Made by a program: the position numbers and the translations under genes. DNA of 64,000 nucleotides, from contig CM069872.1 in the NCBI GenBank assembly GCA_036172665.1, positions 38,922,101 to 38,986,100 of the forward strand. The letters run 5' to 3'. The number at the start of each line of letters is the position of its first letter. Within the stretch, counting starts at the first letter, position 1. Below, piece after piece: positions 1 through 64,000 of this stretch. The DNA comes from Prosopocoilus inquinatus (lineage: Eukaryota > Arthropoda > Insecta > Coleoptera > Lucanidae). The notes beneath the pieces are model-generated. The model was not told the origin of the DNA. It searched no databases and was given only the letters and a program-made list of their open reading frames with translations.

Positions 1-1950
1 CAAAGCATGCTAGTGCAGCCAGTGGAAAATGCTATAAGTTTTGACCAGCAAATACGGCAGAAAACATTAATGAAAGAATTAAAGTTAAGTGTGCAAATGT
101 AATTTGTTACAGGGAAAAAATTGAAAATCGAACTTTAAAAGAGTGGTGTTCGCGTAAAACAACTACAACGTGTAAAATAGATATTGCAAAATAAGTGTTA
201 ATAATTCTACGTCGCAATATTTCCTCGTTTTCAGAGTTAAATAAAAGCTAAATAAAAAAATTTAGTTGTGTAAGTGTTGCACATCATGGAATTTAGAATA
301 AGTAGCGCTACCAGATACACATTTTATGATGATTTTAGTCTCATATCATTTGTCTTTTCGTTTTTTTTTAAATTGGTCTATAAATAAAAGAAGTTATGGC
401 TTGGGGCGTTTTTTGCAGGGCACCCTGTATAAAGCTGTATGAAGGTATAAAATGCAAAAAGTCGTTTCTTGGACAAAATTTTAGGAACAAAGTTTTGAAA
501 AAATAAAATTTGTTGAAAAGAAAGGCTATTGTTTTATTGAAATAAAAAAAACGTAGTTTCTTTCATAAGATCCTCGAAAATATTTTCGCACAAGATTTAT
601 AATAGGTGTGCAAAAATTGTACTATTTTAACTGTGATTAAAAAAAAACTTTATTTATTTGTCTTACGTTCAATTTTTATTTATTATTACGAGTTAAAACA
701 TAAAACTTTCTGCAAAATTTATTTTTCTAAACTTCGCTTACACGAGGGCCTCAGATTTTATTCACAAATGAATACCAACTTTACACATTTTACAGCTTGA
801 GAGATATTAATACGCAGAAAGTTTAGTAATTACATTAAATACGAATATTTCGACAACTATTGATTTTATGAAAACAGCATTAGACAATATCCTACTAGAA
901 ATTAATTTTGAATTAAAAAATGCATAAAAACACCGGGTGTTACCGAGTAGTACAAGTTTAGTTTATATCAAAATCAACAGCAAAAGTTTTGAATTAGTTT
1001 ACACAAGTTTTGTGATAAACATTTTTTGTCTAAATTCAAAAAGAAAAATTTTAAAGGGGATAGGAATTCTTGCATGGTCACCTGCATATCTTTCTCGTAT
1101 AGAGAAAGGTGTTATCGTATAGAGAAAGGTGCACAATAGATGTATGCTATCTTGTACTTAATTACCCGAAAATAAGAATACTTATTTTGTTCAAACCACC
1201 TAAAGAATATTCTCTTCACAAATTTTTAATGAAATATGTAAAAAATAAGAAACTAACGGTAAAATACTGGAAGTCACGCCCGCGAAAAGGAGGGAGGATA
1301 TGACAAATGCCTTGCAAATGCATATTTAGGTATCTTATAACTGAGTTTAAAATATTTGCTTAAATTTTCACCCTCTTTCAGGGCTTACAATTCCCTTGTT
1401 ATTCATTTTCAGAACAAAATCTAGGTATAAAAAAACATAAGTATTCTAAACGAAAATACATAGGGATTCTAAACAAAAAACCAGTTAAATTATTTACATC
1501 ACTAAAATTTAAATTTTTGTACGATACAATGTTACAAAATTGAAATACTCATTTAAACAACGTTAATTCAACTTGATTTATTTATCGAACATTGATTTGC
1601 GATCGGAAATCTCGCTTTTCATGCAGAAAAACTTTTAAGGAGTATTTAAGACCAGCAGCCTAACTCCGCCTTTTGGTAACTTGATATGATTAATGTGGAT
1701 TAATTCCCAAGGATGCAAAATTTTATTGCATGACGATAATCTGTAACTATTGTAACTTTATAATGTAACATTAAAATAGCGGGAATAGCGTTTTACAGTT
1801 TTTACGTTCAAAGTTTAAAAATAAAAAAAAAAGATTGGCATTGAATATTCCCAGCAGACATAATTTTCACGGAACACAGTTCAGTTTTACTTCAACAAGT
1901 CCAGAAAATATGTGGAAATATGTCTATTGCAAATTCATACTATTTTTTTT
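1..1950. other. AT-rich intergenic DNA, no gene seen
   Basis: I find no coding exon or recognisable RNA gene here; open frames are short and low-complexity. At 1095-1134 a 20-bp unit beginning TCGTATAGAGAAAGGTG occurs twice in tandem. At about 410-430 a stretch ending CACCCTGTA resembles the TA-flanked CAGGGTG termini of foldback elements further along the window, but no partner end is visible. Confidence 0.5.
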
Positions 1951-2631
1951 TATACAATGACCGCCAAAAAGTTCGACAATTTTTATTACTGATATTTTTG
2001 AAAAACTTTTTGCGCCAATAGTTTGTGCACGTTCAATAACCAAATATAAGTAGGACAACTAGGGCAACTTTTAGTGTCGCTAAAAATAGCACTTATTTAA
2101 GATACGAAAATTGTTGTAACTTGGAATATCTAGACATATTAGACAAAATTGTGGTATGATTCAATAGTTATTTACAAAATGTGTCTCGATTGCGAGACAA
2201 AATTTCCTTCGATCTAGTATTTCGAAAAAAGGAAAATTTTCGATATTCTCATTTTGCTCAAGATGTGACGAAGTAAATGGGCACTTACTTGGTATTTACC
2301 TCTTACGAGTGGTTAGGTTATTCATTTATATCCATAAGTAGTATTTAATACAATCAAATTTGCTCTTGGGTTTTTAATTGTTGCGTGCACAAGAAAATTT
2401 GACACGAATTTTCACTTTTCTGGCGCAAGTTTACATAAAATTTTTTAAACATATAAAATAGCGACATCTTACTATCGCTTTTTAACCTAACATTGCAGTA
2501 GGATAGACAAATTGAAGCGGGATTTGCTCCTAATGAGTCCCCCATGCAAGGCGGCCATGCTTGCTGTCAAAGCATAATGAAAGATTTTAGAAAAATTTTG
2601 TGCAAATCGTTTTTGATTGCAGTGAGAACCT

Positions 2632-2696
2632 CGAGCAGCTTCTGGACAGCTGTTTCAGCCCTGCTTGGGGCTTCTTCAGCGGAAACGTAGCTCGAC
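2632..2696 (-). ncRNA. Hammerhead ribozyme motif, type I (copy 1)
   Basis: Read on the minus strand, the 65 nt contain CUGAAGA, a 5-bp stem II (AGCCC/GGGCU), GAAA, a minimal stem III (C-G closing an AGCU loop) and a GUC cleavage triplet. Stem I has an outer 6-bp helix (UCGAGC/GCUCGA), a 3x1 internal loop and an inner helix GUUUCCG/CAGAAGC with one C-A mismatch. All invariant core residues are present. Activity is inferred, not shown; the mismatch may weaken stem I. It is the mirror image of copy 2. Confidence 0.7.
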
Positions 2697-2798
2697 ATTC
2701 CCACTGCACACCAAAAACGACTTGCCCAATTTATTCGCAAATGCGATGTAAGAATGATGATAAATTGGGCAAGTCGTTTTTGGTCTGCAGTGGGAATG

Positions 2799-2863
2799 TC
2801 GAGCTACGTTTCTGCTGAAGAAGCCCCAAGCAGGGCTGAAACAGCTGTCCAGAGGCTGCTCGA
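2799..2863 (+). ncRNA. Hammerhead ribozyme motif, type I (copy 2)
   Basis: Best example on the plus strand. Outer stem I is 2799-2804 with 2858-2863 (UCGAGC/GCUCGA). The internal loop is 2805-2807 against 2857. Inner stem I is 2808-2814 with 2850-2856 (GUUUCUG/CAGAGGC, two G-U pairs). The core CUGAAGA is 2815-2821; stem II is 2822-2826 with 2833-2837, loop CAAGCA. GAAA is 2838-2841; C2842-G2847 closes the AGCU loop; U2848-C2849 completes the GUC triplet, so predicted cleavage follows 2849. Hammerheads with a very short stem III are known from Penelope-like elements and retrozymes; this match is by structure only. Confidence 0.8.
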
Positions 2864-3704
2864 GGTTCTCACTGCAATCAAAAACGATTTGCACAAAATT
2901 TTTCTAAAATATAAAATTTTTTGTTATTACTTTTGATTTCTTGATTACACAAATCTTCTAACCCTGACGTAGCCTAAGTAGACCGAAAATTTCAAGAATT
3001 ACATCTACTCTTTGGTTTGAACCCCTTTAAATCCATACTTATAAAATCGACTTTGGTATAAACAGTAAATACGATTTCATGGCTACCAAGAAAAAGATCG
3101 ATTTTATAAGTACCAATATTAAATGGGTCCTAACTGAAAAGTAGATGCAATTATGAGAAACGTATTATGAAGAAATCAAAAACATTAACACGAAATCTTA
3201 TGTAAAAAGGGACTTGCACCAAAAACGTGAAAAATTGTTCCAATTTTTTTATGCATCCAATAATTCGTAACCCATGAGGAAAATTTATTCTATCAAATAT
3301 TTTTTTATGAGTATGAATGAATAAGCTAACCACTCCTAAGAGTTAAATGCCAAATGACCATCGACTGCTTTATATCTTGAGCAAAACTGAGAAATCTTCC
3401 TTTCTTTCGAAATGCTGAAACAAAGGAAATTTTTTCTTGCAATGAAGACACACATTTTGTAAATAACTATTGAGTTTTACTAAAATCTTGTCTAATATGT
3501 CCAGCAATTCCAAATTACAACAATTTTTTAATTTTCGTGTCTTAAATAAGTGCTATTTTTAGCAATACTAAAAGTTGCTCACCAGCATTGTCCTACTTAT
3601 AGTTGGTTATCGAACATGCACAAACTATTGGCTCAAAAAGTTTTAAAAAAAATCAATAATAAAAAATTTTCCCATATGGTGCGAACTTTTTGGCGGTCAC
3701 TGTA

Positions 3705-6473
3705 TATTTGACTACTTTGAAAACGTTCTTTGAGGACTTATAAAAAGAAATGCAGTAGTCCTAGACACTCCAAATTTTACTGTAAGATGCAAAGTATAAT
3801 AAAGATTATAAAAACGTAATTCATTATACTAATTTGAAAATTTCACATTTTTGTCGCATATCCAGCCTTTTACGGTCTGTTCTAGTATGCGTCGCCTTTT
3901 GTGCTTTTGCATTTCTTTTGTCGTTCTTTGAAGATACTAGTTCGTTTCAAGTTTATTTTATTTTACGTTGTCATCCACCTGATGACTGCTCATAGTTCTA
4001 GTTTTACGACGACGCATTCCTTTACTAATTTATGTTATACGAACAAACGATTATAAAAAGCCTTTATTATTGCTTAAAAATGAATTAATTGGTTTGCTGT
4101 AACTATTATTTCTCAAAATTGTTTTGATTAAAGACGAATTTAGAGATTTTACCAAAGCCCTAAGCTTATTAATTTTGAAAGCTTTCAAATTTTTTCAGTG
4201 TCATCTGGGTCTTTAATCAATACCATTTGAGAAATAACAGAAAACTGTTTTTTGTCTACTATTTTTTGCTTTCGATAGTAAATACTTCTGAACAAAATTA
4301 AAAGACCCCCAACAAAAACAAAATTACTTTTCCCGAAATGGCACACTGTACCACGCTAAAACATTTCAAAACCCTACTTTGAGGCGTATTGTTACTTATA
4401 ACATCCGTGCAGACAATCTCATGTCTTGTTAGAAAAATAATGTATAACATCTGCCCGTATTGTTATGTGAATTTTATTAAGTTATATGAAATATTCGTCC
4501 AGAATTTTATAATTGTTTCAAACTAAATTCACAATAGGCACCTACAGAAATATTAAATGGGATTAATGAACAAAGAACTCGTGCAGATTTCCAGGTGTGA
4601 TCTAGATTGTCCGTGAAACACTAACAAATAACGCCCACGCCGATTCGAAAGTGTACGAAATTCTTCTATTAGCTCACAGGCCAACGGATTTCTCATATTT
4701 ACATTCGGTAACAATCATGATGTAATAAACGGTACGACTGTTGCAATTGCGAAAGCTCAAAGACGAAGTAGTCCATTTTTCGTCCTGTTCGACATCCGCC
4801 TGCAGAGGTCGAAACGTTGCACCGGAATCGATTAGTCACCGAAAAGGTCAAAGGTAACGAACGCAATTTGCAGCTTCAGGAAGTCGCTTAGCAATCTGGA
4901 TCGGCTGTAATTTCTGAGCTTGAAATCACGTGCTGGTGAACGGCCAGCGGTTTCAATTTTCCTATACCTTAGATTATTTCCTATACCTATGTAGAATTAA
5001 ACTGAATCCAGTTTTCCAGCTTGCATACACACATGATGAAAGTGAACGATATTTGAGATGATTCCGACTTTCACCACCGGCGATAGTAGACATAGGTATA
5101 AAATTATAAATACTTGCGAGCGATCAATTACTTTTAATTGAGGTAAAGCTGACGTTTCACAATTCTATGCTCGCCTGAAACACCAAACAAGGATTAAAAA
5201 TATCGTTTATCCGTTTCTATAATCTCACATAATTAACTGTTAATTTTTTGCACCACAGCGTTACAAATTGTAAAAATATTTTCAACTTGTGTTGGGTAAG
5301 AGCAAGAAACAAAAAAAAATAATTGCACGTGATTGATGATGTTGAAGAATTAAATTATGATTTGATAATAACATCAATTTGAACACTGTTTTTTATTCAA
5401 GCCACTGTACGCTGCGGATATTAACAACACTCCTAATTAATAGTACGTGTAACACGCTACAAATGTTACGTTTCATTTACGAAACTTTTAATTTCTTTTT
5501 TCTTTTAATTGTAAACAGTAACTTTTTAGTTTAATAATTTTATTATGAAAGGTTTGAAAAAATAAAAGAATTGTACTTAAATACAAAGAACATTATCAAA
5601 AGCGCGCTTCCTTTTTATTCCGAAATGATAAAATTGTTCACTTTATTCAATATCAGGATTATTAGTGCTTAAGACAGGCATCGTCAGCAGCAAAAAATGA
5701 ACAGTAAAGGTGCGGTAAGCAAATGAAAAAATCACTGAAATAAGTTAAGGAACAGCATAGGTACTAAAATGGGACTTTGTGGGACACCAACACTTATTGC
5801 TGTTGAAGCAGATATAATTTACGTTAGTCGAGGTTAGCAAGTATGAGAATGAGATTCTAAGGTACACAATCTTACAGTCGAAAGCGAAAAAATAGCAGAA
5901 AAAAACAGTTTCCTGTAATTGTTCTTTCTCAAAATTGTACCGTTCAAATACAACTTCGCAGATGACATTTGAGAATTTTGAAACATTTCAAGAAAGATGC
6001 GATTCAACACGTTCCAGATGCACTCGACCTGCAGTTCTCGAACGCACCTATTACCTTATTTAGTTTTTTTATAACAGTTGTAATCAACCCCTACCCGTCC
6101 ATTATTATTCTTGACAAAGACTATATATAAAAATAATAATATTACATTCAGTGCATTAATAAAATGATGAAAATCATCGGCGTTAAATCTGTTTAACCCT
6201 TACGTGCCCAAGGGATACCTCAAATGTTTAAATAAATAATTTCTTAAATTGTGAATTGAATCCTTTAAAAAACTTTCTTAAATATATTTCTTATAAAATT
6301 ATTTAATCATTTTCTTTACATTTTAAGTAAATTATTGAAGATTTGTAACTGAAGCAATTTGCATCTGAATCGTGTGTAAACGTAAAAAGCTTCTCTGCGC
6401 GCTTGTTCTATACTTACAAGAACGTCAGATGAAAGTCTCCAAACATTGTGTGGCTTGAAAATATTTAAGTGAT
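3705..6473. other. Intergenic DNA, no gene seen
   Basis: No coding exon recognised. An inverted repeat of about 40 bp lies at 4096-4138 against 4206-4250 (arms related to TATTTCTCAAAATTGTTTTG). A stretch of higher GC at about 4600-4980 stands out from its surroundings and could be a regulatory patch or an untranslated exon, but nothing in it decides this. Confidence 0.4.
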
Positions 6474-7020
6474 CTGTCGATCTATCGCTTCAAACAATCC
6501 ATCGCTTGTATCTTTTTATTGATCCATCGTTTCTTCGAATCAATGAACTATGGCATCATCGGTAAATCGTTAAATCCAACGATCCATTGCGTCATCGTTC
6601 AATCGTGTCATCGATCCAACGCGTCAACGATCCATCATTGTCTCATTGATCCTTCGTTCTATCGATCCATCACTTCTTCATTGCATCGTTTCACCATTCA
6701 TCGATTCATCAGATTGTAGCATCATCGATCGTCCGCTGGATTGATATATCGCTTAATTTATCCATGGATTCATGGTTCCATCGGTCAATGGATTCCTTGA
6801 TCCATTGTTTCATTGATCCATCGTTTCGGCGATTGGCCATCGTTTTATCAATGCACCGTTTCCTCAATCCATTGCTTCATTAATCTATCGATCGATCACT
6901 TCCTTAATCCATTATGCCATGGATCCTTCACTTCGTTGACTCATCGATTCATCGCATCATCGATCTATCGTTCCATTCATATATAGCTTTATCATCCCGT
7001 TGGTTCATCTTTTCATCAAT
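6474..7020. repeat. Degenerate minisatellite of GATCCATCG-type units
   Basis: About 550 bp consist of imperfect repeats of a 12-16 bp unit, typically (C)ATCGATCCATCGTTT, with many substitutions and variable spacing (GATCCATCGTTTC, GATCCATCACTTC, GATTCATCGCATC). The apparent open frame across it (6519-6719) is a by-product of the repeat and has no protein-like composition. Confidence 0.8.
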
Positions 7021-7022
7021 TT

Positions 7023-7151
7023 ATGTACTACGACGCTCAACTTAAATGATACTTCTGCATGCCAAACACATCCTTAAGAACATTCAGCGTACGAGATACG
7101 AAATTGTTAAATGGTATCATTTAAGGATTTAAGGTGAGTGTCGTTGTACAT
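7023..7151. repeat. Small palindromic MITE (family B), uninterrupted copy
   Basis: Left end ATGTACTACGACGCTCA and right end, reverse-complemented, ATGTACAACGACACTCA form inverted termini, continuing as CTTAAATGATAC on both sides. A second member at 48198-48622 shares both ends and the internal GAATGTTCTTAAG motif but contains a hammerhead-bearing insert, so this copy serves as the empty version. Confidence 0.65.
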
Positions 7152-8008
7152 GTTCGCTTATAAAGTGATTAAATTCGTTGGGGTAATTCAGTTACTCGCT
7201 TGGCCTTTCATGTAATTTATTAGAGCTTGACCACGGAAGGGTTAAATGCGCTGTTCATTAGAGTATTTATTAACCCCCACATTATTTTTACTGTTATATT
7301 AAAATTATAAGTAATCTTTTCATTGGCGCTGATTCTTGCGGTATTATTGTTTTTCTAGATTGTGACTTGGAATTATTACGTAATGTATAAAATTCATTCG
7401 TTAATTCTGTGCCAATGCTTTCGATCTTAACTTATCGTAAGAGACGAGACGCAAGTATTTTGTAATAATTAATAAATAATGTAGACTTGGAGACTTCAAT
7501 TTAAAATGTCATCAATCATCTTCCAATTGCCTTTTATGGCAAAAAGAAAGATACTTAAGTGCAAAGATTCACGGCGACACAGTAAGTGTGAATAAAATAT
7601 AATAATTTGTAAGATTGGAAATAATTTTTAGCTTATGATTATATATTGTGACGCATATAACCATTTATTGTAATGGATGAACATCAATAAAATTTATTAT
7701 TATTAGCTTTTAAATTAACTTTCACTTTTAAGTACTTATGTATATTTTTAACGTAATCAAATAAGGTGCAATTCCCTTTAAAATTTATATATTATGAGCG
7801 ACTGTATGCAACCACATGTACGTACAGTTATTATGTAGTATTTATTTTTATTTATTGATTGATTTATTATCATTAATATATGCAACCCACATGTTAGTTG
7901 TTCATTTTATAAACTACAAACTGTACTTACCCCCAAAATTACCCCTAATAGCCCCTAATTTATAACGAATAAGCTTTACATTGCAATGCTAAATTTGCAA
8001 AATTGTGT

Positions 8009-8690
8009 ATAATGTCACCACTTCATCCACGTGATAATTCAAACTGAGTAACAAACTGTAATAAAGTTTCGTTCTAAAGTACACAGTTTCAGAAAAACTG
8101 AGTGTTTAATGTTAAATTTTTTAGAAAAATGTTAGGTCAAAAAGCGATAGTAAGATGTCGCTATTTTATATGTTAAATTTTTTATTTTTTATAAGTTTAA
8201 AGTTCACCTAATCCTTTCTCCGTTCACCTAATAATCAATTCTAATAAAAAAAAACCAATAAGGCAAATCGTTTTTCAAGAATACGACGTATTTTTGTGAT
8301 AATTAAAAAAAAATCAGATAACTGTTAGTGTTAGTATGTTTTCACATAACAAAAATTACAAAACACGTCATATTCTTGAAAAACGGTTTGCCTTATTAGT
8401 TTTTTTTTTAATTTGAATTGATTATTAGGTGAACGGAGAAGTTTAAAATTAAAAAAAAATCGAATATGGTCGTTTTCATAATCAGACTTTAAGGAAGCTT
8501 TAATTTAAAGTAACTTTAAGAATAGGGAAACAAATGTATTTTTTTAGGTTAAATTAAAGTCTAAAAAAAGACTAAAGTCCTGTTATGAAATCGGCCCTCA
8601 GTATTTCTGAAACGGTTTACTATAGAACAAAACTTTATTAGAGTTTTTACTCAGTTTGAATTGACATTCACGTAGGTGAAGTTGTAACAT
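8009..8690. repeat. Nested inverted-repeat cluster
   Basis: Three nested layers are visible. Outer arms of about 90 bp: 8009-8100 against 8598-8690, ends related to AATGTNACNACTTCA. Middle: 8120-8190 carries the AAAAGCGATAGTAAGATGTC module of the hammerhead repeat, and 8465-8602 matches, inverted, the flank of another copy at 34685-34795, including a GGGCCGATTTCATAACAGGA-type terminus. Inner arms: 8218-8290 against 8360-8442, joined by a short loop. The hammerhead itself is missing here. This records at least three successive insertions or rearrangements. Confidence 0.65.
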
Positions 8691-9151
8691 TACGTCGCGG
8701 AACACCGGTATACGATAAATCTTCTTCGACAGAGTTTTATCTTTTTTTTAAATTCTTTGCAAGAATATTTAAATTTCATTTGCTTGTAAAACCCTTTTAA
8801 CATTACCTTGACCGTTAGTTCAGTTTTTTTTTTGTGCCTGAACCAGGAAGTGCAATTTAGAAAATACGATGTGAGAATGTTTTGTACATTTTACATAATT
8901 TTGAACTTGGTTAGGATAATTCAGATTCCAGTGTGGGACGGATTTAGGTACGGTCTTTATTGGATGCAGTCCAGAACCCCGTTCAATGAAAGGGCTCCCT
9001 TCGTACTTAAGAAATAAAGAGAAGCTATGTTATATGACTCCTGTAATGTTTTATTTATAAGAATAAAAACCGCATTACATTTGGTTGACAGACATCCGGA
9101 TTTCCCCGAACTTGTCCGGGTTTTCCAGCAGTCCGGGACGTCCGGGCGGAT

Positions 9152-10007
9152 TTTTTTTTATTATTAGCCAATGATCTCATCGAGATATGGGCATCGTCAT
9201 TTGGTCTTGTAGTTAAATAAAATCTTTGAAATCGTAAAAACAGCTGTCCAATAGAAACAATTTAAGTTCACGTTTAAATCTTGGTAAATTATCCTTGGAT
9301 CGTATTGATGAGGGCAGGCGGTTGTAAGTTTTTAATGCTCGGTAATATACACTTCGTTCATAAAGGCTGGTGTTATGCCTGGGTATTGATAAATTATTAA
9401 AATTTCTAGTTTTTAATGATAAGTTGGGATTATATTGATCTTTATTTTTTGAAAATAAATTGAGATTTGTTTTGGCGAAAACCGCAAGGTTATAGATGTA
9501 AAGACAAGGTATGGGTAAAAGACGGAGTGATTTAAACAGTGGTTTGCAGGATTCAGAAGGCTTCCTACTTAGCATTGTTCTAATAATGAATTTTTACATA
9601 ACAAACGCTTGCGGAACATGAGGAGAGCCTCTCCAAAATATTACAGCGTAGGAAAGAGTGGACTGAACATAGGCACTGTAGTACATTAGTAAAACGTCGA
9701 TTGAAACACAATGTCTAAGGTTCCGTAATACATAGCAATATTTTGATAATCTCGAACAAACAGACTCGATGTGGTCATTTAATTTAAGGGAAGCATCTAT
9801 GTATAAACCCAAAAACTTTACGCTGTCGGACACTGGAAATGATTTGGCGTTAACTTTGATTAAGATATTAGAAGACAGCGGACCATTTTTAAATTGCAGT
9901 GCTACAGTTTTATTAAAATTAATTAAAAGATGATTCAGTTTTGATAATTGGGTTTTTGCTGGATCCCAAACCCAAAAAAATTGACTCACAAGACAGAATC
10001 TGCCCAA
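9152..10007 (-). pseudogene. 5'-truncated LINE (non-LTR retrotransposon), reverse transcriptase C-terminal part
   Basis: On the minus strand two frames (10007-9594 and 9575-9213) are in the same phase, separated by one in-frame stop at 9594-9596. They encode the end of a LINE reverse transcriptase: KFLGLYIDASLKLNDHI, then a segment YYSAYVQSTLSYAVIFWRGS, and a C-terminal domain with YNRLPSSIR. These are typical of Jockey/CR1-type elements. The 3' end is marked by an A-rich tail (TTTTTTTTT on the plus strand near 9152-9160). The 5' part, including the catalytic YADD region, is missing. It lies within a repeat with TCCGGA-rich ends (about 9085-9150 and 10235-10305), so it probably inserted into an older element. 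Confidence 0.8.
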
Positions 10008-10309
10008 GCAATCGCAATTTACAGCAGGTGTGCAGACAGGCCATCACCATTTAACTGATAAGAAAGCTGACCAAAAATTGGAAAGTTAGAGTTGCTAGTT
10101 AAAAAAATAACGATGACGCCATAGAGGAGTCAATCAAGAAAAGATTTTTGCACTAAAATGTATCGTCTTAAAATTAAAACTTAACCGGGTTCAGGTTTTC
10201 GCCAGAGAAAACATGAAATAAACAAAATATCTTCCTCGTCCGGATTTTGTCCGGACTTTTCAGTAGCCTGGTTCTGATTTTAAAATTTTAAACATGGCAA
10301 CCATACCCT

Positions 10310-12751
10310 ACACCACAGTTTATCGGGTGCTTTCTTAACAAAATCTTTTACAGTCCTTTTCACTTCTGTCAGATATGAATAGTGTCTCTCTTTCAAAACG
10401 TAAATTTACTGTTAAAAGGCGCTAGTAAAATTTTTGCTACCCGACAGCCTGACTTTTAGTTACGCCACTGCATGCAACTGAAATAGAAACTGAAACAGTG
10501 TAAGAAAGAATATCTTTTATATTTCTGAAGTCAAATTCAAAATCAAATAGAAAATTAGATAGTGTAAAACGGCTTTCAGTTTTGAATTTTTTTCTTTGTT
10601 TTCTTTATACTTAGTTTTCATTCATAATCTGAGAATTTGTTGTTTCGTTGTCTTGTTTGCTTAAAAGTAATACTTGATGCATTTTATTTTTTACTTATTT
10701 GGTATTGGTTACGAAACCTTTTTTTCATTATTACTGTGTATAAATATTTATGCAGTATGTTTTCGGAAGTATAGCTGAAAACAGACCTTTGAATTTTATA
10801 CAATTGAATCCCTTTTACTACACAAATCAAAATTTAGTGTTTGTTTCTATTATACCGCTGCCTCAGCGATATAGTTAACAAGAATATTTCTTTAAATAAT
10901 TTATTAAGATTAAAAATCTAATGTAGCGAAATGAATCGTTATGATTCTAATTATTAAATTTGAAACAGAAAACTAGACACAACCAAGGGGAAAATTTGTT
11001 AAAATATTGGAAAACTATTAAATTCAAAATCACGAGCGTGTACCAACTTTTAGTAATTTAGGAAACTATTTTTCGTTTCAAAATGAACACAAAAAGAAGG
11101 AAAATTAATCTGCATTTTTTAGATTTATTTCATATTGTATTCTTTTTTATTTTCAGCCACACTTCCAAAAGCAGTTTATAATATATTTATTTTGGCCATA
11201 ATTTCTCATCTTTAAAGAAAGAGTAAAAATCAGTTTCTATAAAACGCAGACTTGAGTTAGTTTATAATTTATGGATAGGCCCCCAAACAGTGGTAGCTCA
11301 GGCTCGCAAAGTTAACGTCCGCCCTTGAGTGCGTGGCACTTGAGAACGGAGAGTCGTGAACTAAAAAGAAAAGAGAGACAATCTTCTGTCCCTAATGGGG
11401 GCGTCTGGTTACTTTATTACATAAAATATCAATTTGAATGAACCACATTTTTTTAAGAAATGTGTCTCATCTATGATTGTTGAAAGTAAAAAATCTAATG
11501 TTAATTTATGTTCTTCTCACCTAATTTTAGAGCAACTTTACGAAAATGTCTTTTACAGTTTCTGCAAGTTTGAAAGACGTTTATGGGCCACATATTTAAC
11601 AATGACAAACAAAGGATTTTTTGTTGTTGTTTCGAATTGTTTAATTTTGTTTGTTATCATCTGATTTTCGTTTTATATTGCGGAGATTTGAGATAAATAT
11701 ACTGTTATTTCTGATTCTTTTTCGAATAATTCAATTTTGCTTTTTAATGTTGCCTATTCATTTCTTTTGACAACTTGTTTAAATTTTTTCACTCCTAACG
11801 AAGCTATCAAGCGATAGCGAAACGTAGAGCGTTCCTTGCGAGTTTGCAGTGTCGGTTTTAAAGTTTAAAAACTATTTTCTTAGGAGTATTATTTTTTAGG
11901 TACGTTCATGGGCTGCCACTTTTATATACATTTACCTACATAACAAAAACTTTTCAATCATCCTTGCATATATGCAACCAAACATCGTTGTAGGTTACAT
12001 GATGGGTTTATTTCTTAATTGATTTCTAGTTTCTTATTACTTATTTAAAAAACCTCTTATAGATTATATCATATACAATAATAAAAGTGGAAATAGAAAA
12101 TTTGAGAAATAATAATAACAAATATAACAGACAGGAAGACGTAAAATACCTAGAATTCTGATTCTTAATTGTATTTTTTTTATTGTGTAAATGGTCTTAA
12201 TAAATGAAATAACGGGTCTTCAGTCTTCATGAATATCAAAAATGTTGAGGAAATCCTTTTTTAATTGTTCCGTTGAATGATTGCTGAGAATTGTAGTATC
12301 TGTTTTCTCAAGCTCAATTTTTCTTCTATCAATCATTGAAATCGTAGTTTATAAATTTATTCATTACATTTGAAAGGTAAATAATCTTAAACTAAATAGA
12401 CAGTTTTATAATTTACCTACCTATACTAAATGACATGACATTTAAAAAAAAAATATGACCATATTTTTACAATTAATCTTTTTATTTTATACACTCGCAT
12501 ATTCGAGTTAATTTAACAATATTTATTAAAATGAACGTACCTAAGAGTCTATTAAGTAATTGTACACCTAAATACATCTATTTGTCGTCAGCTACGTATG
12601 CAATAACGTTTTATTGTTCATAAAATATACCAATCGAAATAAATTATTAAAATGTTTCATGATAATAATATATTATCACTAATACTTTCTATGATCAATA
12701 TCAAACATTGGAATGGCTCTTCTCGTTAATTATCACTAGAATATCACATTT
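10310..12751. other. Intergenic DNA, no gene seen
   Basis: Only short AT-rich frames. At 11795-11823 there is CTAACGA, a 6-bp hairpin (GCTATC/GATAGC, loop AAGC) and GAAAC, reminiscent of a decayed hammerhead core but lacking stem III. At 11290-11345 a GC-richer stretch has no assignable function. The 3' untranslated region of the SLC46-like gene should extend into the right end; TTTATT at 12610-12615 is a possible minus-strand AATAAA signal. Confidence 0.35.
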
Positions 12752-14447
12752 TTAAAGCTTGTATTTCTCCATTTCAAAAGCGGCGTTCTCCACGCCCAGG
12801 AACTGTGACGCAAACGATTGTTCTGTCGGTGGGGGCGCGTCGTTTTGGGGCACGTTTCCGTTAATATTCTTGTCATTCTGTGCCTTTTCGGCATCGGCGG
12901 CGACCCTCTTGGCTTCCTTTTTGTGTTGAATGTACATCCACCTGCGAAATTGCATTTGTAACTATTTTTTTCTTTACTTCAAGCCGATTAGTTTTACCCG
13001 AAAATGATTACCGCCGGAATTGTTAGGGCACCCCCCAAGAGCAGGAAAGCTCCTGGCATTGTTTCCATAGTTGCCGCGTAAGTCGCACTGTACATTGGAC
13101 CGTAAACCAAGGGCATAAGTGCTTCGCATACACCGAAGAGCGAATTCACTTTACCTAAAATCGAGGAAGGAAGATTTAAAGAGATGCAATTTTCAGTTGT
13201 TCGAGCTTACCTAATTCATCAGCTGGAACTAGTTTGGATGCTATCGATCTCATTGCAATGAAGGATGTTCCGTTGAATATTTCTACGATGGATCCTGAAA
13301 GCACAGAATATTGTGAAAAATAAATAAAAACGAGGAAAGAAAAACAGAGGTGTTGAAGTTAGAAATTATTCTTGCGTAGGATATATCCACAGTATGGTCT
13401 GATATGTCGAAATGACAGTGTTTTTTTATGGCTTTCCCCTTTTGTCAATTATGTTTCCCAAATCATCAAATGGCTTTCCTATTTGACATAAGACTTGGTT
13501 TTTGGAAAACTGTTAAATGATTTGTTACAGAGAGACACGAAAGGTGCTTTCCTCTTGCCACAAATCACACCTCAGATCAGATAAACGTCACTTCTGTTAA
13601 GACGAACAAGTAAGGGTGGATGTATATTTCGACTTGGCACTTAATGGAAGTGGTCAAGTGGCAAGGTGGGGGATGGAAATCGCAGTGCAACGTTATTTGT
13701 TCATGTCAACGGAAATGAAGTTTAGGTGATCTGAGGTAAGATTTACGGCAAAAGGAACGCAGCTATAATTGACAAAAGAAAAGAAAGAATCTATTAAGTT
13801 ATTTGATAATTTAAAAAGAAATATGTCTGAAGTGTCTCACTCTTTTAGAAAAGAGACGTTCGATTTATTTTAATTAAAATCCTTCAGTCACTGACATTTA
13901 ACTTCCCCAATTATTTTCGCGATGACACCGCAAGTTACTATTACATAATACGTTCGATCTCCAGTTAGCCATCAAACAAACAAGAATACGAATGCTTATA
14001 TAAGAAATTAGATTCAAGGAAACTGTGCAAGGCAGAGACTGTATAAAAATGCAACCGCAAACAAAACACGTTCGTGCTTTCCGCCTGGCACAGAGGCTAA
14101 GGACGCTGTCGTCCAGTTTCCTAAACCTAATCACAACGAAGGACTCACCCAAATAAAATATCAGGGCTGTTTTTGCGAACGTGTAGACGAAGCTGGAAAG
14201 TACTTTGCTCAAACTGGAGATCACGCCGATTAAAGCATCGTCGATTTTCAACATGTGGCTGAAAAGACCCACCGAGATTCCAGTGCCTATAACAAAACGT
14301 TTCATAAGTTTCTTGTTTTAATTTTGTAAACTGAAATTAGCTCACCTATTAAGCTCGTTAGCATGTTGTAAGTTGAGTAGATGCTGAAGTCTAGCTCGTC
14401 CCAGTTGAAACGAAATCGTGTGAATAAGTAAAGTACAACCATTTCAC
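12752..14447 (-). CDS. SLC46-like transporter, coding exons 2-6 cluster
   Basis: Exon 2 (14346-14447) encodes [20 protein letters not shown] and the start of the next membrane segment. Exon 3 (14149-14286) encodes [20 protein letters not shown] and following helix. Exon 4 (13211-13294) encodes [20 protein letters not shown]. Exon 5 (12998-13154) encodes [20 protein letters not shown] and the last helices. Exon 6 (12752-12941) encodes the hydrophilic tail ending EMEKYKL and a TAA stop. Introns here are only 59 to about 850 bp, in contrast to the 12.7-kb intron before exon 2. Confidence 0.85.
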
Positions 14448-17400
14448 CTGTACAAAGAAAAGAAAAAACAAATTTACATGTATATTTTTAATTGATGATA
14501 CTTTCTTAAGCTTTTATAGCGTTTATTAGCTATCGTTATTAAAGGAGATGAAATCAAAATTGGTCCTGCAAATACATTAATTAAGGCAGTTTGAAACAGC
14601 CTCAAGAGTCTACAACAAATATTTAAAACCAAGTACGTTTGGGCCATAGATATGGTTCGGTAACAGTGCACATTCTAATTTCGACATTAACTTAAATTAA
14701 ATTTTGATAAATCTTGGTAGTGTAAAATGGCCTTTATTCTGTAAAATTTGGATTCCCTTTTGCATTATAATTATTGCAATCATCTTTCTCGTCGTAATTC
14801 ATTGTCATCACAATCAGTGTTAAGAAACATTGCTTTATTTCTTACTGTTAAGTAGATTTTACTTAACATAAACAACTTTCCTTTGATTTCTATGCTATGG
14901 GATGTCGCGCTTTCATAATCTATTTTGCAAATAAAACAAGTTGGAAGAAAGTTCCAACAAGAATTAGTTTTATGAACACTCTCCATTTATACAGGATGTT
15001 AATAAAAATATTGTACACACTTCGGCGAATGGTAGTAGAGATCAAGACAAGAAAAAAATTGTAATAAGCCCAGGTTTTAGAGATATGCGATTTTGAAATT
15101 TTGGTTTCGGCGTGAGCCAGAGAATATTATATGTGTGAAATAAATCACATATGTCGCAGTTATATTCACTTAAACTCTTATGGCCATCAAAATCTCCAGA
15201 GCTAATTCAACTGTTTTTTTTCTTTCTTTAGGGAGTATTCGAAAGATATTGATTATACCATAGAAGTTAACACAGAAGATGAACTATGACGGAGAATTGC
15301 CAACAACTAAGAAATCTAGAAACTTTCAATCAAATGAGCTAGTTTCATAGATGATGACTGCAAATTTGCTTATATTACAAGAGCAATGATGGTTTGAACA
15401 TTCTGTGGTAGCTTTAAGATTGTTGTAAATGCGCTATTGGTTTTCATATATAATTTTTTTTCTGATTTCGCTCTCCACTATCACCTGTCAGAGTATGTAT
15501 TAAAGTTTCTTTATTAACAGCCTGTATATTTAATTTATTTATTCTTCCATTATAATTAAATAATAGGAATGACAGTTTGCAGATTCTGTAGTAGTTTTAA
15601 GATTGTTTTAAATGTGCTAAATGCGTTGTTGGCTTTCGTATATAAACTTTTTTCTGATTTCGATCTCTACTATCACCTGTCAGAGTGTGTAGTAAAGCCT
15701 GCATATTTCATTTATTTATTCTTCCATTATAATTAAATAATACCTACTCCTAATAAATATCGTAATTAAAAATCTTCCGAAATTTATGTTTCATTAAACA
15801 ATTTATAAAAAGTTTCCTGAAAATTAGCGCCGATAAAAAGCAATCCAAGGTAAGCGAAAGTTCATTGCAACCCAATTCAAATCGAGGTTTTTCAGACTTA
15901 ATTGAATATGGGCTAAGATCTTTGACTTGTCATGGAAATTATTACTTCTATAAAATACGTAGAAAATTTGTATTAATAACACTAGCCTGCGAAGGTTTTG
16001 CGGATGACATAAAACTAGGTGTATGTAGTAGATTTGGTGTTCCTGAGTTCGAGAAAAATATAATAATTTTTCATTACGCGCCACTTTTTTTTAAATAACA
16101 ATATTTCAAAGTACGTTTTTCAACCATAATTTTCAATAAGCCAACTGTTACTCACTTGTTTGCACATTTCCACTTGTTATTATTGACAAATGTGTGCTTA
16201 AATGTTTATACATTTCATGCTATACAAAATATTAGTTTGTACTATACCGTGTGTTCCTGTTTAAGCAAATATTGAGAAAAAAATTAATGATAAGGTAAAT
16301 GTTACTAAAAGACGTTGTCTAAATGATTCTAACAGTTTTGTCACATTTGTGGTTGAACCCAAAAAAACACCAAAATAGGTTTGCTATATCCAAAGTTCCT
16401 TATAACCGGTAAATAAAAACAAGGTATGTATTTAGTAGGGTTATAACCGAGTTTTCTACAAACGGATTCACTACAGTCGACCTCCATAACTCAAACTTCA
16501 ATGGACCGGAAAATTACGAGTTATAGAGATTTCCAGTTAAAGAAATAGATAGCAGTTACATATAATTTGCAAGGATCATCACTAAATTTCGACTTACAGA
16601 AAACGTTGATTCGTGGAGGTTCGATTAAAGAGGTGCGACTGTATATTTTTGGAAGTAAAAAGAAGAACTTTTGTTAATTCGAGAAAATTTACTGAATTTT
16701 TAATCTAAAATATCAAAGAAAATAGTTTTTAAAACTTTTACTGGACAGTTTTAAAATTGGGCAAAAATCGACTTCAATTAGAATAACAAAATTGATTCTC
16801 ATTTCCAATCGTCACTTGTTTTTTTAGTATATTCTGTCGGTTCAGGTAAATCTCTAAAACGTTTGCAATTAACATTTTTTTATATGTCTGATAATAAAGT
16901 GTACAAGTACTGTACAAAAACCTCTAAAAAGTTTAATTTTTTTTGGAATCCTGACGTGATAGAAAAAAACTAATAACAGATTCTTTTTTATAATGTTGCA
17001 ATCTTTGAAGAGCATATAGTCTTATCTCATCCGCAAAAAAAATATATTTTTTCGCAGGCTAGTGTAATTGATCGGAAAAGTTTTTTTATTCATCGTCAAT
17101 ATTAAATGTTCGTTAATTATTTCTGCTTTTACTAAACAAAAACTAAACGGAAACAAATCTTATGGGCTCATTAAAAGTGTAACAAAATGTAATCAAAATG
17201 TGTTTTTGTGAAGAAAATTGTATTTAAGATAGTTTTCCAAATCAGCAATTTTTGGTAATTTCTATTTCTCGGATTCCCGCCAACTTTTAAGTCATTAACC
17301 TGCGTTCGTTTATTCACTTCCCCTCACTCTGTTTTACTTTTTTCGCACTTTTGTCTACTTTTACTTGAGGCGAAAAAATAGTCTAACGTTGGGTTTCACA

Positions 17401-20400
17401 AAAAAATTGTTAATCAGCGATTAATTTAATTCTCTGATTAAGGAACGTCATTGAACGTCATTTTTGTGAAACTGGGGGTTAGTGCAGTTGAATAGGGCGA
17501 GGCACAAATTAGAGCCAGCACCAGGGCCAGCACTCGCGCACAGCTTATTATGTTTTACTTTTTTCTACTTTTGCGTTCCTAATTTTTTTCTACTTTTGTG
17601 TTGCTAAATTTTTTCTATTTTTATCTTGCTTTTGTTTACTTTTACCTGAGACGAAAAAATAGAGTAAATATAGTTGAATAAACAAATGTGGCATAAAGTG
17701 GTTGTCTTGCTTTTAATTTGATTGTTGCAGTAAATTTTTCCTCGCAAAAATCAATAATAAAATTTCTTCCCCTATATTACAAATTTTATGACTGACATTG
17801 TACACAAATTTCACTTTCATCGAGCTGGTAGAGAACGTAAAAATTAAGAGTAAATTATAATGTACTAGATGTATGGATAATGAGAATAAAATTAATTTTC
17901 GTTGACAACTTAACAACTTTTAAGTTTAAGTTTTATGTTCTGTCCATCGTTATGCAGAGATATTTTATTTACATTGAATAAGTTCTATTCGTTTTAGATA
18001 AATCGCATGAAAATTTGCACATTTAATGAAAATTATAACATTTCCGTTGGAGTTCTGAAGTTCTGAGTTCCTGGAAAGGTACACAGCATTCTCTATATAG
18101 CTATTTTGGCACTAATTGGGGCCCCATCAGCAGGATATCGCGGTTTAAGTTTTAAAAGTCGTAATCGATAAAATGCTTTCTCAATCATTTTGCACTACCT
18201 TTGGACACCAAGCACTAAGGGCCGATTTTTAATCGAAGTTTAACTTAGATACCAACAACTCAGACGACTTTTACATACAGAAGTGGAAAATAAAGAAAAC
18301 GATAGACCAGGTAAAATTAAGTAGACGATCACATGGGAAGAATTTGGACGAACAATTATTTTAACAAAAATCAAAAATTGTTTTATTGGAGTCTCGAATG
18401 AGGAAACCCGGGGAGGATATTCTGAAAAATATAAAAAAGGATAAACACGGAAGGAATAACGAGAAAAGATAAAATAATGAGAAGATAGATCCAACATTTG
18501 CAGCAAATTTTAGAGGAAAACATGAAGCGAGAAATGACGACAGAATAACGTCCGATAGACTAATTAATGACCGAGGTCATCGTCGTCGCAAATCTGAATG
18601 GCGTTTTCCAAGGTCGGCAAGCTATTATGGTCGCACGTAATACTGACGATCAAAAGATTGAAAAAGAAGTTCTCATTGGGAAAACCTTGTTAACTACGAA
18701 GAAGTAACTACCATTCCGCCTGATGAACATTAACTGTTTCCCCGTCAACATTAAGAAAGGGACGATCTTGCGAAGCTGCGCCAAGGTGACCTCCATCTTC
18801 CGCCAACTTGAGGTAAACGTATAAGAGACGAAGGTCCCAAATAAGTTGTTGGAGAAATCATGTCGACAGCCCAGTAATTGACTTCGGAGCAGAAGACAAG
18901 GAACCTGTTCGGTCGCTATCAAGATGTGTTCGAGGTGGAAAATTGACCGAAGGGAAGAACCGACGTTGTCAAACACATGATAGAGATCGGGGAAGAAAGT
19001 CCCATCCATCAAACTCCAGGGAGGTTTCCGTTCGCAAAATGTGAGAAAGTGGAAGGCGTTGTTCGCGAAATGGAAAAGGACAACGTAATAGAACCATCAA
19101 GCAACCCAGGCGTCACCAGTAGTGCTTGCGAAGAAGAAAAATGGAGGCACAAGGATCTGCGCAGAGTATCGGTTGCTCAACAATGTCACTAAAAAGGACA
19201 GTTATCCCCTGCCAAGGTTGATGATACCTTGCATACTCTGGCCGGCTCCAAGATCTTCTCCACTTTGGATAGTGGCAAGTGGAGATAGCGCCTGAAGATC
19301 GAGAAAAAACAGAATTGTCCCTTAGTATGGATCTATGGTAACTCACGGTGCTGCCGTTCGGGTTATCTAATGCCCCAGCGACATTCGAGACGCTAATGGA
19401 GACGGTTCTGTCCTAGTCAACGTGCATGGTGTATCTGGACGACATAATTGTGGTGGGAAAAACGTTCGACGACCACCTGAAGAACCTGTAAGGAGTGTTC
19501 CAGCGACTCCGCGGAGCTGGACTGAAGCTTAGTCTCAAGAAGAACCACTTATTCCAGAAGGAAGTTAATTATCTGGGCCATACTGTTAATGGAAATGAAA
19601 TCGCTGTGGACCCGGTGAAGATTCAGGTGGTGAGGAACAGGCCAACGCCTAAAAATAAACACCAGATAATGAGTTTCCTAATCTGTGTAGTTACTACCGG
19701 CGCTGTGTTCCCGGAGTTGCAGACATCGCTCATAAAACTCACCGAAGACGGTCGCCCGTTTGAATGGGATTAGCACTGCCAAATTAGTTTCGAACAAGTA
19801 AAACAGTACTTGGTAAGCGTGCCTATTTGATAAACGTGACTATTCTGAGTTACCCTCTCTCAGAAGACAAGTTTGTCGTGGACACAGATGCTAGCAATGT
19901 TAGGATCGGTGGCATAATCTCCCAGATACAATATGGGCAAGAAAAAGTGATCGGTTATTTCGGTCAATTTCTATCAAAATCGAAGCGAAATTATTGCGTC
20001 ACTAGAAGAGAATTGCTAGCCGTGGTAGAAACGATAGAATATTTTGCAAGTAGTTGTATGGCAGACACTTCCTTCTGAGAACGGTCCATGCCGCTCTAAA
20101 ATGGCTTCTAGGACTCAAGAATCCTGAAGGACAAGTCGCGCGGTGGATCGAATAACTTCGGGAATACGATTTTGAGATTCAGCATCGGGCAAGAACTAAC
20201 CATAGGAATGCCGATACTTTATCGAGAAGACGATGTGCTGAAGACTGTTACCGTCTGGAGGAGAAAGTAGCCAAGGCTGCGAAGACAGCTAAATGGCAAG
20301 GTGAAGAATTGCGGCGAAATCAGGATTTGAAATTGGTGCTGGAATGGAAAAGTAGAGAGGCAAGGTCTATTTGGGAAGAGATAGCACCGTATACACCATC

Positions 20401-23400
20401 CGTAAAATCAAACTGGGCCCAGTAGGATTCCATAGTACTGGATCATGATCTTCTGAAACGAAGCATCGAGCACCAAGAAGGCACGAACAGAAGACTCAGT
20501 TACTGATTCCCAAGAATAGGGTGCCAGAAGTTCTGAGGGAGCTTCATAATGGAACTTCGGTAGGGCATCTGGAAATCAAGAAGACTGTGGAGAAGGAGCG
20601 CGAATGACTCTACTAGGTGAACTGCAAGGAGGACGTAAAGAATTGGTGCAGCCAGTAACGGTCCGCATAGATGAGGCAAGGCTCCTATAAAATAGTATAA
20701 CGGTTGGAAGTCCTTTTGAAAGAATTGCCATAGACGTAGCCGGGCCATTCCCAGAAACGAAAAGTGGAAATAAATACATCATCGTGGTAATGGACTACTT
20801 TAGCAACTGGGTTGAAATATTCGCTCTATCAAACCTGGAGGCGTTCACTATTCAGTATTCGGTTAGTATGGTACATCCAACTACATTCAGATCATGGAAG
20901 GAACTTTGAATCGGCTTTGTTCAAAAACGTGTGTGTATTAGAAAAACTACAACCACTGCACTTCAGTCACAGTTGGACGGAATGGTGGAAAGATTTAATA
21001 GAATCATCAACAGACATTTTGTCCAAAGTCTTCTCCGACTGGGACACACGTACATTCTCTATTGCGACGAAAATTTTTCTGAACTAATTAATGGAAGGAA
21101 GAAACCAGAAGAAGCGGCTACTAAATTGAATTTAGAAAAGACCTTAGAACAAGATGAGGTTAAGGCGAAAAAAATATAATTTCTACAAGAAGAAAGAAAA
21201 CAAAAAACTATTAGAAATCCTAGACATAGTTAAACAGGAGAGAAGTCACCACTTGACCAGGGGATGGGAAAACCCCAATTTCTAAGAAGGGTTGCTATCA
21301 GGTTGGAGAAATAACTCTACGAAATTTGATAGAAAAAACTATACGAAAGAACATTTATTATTAAACAAAATAAACAGCTAAAATAAACTCAGGTCTTTTT
21401 CGTTCTAATACTAAGTTTAGGTACTAATGAGAAGTGACAAGGAAAAGACGTCGCTTTAAGCAGTAAGCTCAATGCCAACGGAATTATCTCTGATAGTCCA
21501 TCGAAACTTCAAATTTTATTTTTCTAATGCAAAGAAAAAGTAAAAAAAAGACGACAAGGTTACACAAAGTCACAATTTTGATTTATTGTGTCGAGATCAG
21601 TGGCGCAAAAGTCGAGCATGTGTGCGACAAAAAAAATAATATTCAGGTATACATACATCTAATACTTATTGGCACGCTACCTACAAATCAAGGTCTTTTA
21701 TCCATGCATAATTTTTGTTTATTAGAAAAAAGAAAAAAAAGTGTGAACTATTGACGAAAAACAAAATTGTTTTGTTGTATCAGACCGAGTTCAAGGACAA
21801 GATTTTGTAATTTCGGTTATGTCACATCAAGTTGGTGCAAAATCACGTCTTCACCACAAGGTGGATCTAATGAAATAAGTGTCAGTGATAAAAGTATTTT
21901 TCCGGGTATTCAAACATCAAAAATCCTTTACTTTAGAAATGACCTAGAAATAGAATATCGTTTTTCAACACTTGACTTTGAAATGAATTTCGCAGAAAAT
22001 AATTTCAAACTGAAGTTATTAATTAAGAAAAATCAAATTACATGATGAATTATTACGTCTTCTACGTATTATTTAATGTTATGTACTTAAATGAATAAAT
22101 ACAATTAATTTATCAATTAGTTTATTGACTGACAAGTTGAAATAATTGTATTATTAAATACAGATTTTCTCCGACATTAAAATGATATTTACGTTGCTAA
22201 TGCCGGCTTATGTAATCCCGAATTATCAGAATAACAAAACACAAAAAATCAAAATCACTAAATTGTGAATGAAATAAACTAACTGATTACTTTTCCAGAG
22301 CCGGCTTCTGAATGCAGACGTGTATAGGAACGTGTATAGAACACAGTTGGAGGTGACGTATGTGAATTGCCGGATATTAAACGTCAACACATGACTCGTT
22401 ACATAACGCCGTAGATATTGTTTATTGTGTTCTTAAATTTTCGCATAGATCGAACCGTAACAAAGGGAACTTTTGATTCAACAATTAACATTCACATTCG
22501 CGTTCCCACTAAATTATGTATTTTGTTCAACTTAAAATGGATTACAGTGCAGTACATAACTTTCATTCGGATATATTCTGGAATTTCACGTTTTTTTTTT
22601 GTTTTTGTATTAAGGCGAGTACACACCAAGCGCGTCTATTCGCGCTTTGCCGTGCAAAACGTGTGCGAACAAAATTTGTGTGTTCGCAGGACTGTCTAGA
22701 CCAACCAAATGCGTGGTTGTTTGCCCATGTTCGGAAATGTTCCAAGTTTAGGGCGTGAATAGCATAAAATAAAAATCGGTCCAAATCGAGCGTGCACGAA
22801 CAAGTAAATTTCTTTGATGTATGTACCAATGTCAGGCGCATAATGTTTGCGAATGCTTGTTCGTGCATGTTTTGCGAGGGCAAAGCGCGGTGGGCGCAAA
22901 CATTTGTCATCGAAATAACCAAATTTGGCCAAACATTATCATCAGGCTTCATGTTACAAAAGAGAATCATGATGTTGTAACTACACGTAACTACATGACA
23001 GAGTATTATCGTGTCTTAAAAGCATTTTTTTATTCACGACCGGAAGTAGAACACAGAAAGTTTCGGTGATACGTCAAATTCAAGAAAAGCTACTCATAAG
23101 CTAAATGAGGCTGCCAGAGAGAAATTTATGACATTTCTCTCTGGCAGTAAAAATGATGAACTCTCTAGTGAGTCATTACAGTCTCATTTAGCTTATGAGT
23201 AGCTTTTCTTGAATTTAAAGACAGCGGATACTACGTTCAGCACTACTTGCAATACTTGTTCTACCATTTTTAAGTAATTATTTTTCTTTAAAATGATAAA
23301 TTTAAATTGGTTTTAAACATAAGTTTGTGTTGTTAAATTAAGAATGTCAACGACTACTACTTATTTCAATTGTCAAAAGTGATTCATTAATTCGTATTTC

Positions 23401-26400
23401 TGAAAGTTTTGATTCATGTGACTCTTATATTCCCGGTCGCGAATAAAATAGTATATGTATGCACCTGAACCTTATTATTCGTCATTATTCCCTCGGCGCA
23501 ATTATAAACAGAGGGCCGTAATTATTGCAATTATAATCTTCGGTTTATAATTACACTTCTCAAATAATCATGCATTTTTCTTCCTCTATTATTATTTCAG
23601 CAATCTTCTGTACAGGGTGTCCCAATGATCTGTATTTCTTCTGTGTGATGGGAATAGTATGAAGGAAAAGGCAGGTTACGGAAGTTATACTAGATGTCAC
23701 GCGGCTTATTTAAAAATTATTTTCAACTATACAGGTGTACCAGAAAATGATGGTGTGTAAAGAGTGAATTTTTCTAATGGAATACCCTGTATATTCTTGC
23801 AAATTTAAATGTCCCGTAAAGACCTGATTACTACAACATAAATATATTTTGGTTTTACAATTATTTTCGAGAAAGAAATTATTTTCTTGGAAAATTCTTT
23901 AAAAATTCACGAACTTTGAACGTATGTTTCTGACTACGGAAAAAACAGAGACCTACAAATATATAACACATTTTTTTAGGGGTTTGACCTTTATGGAAAT
24001 ATAGAAAAAAAATTAAATATCTTTTGGCATAATACAGAGCGATCACTACTTACGGATCACTCGGTATCTCAATTTTTTTTAAATAGATTGACCTATTCTT
24101 TATTTCAGTAATGGATAGTATTTAAACTTAGCTTTCTATTGATACCAGGTTATATAAGTTTATTTCTAATAGTTCTTATAGTAGACCTCTAGTCTTTACT
24201 ATTATTTGAACTTTTTGATGTTTTAACATTCTTTTGTGTATAAATCATATCGTCATAAATTTGGTAAACTAAAGAAAGCTAAATCTCACAATCTTCGTAA
24301 TAAGAATAAGTTTTTACATGTATATTTACAATGATTTTTACGGTTTTTACCGTTAAAATAGTTTGATGTATTACCTAAGTTTTCATTTTGCAAATTTCAT
24401 TTTAATTATTTATTTTTCTCACATATTTGTGACTTCTTTATATGATGTCTTAAAGTAACATAAACTTAGTACTCATTATAGTTACGACTATAGCAAAATG
24501 TCAATTTAAATTTTATAAAACTTTTTAAATAAGTGTGCACTATATGAAGGCAGAACGTAAATTTAATTTAAACTTTTAATTTTAGGTAGCTACTAAGATC
24601 ATTTACATATACCTTTTATTATTAAAACTTTCACACTACAAAATTTTATTTAATTCTAAATTTATTTATTTACTATAATATAAATGCCATGTAATCTTAT
24701 ATAAGGCGAATTATAAGGACATCATTTTTAACTTTGATCTTCGTTTCATTCATTCATTCAAAGATGAACTTGAACTTTATGCAAATCGTGACCCTGACTA
24801 AAATCTTTTTGCTGAAATTTAAGAAAAAAAGAGTATTTTACTGTTTCTATATATAGTCCAAATTATAATAAGTACTTATTGTTTCATATTGGATTAAGAA
24901 GATTATATAATATGTGAAAAATATAATTGCTTAATTCATGTTACTAATTAAAATGAAATTTAGAAAATATTGTTTTGGGCAATACATCAAATTAATTTAA
25001 CGGTCAAAATCTTTGTAAATACAGATATAAAATTATTATTTATTGTTCATTGTTACCAATATTGTGAGATTTAGCTTTTTTTTTTACTTTACCAAATTTA
25101 TGTCTTATTTATTTTATTTATACACAAAAAAATGTTAAAACATCAAAAAATTCAAATAGTAAAAACTAGAGGTTTAGTATAAAAACTGTTAGAAATAAAG
25201 GCATATAACTTTTTATCAATAGAAAGCTATTAGCTGTTCACATTTTTTTAGACTCAGAGTAGGCCCTGTTAGGGTGACATTTTTGTTGGTATTACCACAA
25301 GTATTACTATTACTTAAAAAATATGGACGTCAGAAAATTGTGTTAAAATTTCAATGATTTAATTTACTTTTACCTTTTACCTTACCATTACCGATCATGA
25401 TATGTATCCTTCCAAATCATTAACACAGTCATTATAACAAAATAGGAAGCTTCATAATTTTTGACAGTGTCAACATTTTGACTTCCATCAAAATACATGT
25501 AGTAACGTATCGAAAAAAAGCGTAGCCCTCTAGAGTCGAAAACGAAGGAGAACAGCTAATAAGTTTAAGTACTATCCATTACTGAAATAAAAAAACGGTC
25601 ATTCCATTAAATAAACAAATCAGACAGAGAGTGATGCACAAGCACCGATCGCTCTGTATAATGCTAACAAATATTTTTAGAGGTTTGGCCTTTCCATATT
25701 TCCAGAAAGGCCAAACCTCTAAAAATATTGTGTTATAGATTCGTAGGTCTCTGTTTTCTCCATAGTCAGAAACAAACGTTCAAAGTGCGTGAATTTTTAA
25801 AGAATTTTCAAAGAAAATAACTTTTTTCTCCAAAATATATTTATGTAGTAGTAATCAGGTCTTCACGGGATATTTAAATTTTGCAGAAATATATAGGGTG
25901 TTTCATTAAAAAAATCTCACCATCCTTTTCTGGAACACCGTAAAAATAATTTTAAAATATGCCGCGTGACGTTTATTATAACTTCCATAACCTATAACCT
26001 GTTTTTTTCTTCATACCACTCCTATAGGCCTCACAGAAGAAATACAGATCGTTGGGACACCCTGTACAATCGCTCTATCTTTTAAGTCGTCAAAAATAGG
26101 TTATTTCTGAATTAGAAAAGAACATAATATGAAAAGACAAACATTTTCGTTTGGAGGGACCTGTATTGATAAGGTTAAAAGCTGAATGCAAATATTTACA
26201 TTCCTTTGTAATTGTTGAAAGGACTCTGATCCAAAACTTTAATCTAGGCATTTAACTAATTTAAAAATGAATAATTGTCGTAATAAGTAAGTCATTCAGT
26301 TACGACGTCGAGTTAAAGTTTCGATGTATCGTTCAAGTCTCCAAGAAAACTATTTCTCATATAAATCGTCAATAAAGTTTGGCCTAATTAACTGAATTCT

Positions 26401-28161
26401 TTTAAGAGGCTGCGATGAACTCTTCGTATACCAGTATTCAGTGGAGCAACAGTTAACATCCTAACGGTGTTAATTCGCACTTTCCTAAGCAAATATTTAA
26501 CGGGTTATTATTATTCAATCAAACATATTGACGATACTTATTAGGGCGATAATATTTATAAAAAAAAAGACGCAGGAATTTATGCGGACGTCATATGTGA
26601 TCTTGAATGTCGACAATAAAATTAAAGTTTTTAGCAATTTCGTCTCGTTTATTGAATTAAACATAAAAAATCAAAATCGAAAATAGAAATGACGATCGCG
26701 TTCAGGGACGAGCCCGACTTGATAACAATGGTGTACTTGACATGAATCGTTCGGTATTCATGCGATGCACTTATTGTTTATGTGTTTACAGAGTTTTACT
26801 TCCCATAAACGATTGATAAATGGCATTAGCGGTTTCGAATGGTGTTCAGATTTATGCGGTTTGTTACGCTACATCTTCACCTAACTAGAATTATTGCCTC
26901 GGTGAAGTGATAAATTTTTAAAGAGCTTCAAACGAAAGCCGTCTTTTTCTGTTATATCAATAAGTCATTGGAAAGAAATTACTACGTACATGCCTTTCAT
27001 GATTTGTTATTACCTTGAGAGATAAAAAAAATATTCGCTATGAAATTCTTCTTCGTTATCGTAAGTAGTAATCATGCTTCTTATAAGTAAAAATGTCGGT
27101 TTGCAATAAAGGAACGTTGATAAATATTTATCGTTAATGCGCATGCATGACACGCGTTCATAATTTCTATAATCGTCAGGTACATTACCGTGCATGGGCC
27201 CAATGACGACCATGACGACCAGCATGAGAAGCAATACTTTCATCTTCCTGTTTCCTTCTCCTTTCTTGAATGCTACCTGGAAGGTTTCGATCACGTGTTT
27301 GTAGTCGAAAAAGTCTCTGAGGAACGCGCACGGTTTGTCAGGTAGGACGGGAACGTCAATTTTTTTCCGTTCGTGTATCTTATAGTAACCGTAGTAAAAC
27401 GCCATGATGTACATAACGGCCGATATGGAAAAGACGCCGTAAAAACCGATCTTCTTGAAAAGGATTCCGCTCAAAGCAAGTCCCACGGGAATCCCCAGGG
27501 AACAAAAAACATTCACGACCCCAATCCGCAGAGTTCGTGTCTCTAAAGTAGTTACGTCCCCTATGTAACTAAATATGCCCATGAACATGGTGAACCAACC
27601 ACCGGTTAACGCGGGGAATAACCCCTCGATGAAGGCGTTCACCTCCATGGGAAGTTCGTAAAAGAAATACGTGCATAACATAAGGCCAATCACAGTTAAG
27701 AATTCTCCGACGATGGGCATTAGCATGCAGGGTTTTCGCAAACCCCATCGATCACTCCATGCCCCGACGAAAAGTATCAGGAATGCGGGCAGTCCACTTT
27801 GGAGGATCGTCTTCCAAACAGTCATAGACGCCACTAACTGTTGAACTTCCGCTTCCTCCTTGGTGTAATTCGCCGTGTTCCTCTGACTTAACGCATTACA
27901 CGTTTCTTCTGGGTAAGCCAAATTAACACGGCATGCTTTTTCTATGCTGAGGTTCTGCGTGGCAAGGCTGGCTAAGACGCAAGGCATGATATAGCATGCT
28001 AACATCGGTTCCACCGTGATATTTGACTTGATTACATGCATCTTTTCAGTCCAAGGCAAATCCTTCCACTTCTTTTCCTTCGCAGCCTTCTCATCTTTCT
28101 GTTGATCTTTGATTTCCTTGGACTTCTCGCACTTCGCTTGCAGTTCACTTAATTGCGCCAT
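12752..28161 (-). CDS. SLC46-family MFS transporter (proton-coupled folate transporter-like), six coding exons
   Basis: Spliced on the minus strand from exons 28161-27189, 14447-14346, 14286-14149, 13294-13211, 13154-12998 and 12941-12752; every junction has GT-AG signals and the frame stays open, giving about 547 residues. The protein has a charged cytoplasmic N-terminus, a glycosylatable first outer loop (NYT near residue 98), MFS motif A ([12 protein letters not shown], about 133-144) and about a dozen hydrophobic segments. The junction between exons 1 and 2 restores the family signature [21 protein letters not shown]46 members move folates, antifolates or other organic substrates with protons across plasma or lysosomal membranes; substrate here is unknown. 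The acidic, alanine/proline-rich C-terminal tail is cytoplasmic. Start chosen at the only ATG preceding the conserved region; a possible acceptor at 28191-28192 suggests an upstream non-coding exon. Confidence 0.88.
14992..15524. mobile_element. Foldback element with CAGG(A/C)TGTTAATAAA ends
   Basis: Left end CAGGATGTTAATAAA and reverse-complemented right end CAGGCTGTTAATAAA are flanked by TA (14990-14991, 15525-15526). Inverted similarity extends about 75 bp inward. It lies in the large intron of the SLC46-like gene. End type and TA target match the larger foldbacks at 23.6, 28.5, 50.2 and 53.8 kb. Confidence 0.6.
15382..15749. repeat. Tandem duplication of about 183 bp
   Basis: 15382-15565 and 15566-15749 are diverged direct copies, each containing CTACTATCACCTGTCAGAG-type sequence, then TTATTTATTCTTCCATTATA and AATTAAATAAT. 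The right end of the foldback element just upstream is included, so the duplication arose after that insertion. Confidence 0.65.
16474..16641. mobile_element. Pogo/Tigger-type MITE, 168 bp
   Basis: Ends CAGTCGACCTCCATAACTC (left) and, reverse-complemented, CAGTCGCACCTCTTTAATCG (right) resemble pogo-like (Tc1/mariner superfamily) termini; TA flanks both sides (16472-16473, 16642-16643). No coding capacity. Intronic in the SLC46-like gene. Confidence 0.65.
17384..17481. repeat. Short inverted-repeat MITE, 98 bp
   Basis: TAACGTTGGGTTTCACAAAA at the left end and TAACCCCCAGTTTCACAAAA reverse-complemented at the right form the termini. On either side (about 17300-17383 and 17540-17660) lie related T-rich sequences ending in GAGRCGAAAAAATAG, a direct repeat that the MITE appears to separate. 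Confidence 0.5.
18960..21180 (+). pseudogene. Decayed Ty3/gypsy-type retrotransposon pol (RT, RNase H, integrase)
   Basis: Fragments in several frames appear in the order expected of Ty3/gypsy pol. Reverse transcriptase: [11 protein letters not shown] at about 19010, [13 protein letters not shown] at about 19350 and the active-site motif YLDD at about 19431. RNase H starts near 19860 with KFVVDTDAS and has [10 protein letters not shown] remnant H2C2 zinc region lies near 20550-20650. The integrase core has [15 protein letters not shown] at about 20735 and ends with DGMVERFNR near 20970. Many stops and frameshifts make it non-coding. No LTRs, gag or env were recognised, so exact ends are unknown. 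It lies in the 12.7-kb intron, antisense to the SLC46-like gene. Confidence 0.85.
22614..22897. repeat. Inverted-repeat element with GC-rich ends
   Basis: Plus-strand CGCGCTTTGCCGTGCAAAAC at about 22642 is matched in inverse by GTTTTGCGAGGGCAAAGCGCG at about 22870-22890, followed by further inverted similarity (GTGCGAACAA against TTGTTCGTGC). The left outer end GGCGAGTACACACCAAGCGC looks like a DNA-transposon terminus. Clearly more GC-rich than neighbouring DNA. Overlapping frames on both strands are by-products of the palindrome. Confidence 0.45.
23076..23216. repeat. Perfect nested hairpin element, 141 bp
   Basis: A perfect 34-bp inverted repeat (23076-23109 against 23183-23216, containing AAGCTACTCATAAGCTAAAT) encloses a second perfect 15-bp hairpin CTGCCAGAGAGAAAT / ATTTCTCTCTGGCAG (23111-23125, 23133-23147, 7-nt loop). 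Arms without any mismatch imply recent origin or sequence correction. Lies in the large intron. No target duplication was clear. Confidence 0.8.
23613..26064. mobile_element. 2.45-kb foldback element, ends CAGGGTGTCCCAA
   Basis: Left end CAGGGTGTCCCAATGATCTG and reverse-complemented right end CAGGGTGTCCCAACGATCTG are flanked by TA on both sides (23611-23612, 26065-26066). Inverted similarity runs inward for about 870 bp on each side: for example GCCGCGTGAC at about 25965 mirrors GTCACGCGGC at 23696, and the AAATCTCACAAT block near 24280 mirrors ATTGTGAGATTT near 25060. The centre (about 24490-24860) is AT-rich with no transposase frame. Located in the first coding intron of the SLC46-like gene. 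Confidence 0.8.
27189..28161 (-). CDS. SLC46-like transporter, coding exon 1
   Basis: Encodes residues 1-324: the lysine/glutamate-rich start, [18 protein letters not shown] leading into the first membrane segment, motif A and the N-terminal half of the carrier up to VVIGPMHG. The frame stays open to 27010, but that tail ([11 protein letters not shown]...) is intron read-through: the splice donor CACG|GTAATG lies at 27183-27188 and the next exon supplies the family sequence. Exon length of 973 nt leaves phase 1. Confidence 0.85.
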
Positions 28162-28548
28162 GTTTTTCTCGTGATTGTGATGGATCGTACCTTAAAAAAA
28201 GAAGAAGCATTTTAAATATCTTTAATAATGTAATTTATTCAGGTAGAGTATTTGTTAAAAAAACGCAAATTATAGAGTTACGGCATTCCATCGCATAAGT
28301 ATTATTTCTTAATTACAGCTTTGCGGTAATTATAGTTCGAGTCATGTGCTTGCAAAAATAGAATGGATCTTACGTGCGTTATTGTTACTATTATTATTAT
28401 TTTCCTTGGTTTCAGTTTGATTGTATGGTAAATGGAATTTTTTAATGACTAAAAAGCAATTTGTGTTATTCTTCAAACTTTTAATTTAAAAATTGAAAAA
28501 ATAAGAATTGATTGAATTTTGTGTTTGTGCTTTTTTAAGATGTGTATA

Positions 28549-30375
28549 CAGGGAGATTCAGACAACCCTTTCATTAAAAGTTTATGGATTTCTCCTCTGA
28601 ATTTCTGTTTCATATTTTGCAGTTATAAGTTAACGATATGGATCTAACAAAATATAATACTTTCAAATTTCGGACACTTCCTCTTATACCGGAAGTTGCT
28701 GTCAACTTACTTATTTTAAATGGAATACCCTAATTTTTAATGCATTTTTGAAATCTTCATATAATTCTAAAAATATTTTGTGCAACAAGTCATACAAGAA
28801 AAATTAACCGTTTCCGAGATATTTTAATTTTTTAAAAATAACTCAGTCTTGCAGAACCTTGGTTATGATGCTGCCATCTTTGTGCATCAAAAACCATGAT
28901 GCCCATTTTTGGCCTGTAGTAGGCTACAGTTACATGCTTTCAGATCATGTCCAGTTTTGCACTTGATTGCTTACAGGCTGGTTGAAAAGTAACTTCTATT
29001 GGAACTAATTTCAACTGTCAAAAAGTCATGTTTTTTAAATGAAACGCCTAGTATATTTTTAGACCAAGTGACTTAAGATTAAATGTTCTTTCGTCCTGTA
29101 TTAGCATTCCCTATACCTATCTCTTATAGTTCACTCGTTATCGATGATTTCTTTTTAACACGAAATTTTTTTCCATTTTTCGGTATTATTTTTAAATAGT
29201 GGGCTACGAAAACTAGAGAAATTATAATTTTTGAAATCATCTGTCTAGTAGGAATAAAAAAAAAACAATTTATTCGCTATGAAGAACCAAAAATGAATAA
29301 TCAATCACAGACATATTAAAGGTATTTGATGATCAAAAAATCGACAATTCAAGAAGTTAATAAAAAAAGTTTTTATATCAAGGAAAATATGTTATTACTG
29401 TGACACAGTAGAAAGTTATTACTAATAAATAATAGCCGAGGACAACCTAGAGCCAATATTATAACCAACAATTTGTGTATTTTTTTTAATATTTCTGATT
29501 TATTTATTAGTTTTCATAAAATTTTTGTGTTCTAAGTGTAAATTTTTCCTTGTAAATGTGTAAAAACTCATACCAAGACTTCTAATACATGCGGCATATG
29601 TAAACAAAAAGTTCAGATGATAGATGTGTATTTAAATATTATTTATCGGTTTTTAAAATGAAATTGAAATTACAGTCAGAAATTAATTTAGAAAACCTCA
29701 GTTTGTTAAATTTTCTTAGCACACTATTCAGGAATAATACTGAAAAGTGAAAAAAATTGATGTCTCAAAGAGAAAATCATGAATAGAAAGAGAAAGGTAA
29801 GAGATGGGTATAGGGAATGCTAATACTGTTCGAAAGAACATTTAATTTTGATTCTTATGGTATAAAAAAATACTGGGTGTTCTGTTTAAAAAACATGACT
29901 TTTCGACAGTTGAAATCAGTTCGAATAGAAGTTACTTTTCAACCAGCCCGTAAACGATTTTGTGTAAAATTAGGTATGACCTGAAAGCTTATGAGCATAG
30001 CCTACTACGGGCCAAAAATTGAAATTATGGCTTTTGTTACACAAAGATGGCAGCATCATAAACAAGGTACTGCAACTTTGAATTTTTTTTTTAAAATGGA
30101 AGTATCTCTAAAACGGCTAATTTTTCTTGTATCACATGTTACACAAAATATTTCTAGAATTTCATGAAGATTTCAGAAATGTAATAAAAAATGGGGTATT
30201 GCATTTAAAATAAGAAAGTTGACAGCAACTTCCGGTATAAGCGGAAGTGTCCGAAATTTGAAAATATTATATTTTGATAGATCCATATCGTTAACTTATG
30301 ACTCCAAAATATGAAACAGAAATTCAGAGGAGAAGTCCGTAAACTTTTAATGAAAGGGTTGCCTGAATCTCCCTG
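28549..30375. mobile_element. 1.83-kb foldback element, ends CAGGGAGATTCAG
   Basis: Left CAGGGAGATTCAGACAACCC and reverse-complemented right CAGGGAGATTCAGGCAACCC are followed by TTTCATTAAAAGTTTA in both arms, with TA on both flanks (28547-28548, 30376-30377). Arms are about 650 bp (28549 to about 29215, about 29735-30375), including mirrored CAACTTCCGGTATAAG and GATGCTGCCATCTTTGTG. The middle has no transposase. It lies just upstream of the SLC46-like gene and would separate it from any distal promoter. Confidence 0.8.
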
Positions 30376-33300
30376 TATATGTAACCGGTCCTGTAATATA
30401 AATATACTTATAATTTAGCAAGAAAATATCTAAATTATGTTATAAATCGCCAATGCACAGAAAAAGCAAAACATAAAAATGAAGGCTGCAAAATAATCGG
30501 CGACAACTTTCGCCATTAAATAGGATGACAGCATGGTCACACTTTTTAACGAAAGCATAAACGCCCTTTTGCGGTACCCTATTTCTTGTGTGTACAAGAT
30601 TTTGCTTTAGCTATTTATTGTAGAAATTGATCCAAATGCAGCACAAGGAATGAGATCAAGTAATGCAGATGAGCATGGTCTAGATCAGGGGTTCTCAAAC
30701 TTCCTTGATCATCAATCCCCTTACAAGAAAATTAAAATTTCCATCCATTATTAACGTTCTTAAAACATGTACGCATAGAGATACTGATTCTTTTTGATTT
30801 GGTTTGTCGCTAGATTTTTAAAATGTTGAAAGAAACGTAGAGAGATTTAGAAATATTTTAATCGAAGGTTATTGTCATATCATTTAAATTGAGAATTTGG
30901 CAGCCGATTAAATATGACCCATTTTTGCTTAAAATTAAAAAACAACTCGGTAAATACTAAAAATAAGTAAATGTAATATCATTTTTACTATCTCTTCAGG
31001 GGGTAACTGAAACTGTAATAAGAAACACAGTATTACTTTTAAAAAATAAGTTAGGTTTCTAAGTTATTAAATGAACAACGTGTATATTTGAAAATAATTT
31101 TAGATTACGCGAAATGAAAACCTACACAACTTTTGTTAATACATTTTCTTGATAGAATGAATCTAAAGACGCATTTTTGCACTTTCCCAGAAGTTTGCAT
31201 TTAATTCAATTTTTTATGTAATCAATTGATTGACCTTTGTTTTTTCTTTTATTCTATTTTATTTAATTTGTTTTTATTTGTTAACTGACGTTTTTTTTAA
31301 AAAATTGTTGCAAATCGTTTTTGATTGCAGTGGATCCTAATGCAATGTCAAGTCAAAAACTGACCGTATAATGACGCTATTCAAGCTCTTTATCAATTTA
31401 TCATCTTTTGTTTCTGTTTTTCATTTCTCTGATTTTATTTGATGATTTTTTATTTTTTAATTATTTGCTGATTGACTTTGTTTTTCATATACGCGTTTGG
31501 CGTTTATTTTATTTTATTTATTTTGGGCACTATTTTATTGTTTTATTAGATTCAATGGTATTTGATTTTTATTTTGATCAATTGATCGTCTTTTTCCTTT
31601 TCTTTTATTCGAGCTTATCCAATTTAATTATTATAAGATCGATAGCAAGTTAAGTACAATTGAATGTAGATATGCAAAAAGGAATCGAATACTCTGAAAA
31701 ATAATGATGTTCGTGTATATCGGTGTTAATAATTATTTCTTAAACTTTTATTAGGTATATTAAAGCACAGCTAGGTACACTATAAGAAATTTTATAAAAA
31801 GCTCTACTGAAGTTGTTAGAGTTCAATTATTATGACGCTGTAGCTTAACCGCCGAATACCAACTAAATCTATCGAGGAAAGAATAGTGTCTAGTAGGAGG
31901 AAATAAATTAAGGCCATTTCTCACAATCAATTTAAAATGAAAATAATCGAAAATTGCAAAGTTACACATAGCTTTGGATCTAAACCTTCGCTCACATTGT
32001 TTTTCAGCAAATTACCACGAAGCACTTTCCTTTATTTTTTTGATTAATTATCTGAGTGCTGTTTTTAGCTTTTACTAAAAACTTAATGGCAGACAAGTGT
32101 CGCAAGATCTGACCTCCTTTTACGTTCTAATGGTCGCTATTTTGCAAAACGGCGTATTTCTCAAACATAGTGGCTGTGCTACTCAATGCCATCACAAAAA
32201 AATCTCTATTATTACATAACTGAAAATTAAAACAAGGAAAGTGCAACGTCAACCAATTATCCCGTGCACTTGTATGACCACAACCAATGTCAGTAACTCA
32301 AAGAATGTGGCAAGCCGATGAATTGAAAAAAGTCTTCAAACTGTTTTAAACGCAGGAATGAATGTTATGCCTGCAGCCACAGTAAAGAATCGATAGGTAG
32401 GAGCGCGAGCGTTCGGAACATGCACGCTATTGCTAGAAATATTTTAATGTTATCTCATGCTGAAGGATTAAACACCGTTCTCTCTCGCGCATTAATATTT
32501 AAATTCCTTTTTCAGCTGTCCCTAATTGATTTCGTGTTTTCGTGCACATATCGGCACACGGCCGTGTGTTCTTGCAGCATCACCTAATATATTGTTCACC
32601 GTGTCTACAACTCTGAACAGCTAATTGGGGTGATTTTCTCATGGAAAGCTTTTGTACAGCATTTAATTTTTTTCAACAAGCTAATAAATCTTATTGCAAT
32701 ATCCTAAATGGCACAGTCGAAGGACATTTCTGCATCGTCTCTTCACCGCCGGAGGCTATCAATTTCTGTTACTAATTATCAAGTCAAATATTACGCGGTT
32801 CGCCAAGAGTAAAGGTGAATATCCACTTTGCTAATTTATTCATGGTTCACCTTGGTTCTTCGCACAAAAACTTTGCCATTACTAAACAGTTTAACGCACT
32901 CATCGATCAAAGATTGCAATAAACATATTAGGTAATCCTTTCTTCAGAGCCAATCTGCGCTTAATTTTTAGTGAATTGTACGTAAAAGTGGACGAAATAA
33001 TTAGCTTTGTGCTTCCATAAATAGTATTGTTACTATTTATGAATAGCAAGGCATTGTTATTGTTCAGGTGCGAGATATACCAGCTTGTGCGCGATACCGG
33101 TCAAAAATTATCACAGTTAAGGCAGGAATGTGTTATTCACAGGCGATAAAAAAAATTTGCTTTGAAAATTAATTTAAAAAAACCTGGCTGTGAATTGTGT
33201 AAGAATCGCCTTTATTACTTCGTTCTAGTAGAGACGTTAGGTTGCCCAATCAACAAATTAAAATTTGCAAAAACTGACCTGAAAACAGATTTTTGGGACA

Positions 33301-34224
33301 AACAAATTTCACAATAATGGAACGACTGAAACCTGAAAACGAAGGCGGCGAACAAAATATGTTGTGCATGATTTTCAGCGGCGTTACGCAAGCGACACAC
33401 GATCGACCTTAAAATAATAATATTAACAATTATTAAGGTTCGTAATCATACACAGGCGATAATAATGAAAATCACCTTGGAAATTGTACTGTGAAGTGGG
33501 TTTGTTTAAAAAAAACTTTAATCAGGAAACCCAATGGGAAAATTACGCAATTTTTTTATGAACTATTAAAGTATAATTAGGGAAACCTTTTCATTGAATT
33601 TGCGGCTATTAAAACAACGGCTTATTAAAGGCAATAACAAAAGATGAAACTTCATTTATTAATAAATGAAATAGTATTATCAATTGCAATTATTACGAGT
33701 TTTAAACCGCATATCCATAAAATTAATAATAGCAATCGTCGTTTATGTTAATTCTGTAAGTTGTATAATAAATAAAATTTCTCGAAGGTGAATGACACCC
33801 GAGAGAAAACTGTAACGATAATAAATTGAAGGTTACACACGCACACACATACACACTTACGTAATGTGGATTGCATTGCTCATTCTCCTGAAGAAAAGTT
33901 ACTTGGAGCGACAGTGCTATCTCCACATCGGTTAATTTTAGGCCCCAGGAGTAGCGTGAGTTATTGTGCCAGAGCCTTTTTCTTTTCCTTTTTTAAAAAA
34001 TTAGGAATTTCTGAGTTATTTTCCGAGGAAAATTTAAAAACGATTTTATTTGAATTAACTTTCTAAAATAGTTAGCGATGTATATCGAAATTGTTGGTAA
34101 ATATCTGTCTGTTGTTTTCGGTATAAATAATAATCTTGAACAATTGAATTATTTTGAAAAGAGTCCGCGTAAGGCAGGACGCCCACTGAATTGATATGAC
34201 ACTAATTTGACAAGTATTAAGTGT
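30376..34224. other. Intergenic DNA, no gene seen
   Basis: No exon recognised. CAGGGGTTCTCAAAC at about 30689 looks like a lone hAT-type terminus without a visible partner. About 31200-31640 is T-rich with low-complexity frames. 32380-32900 and 33200-33420 have somewhat higher GC but no coding signal I can defend. A short (CACACA) run is at 33838-33856. Confidence 0.4.
31304..31380 (+). repeat. Deletion remnant of the hammerhead-bearing repeat
   Basis: TTGCAAATCGTTTTTGATTG at 31308-31327, the left flank of the ribozyme unit, is joined at CAGTG (31328-31332) directly to ATCCTAATGCAATGTCAAGT, the far part of the second module. The whole ribozyme and intervening sequence are missing. This shows internal deletion as a decay route of the family. 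Confidence 0.65.
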
Positions 34225-34390
34225 ATTACATGTAGGGATGCATATTTTAAATTTTAAACAAAGTATCGGTACTGTGTATCTAAATTAATAGTATCGATAC
34301 CATACGATACTTGGCAGGAAAGTATCGATACTTTGAAATATCGTATCGCAGTGCTGTAATAAGAATCAATAAAAATACATACATTATTAA

Positions 34391-34792
34391 TTTAAGGGCC
34401 AATTTTATAGTAGAACATTAAATTAAAAAAAAAAATTGTGCAAATCGCTTTTGAATGCAGTGAGAACCTCGAGCAGCCTCTGGACAGCTGTTTCAGCCCT
34501 GCTTGGGGCTTCTTCAGCAGATACGTAGCTCGACATTTCTAAAATCTTTCATTATGCTTTGACAGCAAGCATGGCCGCCTTGCATGGGGGACTTATTAGG
34601 AGCAAATCCCGCTTCAATTTGTCTACCCTACTGCAATGTCAGGTCAAAAAGCGATAGTAAGATGTCGCTATTTTATCTGTTCATTAAATTTAAAGTTACT
34701 TTAACCTAAAAAAATATATTTGTTTCCGTATTCTTAAAATTACTTTATATTAAAGCTTCCTTAAAGTCGGATTATGAAAACGATCATTAGAA
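34391..34792. repeat. GGGCC-ended MITE carrying a hammerhead repeat
   Basis: Left AAGGGCCAATTTTATAGTAG and, inverted, a right end reading GATCGTTTTCATAATCCGAC; the 8.5-kb relative has GGGCCGATTTCATAACAGGA. The inner part (about 34434-34690) is a hammerhead repeat copy from which the palindrome's second arm has been deleted: the ribozyme is followed directly by the GACAGCAAGCATGGCCGCC and AAAAGCGATAGTAAGATGTC module. Inserted into the hAT-like element. Confidence 0.55.
34469..34533 (-). ncRNA. Hammerhead ribozyme motif, type I (copy 3)
   Basis: On the minus strand: outer stem I UCGAGC/GCUCGA, internal loop, inner stem GUAUCUG/CAGAGGC with one A-G mismatch, CUGAAGA, stem II AGCCC/GGGCU with loop CAAGCA, GAAA, C-AGCU-G stem III and GUC. 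All invariant core positions are kept. Same 65-nt length as the other copies. Confidence 0.7.
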
Positions 34793-35284
34793 AGGAAAAA
34801 CGTAAAGTCATTAGAAAATGTCATAACACAACGACGACTGAATGCACGCCACAAATTAATAAAGCCAAACTTGGCTACACGCATAACTACAAAGAGAAGG
34901 GCTTCGACGAATCAAAACCATCATGTACTAAACAAAAGCCAATCGTGTATATAGGATGATAGCAGTAACAACCAATGACGTCAAATGTCAAGAGTGAACG
35001 TAATTGATATTTTCGTGAAAATAACAAGTGGACAGAAAAATGTAAATCGCAAGAAACCAGACACAAAAGACTGCGGCGTCGCAGAGTTTTACAACCAGTA
35101 TCGACGGTTAGAATATACATTCGATTTAATTCCCACGAATTAGGGTGCTATGTAGTTACGGACGCTTGCAAAAGATTATGTAACCAAGGCTAAAAGTACA
35201 AACTGACGAAACTGCATTGCCGGAGCGTTTTGAGAGGCACAAAAGTCTGCGACTTGCACCACAAAATTAGATCGAGGCGTGGGA

Positions 35285-36705
35285 CGCAATTTTGTGTTAT
35301 AAAAATCATTGTGTGACGAAAAGGATGATAAATAAATAATAAAAGCAAGAGAGAAACCACACCGGCGTCGCTCGTCGTTCACACCATAACTATGATTTTT
35401 TAGGAGGAAAATTTATGCGATTTAAAATTTGAAATATGCAGGATTACTTTTGAAAACGGTTTTCCAAACCGTAACAAGTTGAGTAATTGAAGCGAGAAGG
35501 CGAGATTATTATTTTTTTTATCGTAGGTTTAAGCTTTTGTCTTAATTTGACGATTGCGACACTTTCCGATTCAAAAATGAAAGTATCGGTATTTTAAAAC
35601 TATCGAAAGAAAGGTATCGATGTTCCGATGCCATTCTATAATGGAAAGTGTCGCAATCGTCAAATTAAGACAAAGGCTTAAACCTACGATAAAAAAAATA
35701 ATAATCTCGCCTTCTCGCTTCAATTACTCAACTTGTTACGGTTTGGAAAACCGTTTTCAAAAGTAATCCTGCATATTTCAAATTTTAAATCGCATAAATT
35801 TTCCTCCTAAAAAATCATATTTTTTAGGTATCGATGTTCCGATGCCATTCTATAATGGAAAGTGTCGCAATCGTCAAATTAAGACAAAAGCTTAAACCTA
35901 CGATAAAAAAAATAATAATCTCGCCTTCTCGCTTCAATTACTCAACTTGTTACGGTTTGGAAAACCGTTTTCAAAAGTAATCCTGCATATTTCAAATTTT
36001 AAATCGCATAAATTTTCCTCCTAAAAAATCATATTTTTCTATAATGGAAAGTGTCGCAATCGTCAAATTAAGACAAAAGCTTAAACCTACGATAAAAAAA
36101 ATAATAATCTCGCCTTCTCGCTTCAATTACTCAACTTGTTACGGTTTGGAAAACCGTTTTCAAAAGTAATCCTGCATATTTCAAATTTATGCGATTTAAA
36201 ATTTGAAATATGCAGGATTACTTTTGAAAACGGTTTTCCAAACCGTAACAAGTTGAGTAATTGAAGCGAGAAGGCGAGATTATTATTTTTTTTATCGTAG
36301 GTTTAAGCTTTTGTCTTAATTTGACGATTGCGACACTTTCCATTATAGAATGGCATCGGAACATCGATACCTTTCTTTCGATAGTTTTAAAATACCGATA
36401 CTTTCATTTTTGAATCGGAAAGTGTCGCAATCGTCAAATTAAGACAAAAGCTTAAACCTACGATAAAAAAAATAATAATCTCGCCTTCTCGCTTCAATTA
36501 CTCAACATGTTACGGTTTGGAAAACCGTTTTCAAAAGTAATCCTGCATATTTCAAATTTTAAATCGCATAAATTTCCCTCCTAAAAAATCATAGTTATGG
36601 TGTGAACGACGAGCGACGCCGGTGTGGTTTCTCTCTTGCTTTTATTATTTATTTATCATCCTTTTCGTCACACAATGATTTTTATAACACAAAATTGCGT
36701 TTTTT
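35285..36705. repeat. Large palindromic array of six near-identical units
   Basis: A unit of about 180 bp (from GGAAAGTGTCGCAATCGTC to TTTCCTCCTAAAAAATCATA) occurs six times: inverted at about 35391-35566, direct at 35640-35825, 35854-36036 and 36046-36187 (truncated), inverted at 36188-36340, direct at 36419-36594. The outer 350 bp on each side (35285-35640 and 36345-36705) mirror each other, so a short frame starting MNDERRRCGF appears on opposite strands at both edges; it is not a gene. Copies differ at only a few positions. Either very recent amplification or conversion, or an assembly artefact. Confidence 0.8.
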
Positions 36706-36774
36706 GGGTATAGACCCAAAAAATATCGATACTTATAAAATTATCGAAGCATCGCATGCACCCCTAATTACAAG

Positions 36775-38990
36775 CATGTCTACAAAATAGCGCAGTCTTC
36801 ACATTTATCAGTGTTACTATTGGTGTTAGATGCGAAAACAATGAAAGACGATTTAGATTTGGTAAATATTTTATCATTGAGTTTAAATGAGTAACATATA
36901 CATGTAATATCACTTGCATTATCAGTGTCATATCAGTTCAGGCTTAAGAATTTTTTTCTGTGTTTAATCGATTAAATATTATGTTCAAACGTATCTAATA
37001 ATTACATTATTCTATTAGTTAAATCATAAAATGGTATGAATTGTAAAATCTATTAAAATTAGAACCTTCCAAATATTTATTTATTTTACTTAACGAATAT
37101 CAAATCTACAAGATGACACATTTTTTGATGGTGTTATAGTACTTTGTTCTATTATATTTATGCAATCTTCAAAATAGTCCAGGAAGTTTCGAAAGTCGAG
37201 CTCGAGAATTTGAATTTTCGTTCATCAAAATAACCCCTTGTAGTATCAATGCCCAATGCCATTCTTTCTGCTCTGCCCGTCTTTAACGTTCTAAAGTTAA
37301 CATCTTTAATCAGAATTAAAACATCCTTGATGCAGCCGTCGCCATCAGACAAACAGTGAAAGTCTCACACTTCTCACTTCTTTTTACCATGCATTCAAGT
37401 TGATAAACAACGTCCTCAAGGATAAAATCCGAAGCAAATAACAAATTGGTTCGTTGCTTCGTCTTAAGGTTCATGCAGAATAATAAATAGAATATGCCAG
37501 AGCATTTTTTCAATGTGTTCCAAATTCGAAAGTACATAGTTATTCCCAAAATAAGTGACAATGGAGGAAATCAGCTTCTCATATAAAAGCAGATCGTTTT
37601 CCAGGATGTGCGCAAGTTCTAGAACTTTCTAGGAAGTTCAAGACGCTTCGAAATTCGAGCACGCACGAAAAATTGAATTCTCGTAGTGTTGGTTCATCCA
37701 AGGATAAGTGACAATAGAAAACCTAATCAAAAACCATTTGGAACCTTTAGTTCAAATTTTGAAACTAAAATTAAAACCAAACCGATTTGAGAAAGGCGAT
37801 ACGAATTTCTAGACTTCTCCGGAAGGTTTTTTTTCTTTTGTTCTTTTGTATATCATGCTTTCAGAGAAAAGTCAGAAAAGGCAAGTTCTAAATCAGAATT
37901 GTTCTAGAAGGAACGAATCTATTTGGATTGGAATATGCGGGAATTTCGAGCAGAAATAGAACAGAAAATTCGAAAAACCATGGGGTCTATTTTGTACCAA
38001 ACCGTTAAATTTTGTTGCTATGGTAACAACCAATCATGGAATTGTATTTTAAATTTTAAAGGACCTCTAAATTTTAAAAATTAATAACAACCGAGAGTCT
38101 AACGGATATCAGCGAGAGTAAGTTCAGCAAGTCTAAATTTGGACGACTTTAACACGCTTTCCAATTGAAAGAATATGAAAACCATACTTACTTCTTTTGA
38201 AGCAAAATTTTGAGTTAATTTGTTTCTGTTAGGCCAGGATACAACATAATGGTTATAACATGTGTTTAAATGAAAATCTAGTTCAGTATGTTGAGACATT
38301 ACATATGTTGCATTTGAGTTCAACCGACAAGCTGTCAAATCCAACGTCAAAATGGGTTCTTTTTATTATTTCATTATTATTAGTGGTTTTACGTTAAAAC
38401 CAGCTTTTCCAAAATTATTCTTTTCTGCAAAGTACAAAAAAAATGCCAGAAAAGTCAGTTGTAATCGATAGCTGTTTTTGTAATAATCGCAAAATAATTC
38501 CTTCAATAAAAGTTCGAAATTATCCAAGACCTAAAGTACAAAATTATCCAAGATTTTGTTTCAAAATTTTGGTCAGTTTTTTTGTTTTTTTTTTTTTTTT
38601 TCATTGAGACACTCGTTACACGGTGTCCCGCCTCAGTTGTACAACACATACTTTGCCAGCGTAGTTTTAACATTAACTTCAGAGACAGTGTGTCAGTGTC
38701 GTAGTGTATACATAAAAGAATAATAAATAAATGAAAACGTTAAAAATGGTAAAAGTAATCAAAAGTATTGGAATTCGAACTCGGGGCATTCGGGAGCCGA
38801 AAAATTAAACACGATACGCTATTTTCTTTTTTTTTAATTCAAGAAAATTATTATTATTCATCCAGATAAATAGCGTTTTGATGATGCGGAGAACATTCAA
38901 GCAAATCAGTAAAAAATAACAGCAGGTTGACTGAACAACCTAAGGTTGACCGAACCTAGGCCGGATGATCGAAAAAGTTGGAAATAAGTA
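36775..38990. other. Intergenic DNA, no gene seen
   Basis: Short frames only. A poly(T) run lies at 38580-38600. GGAATTCGAACTCGGGGCA at 38768 resembles a tRNA-type B box but no tRNA fold or A box could be made, so no SINE is claimed. Confidence 0.4.
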
Positions 38991-38993
38991 TAC

Positions 38994-39921
38994 ATATGAA
39001 GGGTCCAGGGAAAGAACGTGTCAAGTCACAGTTTCATAATTTTAAAGGAGAGCATTTTAAAAGTTTCTCTACTTACTTCCGTTTACGTATGTTTCTTATA
39101 CTGTTCTTATATTTTTTCTTAAATTTTTATTTTATTTTAAAGCTAAGAATACAACAAAATAAAGCAGTGTTATGTGGAAATTAATATAATTAAAGGAAAA
39201 AATACGTAACATACAAAATTACAGGGAAAAAACGTGTTTAATCCAGAATTTACACAGTAAAATAAACACTAATGAGGCAAACTTTGGTAATATATTTTAG
39301 GAGCTGGATTGCCGCATATTTTTCTTTAGAAATTAATTTTCAGCTTATCTATCAAAGAATGAGAAGCATCTATTAATTCAATTCTTGTCTCTAAAAAAAA
39401 ATACTTTGTACGTATAAGTTATTTAGGTATGTTAAAAGTCCGAGAAGTGACGTTTTTGTAAAACTAACAGTTAGTACCGTAATATTTCTGTATACAGTGT
39501 GTCCCTGGATTTACATTACGATATGTACAATGGACCAAAAATTTTTGAATTCAGATGTCATGCTTTGCAGTTCAGGTGTGCTTGGTGTGAAAATAGAAAG
39601 AAAAGTTGAATTACTGAAAATTACTAATAATAATAATAATAATAAAATTATAAATAGTATTTCAGTAAAGTTGTAAAATATTAACGCCATCTACATAAGC
39701 TGGCAGCGTTAATTTCTTGCAATGTACAGAAATATTAATTTTCTGTAAACGGAAAAACGCTTATGGACTTAACATGTTCTTTCCCTTTCTGTATTTAATA
39801 TTTTGAAACTGAGCATGGTTTTCGACTTTATATTACATATTTTCGATTGTACAGACTAAAGTGTACAAGATACCATCAGAAATTTTGGACTTAGCACGTT
39901 CTTTCCCTGTACCCTTCATAT
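38994..39921. mobile_element. Foldback element with repeated AGGGAAAGAACGTG motifs
   Basis: Ends ATATGAAGGGTCCAGGGAAA (left) and, reverse-complemented, ATATGAAGGGTACAGGGAAA (right). The terminal AGGGAAAGAACGTG motif is repeated internally at about 39222 (AGGGAAAAAACGTG) and in inverse at about 39770. An end-like TACAGTGTGTCCCTGG at about 39493 and an (AAT)n run at 39627-39645 lie inside. The 68-residue frame at 38978-39184 is hydrophobic low-complexity and not supported as a gene. Confidence 0.6.
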
Positions 39922-40475
39922 AATACATTGACTCGTAATCCCAAGTAATGATTAAACTCATCTCTAACTAAAGTTGTGATTGAAGCAAACAAGAAATGAT
40001 ATAGCTTTGTGCCAATGATGAATGAACCTTACTATGAGAATTAGTTACACGATAATTGATATAAAACTAAGTCAACTCTTGTTTATTTTGATCATAATTT
40101 ACGTTGAAGACGACTTTAAGCATAAGATTAGAATGCGTGTTATTGTTAAGTAAATTTTAATTATTTATTTAAAACAGTGTGATACGGCGAAAACAAGATT
40201 TATACTTCAAGAGTTGGATAATCGGAAGTATACTGTATCAAGATAAAAGATTTACTTGGTCAGCTTCAAGAATTTTCCGTACAACTTAAATTCAACTTCT
40301 ATAATAAGAGTTCAATACGCCCGTCATTTCTTCGAAACCAAGCAAAAATTTTTCGCCATTTTTTCAAAATCTCTTTTCTCACCCGAATAAACGCATCAGA
40401 GATTTCTTTTCTTTCTCTCATTCAAAGCTTGAACGGGTTCAAAGTAAAGCAAAGATTTGAAATAATCTCAGGGTG

Positions 40476-40615
40476 CTTATTCTCGAATCGAGGGAACAAA
40501 CTCGCAAGAGAACGTGACGTCAAAATGATGCAGTGCTCCTACGATTTGCACGAGAGTTTACGTCATTTTGACGTCACGTTCTCTTGCGTATCTGTTCCTC
40601 CGATTTGAGAATAAG
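40476..40615. repeat. Hairpin MITE with TGACGTCA-related arms, 140 bp
   Basis: A perfect 26-bp inverted repeat (40503-40528 and 40563-40588) contains GAACGTGACGTCAAAATGA; the outer part continues less perfectly (CTTATTCTCGAATCG against CGATTTGAGAATAAG). Each arm contains GTGACGTCA, close to a cAMP-response element. Loop of 34 nt. No coding capacity. Confidence 0.7.
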
Positions 40616-40619
40616 GCTC

Positions 40620-43600
40620 TTAGAAGGTCTATACTAAAGGACAGTTCCATTGTGCGAGAAACAAGAACTATCTAATTTGTAAAGATTACAATGGTTTCTT
40701 AAATTGGACTGCAGAAAAAGCGGGAATTTGAACCATAACCGAAATCGACCCACTAGAGCCGACTAACGAGTGGTGTAAGTTTGAGCTGCTCCCCACACCG
40801 TACCTGGCCTGTTTTCTAGCAGGCAGTAATCGACCTGAAACGATTTCGTTTCGATTTTGCATTTTTAACAGAACTTGGTTCTGTTAGTCTTATTTTGAAG
40901 TCAAAAATCAACCCTATTTCTTGGTCTCCAATAATATCAGATGCTCTCTCACTAAGTTTTCTTTTTGTACTTCCACACTTCCGATCTCGATGAATTTCCA
41001 TCCATCTGCCTATTCAAAGATGAAAGCCCGTATCCACTAACGCTTCCGTGCACACATGACAGTAACAAATAATACAAAGATTATCTAAAATGTGTGAATG
41101 GAAGTTTCGAATCGCGTAAATTTTGGATACCCTTGGAACATGTCTTTGTTAGCTTTATAAATTAAAACAACACTTTGTTAGTGCGAATTTAAATAAACCA
41201 GTTCGAATTTAATGTTGTTTATATTTTGATCGTTCTCAATTAAGACAAGATTTCAAGATTCCATGGGTACCGTTGACTTGGGTTTTATTGCTCTCACGAT
41301 ATATACAGGTTGTGTCACATGTGATTGATTATAGCAATGGATGGGTGCTTTCAGAATTAAATATGTCCTTTTCTGATAACGCTCATTCGCTGGATCGCTT
41401 AATAGCATATGAATGATGTCGGTGGGGTTATTAAAATTATTTTCATTCCTCATTGCTCTAACGTATATTCTACAATCACAGGTAACTGGCACGATCTGTA
41501 TAGGTAGAAATCCACATATTTCTTATGTTATGAGGTGATATGTTAATTGTTTTATTGTTCTGCATTTTAATACGTAATTATATTCGATACTGTGAATATA
41601 AAATGCGTAATATTTTTTTTATTGCTTTTTATCGATATATATTTTATCCGTTTTTTTTTACCATACATCGAAATCGCGATGATTTTAATAAGGAAAGACC
41701 TTTGGCGTGATGACTTTTATAAACGAATTAAACTCATTAAAACTAAGGTTGGATCGACGTCAATTCATCCTGAGCTGTTTCTGGAGAAAAAGCACACCTA
41801 CCCATTAAAAATGTCCTTGTTGCAACGCAGTGCGCTTCGCAATATTTCCTCGTGAAAAATAGAATCAGCACGTTTTCGTGGGGCACACAACAACAACGGC
41901 AATTAAGTATATCGGCGTTACATTATTGCAAGTGCTGTTTGTTTTTTAAGAATTAGTGTCATTGCGTACATTTCTTTAAAATACTTTCGATTGAAATATA
42001 CATATGCTGCGGAAAAATAGAAGAAATTCTATACTTGAACCTTTACAAGACTTGAAATAATTCTAAATTTGTCTTTTTTTTTCTTCTTCTGTCTTTCTTT
42101 TTTACTTTGATAATTTTTAAAATGTAGAAAAAGCGAACCGTTTGTTAAAAGCATAACTTTTATGGTTTGTTCATGTCTTGTAAAGTAATGAGAAAAAATA
42201 TTATTCGATTAGAATTAATGTGTGAACGTGTGTTTTTTTTTACTGTCAAATTTAATAAGAGGTTGAAAGGTCAAAGTATAGTATTTACCAAAAATTCCCC
42301 ATACATTAAGTCGCAAATTAAATCTATTTTTTTCTGTTCTTTTGTTACCTTAATTAGTGCCAATTAAAATTGCAAATAATGACAACACAAGCATTACGTA
42401 ACTATTACTTATCGCAATAAGGAGCACAAGTCTTACAATTGAAATCTGTTGAAGATGAACGCATTTTTTTAATAGTTGAGTTTAAGTGATAGTATACAGA
42501 TCGTTTTTTTTTATTATGTGCCGATTGGATCAATCTGAGTTAAGAGTGCGACATGACCTCAGAGTGCAAGCGACAAAGCTGTTTAACAAAAATTAAAAGG
42601 AGATAGCTAGAGAAAATTATGAATAGATGGATCGGCAAATAATAGAAAAAATGACTGTACGTTGCAAAATATAAAATAATTAGGAGTATATTTTTTTATA
42701 TTGGTGATATAAAAAAAAGTTTTAAGCAAAACCTTTCAGGCAAATAAGTAAGAGTATGAGTAAGAAATGCATTTGCATCCGTTACAATTTCACTTTCATT
42801 AGCATTAGATTTCTCTGCAGTTCATTAGAGATAAGTCGCAGGCGAAACTTTGAAACGTGCTCAAAAGCAACTCTGTTGAATCAACTGCAAACTAATTATA
42901 AATAATGCACGGATCTAAATTATTTTATAAATGTAAGTCTCTGAATGTAGAAATAAAATTTCGAATTTATTGTTTTTACTTGTTCACGGTTTTGTAATAA
43001 ATTTCCTGTGGTAACTTTATGACACTTTTTATTTGCTTTAAATCGGGTAAATCGCGTTGCAATTGTAAATGAAATCGTAATTGAAAAATTTGAATTGCCT
43101 AAGAATTACCTATGTACGTCGCAACGCTCAAAGCGGTCGGTGGCGATTTGTGAAAGTCGTCATTTTCCTAATTTTATCGTCAAACATAGCGTATTCATAC
43201 GTACCTGTTTTAAACTTTTCCTTCCGTCATGGAACGAAAATTTGGGTTGAAGCGAGTTTTACAAAAAAAAAAAGAAAATAATTCAGGTCACAATTCGCGG
43301 CGAACACGTGCGCACGCCTTTTACTGGGCGATTCGAAAATTCGCCTCTGCTTTCCACCACCGGTTTCCACGATGAGCCGCTCTCTGCTTGGAACCCGCGA
43401 AGAACTAATCGGCCAATTTAAAATGCAATAGTAAAATTTGATTGCGACAATCCCACTATTGAAACCCAATATAACTTCACCTGCCCCACTCTGCCACTGG
43501 TGCTCAGGTGTGTAATGTACCTAACTGATAATATTTGTGCACACCGCTTGGTTTATAAACATTTCGTTGTACTTTGGTATTAAGTGCAGCCTTGCATTGA

Positions 43601-44329
43601 TATTTTGCACGATGGAATCTTCTACCCACTCATAACGTACTACATGCAACTTCAGAACCAAATTAGAATATTTCATCGAAGAAAAATCCAAATTTAATTT
43701 CTGGGGAAGTACCAGTACCTATTACTAGAGCCCGATGCCAAAGACGAAAAAAATTGAAATGAAAATATAGTGGGATTATTTAAAACTTGCCTCTCGCCAC
43801 GTTGTTTAATTGGAAAAATCTCAATAAAAACCATTCTTGATAATGCCACCATGCAAACTGTGAAATAGCAAGTCCCTTATATTGGGTGTTACGATATTCC
43901 TGCATACCGATGATATGCAATAAAAACTGAATAAAAAGTCTCTTTACGATTTTTAGATTAATCCAAAACTTTTCTAGTTAGAGGTTTCAATCGAATAGGT
44001 CTGTTCAGGACCAGAGGAAGGGTAGTCGGCTCCCTTATGTAAAACAGTAACCAGCGCCATTTTCAAGGAAAAAAGAAACAACTTCACGTGTAATAGTGTA
44101 AGTAATTCCACAATTGCCAGATTTTTTTTTTAATTCGAATATATCCATTATTTTTCCAGAATTTACGTTAAAAAGTTAATTTTGACAAGTTTTCGCTGAA
44201 CTTTGAACTAGTTTAAATGATTGCTACCGAAATTAACTCGTAATTTAAAAGGTAACCATTATAAGAAAATTTCCTAATTTTAAAGTGTGTACAGTGTTGC
44301 CAACCGTGTTGACCTTTTCTCAATTTTAT
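40620..44329. other. Intergenic DNA, no gene seen
   Basis: No exon recognised. At 41303-41330 TATACAGGTTGTGTCAC resembles a foldback terminus without partner. A GC-richer patch at 43290-43500 differs from the AT-rich surroundings and could be regulatory. Remaining frames are short, and many are rich in F, I, L and K from AT bias. Confidence 0.35.
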
Positions 44330-45110
44330 TATTTTTTCGGTGAGTGGGAACAGTTTTTTTTTCCGGCATTTTATTTTTTAATTTTTGCTCAGGTTGAATA
44401 GAACTAGATTGGGTTAAGTTGACGTTGATTCATTTTAATTGACTGATTGAATAATTTTTTTACAATTTCATTCTTTGTACTAAACGAAGTTAGGTTGACA
44501 TCAGATGTTTTGGCATTACGTGAACTTCATTTATTTGATTTTTTTAATCTTTACTTTTGATTTATTTTTTTTTAATTGTTAATCTTTTACTTTTGTTAGA
44601 TGAATGTAGGTCAGATGGGTTGATTTGATCTTGAGATTTGTTGAGCTTAACTTTAATCCATAAATTTTAACATTTTTTTAATTTTAATTTTTTTAAATTT
44701 TTTTGTCAAATTTCTTTGACAGTTTTCAGTTGAACTTGAGATTTGTTGAGGTTCATTTTAATCAGTATATAACATTTTATTTTGTCTTTCTACTTTTATT
44801 TTTTAAATATTGTTTTAAATTTTTAACTTCGGTTGAATGGAATTGGCTTGATTACGTTGACTTTGAAAATCTTTTATCATTTTTAATTTTTTGCTTCAAT
44901 TGAATGCAGTTAAGTTGAGTTCAGTTGAGTTGGGTTGACTTTGATCTGTTTTATTTTTATTTTTTGCATTTTAAAATATTTGCTTCAATTGAATGGAGTT
45001 AGGGGTTGACCTTGAAATTTGTTGAGCTTGATTTTAACATTTTTTTTACTTTCATTTTTTAAAATGTTTCCTTTTCTTATTTTTTTTTTACTTAGATCGA
45101 TTGGAATTAG
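44330..45110. repeat. Degenerate T-rich tandem repeat of about 80-110 bp units
   Basis: Repeated blocks combine a T-rich stretch with (C)TTCAATTGAATGGAGTTAG and GTTGACCTTGAAATTTGTTG-type sequence (for example near 44400, 44600, 44720, 44830, 44900 and 44990). Spacing and sequence vary, so this is an old array. The 66-residue frame within (44703-44903) is a by-product. Confidence 0.55.
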
Positions 45111-45715
45111 TTTGCCTTGCTTACCGCCATCCGCCGGCCCCGGGTCTATTTAAAACTATGCAGTGACAAATATTTAAAAACAAAATCATTTTGTGTATGT
45201 TAAAAACTTTCCTAGATTATGTAACAAAGCCGGTATTTTTGTTATAATATACTAATGGCATTAGAGCTGATAATAAAATCCAAGCAACATGAAAAAGTTG
45301 AATAACCATATATCTGAATTTAACGTATAATTAAGGATAAAATATCCGCGAGGTAGTTGTTGGAACAACGTGTTCCATATACTAAATGCTATCGCGATCG
45401 TTGGAAACAGTGGGCGCAGACATGCTAGCACATAGGATGCTATTGTGCTAATTGGTTTAAGTAAGCAGCCAAAAACTACAAAATTCATAAAATCGCGTTT
45501 ACGTACATTAAAACCAACATGTATGTATCATATATCATAATTAAACACGTTTAATGTAATGAAGGCTAATTAGTAACATTTTGTGGCCTACTGAAGTAAT
45601 GCAGTACAAATAAACATTAATTTGGAATAAGTACATTAGTAAAATTAATAAATTAGTAAAAATTTGCACTCAGTACACCGAAGTGGCGTATTATATACGT
45701 ATATTAAAAAAAAAA

Positions 45716-45762
45716 GCGTTCGTAGGATGTCACTGTTTAAACTATTGTTTAAAACATATACG
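45716..45762 (+). repeat. Fragment of hammerhead-repeat second module
   Basis: AGCGTTCGTAGGATGTCACT followed by GTTTAAACTATT matches the far end of the 48-kb copy (GCGATCGTAGGATGTCACTG). No ribozyme part remains. Confidence 0.45.
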
Positions 45763-45890
45763 TTGACCATAAGCGTTTAATAAATACATCAAAATCAACA
45801 AATTACCAAAACATGGTTGAATATACGTATATTAAACTACAACTGCATTTTGGTATGTTGCTTGGGAAAGTAATAAATGTTGATTTAATC

Positions 45891-46130
45891 CAGTGTTTCT
45901 CAACCTGGGTTTCACAAAACCCCAGGGTTCCGCACAGGGGTGTCCGGGATTCCTCGTCAAATAAAAAGGGAAATCACACCACAGAACAGAAGATGTGTCA
46001 TGTAAAAGTAGCATAATGTCGATATTTTGAGGAAACATTAGATATCTCGTATTTTAGTGCTAAAGGGGTTCCTCAGAAAAAAATATAAATGCTCTAGGGT
46101 TCCTCGCTTTAAAAAGGTTGAGAAGCACTG
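45891..46130. mobile_element. hAT-type MITE, 240 bp, with 8-bp target duplication
   Basis: Left end CAGTGTTTCTCAACCTGGG and reverse-complemented right end CAGTGCTTCTCAACCTTTT are classic hAT termini. Flanks ATTTAATC (45883-45890) and GTTTAATC (46131-46138) form an 8-bp duplication with one mismatch. Internal GGGTTCCTC motifs are repeated. No coding capacity. Confidence 0.85.
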
Positions 46131-46609
46131 GTTTAATCGAATGGAATTATTTTATTCAATTCTTATCTTTTAGTACCATCTTAATTTCTGTGTGCGCATA
46201 TATCAATCTTGCGTCACCCTGTATAAGAGTATATTTCAATTTATCGCTTAAACCTCAGAATGCAAAAATAATACAAGAGTGTTGCTTAAGTTTTCCACAA
46301 AATATCCATATCTATAACATCCGAATTTATGTAAAATCAAAACGTGCGCTGTGAACGGATCGAAAATTTAGAAAAATCCTTAAAAATCAATACAAAAGTT
46401 AAACGAATTGCAAATTGAACTTGTTCTATTAAGTATATTATAAGATCTTGACAGTTGACCTTCATATCTGTAACACTCCAGGAGCTTTAAATTAAGCTTG
46501 GCTCTTACCTTGAAGACAGTTTAATTTACAAAGCAAATAAGTTCTATATCCATTTTTCATTTGTGATTAGATTTTAATGCGTATTTACCTGATGAGAGTA
46601 ACAAAGGTA

Positions 46610-47130
46610 ATAAACCAAATAATTTGGTGTGAAGCTATAAATATTTCTGGGAAAATTCGAAGCACCGAGCGGTTAATATTATGCGGAATGTTTTTTTTGC
46701 TTAAAATGATTATAAAAACAAAACATCAAAGGTCATTTACATAATCATAAAATAGCGTTGTTAATTTGAGCTTTGCGGAATAACATTTCCTATTTATGTT
46801 GTGTCTGTGTGCAACAAGAACAGGAAATTTTAATTCAAATTGCCTGCGTCTTTTTATGTTTCTTTTGCAACAAATTCTAATAGTGCTATAATTTTCTTTT
46901 TATCTCTGTAAGACTTTTGGAACTATGCACAATATGATCTTCAATTTCCAGCCAAATTCATTTCTTATTAGCAGTAAAAGTGTTTGCAAAACTGCAAATG
47001 TAGTTCTGTCGTTATCTTTATTTACAAAAAAGAAAACATTCTTTTCCTGAGGAAGCTGTCAAAATACTGCAAAACGTCAGCATTTATATTGACTTTACAA
47101 GTGTTTCGTTAATTATAATGACATATTTTG
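46610..47130 (+). repeat. Dispersed repeat C, copy 1
   Basis: Shares blocks with 52340-52790 in the same order: GTGAAGCTATAAATATT, GGTCATTTACATAATCA, AACATTTCCTATTT, and near the end TCCTGAGGAAGCTGTCAAA followed by AAACGTCAGC. The last block resembles a motif common at the 3' ends of some retroelements. No protein match was recognised, so class is unknown. Confidence 0.55.
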
Positions 47131-48197
47131 TCATAAATTGTTTTCCGTGGCTTTTCCAGATGAAGAAATCTTGAAAGTTGATCTAAGATATTCAGATCGT
47201 CCCTTGCGTAAATTAACAACAAATGGCGGTAAATATAGACCATGTTAAATGGTGTGTAAATTATTTTTTTAATTAAATTGGATTATGCTTCTTTGCAAGT
47301 AAAAACTGTACATTTTTGGCGAAATCTAGTATCACTAGTCACATTTTATTAAATTAGTATCAATTTTCAACATTCCAAGCTTCATACCCAGAGGAAAAAA
47401 AAAAATCATTTCCTGCGCAGTTTTTAACGAAGAGTCGCATAGTGTGAATAATTGTCGGACGTTGTAATATGTAATACATCCTGTATATTTAAATATATGC
47501 ATGCAGTGTTTCCTAGAAAAAATAAATACACTGAAAGAAATAGTAGGTGTCATTCAAGATCAAAACTCAAAAAGTGCTATTTAGGTGGTCCTCCTCCATT
47601 TGTGTACAATTTTGACATTCTACTAAACTTAACGTAAGTTTCGATCCAAATTTGAAAAAATAAATCTTATTTTAGGATGTTGTTATTACGTTTTAAATAA
47701 AATTGCGAACTTTGAGTTTAAGTAGATTTATTGAAAAAGTCATGTGGTGGTGATAATTTGAAACAAATCAAATTGAATTCGATTACACAGAAATAGTGTC
47801 CATTTTCTTCTCTACATTTAAGTTCATATGTATTTTATTTAATAAAAAAATTTATAATTGAATAGGGACCGTTTTTAAAGTCCATAATAGGACTTTAAAG
47901 GTACGTTAAAATTTAAAAAAAAAACACCTTTATTTTGTATTGTTAAAGTGACTTTAAATGAGGGTCTCCTTTAGTGTTATTTTGAAAACGGATACTTAAC
48001 ATGAAGCAAATTGTATTTTACTAGTATGTTATTAATTTTTAATTTTTTCCTCTCTTGATTTAATATGTTGATTAATTACTGATTAACTGAACTCTAATGC
48101 AATTCAAATGGAAACCTTTTTGTGTAGCTACGTAAAACTGTTGACTCTTGGAGATAATAACAATAACAAATGAAGCAACAGACCAGGAGACCGAAAA

Positions 48198-48622
48198 TAC
48201 TACGATGCTCAACTTAAATGATACCTTCAAAAAATTTTGTTGTAAATCGTTCTTGATTGCAGTTAAACTCTCGAGCAGACTCTGTACAGCTGTTTCAGCC
48301 CTATGTGGGGCTTTGTCAGCAGAAGCGTAGCTCGAAAGTTTCACTGTAAACACAGAAAAAACGATTTAACAATTTTTTTTTAACTTCAAATATACTTTGA
48401 CAGCAAGCATGGCCGCCTTGTATGGGATGACTTGTTACGCAGCAAACTGGCTTCAATTTGTCAATCCTAATGCAATGTTAGCTCAAGAAGCGATCGTAGG
48501 ATGTCACTGTTTAGACTATTCATTAAATTATATCACTTGACAGTTTCTTAGTACTTACGCTGAATGTTCTTAAGGGTATAGGTCGCCTGCAGGAGTAACA
48601 TTTAAGTTAAGGGTCGTAGTAC
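48198..48622. repeat. MITE family B copy interrupted by a hammerhead repeat
   Basis: Ends TACTACGATGCTCAACTTAA and, reverse-complemented at the right, TACTACGACCCTTAACTTAA match the uninterrupted element at 7023-7151. The left 30 bp and the right block GCTGAATGTTCTTAAG are separated by a hammerhead repeat (about 48226-48553) with ribozyme, the AAGCATGGCCGCCTTG module and the GATCGTAGGATGTCACTG end. Only about 20 bp of family B is missing at the junction. Confidence 0.65.
48271..48335 (-). ncRNA. Hammerhead ribozyme motif, decayed (copy 4)
   Basis: Same architecture as the other copies on the minus strand (outer stem UCGAGC/GCUCGA, stem II AGCCC/GGGCU, GAAA, GUA). The first core reads CUGACAA instead of CUGANGA, so G8 is lost, and inner stem I has mismatches. 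G8 takes part in catalysis in studied hammerheads, so this copy is predicted inactive. Confidence 0.6.
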
Positions 48623-48674
48623 ATTTGTTGCAACCACTGAAGAGACTCGCAGTTCGAGGACAACAACCCAATAG

Positions 48675-48785
48675 AGCAACGTTGCTATACTGGGTGTGTT
48701 GTTGTAATCTCCCGAATAGCAACGTTGCTTTACTGGATGTGTTGTTGTCATCTTCTGTGAAGTAACGTTGCTATACTGGAGATTC
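48675..48785. repeat. 43-bp tandem repeat, about 2.6 copies
   Basis: Units start at 48675, 48718 and 48761 with AGCAACGTTGCTATACTGG or close variants, followed by GTGTGTTGTTGT. Each contains the palindrome GCAACGTTGC. The second unit differs by a few substitutions and the third is partial. Confidence 0.7.
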
Positions 48786-49235
48786 AGGTCTTCCTCATTG
48801 GTTGCAGCAACTGCGCATTCGGTTTCCTGTTATGTAAAATTGTCTTCAATTGCGTTTGAAAGGGCAATATTTTTTATTTCTTTTATTTTCTTTTCTTCCC
48901 GTTGCCTTCTTAATTTAAACGTTTCAAATTTTAATGTTCAGAAATTTTATCTTATTAGTTAAAAAAAATGATAAGTTTGTTTATAATTTCTCTTTGTTTA
49001 TATATATACATATATATTACGAAATTAGGGTGCCTAATTTTCATCACGTAGATTTAAAAACATCTAAATAATTATTTATATTTAAAGCACTTTGCGGTCT
49101 GTTAAAATAATAACAATAACACTTTATCAAAGTTTTCTAATAATTACAGTTTTTACATACGTTTAAAGATATTGTCAAGATAGTGCCAGCGAAATGTTGA
49201 CGTTTCAAATTTTCAAATTTTTAAAAAAATGTATA

Positions 49236-49475
49236 CAGTGACCGACAGAAAGTTGGACACATGCAGGAAAGGCGCGCTACATTCCGTTGCATATCAGACG
49301 CATGCTGTGTTGATAAACTAACTTAAAACCCAGCAGACCAAAATACATTCCGTGAGATCTTTTATAAAACTGATCATACAATGTAAAAGTTCCTTTGCAA
49401 TTTAAGTATTTATCAACACAGCATGCGTCTGACGTCATCATTCACTAACGACGTGCAACGGAACGTAGCGCGTGT
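49236..49475. repeat. Inverted repeat with a Tc1-like left end
   Basis: TA (49234-49235) is followed by CAGTGACCGACAGAAAGTTG, close to the Tc1-type end at 1955. Arms GCGCGCTACATTCCGTTGC (about 49272) and GCAACGGAACGTAGCGCG (ending 49472) are inverted, as are AGACGCATGCTGTGTTGATA and TATCAACACAGCATGCGTCT. The matching right terminus is absent, so this is a broken or rearranged element. Confidence 0.55.
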
Positions 49476-50634
49476 TGCCTGTTGCCTATATCGAAAATAT
49501 TTTTATAGAAAAATGTATTCCTTACGAAAGTTCTTGCATCTTCCAAACACGCACGTATCAAAGTTTGAATACCTCTTGCCACATATCGAGGAAATTCAAA
49601 TATTTGAAACGTAAAACACGTTTATTTTTAAGATAAGCAGAAATATTACTTAGGAAAATTATTCAGAATTGTTATGAAATCTCAAATATGAAAGTATGGC
49701 TGTATATGATGAAAAAGCAAATTTCACGTATTTTCTTGATTTTCCTCGGATCCTCCTGTACGTAGTAGCACGTTTGAACGTGCAGGCCTAGACGTTTCTT
49801 CAGGTATGATATGAATATACTCTGAGATTTGTTTTTCATTCAACTTCGTACTAGATATCACGATCAAGAACATTGATGCCCTAAAAATTACACCTTCTTG
49901 TGTTCAAATTTTTCTTTTCCATCATAAGCAGACATGACTTTTTCAAATAATATTAATCCGTATCGTAAAAGATACTTTACTCTTATATCGATTATATGAC
50001 ATATGACAAAAAGTATTCAAATTTTCTTACTTGCATCTCGAGTTTGGGAAGATGCATGAGCTTTCATGAATAATAAATTTTTCTGAGAAGTTAATAATAA
50101 AAAGAAATTTCCGTATGTGTCCACCTATCTGCCTCTACACCATTTTTTGAAAGAAATGTGTGTGAACATGGTGTTTCACTTAAGGCGGCTTCCTTCTTAT
50201 CTTTCTAGTTCTTCATTTTACAAGAAAAAAAATATTTCATATGAAAGTCACTGCGTGTAACATGGAGCATATTTTAAAATGAGTTTGGTGTGTACAGGCT
50301 GCTCCGTTTGCTCAGACCGTTATATCGCTTCGTTATTTAAATCGAACAGCCTGTACAGTGTGTCGACGGATAGGTGATACAAGAGGAAAAACTTTCTTAT
50401 TACTGATTTTTAAAAAAAAATTATTCTTTATAATAATTTTCACCGTATTTGAAAATTTCAAATCTCATCTTACTTTTTCTGCATGTAATCATTTAACACT
50501 TACATTCACAAACTTCCACATTTGGGAACTTTGAAAAAATTTCTGATATTTTTAATCGGATCAAGTACCACACAAGAACAAATATGACATATTTGTGACT
50601 CATTCTGCGACATTCAAGAAGTTAAAATTAGTCT

Positions 50635-51070
50635 TTGAGAAGGTCTCTTACGTACGAAGGCATGATAGGTACGCATTCCAGTCTTGCCATAGATAAGCTA
50701 ATGAACCCTAAGAACAAACTTCTATTGCAGATGCATGTAGATACAAGAAGACGTGTTTCAGTAGTTGGAATATTTTTAAGCGAATTAGTGGATTGGTGGA
50801 GGAGGACCGCTCATGTCACATAGTGTGCTTCAATTCATTCGCAAGCGAATTGTTTTTATGGGGTTTCATAAAAAAAGCGAATACACAAAAATTCAGCCAC
50901 AACTGAAAAAAATGCGGCAAAGAATAAAACTAGCATTTGAAGAAATTACTCCAGCAGTACTTGGAAAGATTCCGAAATTGTTTAAAAAAACAATCAAATT
51001 ATGTATTGACCATTTTGAATTTAATTTAAACGATTTTGTTTTAATTTTTAGTTGTAATCTTGTTCAGTAG
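50635..51070 (+). pseudogene. Decayed mariner-like (DDE) transposase C-terminal part
   Basis: Two overlapping frames (50635-50823 and 50813-51070) follow one another. The second contains IRKRIVFMGFHKKSEY, then LKKMRQRIKLAFEEITPAVL and KLFKKTIKLCIDHFEF. This matches in spacing the end of IS630-Tc1-mariner transposases common in insects, where an SPDLTPLDFFLWG-type block is followed by L..RI..A...IT and a C-terminal HFE. The catalytic SPD segment is not intact and a frameshift separates the parts. Assignment is by pattern, without a database search. Confidence 0.55.
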
Positions 51071-51114
51071 CAGTTGGTGATTGTTCAAACAATCAATTTA
51101 TCAAAAAATTTGTT

Positions 51115-51240
51115 GCAAATAGTTTTTGATTGCAGTGAAAACCTCGAGCAGTCTCTGTACAGCTGTTTCAGCCCTCTTTGGGGCTTCATCAGCAGAGACA
51201 TAGCTCGATATTCCCACTGCAAACCAAAAACGATTTGTCC
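51115..51240 (-). repeat. Single-arm hammerhead repeat unit
   Basis: Bounded by GCAAATAGTTTTTGATTGCA (51115) and, inverted, ACAAATCGTTTTTGGTTTGC (right end about 51237), so the ribozyme sits inside a 22-25 bp inverted repeat. Continues to 51255 with the AATTTATTCGCAATTGAGAT spacer seen in the palindromic copy, then stops. Confidence 0.65.
51144..51208 (-). ncRNA. Hammerhead ribozyme motif, type I (copy 5, best paired)
   Basis: On the minus strand: UCGAGC, loop UAU, GUCUCUG, core CUGAUGA (the commonest natural version), stem II AGCCC/GGGCU with loop CAAAGA, GAAA, C-AGCU-G, then UA giving a GUA cleavage triplet, CAGAGAC, single U and GCUCGA. Inner stem I has seven Watson-Crick pairs, where copy 2 keeps pairing through G-U changes. 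All core positions are intact; predicted cleavage follows the A of GUA. Confidence 0.8.
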
Positions 51241-52339
51241 AATTTATTCGCAATTGAGATATTCATTCAATTTATCGTTTTTTTTTTCTTAATGTACGAA
51301 GCTAAATTCACTGCACAGACACGTTTAGCAATTAGTGTTTTAAGAGGACGATAAATCCGTGCTTCTACAAAAATTTAGCAATTCATATAGGAAATTTTAG
51401 TAATAGCAGAACGATTAATCAGTTCAGTTAATGGTGATTGTGTTCATAATCTTAATTATTGTGATTTGGATATTGTTTAATTTGTTCAAGAATTATGATT
51501 ATTTAGTAAAAAGAGATATTTCTAAAAATTAATTAACGGCAGATGACTCCAACTCCACATCATCGAAAAGAAAATTAAATAGCGCATCTACTAATGGTGA
51601 AAGATATATGGCATTCTATTAAAAAATAATAGTTATCGTAGTTTGAATTTTCTCAAGTTCATTCTTCTGCAAAAAAACCACAAGTTCTTAGCGACATTTG
51701 TTCGGAAGACAGCGATAATTTTTTTTTTTTAAGTTGAAGAACGCGAAAATGTTTTACAAGATTACAAATTAGTCATATTAAAATTCAGTCCGGAACTGGA
51801 AAATATAAAAATATACTATATGGTATTCCATTTAAAACAACGGAGTAACATAACGCCCAGACCAAACGAAACACACTGTATTCACCAAACTAATTTTAAA
51901 ACACGCTCCACGTGATACGAAGTGACTTTCATTTGAAAAATGTTTTGTAAAATGAGGAACTAGAGAGATATGAAGGAAGCCACCTTAAGTGAAACATCCT
52001 GTAAACTGTTAGGTATATTTTTTAATAACTATGACAATACCAAATTAATTGTTTTCGCTGTAGTTATTTCTTTCGTCGGGTGCAATCGGAGTATCTAATT
52101 ACATTACAAAACAATAAGTTTTAAACAATTTTGTAGGTATATAAATACTTATTTCGTTCAAACTTACTTTAATTGTAGGTTTTCCATTCAACAAGTAATT
52201 AAATTATTTACCATCTACGTATTTAAAGATATCGTTTTTAATATTTATCAATGAGTATAAAAATACATCCTTATTTTAAACCTTCAATTATAATTGACAT
52301 TTGCCTTTGCTCTTATGTTTAAACGTAATAAGTTAAATA

Positions 52340-52790
52340 AAAAACTTTACGTGAAGCTATAAATATTACCGGGAAAATTGAAGAATCGCGAGGTTAACAC
52401 TGTGATGAATGTTTCTTGAACAAAAGAATTATAAAAACTAAACACTAAAGGTCGTTTACATAATCACTAAATAGCGCTATTAATTTGAACCTTACCGTAA
52501 CATTTCCTATTTGCATCGCATGCAACAAGAAATTATACAAATTGACTGCTTTCTTTTAAAGTTTCCTTCTTAATAAGTTTTAATATTTATTTATTCATTT
52601 TTACAAAGCCTTTTTCAATTAATGTTTACTGTTTTTTCGGTTTCTCTTTATTTTAAAGCATGTCAAAAGCATTGACAAAGCAATTTTTTTCTTCTCCTGA
52701 AGAAGTTGTCAAACATAAAACGACATATCCACATTCACATTGACTGTACAAAGTTTACGATTAATTATTTATAATTAGATGCATATTTTT
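52340..52790 (+). repeat. Dispersed repeat C, copy 2
   Basis: Diverged direct copy of 46610-47130: GTGAAGCTATAAATATT, GGTCGTTTACATAATCA, AACATTTCCTATTT, then TCCTGAAGAAGTTGTCAAAC and AAAACGACAT near the end. Class unknown. Confidence 0.55.
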
Positions 52791-53766
52791 AGTCGTTAAA
52801 TTTTTAACTCTTTCATACTTACTAAAATCAGTTCCTCAAGAAAATGTTCGCAGAGTTTGTATAAGTGGGTCATCGTCGCACATAGTAGGCGTTGAAATGT
52901 TCCGCCTTTTCCTACGTTTCTGACAGCTATTTGTCAACTTGACAATAATGTTCGTACGTGTAATGCATGTTTTGTTGCTGCTTATTTTCCTCCGAATGTT
53001 GAAAATTTCCCGTAGTTGTTTTGAAAATTAGCTTTCCTACAGCGAATGCAATTTCGACATTTGAGAAATCGATTAGTTGATGTTCATGTTTTATAATTAA
53101 GTTTTTATTATGATTGACACTAATATTAATAAGCGGTATTTTTTTTTATTTTCCAGACGTCACTGAACCAATGAATGAATCATTTATAAGAAGTGTAGAT
53201 TTGTGTGGCGTTTAATGTTTTAAAAATAATCAGATTTCCGTTCTCCATTCTCGACCTTTATTCTTGCTTATTCTTTATTCTTTTAGCAAAAAATGTGGCA
53301 TTTTGAGTTCCAATACCGGTTGAATTTTCTTGCCGTCGTAAAATTTGAATTTATGTCTCGCCACATTTCTCTTGAGGTCAACCAGAGGCATATGGTGGCA
53401 TCAAGAAGGCCGCGTTGCGCAACCAGACTTTCTTCGTCTTAACGACCGTCGCGGCGCCCAAATGAAATCGTTTACGTCGTCGGCTGTTAACCGCGGTGGT
53501 CCATCGCGTGGTTTGTGATGTGATGATGATTATCGAATTATATGTGACCTTAATTTTACTCGCAAAACAGAAAATTAGAGGCACATGGACAAAACAAACA
53601 CAATCATCTAATTTGCATCTAATTGTGCGGTCGGTCAGTCGGCCAAGTTTGTAAATGTTTAAAGGAAGTTTCTCTCTGTCTTGATTGAAGTAGTCTCGTT
53701 TTCGTCAAACCATGGCATACGAATCATTTTCACGAGGGCCTTTTCAAATTTAAAATAAAATATATA

Positions 53767-54352
53767 CTAGATGTCTCCTACGGAGAAGATTAAAAGGTTA
53801 GCTAGGGGAGATCAAATGAAAGATTTTTCTTAATAAATTTTTGATAAAAAAGCAATAACTAAAAAGTTACAAGAGTTTAAAGTGAAATTAATTAACAAGC
53901 AAATATAGTAATATTTTACGTTTTAAATTCAAATTTGAGGCATTTATGAGTTAATTGAACACTGCTTTACAAGAAACAATTATTTTAAAAGATATAGTCA
54001 AGTTAAAGTTACGGCTATATCATTTTTCTTTTAATGCCCAAAAATGGGTTTTCATCTCGTTGTGCACCGCCTACTAATTAAAAACAGAACTATGAAACAG
54101 ATTAACATAGACATTTTATGAATGGAGGTTTTGATAAATTTAGAGTTTATTTAATAATAAAGTTGCATTTTGTGAAATAATTTTGATTAATTAAGAAGCT
54201 TTAGGTGTAAATTAAAGAAGAAATTAGGAAAGTTAAACGGCTGTAACTTTCTTGTTACTGGGTTTTGATCAAAATCAGTTTAAGAAAAAAGCTTTATTTT
54301 GATGTCCTACAGTTGCCCTTTCAATCTCCTCCGTACGTTGTGAGACACCCGG
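53767..54352. mobile_element. Foldback element, ends CYRGRTGTCTC, 586 bp
   Basis: Left CTAGATGTCTCCTACGGAG and reverse-complemented right CCGGGTGTCTCACAACGTAC are followed in both arms by GGAGAWGATTRAAAGG; TA flanks (53765-53766, 54353-54354). Inverted similarity extends about 100-130 bp including AAGTTACA motifs. Same end type as the other CAGGGTG foldbacks but more diverged. Confidence 0.6.
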
Positions 54353-56239
54353 TATATGAAACAGACAATTACGAAAATATAGATTGTTAGTTCATAGTTT
54401 TGACGAAGATGTTTGCGCCGTTTTTGTACGAGATTTGCTTCCACTTCAAATCTATGGCTACAATCTAAACTTGCGTTCCTTTTACACCGATTCGCAGATA
54501 ATCTTACCTCATTTCCCCTTCCTTACTTAAATTACGCGTTACTTTTACTTCAAGTGAGCTAAGCAGAAGTGAGGAAGTTACTGTATTTAATAGCGACATT
54601 CAATTCATCGACAATGACGAAAATGGAATCATGGTCTTTCCGACCGCATGATATAAAAAAATATTAATGAATTAGATAATGTAATAATTAAAAAAATCAT
54701 CAAATCACCTAGTTCAGACTCTTATTTTCTCTGGATTAAAAAAAACTATATAACTTAAGTTGTAACTCGAACATTGAATATTTGTAGCCATTACCCAGTG
54801 GCGGATTTACGCATAGGCGCATAAGGCGCGCGCTTGGGGCCTCTTAAATCGAAGGGGCCTCAAATTCAAATTTTAGGCTTCAAAAAAAAAATTGTTCCAT
54901 TTTAAATTCTTTACGCTTGTCTTAAGTATAGTTACTTAATAAATTATATTACAGTGAAACAATATCGGTGCGGCATTTTGACTAGAGATTTGCTGTTTCC
55001 GTTTACTTCGTCTTTATTATTGATTTTAAACAAAAAAATGTTTTCTTTGAAAAATTGTACTGTCCGAGCAAAATCAGGAACCAAACACTTGAATGCAAGT
55101 GTGTCCGAAACTTATTATAATAACAAAAAAAAATATTCTGTATACATTCTTTTCGTAATACCTCGGAAACCAGTACTCAATTTCGAGTCATGAAATACAC
55201 AGTGACTGAAAATTTCATTTTTTTTTTTAATTTAATGTTGTAGAAAATGAAACAAGCATTTTTTTCAAACAAGGCCAATTTTATTATTATTTAAAAAATC
55301 ACATTTTTATAAATACTGTTTTAATAAAAACAAAATCAATGAAAAACTTACGAAAAAAATTTTTTTTTATTTGAAAAAGTTGCTCTGTACTACATTAAAT
55401 TAAAAAATATCAAATTTTCATGATTTCTGAGATTTTTCCAAGAAAAATGTATTTCTGCAGAATGCAATTGCGTAAAACAATAATATAATCAATTTTCTTT
55501 TGGTTATTACAACAATAACATTTCAGACACCCTGTAATCAAAAAGCTGAAATTTATGTTTGATTTGTGAAGTTGCTCCAACAGTAGAACATTTTCTTGCT
55601 TAAAATCAATAGTAAAATCGTCACTTTGAATTCTGCAACATAAAATTAAGAAGTTTGAATTTTTAAACAGATTGCTGTTCAAAATTTAAATTTAAGCATT
55701 GTTTCTGAAGTTTTTTTGTAAATAGTAAGTTTCTCTGTTTTGTGTAAAGTTAATATTAAAAAAAAAAAAAACTTTTCTGCTTATAAACTCGATCTGTGGA
55801 CACACTATACATGTGCTCAGCTCAGTTCAATAAATGGGATTTTTCTTCATTCTGGGTTATTCTTTAATTTATTCATGCAGTACACTTTTACAATCGTTCA
55901 AATAAAATAGGGAAATGTTAGGTGAAATTTATGTTTTGTGATATACAGCGTCGACACTGAGAAATGAAAACGGCTTAAGAGTAAACTGCCCTTGTATTAA
56001 AAGCTGCTACAGTGAAATTCAAAATTACAGACTCCTATCTCAAAAATTAATTACGAATCACCTTTACACATACTACACCACATTAGCAAAGAGGGTAGAA
56101 TTAAAGTATTTGGCGAGGTAACAGGGATGAAGTTAGATTAAACATATTTCTATTCCTTTAAAATTTATTTAATTATATGGCATTTTATGTGATAAAGTTT
56201 GCAAGTTCTAGGAATTTTTATAGTAAAGTATATTTCAAA

Positions 56240-56445
56240 AACCGATCGTAGGATGTCGCTGCCTTATCTGTTCAGGACTATTACATCGCAATTGCAAATA
56301 AATTCGTCAAATCGTTTTTGGTTTGCAGTAGAAATTTCGAGCCAGGTTTCTGCTGACGAAGCTCAAAACAGGGCTGAAACAACTGTGCAGAGGCTGCTCG
56401 AGGTTTTCACTGCAATCAAAAACGATCTGCAACAAAATTTTTATA
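56240..56445 (+). repeat. Hammerhead repeat, rearranged copy in hAT element
   Basis: Starts with ACCGATCGTAGGATGTCGCT (end of second module), then GCAATTGCAAATAAATTCGT (centre spacer), then one ribozyme arm and its flank TGCAATCAAAAACGATCTGC. Relative to the 2.6-kb copy, one arm and most of the second module are missing. Confidence 0.6.
56337..56401 (+). ncRNA. Hammerhead ribozyme motif, altered cleavage site (copy 6)
   Basis: Plus strand: UCGAGC, loop CAG, GUUUCUG, CUGACGA (core intact), stem II AGCUC/GGGCU with one G-U pair, loop AAAACA, GAAA, C-AACU-G, then UG followed by CAGAGGC, U, GCUCGA. The triplet is GUG rather than NUH, so cleavage is predicted to be lost although the fold is kept. 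Confidence 0.65.
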
Positions 56446-56890
56446 TTTTTATTATAAATTACTTTTTTGAAATTCGAAACAAGAAAAGCTTTAAACAAAA
56501 TTTCATTTGTTGCCCACTTTCTGAATGACACTGTGTATAAATAAAACTAGTAGCCACCGCGAAAATATTTAAGGGAGGAGGGGCTCAAAACTGAAATGCG
56601 CCTTGCCTGGGTCCTCTCACGTGCTAAATCCTCCACTGCAGTTACCAGTTCCAAACTTAAATTTCCAAATTATTTACTCTTCGCAAATTGCTTCATATTT
56701 CTTGTAGAATTTCCTGAAGCCGTTATTCATGTTCGAACTCTTTTAGAATTCTAGAATCGAAATCCAGTGACTATGATATAAGGTCCATGGTTTCCGTGAG
56801 TGTTAATTCAAGCTATTCTAAAAATTCACTATATATTTTTTGGCGTTGCAGCATTTTCGTTGACAATTTGAAAATAATTTCAATAATAAG

Positions 56891-57016
56891 ATTCGGTATT
56901 ATAAACGTAAAATAAATGTACTATACAGTTTCATGCCTTAGTAACAATTGTAAAAACAATAGTTACTAAGGCATTAAACTCTAGAGTAAATTTAACTTGC
57001 GTTTATAATACCAGGC
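56891..57016. repeat. Palindromic MITE, 126 bp
   Basis: Left GGTATTATAAACGTAAA and reverse-complemented right GGTATTATAAACGCAAG mark the ends; pairing continues to a near-perfect central hairpin ATGCCTTAGTAAC / GTTACTAAGGCAT. Almost the whole element folds back on itself. Confidence 0.7.
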
Positions 57017-57440
57017 CTAAGTCATCAAATTTATGTTCGCAAAAATAGTGGCTTTTTAAAATAAAACTGACTTTTGACAGTTAGATGTGAAATATCATTT
57101 GATCATAATTTAATTTGTATTTTATAATCTAACAATAAAATGAATAAAATAATGATATTACAGAACTCCGGTGGTAACAGGGATGATGAAATAGCGTCGT
57201 TAATTTTACATTTATTAGTTAAAATAGGTAGGTGGTTAAGACAGGAGGAAGTAATCTTTCACACTAAAATGTTTTCAGCTTTACATCACTTCCGGTTAAG
57301 CCAAAACTCACCATTAACATTCTTATTTAAAATGGAATCCTATACCTTTGCATTGCAAAATCTGACTCTACATAATATTATAAGTAAAAAATGTTAAGGT
57401 TTCTCTACACTTAAATGTAAATGGATTTTGAGATATCTTT

Positions 57441-57836
57441 TTTAAGAAAATTATTTCGGTGACCTTTCATTTAAGAGAATACAGTTGCTTAAAGTGCCCA
57501 ATCAATCAGGGATAATTACCTTCAGTTCAATTCATGAAAGAACACATGCACGTCATGTACAAAAATTGTCTGTTTCAAATAACTGCATTGTGTTAATCAA
57601 CACTACGCGAATTTTTAAGTATCAGAAATACGTCATTAAATCAAATTCAAATATGAAGTGTTGATTAATACAATGCAGTTATAAGAAGCAGACGATTTTT
57701 GTATGTAACGTGCATGTATTTTTTCATGAATTGAACTGTAGATAATTATCCCTGATTGGATGGCTACTTTAAGCAATTATATTGAACATTTTGTACATTC
57801 TTTTAAGTGAAAGTTTACCGAAATATTTTTTTTAAT
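57441..57836. repeat. Foldback repeat with about 170-bp arms
   Basis: 57441-57610 and 57655-57836 are inverted copies, sharing ATTTCGGT, AATCAGGGATAATTA, AGTTCAATTCATGAAA, ACATGCACGT and AACTGCATTGT. The loop is about 45 nt. Exact termini and target duplication could not be set. Confidence 0.65.
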
Positions 57837-57839
57837 ACG

Positions 57840-60692
57840 CCAATTGATAGATATAAGTTGCAACTCACGACAGTAAAATTCGTTGAAATTGTTTTAAAAT
57901 TTTTTACCAACAGTGTACATGTAATGCATGTTAAGCATGTGCAGACTTGCGATCTGAGCGGCTCATGAGCCGCTCTTGAAAAAAAAGAATCAGAGGATCA
58001 GTTGTGTTGTTTGTCTAAAACAAAATATCTTCTCAACAAGAAACTTTGTTTACTGTGATGGTAGCAAGTGGAGCAACTACTTGAAAAAAGAAAAAGAAAC
58101 TCTGTCGACGATGGCGTATAAAAAGCTATATAAAAAACAAAATGTGCCTGAATTAATGCTGAACATAAAATTTCGTATAACCGTATAAAAAAATTACAAG
58201 AACGTAGTTTACGGATTTTGAGATTTTTTTAATTATTTGCATCTTTCGTATCCCACAAAATAGAATGTGAACGATTCGTTTCGATTAAAATATTCCACCA
58301 GGAAGTCATGCTTTGGCTCATGACAAGCTCCCAAACACCGTACAAACCTACGTGCACATCCTTTTGTCATTTGTTTTTCAACAGATTTAACTGCATCAAG
58401 TTAGTTAATCGAAAATAACCTGTGTAAACGATTTTTAAAATGAATCGATTGTTGAATTAAGGACATTAAAAATATGAGAAAACTGTAGTCCGTCTAAAAA
58501 GAATCCGGAAAAAGCTAACAATTTTGCAAGTCTGCAATTTCCAGTTTTTGAATTTATGAATGAAACAATTTCATCAGAGAAAGAAGACTTGTTTATGTAG
58601 TTCCCCTTTAATCTTACAAATTATACTGAATGTTTGAGAGACTGTAAATCAAATCACTACAGTTGGAGTACATCTGTTCTCAAAATGACACTGTTATTTT
58701 ATTTTTTCTTAGGTTTCTTGATAGAAACATTTTTATCAACCCTTCTTCTTTAATTATGAACCCCTCTGTCGAAGAAATGCCCCATATTTTTCTTTTTTTT
58801 TTAATTTGCCATACTTGCTCAAATCTCTTGCTTATTTAAAATTGTTAGAACTCAATGCCTGTTATCACTTTTTTATTTGATTTTTCTGAAAAGTGATTTT
58901 GACAAAAATACTACGCTCCTCAGCTGCTAAGAAAACCATATATTGAAAAATGAAATTCCGAATACTTTCTAGACGGTCTGTAGTTCAAAAGTGTTTGGAG
59001 AAAGAAGGGAGAACTTTTCAACGATCACTACTAGGGTATCTATGTTTGACTCGCTTCGATTTACCGTCAGCGCATGGTTGGATGAATAGAAACTCTACTA
59101 AAACACAGGCGCCCTAGTCATTACGGCTTACCAACCGAGCAAAATAGCAAAAGTTATCACAAACTCATCGACCATAATGTCACGAAAAAACCGGTAGTCG
59201 GCTCCAAAATTTACAAATTGGTTCTTCGGTTTAAACCTAATATCTAAAATACTGCTTACAACCAGTTCTTTTACAGCGCAAGAACCGGTTTTTAACAAAA
59301 AGGAAAAATTGCGTACGATTTCACAACTTCGTCCACACTTGCGAGGCTTGTTGTTTGAGCGGCTCATGAGCCGTTAAGCTCGCAAGTCTGTACGCGGCTT
59401 TATAAAACGTTCTTGCTCCGAAGTAGTTAATATTTTTACTGACATCGTTTATCTTTTTTATGTTAGTTCGCTAGCTCATTTCGACCATTCAGTGATTTAA
59501 TTTCTATTCTCTAAATCGTAATGTAATTAGGTAGGGAAGTTAGGTTTTTTAATGTACCATTTTGTTTCATACTAAGCGTAAATATTTATTTGTGTACTTA
59601 CTTTATTTATTTGTCGTAAATATAAAAAAGTTATAAGCTCCTTATATAAGGAGCTTTTTTGAATTGCTTAAAATCAATTCCTTTTTCCTACTTTTCCTAG
59701 TTCTTTCTTTCTTCATTTGCATTTCGTTTTGTTTTTAGTCAGTATAAAATAAAAAAAGAAAAATGTAGCCTTACGAAATTGTGTGGTCTGTAAAAGATTT
59801 AGAGGGGCATTTCCTATTCGTTATAAAAGTAACGTCTTTTCATTTATTTTTAAAGTTTAATTTGGGCACAGCGGTTTTGTTTTATTTAAAAAAAATTCAC
59901 AATTTTCCTAATGCAATTTCTGTATAATCTAAACGTAAATTATAATTTTCCTTTAAATCTTCTAATCACAGATTAATTTTTGCAAACAAACAAATGCCAT
60001 TAAGTACATTAGTGACTTGGAAAATACAAGCTGTAATTTCGCTTTTTATTTCGTTCCATCATAGAATTATATAATTTTGATCGTTTATGTGTAATACATT
60101 ATTTAATTCTCAAAATTAAAATCACTCTGCTGTTTTTTGACGACGAAATTAAAACGGGCTTAAGTTCCTTCATTAAAGTGCTTTTTTTATTGAGCACGGT
60201 CACAATTACGTGATTAACTGGGGACTTCACGTGTTGTTATTATTATTTTATTAGCCGAATTTTTTGTGTTTAAGGTAACGTGGTGTGCGTGTAAAATTAT
60301 CCTGAATTTAAAAAAGAAATCTGCGTGTCATTTACACTACCTGCCGGCGTTGCCTCGCTTATATAACCCTAATGCCTCCGGGCCACACACACTTTGTCTC
60401 CCACACTTATTTATTTATCACTGCGTCAATTATTAAATTGATACTCAAACTAAATGAGGATCTGCCGTTTGTGTACTAGAGAAAATGAAAGGCTAGCGGT
60501 AATATATCCAGTGGTTAATTGTATTTCATGGTCTCCACGTTGAAGTTGCATCTTGTGCGTGGAGGAACGAACATACGTGAAAAATTAAGCAAACGGTAAT
60601 TATGTGACGCAGGCCTCAGTTACTACTTCTCAGTAGTAGGCAAAGTAAGTTTCGCCTGACACACACGTCAAAGTAATTTCCTGATTTCCACG
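57840..60692. other. Intergenic DNA upstream of DRC2
   Basis: No exon recognised. CGGCTCATGAGCCG occurs twice (57959-57972 and 59359-59372), a 14-bp perfect palindrome 1.4 kb apart, with CTTGCGA nearby at the first site and GCTCGCAAG just after the second, suggesting the ends of one old inverted-repeat element. A 22-bp perfect palindrome is at 59635-59656. GC content rises towards 60300-60690, consistent with a promoter and 5' untranslated region for DRC2. Confidence 0.4.
60358..60368 (+). promoter_or_regulatory. Possible TATA element upstream of DRC2
   Basis: CTTATATAACC lies about 325 bp before the DRC2 start codon in a GC-richer stretch. A TATA-like string in AT-rich DNA is weak evidence, so this is only a candidate core promoter. 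Confidence 0.2.
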
Positions 60693-62111
60693 ATGCCTCC
60701 GAAAAAACCGAAACTAACGCCCGAAGAAAAGAAGCAACTGAGAATCGAGAAGAGGCGACAGAGGAAACTGAAAGCCGAAGCTAGAAAACGCCAAAATAAA
60801 ATAAATGCTTTAGAAAGAGAGATAAAATACGGAAACCTGACGATTAAGCGCCATGAAAGAAGCTGGAAGAAACTGCTCGTGGACATCGCGATGCCTGAAA
60901 TACGAAAGGAATTGGAATTTGCCTGGCATAACTTCGAGCGAGTCATCGACGCCAAGGACTTCACGATTTCGCTCCTCATGGACGAGATAAGGGACGCCGA
61001 AGAACAGTACATGTTAAATTTTAGGGCTCATTGCGAAAACATAGATAAACTATTGAGGTTATTCCGTGATCAACTAGACGAGATGAAAGTTGATTACAAC
61101 AATACAGTCACCGAATTAAAAGAAGCAGTCGATCGGGAAATCGAAGTAATTAAGAAGTCGCATAAAGACGGAGAAGACTTCCTCAATATGATGTTGTACG
61201 GACTGGAAATGACTCAAAAAGAACAAGAGCAGTTTATACGCTGTGAATACTGCTCGAGGTTGGAAGAAGAAGCAGGAAGATATGAAGAAATAGTAGCCAA
61301 ATTAGAGTACATAAAGAACAAAGATTACGCTAAACTATGGTTCATAACGCATGACTTTATGAAAGAGTATTATAAATCAACGGCAGAAAGACGCAAGCAG
61401 TACGAGTTCCTCAACGCCCAAGACGAGCAAGTCAACGAGTTACTCAGAAACCAGCTGAATAAAATCAGAAAAATGATGAACATGATCAAACAACTCAAGC
61501 AAAAACTCTTAGATTTGCACAACACCCAGGGGCAGACCGTGCATGAGTTGTTGCTGGAGAGAAAATTCTTCGCCGATTCGTTTTGGGCGCTCAAAACTCA
61601 GCTGGAACATGAAATAACCACCGATAATCAGAATTTGATGGTGTTAACGACCGAATCAAACAAATCCGCGGATTACCTAAAACGAATCGAGAAAAAGGGC
61701 GAGCAAATTTTACAACTAGCAGCGCTCTGCCGAAAATACGAAACCCAGGAGGAGAAAATACTGCAGTTTCCAAGTCTTGGCAAAATAACAGTACCTGAAC
61801 CGGATTCACCAATCGATATCGATTTTTACCCCGACATAGTAGACCTGGATTTATTTTGGAAACGCGTCGGGCAAGCAAATACTTTACGTTACAGCATCTA
61901 CGAGGAAAAGGCGTTCTTGGTGAGAGAAAACGAGAAGCTAAAGAAGAAAATTCATGAATACTGCCAATGTTTGGATTGCGACAGTAATTCGGAGGAGAAA
62001 GTTAGAACGGAGAGTGTTTCGAATAAGATCGACGGAAACGACGAATTGAAGAAGTATGAGAAGCAGGGGCTTGATTTGGATGTTCCCGGGGAAATTAATC
62101 GAAAAAACTAA
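60693..62111 (+). CDS. DRC2: Dynein regulatory complex subunit 2 (CCDC65-like)
   Basis: A 472-residue intronless reading frame, near the usual length of about 480. The start is very basic (MPPKKPKLTPEEKKQLR), then comes the conserved N-terminal coiled-coil of the DRC1/DRC2 (NYD-SP28) family at about 50-155, with HERSWKKLLVDIAMPEIRKE and RAHCENIDKLLRLFRDQLDE. Heptad-rich coiled coil follows to about 340. Near the C-terminus (385-423) is the family block LFWKRVGQANTLRYSIYEEK with a leucine-rich helix. DRC2 pairs with DRC1 to form the base of the nexin-dynein regulatory complex, which attaches to outer doublets and controls dynein in motile axonemes; in an insect that mostly means sperm flagella and some sensory cilia. 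No transmembrane or signal sequence. Its stop is 52 bp from that of the convergent ACE gene. Confidence 0.92.
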   Translation: MPPKKPKLTPEEKKQLRIEKRRQRKLKAEARKRQNKINALEREIKYGNLTIKRHERSWKKLLVDIAMPEIRKELEFAWHNFERVIDAKDFTISLLMDEIRDAEEQYMLNFRAHCENIDKLLRLFRDQLDEMKVDYNNTVTELKEAVDREIEVIKKSHKDGEDFLNMMLYGLEMTQKEQEQFIRCEYCSRLEEEAGRYEEIVAKLEYIKNKDYAKLWFITHDFMKEYYKSTAERRKQYEFLNAQDEQVNELLRNQLNKIRKMMNMIKQLKQKLLDLHNTQGQTVHELLLERKFFADSFWALKTQLEHEITTDNQNLMVLTTESNKSADYLKRIEKKGEQILQLAALCRKYETQEEKILQFPSLGKITVPEPDSPIDIDFYPDIVDLDLFWKRVGQANTLRYSIYEEKAFLVRENEKLKKKIHEYCQCLDCDSNSEEKVRTESVSNKIDGNDELKKYEKQGLDLDVPGEINRKN

Positions 62112-62163
62112 AATGAAAGCGTAACAATATATTTACACGTACTTACAATTTTATTCTTATTGT

Positions 62164-63989
62164 CTACCGCGATTTATACCGTTTGTAAGCAAAAACAGCA
62201 ATTATAATTATCAATAATCCTCCTAGAACGCTGCCGACTACTATAGGAACGGTCTGATCCGAAGTCTCCTGTTTACCCTTGCACACGTCATCAGTGGGCG
62301 TGGTATCGCAGTTTTGCTCCGTCAGATAAAGATACAGGGGTTCGAAATATTCCAAAATCGCACTGGCATCCAAATCCCTTTCGCCAGTCATCGCTTCAAG
62401 GGCGTCCTTCCAATGCTTGCTTTGTCCATAACGAAGGCCAGCCCTAAAAACACATTTTTAAAATGCGCCACCGCAAGAAAGCGCCTGGAATTTACTGTAA
62501 TTTCTCGCCGGCTGCAGTAGATTCGTAAAAGTCGCATTGGTGAAGAGGAGGATCTTTGACAGCCGGGTCGTATTGGCCAGCGGCTATACACAACGCCCTG
62601 TACAATTGAAACTCCAAAATGTGAGCGACGAAGTAGCTAAAACAGACAGTAAATTGTAAGTATTGCCGAAGAACTCTCTAGGTTATTCACCTGATGTATC
62701 TAGAATCACCTGGTACGTGGTATTTCGCACCGGGATCAAAATCGCTTTCAGTTCTAGCTGCTGGGGGTTTCACCTTTTGAATTGTTTGCCTAAAGCAAAT
62801 ATGATTGCAGCTCGGAAAATCTCAATCTTAATGAAATACAAACCTGTAATGCCACCAGTGCGCATTCCACTGATCTTCACTTACTGCCCCACTGAAAACA
62901 TCCCACCTCCACTTATCAATGAGAAGTCCAAACGGTAAGAATGCGACCCTCTCCAACGCCATATCCATCAAGGAATTGATTGAATCTGCCTTGCTGTTCT
63001 CAAAGTTATTTAGCAATCCGATTTTTTGCAAGTGGGTGGGTGTGGCTACGGAAAGGGCGATCGTATCTCCGATTGCTTCGTGAAAACCGGGGTTGGCACC
63101 CCCTCGTAGCGTTAACGGTAGATCTTTATATTGGATAAAATATTGGATATGACCCATTTCGTGGTGAATAGTGATGAAGTCTTCGTAATCAACTTCCGTA
63201 CACATTTTAATTCTGAAAGAGCCCCCCAATTCAGCAACCCTAAATTACTGATGGTGATTTTTTGCTTACCTAAAGTTTTCTCCGTCGTAGAAATCCCAGG
63301 CAGAAGCGTGGCAGAGGACATCTCGATCGCTTGGCTTTTCAATCATAGCACCAGCGCTTACGTTATAAGAAATCGAATTGTCTTTCAAGCCGAGGGATGT
63401 GTAAAACTCGTTCGAAGTCTCGAACATCCTGAGGACTGTGTAACCATTTGCTTTTAACGCAGCTGTTACATCCACGACGCTAGCGTCAGGGTAAGGCTTC
63501 ACGAGTGACGCTAAATTGATCCAGGATTGCGCCCACATATTCCCTGTTCATATCCAAAGTTAAAAAGCAAATCTTGGAAACACACGTGTTTAATACGCAC
63601 CGAAAACATGCGCTGGTATTAAACCATCTGAAATATCCAGGGAAGATCCGTATCTTTGTTTAAGCCTAAGACCAACGAAATTGTGCAGGGCGTCGTAAAG
63701 AGGACTCACTTGTTCCCAGAGGTGGTCCATATCTTCGATGAAAGTGGGAGATTCGAAATCGTAACGCCACATTTCACCCTTGTCCGCGTAACCTATTGAA
63801 AATTTGGAATAATTTTTTTTATTTTAAACATATTAGGTGGTGTACCGTTTGCTCTTGCAGCTTCGTTGGATAAATCAACGTACACTTTGTATTGGTCCCT
63901 CATTTTTGCACCACTTGCAGTTCTCCATGCGGTCCATGCGTATAATAGCTCATTATAGTCGACTGATGAAGAAACAATCGCTTCAATAC
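62164..63989 (-). CDS. Ance: Angiotensin-converting enzyme (peptidyl-dipeptidase A, M2), membrane-anchored; 5' end outside window
   Basis: Seven exons on the minus strand join in frame with GT-AG signals: 63989-63846, 63792-63601, 63543-63270, 63212-62844, 62789-62691, 62636-62496, 62443-62164. They encode the family blocks [71 protein letters not shown], the zinc site [10 protein letters not shown] (HEMGH at 63149-63163), the third zinc ligand in GFHEAIGD (about 63078), WWHYR and the helix [16 protein letters not shown]. The enzyme removes C-terminal dipeptides from peptides. Unlike the secreted soluble insect enzymes, the last exon ends with a linker and a transmembrane helix ([18 protein letters not shown]) plus short basic tail KRYKSR, so a type I ectoenzyme is expected. 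Gene symbol is by family; orthology within the insect ACE group is not resolved. AATAAA on the minus strand at 62151-62156 is a likely polyadenylation signal. Confidence 0.93.
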
Positions 63990-64000
63990 CTAAAAATTTT

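Follow-up and report, generated by a model that had tools for sequence, protein, structure and literature searches.

Does the 65-nt segment at positions 2799-2863 of a 64,000-nt stretch of the Prosopocoilus inquinatus genome (the window, all of which was analysed) encode a self-cleaving RNA, and what kind of repeat carries it? The segment is confirmed as the type I hammerhead motif of the original prediction. As the overall reading we propose that the carrier is a non-autonomous retroposon, hosted by a scarab-like beetle, with a type I hammerhead close to its 3' end, and that it works as outlined below; we give this a probability of roughly 0.7. Its transcription, cleavage and function we infer from sequence. 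A beetle hammerhead repeat was not found among the literature titles and abstract openings listed by the searches, and novelty is not established from print.

A type I hammerhead and its copies

On the forward strand, 2799-2863 contains all parts of a type I hammerhead in order and with zero spare nucleotides; each part that had been claimed can be located (Table 1), and the anatomy matches the class. Cleavage is expected after position 2849 (GUC). In total, the window holds six hammerhead copies (c1 to c6, the segment itself being c2), together with a decayed relative and two fragments that lack the motif. The six copies can be aligned across the hairpin, and the cleavage site is read straight through in every one of them. 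A covariance model built from these copies returned, among window matches up to E 10, the six copies, the reverse strands of five and, weakly, 18133-18093 (-).

Judged by CUGANGA, GAAA and NUH in order, three stems and an open stem I, three of the six copies pass the type I descriptor. These are c2, c3 and c4, whose cores are intact, while c1, c5 and c6 are damaged. The two copies singled out beforehand as probably active correspond to c2 and c4, which remain the strongest candidates, although the core of c3 is intact too; in c4, cutting is expected after 51158 (GUA). Four of the six copies have a stem I internal loop reading UAC x U, while c4 has UAU and c5 has CAG there. Three copies share CAAGCA as loop II, the others having CAAAGA, AAAACA or CACAUA. 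Both loops resemble those of a published hammerhead construct, whose sequence we take to be of Schistosoma origin. In the available part of its report, this construct combines a UAC x U internal loop with a loop II of CAAAUA (PMC11489216); the beetle motif has the same kind of internal loop and a 6-nt loop II, and its stems I and II each exceed those of the construct by one pair.

Table 1. Coordinates of the hammerhead, its copies and the carrier elements in the window
Feature	Position	Strand	Remarks
c2 stem I, outer part	2799-2804/2858-2863	+	
c2 stem I, inner part	2808-2814/2850-2856	+	
c2 stem I internal loop		+	UAC x U, between outer and inner stem I parts
c2 core, CUGAAGA	2815-2821	+	
c2 stem II	2822-2826/2833-2837	+	
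c2 core, GAA	2838-2840	+	
c2 stem III	2841-2842/2847-2848	+	A-C/G-U, loop AGCU
c2 C17	2849	+	
c1 hammerhead	2695-2631	-	C-A mismatch in stem I adjoining the core
c2 hammerhead	2799-2863	+	intact core
c3 hammerhead	34533-34469	-	intact core, A-G mismatch in stem I
c4 hammerhead	51208-51144	-	intact core, GUA
c5 hammerhead	56337-56401	+	G at cleavage position
c6 hammerhead	48335-48271	-	G8 to A plus stem I mismatch
Decayed relative of hammerhead	18085-18133	-	BLAST of c4, E 5e-6
c2 hairpin	2760-2910	+	hammerhead plus stem I extension
c1, inverted second copy	2584-2734	-	148/151 bases complementary to c2 arm
Composite insertion	2448-2910	+	5' region, inverted c1, c2; left end approximate
Left insertion-site duplication	2435-2446	+	ATAAAATTTTTT, 12/12, p 0.002
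Right insertion-site duplication	2911-2922	+	ATAAAATTTTTT
Short copy without hammerhead hairpin	8123-8169	-	5' end joined directly to tail
3'-end fragment	31305-31332	-	last bases only, extreme 5' truncation
c3 element	34425-34685	-	5' region joined to hairpin interior; flank repeats AATTTAATG, p 0.019
c6 element	48231-48527	-	fullest single copy, 297 bp, ends approximate
c4 element	51106-51265	-	5'-truncated, ends approximate; flank repeats GATAAATTGA, p 0.011
c5 element	56238-56445	+	inverted piece of element 5' end upstream; start approximate

The carrier element and its insertion record

The motif was said to ride on a small mobile repeat, and the window indeed contains a dispersed family whose copies are built like those of a retroposon. 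Single copies measure 160-297 bp with a GC content of 38-44%. A 5' region upstream of the hairpin, beginning near AACAGATAAAATAGCGACATC, is common to the composite insertion, c3 and c6, and the 3' ends of six copies lie near GCAACAAAATTTTT or GCACAAAATTTTT. The c3 element resembles the composite minus approximately 2594-2797. At the locus itself, the c1/c2 inverted repeat lies between the ATAAAATTTTTT duplications and seems to have entered as a single unit.

Insertion-site duplications were assessed with shifted 33-base flanks for the composite, c3, c4, c6 and the short copy at 8.1 kb, with c5 left out. Four of these five copies gave p < 0.02, the short copy being bounded on each side by a perfect 14-bp duplication, AAAAAATTTAACAT; the 33-base-flank test found no significant match for c6 (p 0.13). 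Summed over the five copies, the match between a copy's own flanks was 52, against a mean of 33 and a maximum of 40 in 44 swaps. An earlier version of the test had given p 0.0015 for the composite, 0.11 for c3, 0.17 for c6, 0.0125 for c4 and 0.009 for c5, the c5 match overlapping the T-rich tail and the c3 flank ending before the element start.

Insertion-site duplications, a defined 3' end and 5' truncation together characterize a SINE-like retroposon, and we read the element as having spread by reverse transcription; in two copies, the enzyme may have skipped the hairpin. A search for pol III promoters turned up, in c6 and c3, just words that loosely resemble the A and B boxes. An inverted-repeat DNA transposon (MITE) was also considered, as the hairpin arms resemble terminal repeats, yet the copies extend past the arms, and both the unequal length of the insertion-site repeats (9-14 bp) and the 5' truncation oppose this assignment.

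Relation to known hammerhead repeats

The nearest known systems are animal retrozymes, Schistosoma Sm-alpha and the hammerheads of Penelope-type elements. The accessible text on animal non-LTR retrozymes describes tandem repeats of low GC content with type I hammerheads, in insects among other animals (PMC7229834). The beetle element could tentatively be placed among them as an ordinary retrozyme, in which a normally tandem unit is processed to monomers, circularized by tRNA ligase and reinserted, its dispersed copies being stragglers; we regard this as the alternative to be taken most seriously, though it is the less probable account. As in the retrozymes of that text, the beetle repeat is short, of low GC and non-autonomous, with a type I hammerhead, and its size and composition lie within the unit described there (about 150-450 bp, low GC). 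Its insertion-site duplications exceed 4 bp, as do those of retrozymes when present, and its stem III follows the invertebrate pattern of two pairs and a tetraloop; the palindromic tetraloop recalls one axolotl retrozyme family (all from the accessible text of PMC7229834). The RNA is also self-paired relative to shuffled sequences (whole-copy z -7.6 for c4 and -2.9 for c6). Against this explanation, head-to-tail copies are absent from the window, where the copies are instead dispersed and single, and the pattern of similar 3' ends with truncation on the 5' side indicates copying from a linear template whose 3' end was defined. Furthermore, unlike the retrozymes as far as they are described in that source, the beetle element extends stem I into a long hairpin and includes an inverted composite inserted whole.

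The original prediction had also invoked Penelope-like elements as carriers of hammerheads with a minimal stem III. Mobility held up; as to the Penelope connection, Pfam detected a Penelope-type domain in none of the ten frames tested (81 frames of at least 75 aa exist), and tandem copies, as expected of a retrozyme, are lacking in the window. That the repeat is the solo end of a Penelope-like element, its minimal hammerheads perhaps acting as dimers, appears unlikely. Short stem III, the two-molecule fold, 5' truncation and inverted pieces would all suit such an origin, and reviews, in the portions available, place minimal type I hammerheads in these elements (PMC6155905, PMC7761336). However, according to the same portions, stem III or loop contacts are missing from the minimal motifs, whereas the beetle repeat carries a Schistosoma-like internal loop. 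The repeat therefore shares with Penelope-like and Terminon hammerheads, so far as the available sources portray them, the short stem III, a possible dimeric action and the retroelement setting, but differs in retaining the stem I and loop II anatomy and in that no coding part was found.

Two further systems offer partial parallels. Sm-alpha, from the part of the report that is available, is likewise of SINE-like size and carries a type I hammerhead (PMC8490949); by comparison, the beetle stem III is short, and no clear pol III boxes were found in the beetle repeat. The satellite hammerheads of newt and axolotl, in the source portions at hand, have a palindromic stem III loop as here and a reported dimer mechanism, but sit in tandem satellite DNA. 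Because the tandem feature is missing within this window and the Penelope-type motifs differ as described, we file the beetle repeat as a hammerhead by anatomy and as a SINE-like retroposon by its insertion record.

Folding of one and two molecules

Correct on anatomy, mobility, loops and best copies, the original prediction of a self-cleaving RNA fares less well in monomer folding. The hammerhead is the minimum fold of the monomer in none of the six copies, lying 5.4 to 8.1 kcal/mol above the minimum. In five of six copies, the minimum pairs GCUG, including core bases, with the CAGC beside GAAA; in c5, just two pairs of this GCUG/CAGC type form. Folded together without constraint, a pair of 65-base molecules from c2, c3 or c4 yields a double hammerhead joined through an 8-bp stem III made of ACAGCUGU, with a gain over two monomers of 3.9 (c2), 3.9 (c3) and 5.1 (c4) kcal/mol. 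The damaged copies gain 5.0 (c1), 2.6 (c5) and 4.6 (c6) kcal/mol and adopt non-hammerhead folds. In these models, the energy gain from pairing is unspecific; what appears specific is the fold reached, the double hammerhead of c2, c3 and c4.

Whole hairpins behave similarly. Two molecules reach the double hammerhead at 3.9 (c2) and 5.1 (c4) kcal/mol below two monomers, whereas hairpins placed head to tail favor it by just 0.9 (c2) and 2.9 (c4) kcal/mol over separate hairpins, all these energies excluding tertiary contacts and concentration. With the hammerhead imposed, stem I comprises 44 pairs in c2 (fold spanning 2765-2897) and 42 pairs in c4 before the core, interrupted in both; c3 lacks the outer left arm of the hairpin.

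These preferences suggest a mode of action for the proposed retroposon. Once transcribed, a lone element RNA would reside mostly in the long hairpin, its core bases paired with the stem III loop. Where two units meet, either as two molecules or within a concatemeric transcript, the self-complementary ACAGCUGU could form the 8-bp stem III, opening both cores so that each RNA might be cut after NUH. Since stem I is long, the products would stay joined, and we propose that cutting is readily reversed. A LINE- or Penelope-type reverse transcriptase would then copy intact or religated RNA from its 3' end, which fits the read-through of the cleavage site in the six aligned copies. As a complete pairing switch, in which the lone hairpin is inert with its core locked and two units form a duplex with two active, reversibly cutting hammerheads, the scheme derives from modeled folds, and we consider it rather unlikely. 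Most invertebrate type I hammerheads are reported, in the available part of PMC7761336, to cut well as monomers, which speaks against a pairing requirement. Retrozymes differ in this regard, with efficient monomer cleavage in coral, slower cleavage in mussel and better cleavage as dimers in axolotl (PMC7229834, accessible text). Slower cutting as a monomer may occur alongside the two-unit form.

If such a switch operates, it would represent a concentration-sensing or copy-sensing ribozyme within a mobile element, and the reverse transcriptase would meet an intact template. With its intact and naturally damaged copies, readable insertions and contrasting monomer and two-molecule folds, this short family would allow a direct test of the dimer question. 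The read-through in all six aligned copies bears on whether cutting aids retrotransposition or merely accompanies it.

Chance, conservation and covariation

A descriptor of CUGANGA, GAAA and UH, with stems I, II and III of at least four, four and two pairs, matches c2, c3 and c4 in the window; 400 dinucleotide shuffles yielded no match. Because a palindrome supplies stem I for free, the stem I requirement was removed in a second descriptor. This matches four window copies, with contiguous stems I of 7, 7, 4 and 1 pairs (seven in c2 and c4), and gives 67 matches in 2000 shuffles, where stem I reaches at most four pairs (three matches). For these statistics, the copies count as a single independent event, since they are of common origin, and the window was itself chosen by a scan looking for such motifs.

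A covariance-model search had been put forward as the check on the motif, and the Rfam scores stayed under their cut-offs. No match in the window reached gathering score, and the sole hammerhead among the matches listed by the whole-window E-value search was HH9, which scored 21.6 bits on c4 (E 0.9, gathering 52). On short stretches, RF00163 gave 23.8 bits for c2 and 26.2 bits for c3 (gathering 34), its alignment to c2 following the proposed register below the cut-off. A long pattern of the motif had no match in genome_contigs or viral_contigs; a shorter one had no match in viral_contigs and one in genome_contigs, in an Acidocella bin, which was judged by eye and taken as chance.

Across the 35-base core, 2 of 23 hammerhead-bound columns vary among the six copies, compared with 7 of 12 free columns (Fisher p 0.003), in a partition that was drawn after the alignment was inspected and that counts position 17 as free, though G is disallowed there and c5 has G. 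Two substitutions account for the bound-column changes: c6 has A in place of G8, and in the stem II of c5 a C has become U with its pairing preserved. The hammerhead-plus-hairpin structure pairs 97.8% of alignment cells, compared with 45.5% or less once one side is shifted. Changes on both sides of a pair affect 2 of 31 pairs, each in the stem I extension; as 28 of 500 shuffles attain this pair count and 19 of 500 the score, the covariation is suggestive only, and by the tool's own warning the signal is inflated when sequences are related.

The decayed relative differs from c4 at 10 of 43 bases, and four of the ten differences form two preserved pairs: at the base of stem II, A-U has become G-C, and in stem III, U-A replaces C-G. 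The chance of two or more such double changes is 0.017; one additional pair is broken. An alternative hairpin explains only the stem II change. The core carries A9 to G and G12 to A, and with A9 and G12 lost, this copy is predicted to be dead. These two bases presumably form a sheared pair in the hammerhead, and the relative looks as if the pair had been swapped. The paired changes in stem I and in the decayed relative fit the structure, if thinly.

A hairpin-forming repeat that matches a hammerhead by chance is, on this evidence, quite improbable. Such a repeat would obtain stem I from its palindrome, leaving approximately 0.03 matches per window to be expected without stem I, and the different fold of the monomer, the equal benefit that damaged copies draw from pairing and the selection of the window by scan would all be in keeping with it. 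Yet the core must also fall in the correct register at the hairpin tip, the loops are more variable than the core, the decayed relative carries paired changes, and the unconstrained two-molecule minimum is a double hammerhead. Highly improbable is a relic of a protein-coding exon: the frame SSYVSADEAP..RAETAVQRLLE is open across 35 codons in all six copies, with 54 synonymous codon differences versus 31 and 21 in the other forward frames, but one reverse frame is nearly equal (52), and the explanation is unlikely because codon positions in the core are alike in variability (3/11, 2/12 and 4/12 varying) and no relatives of the c4 frame were found.

Neighbourhood of the copies

The composite looks like an insertion into an element bounded by inverted repeats at 1951-2443 and 3193-3706. 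These repeats are about 500 bp long and 77% alike, with TGACCGCCAAAAAGTTCG-like termini, and we take the pair to be a mariner-type element from its appearance. Elsewhere in the window, the segment 35284-36700 consists of nested inverted and direct repeats, and a near-perfect hairpin at 36142-36245 matches several microRNA models, all below their cut-offs. A 43-bp tandem repeat of 2.5 copies occupies 48675-48780, about 150 bp upstream of the c6 element. Among other retroelement-like frames, 19788-20075 (+) encodes an RNase H-like domain of reverse transcriptase, and the frame 27013-28191 (-) matches an MFS transporter (PF07690). The window is taken to be beetle DNA in view of the gene at 60693-62111, whose product shares 63% identity with a protein assigned to Trypoxylus dichotomus.
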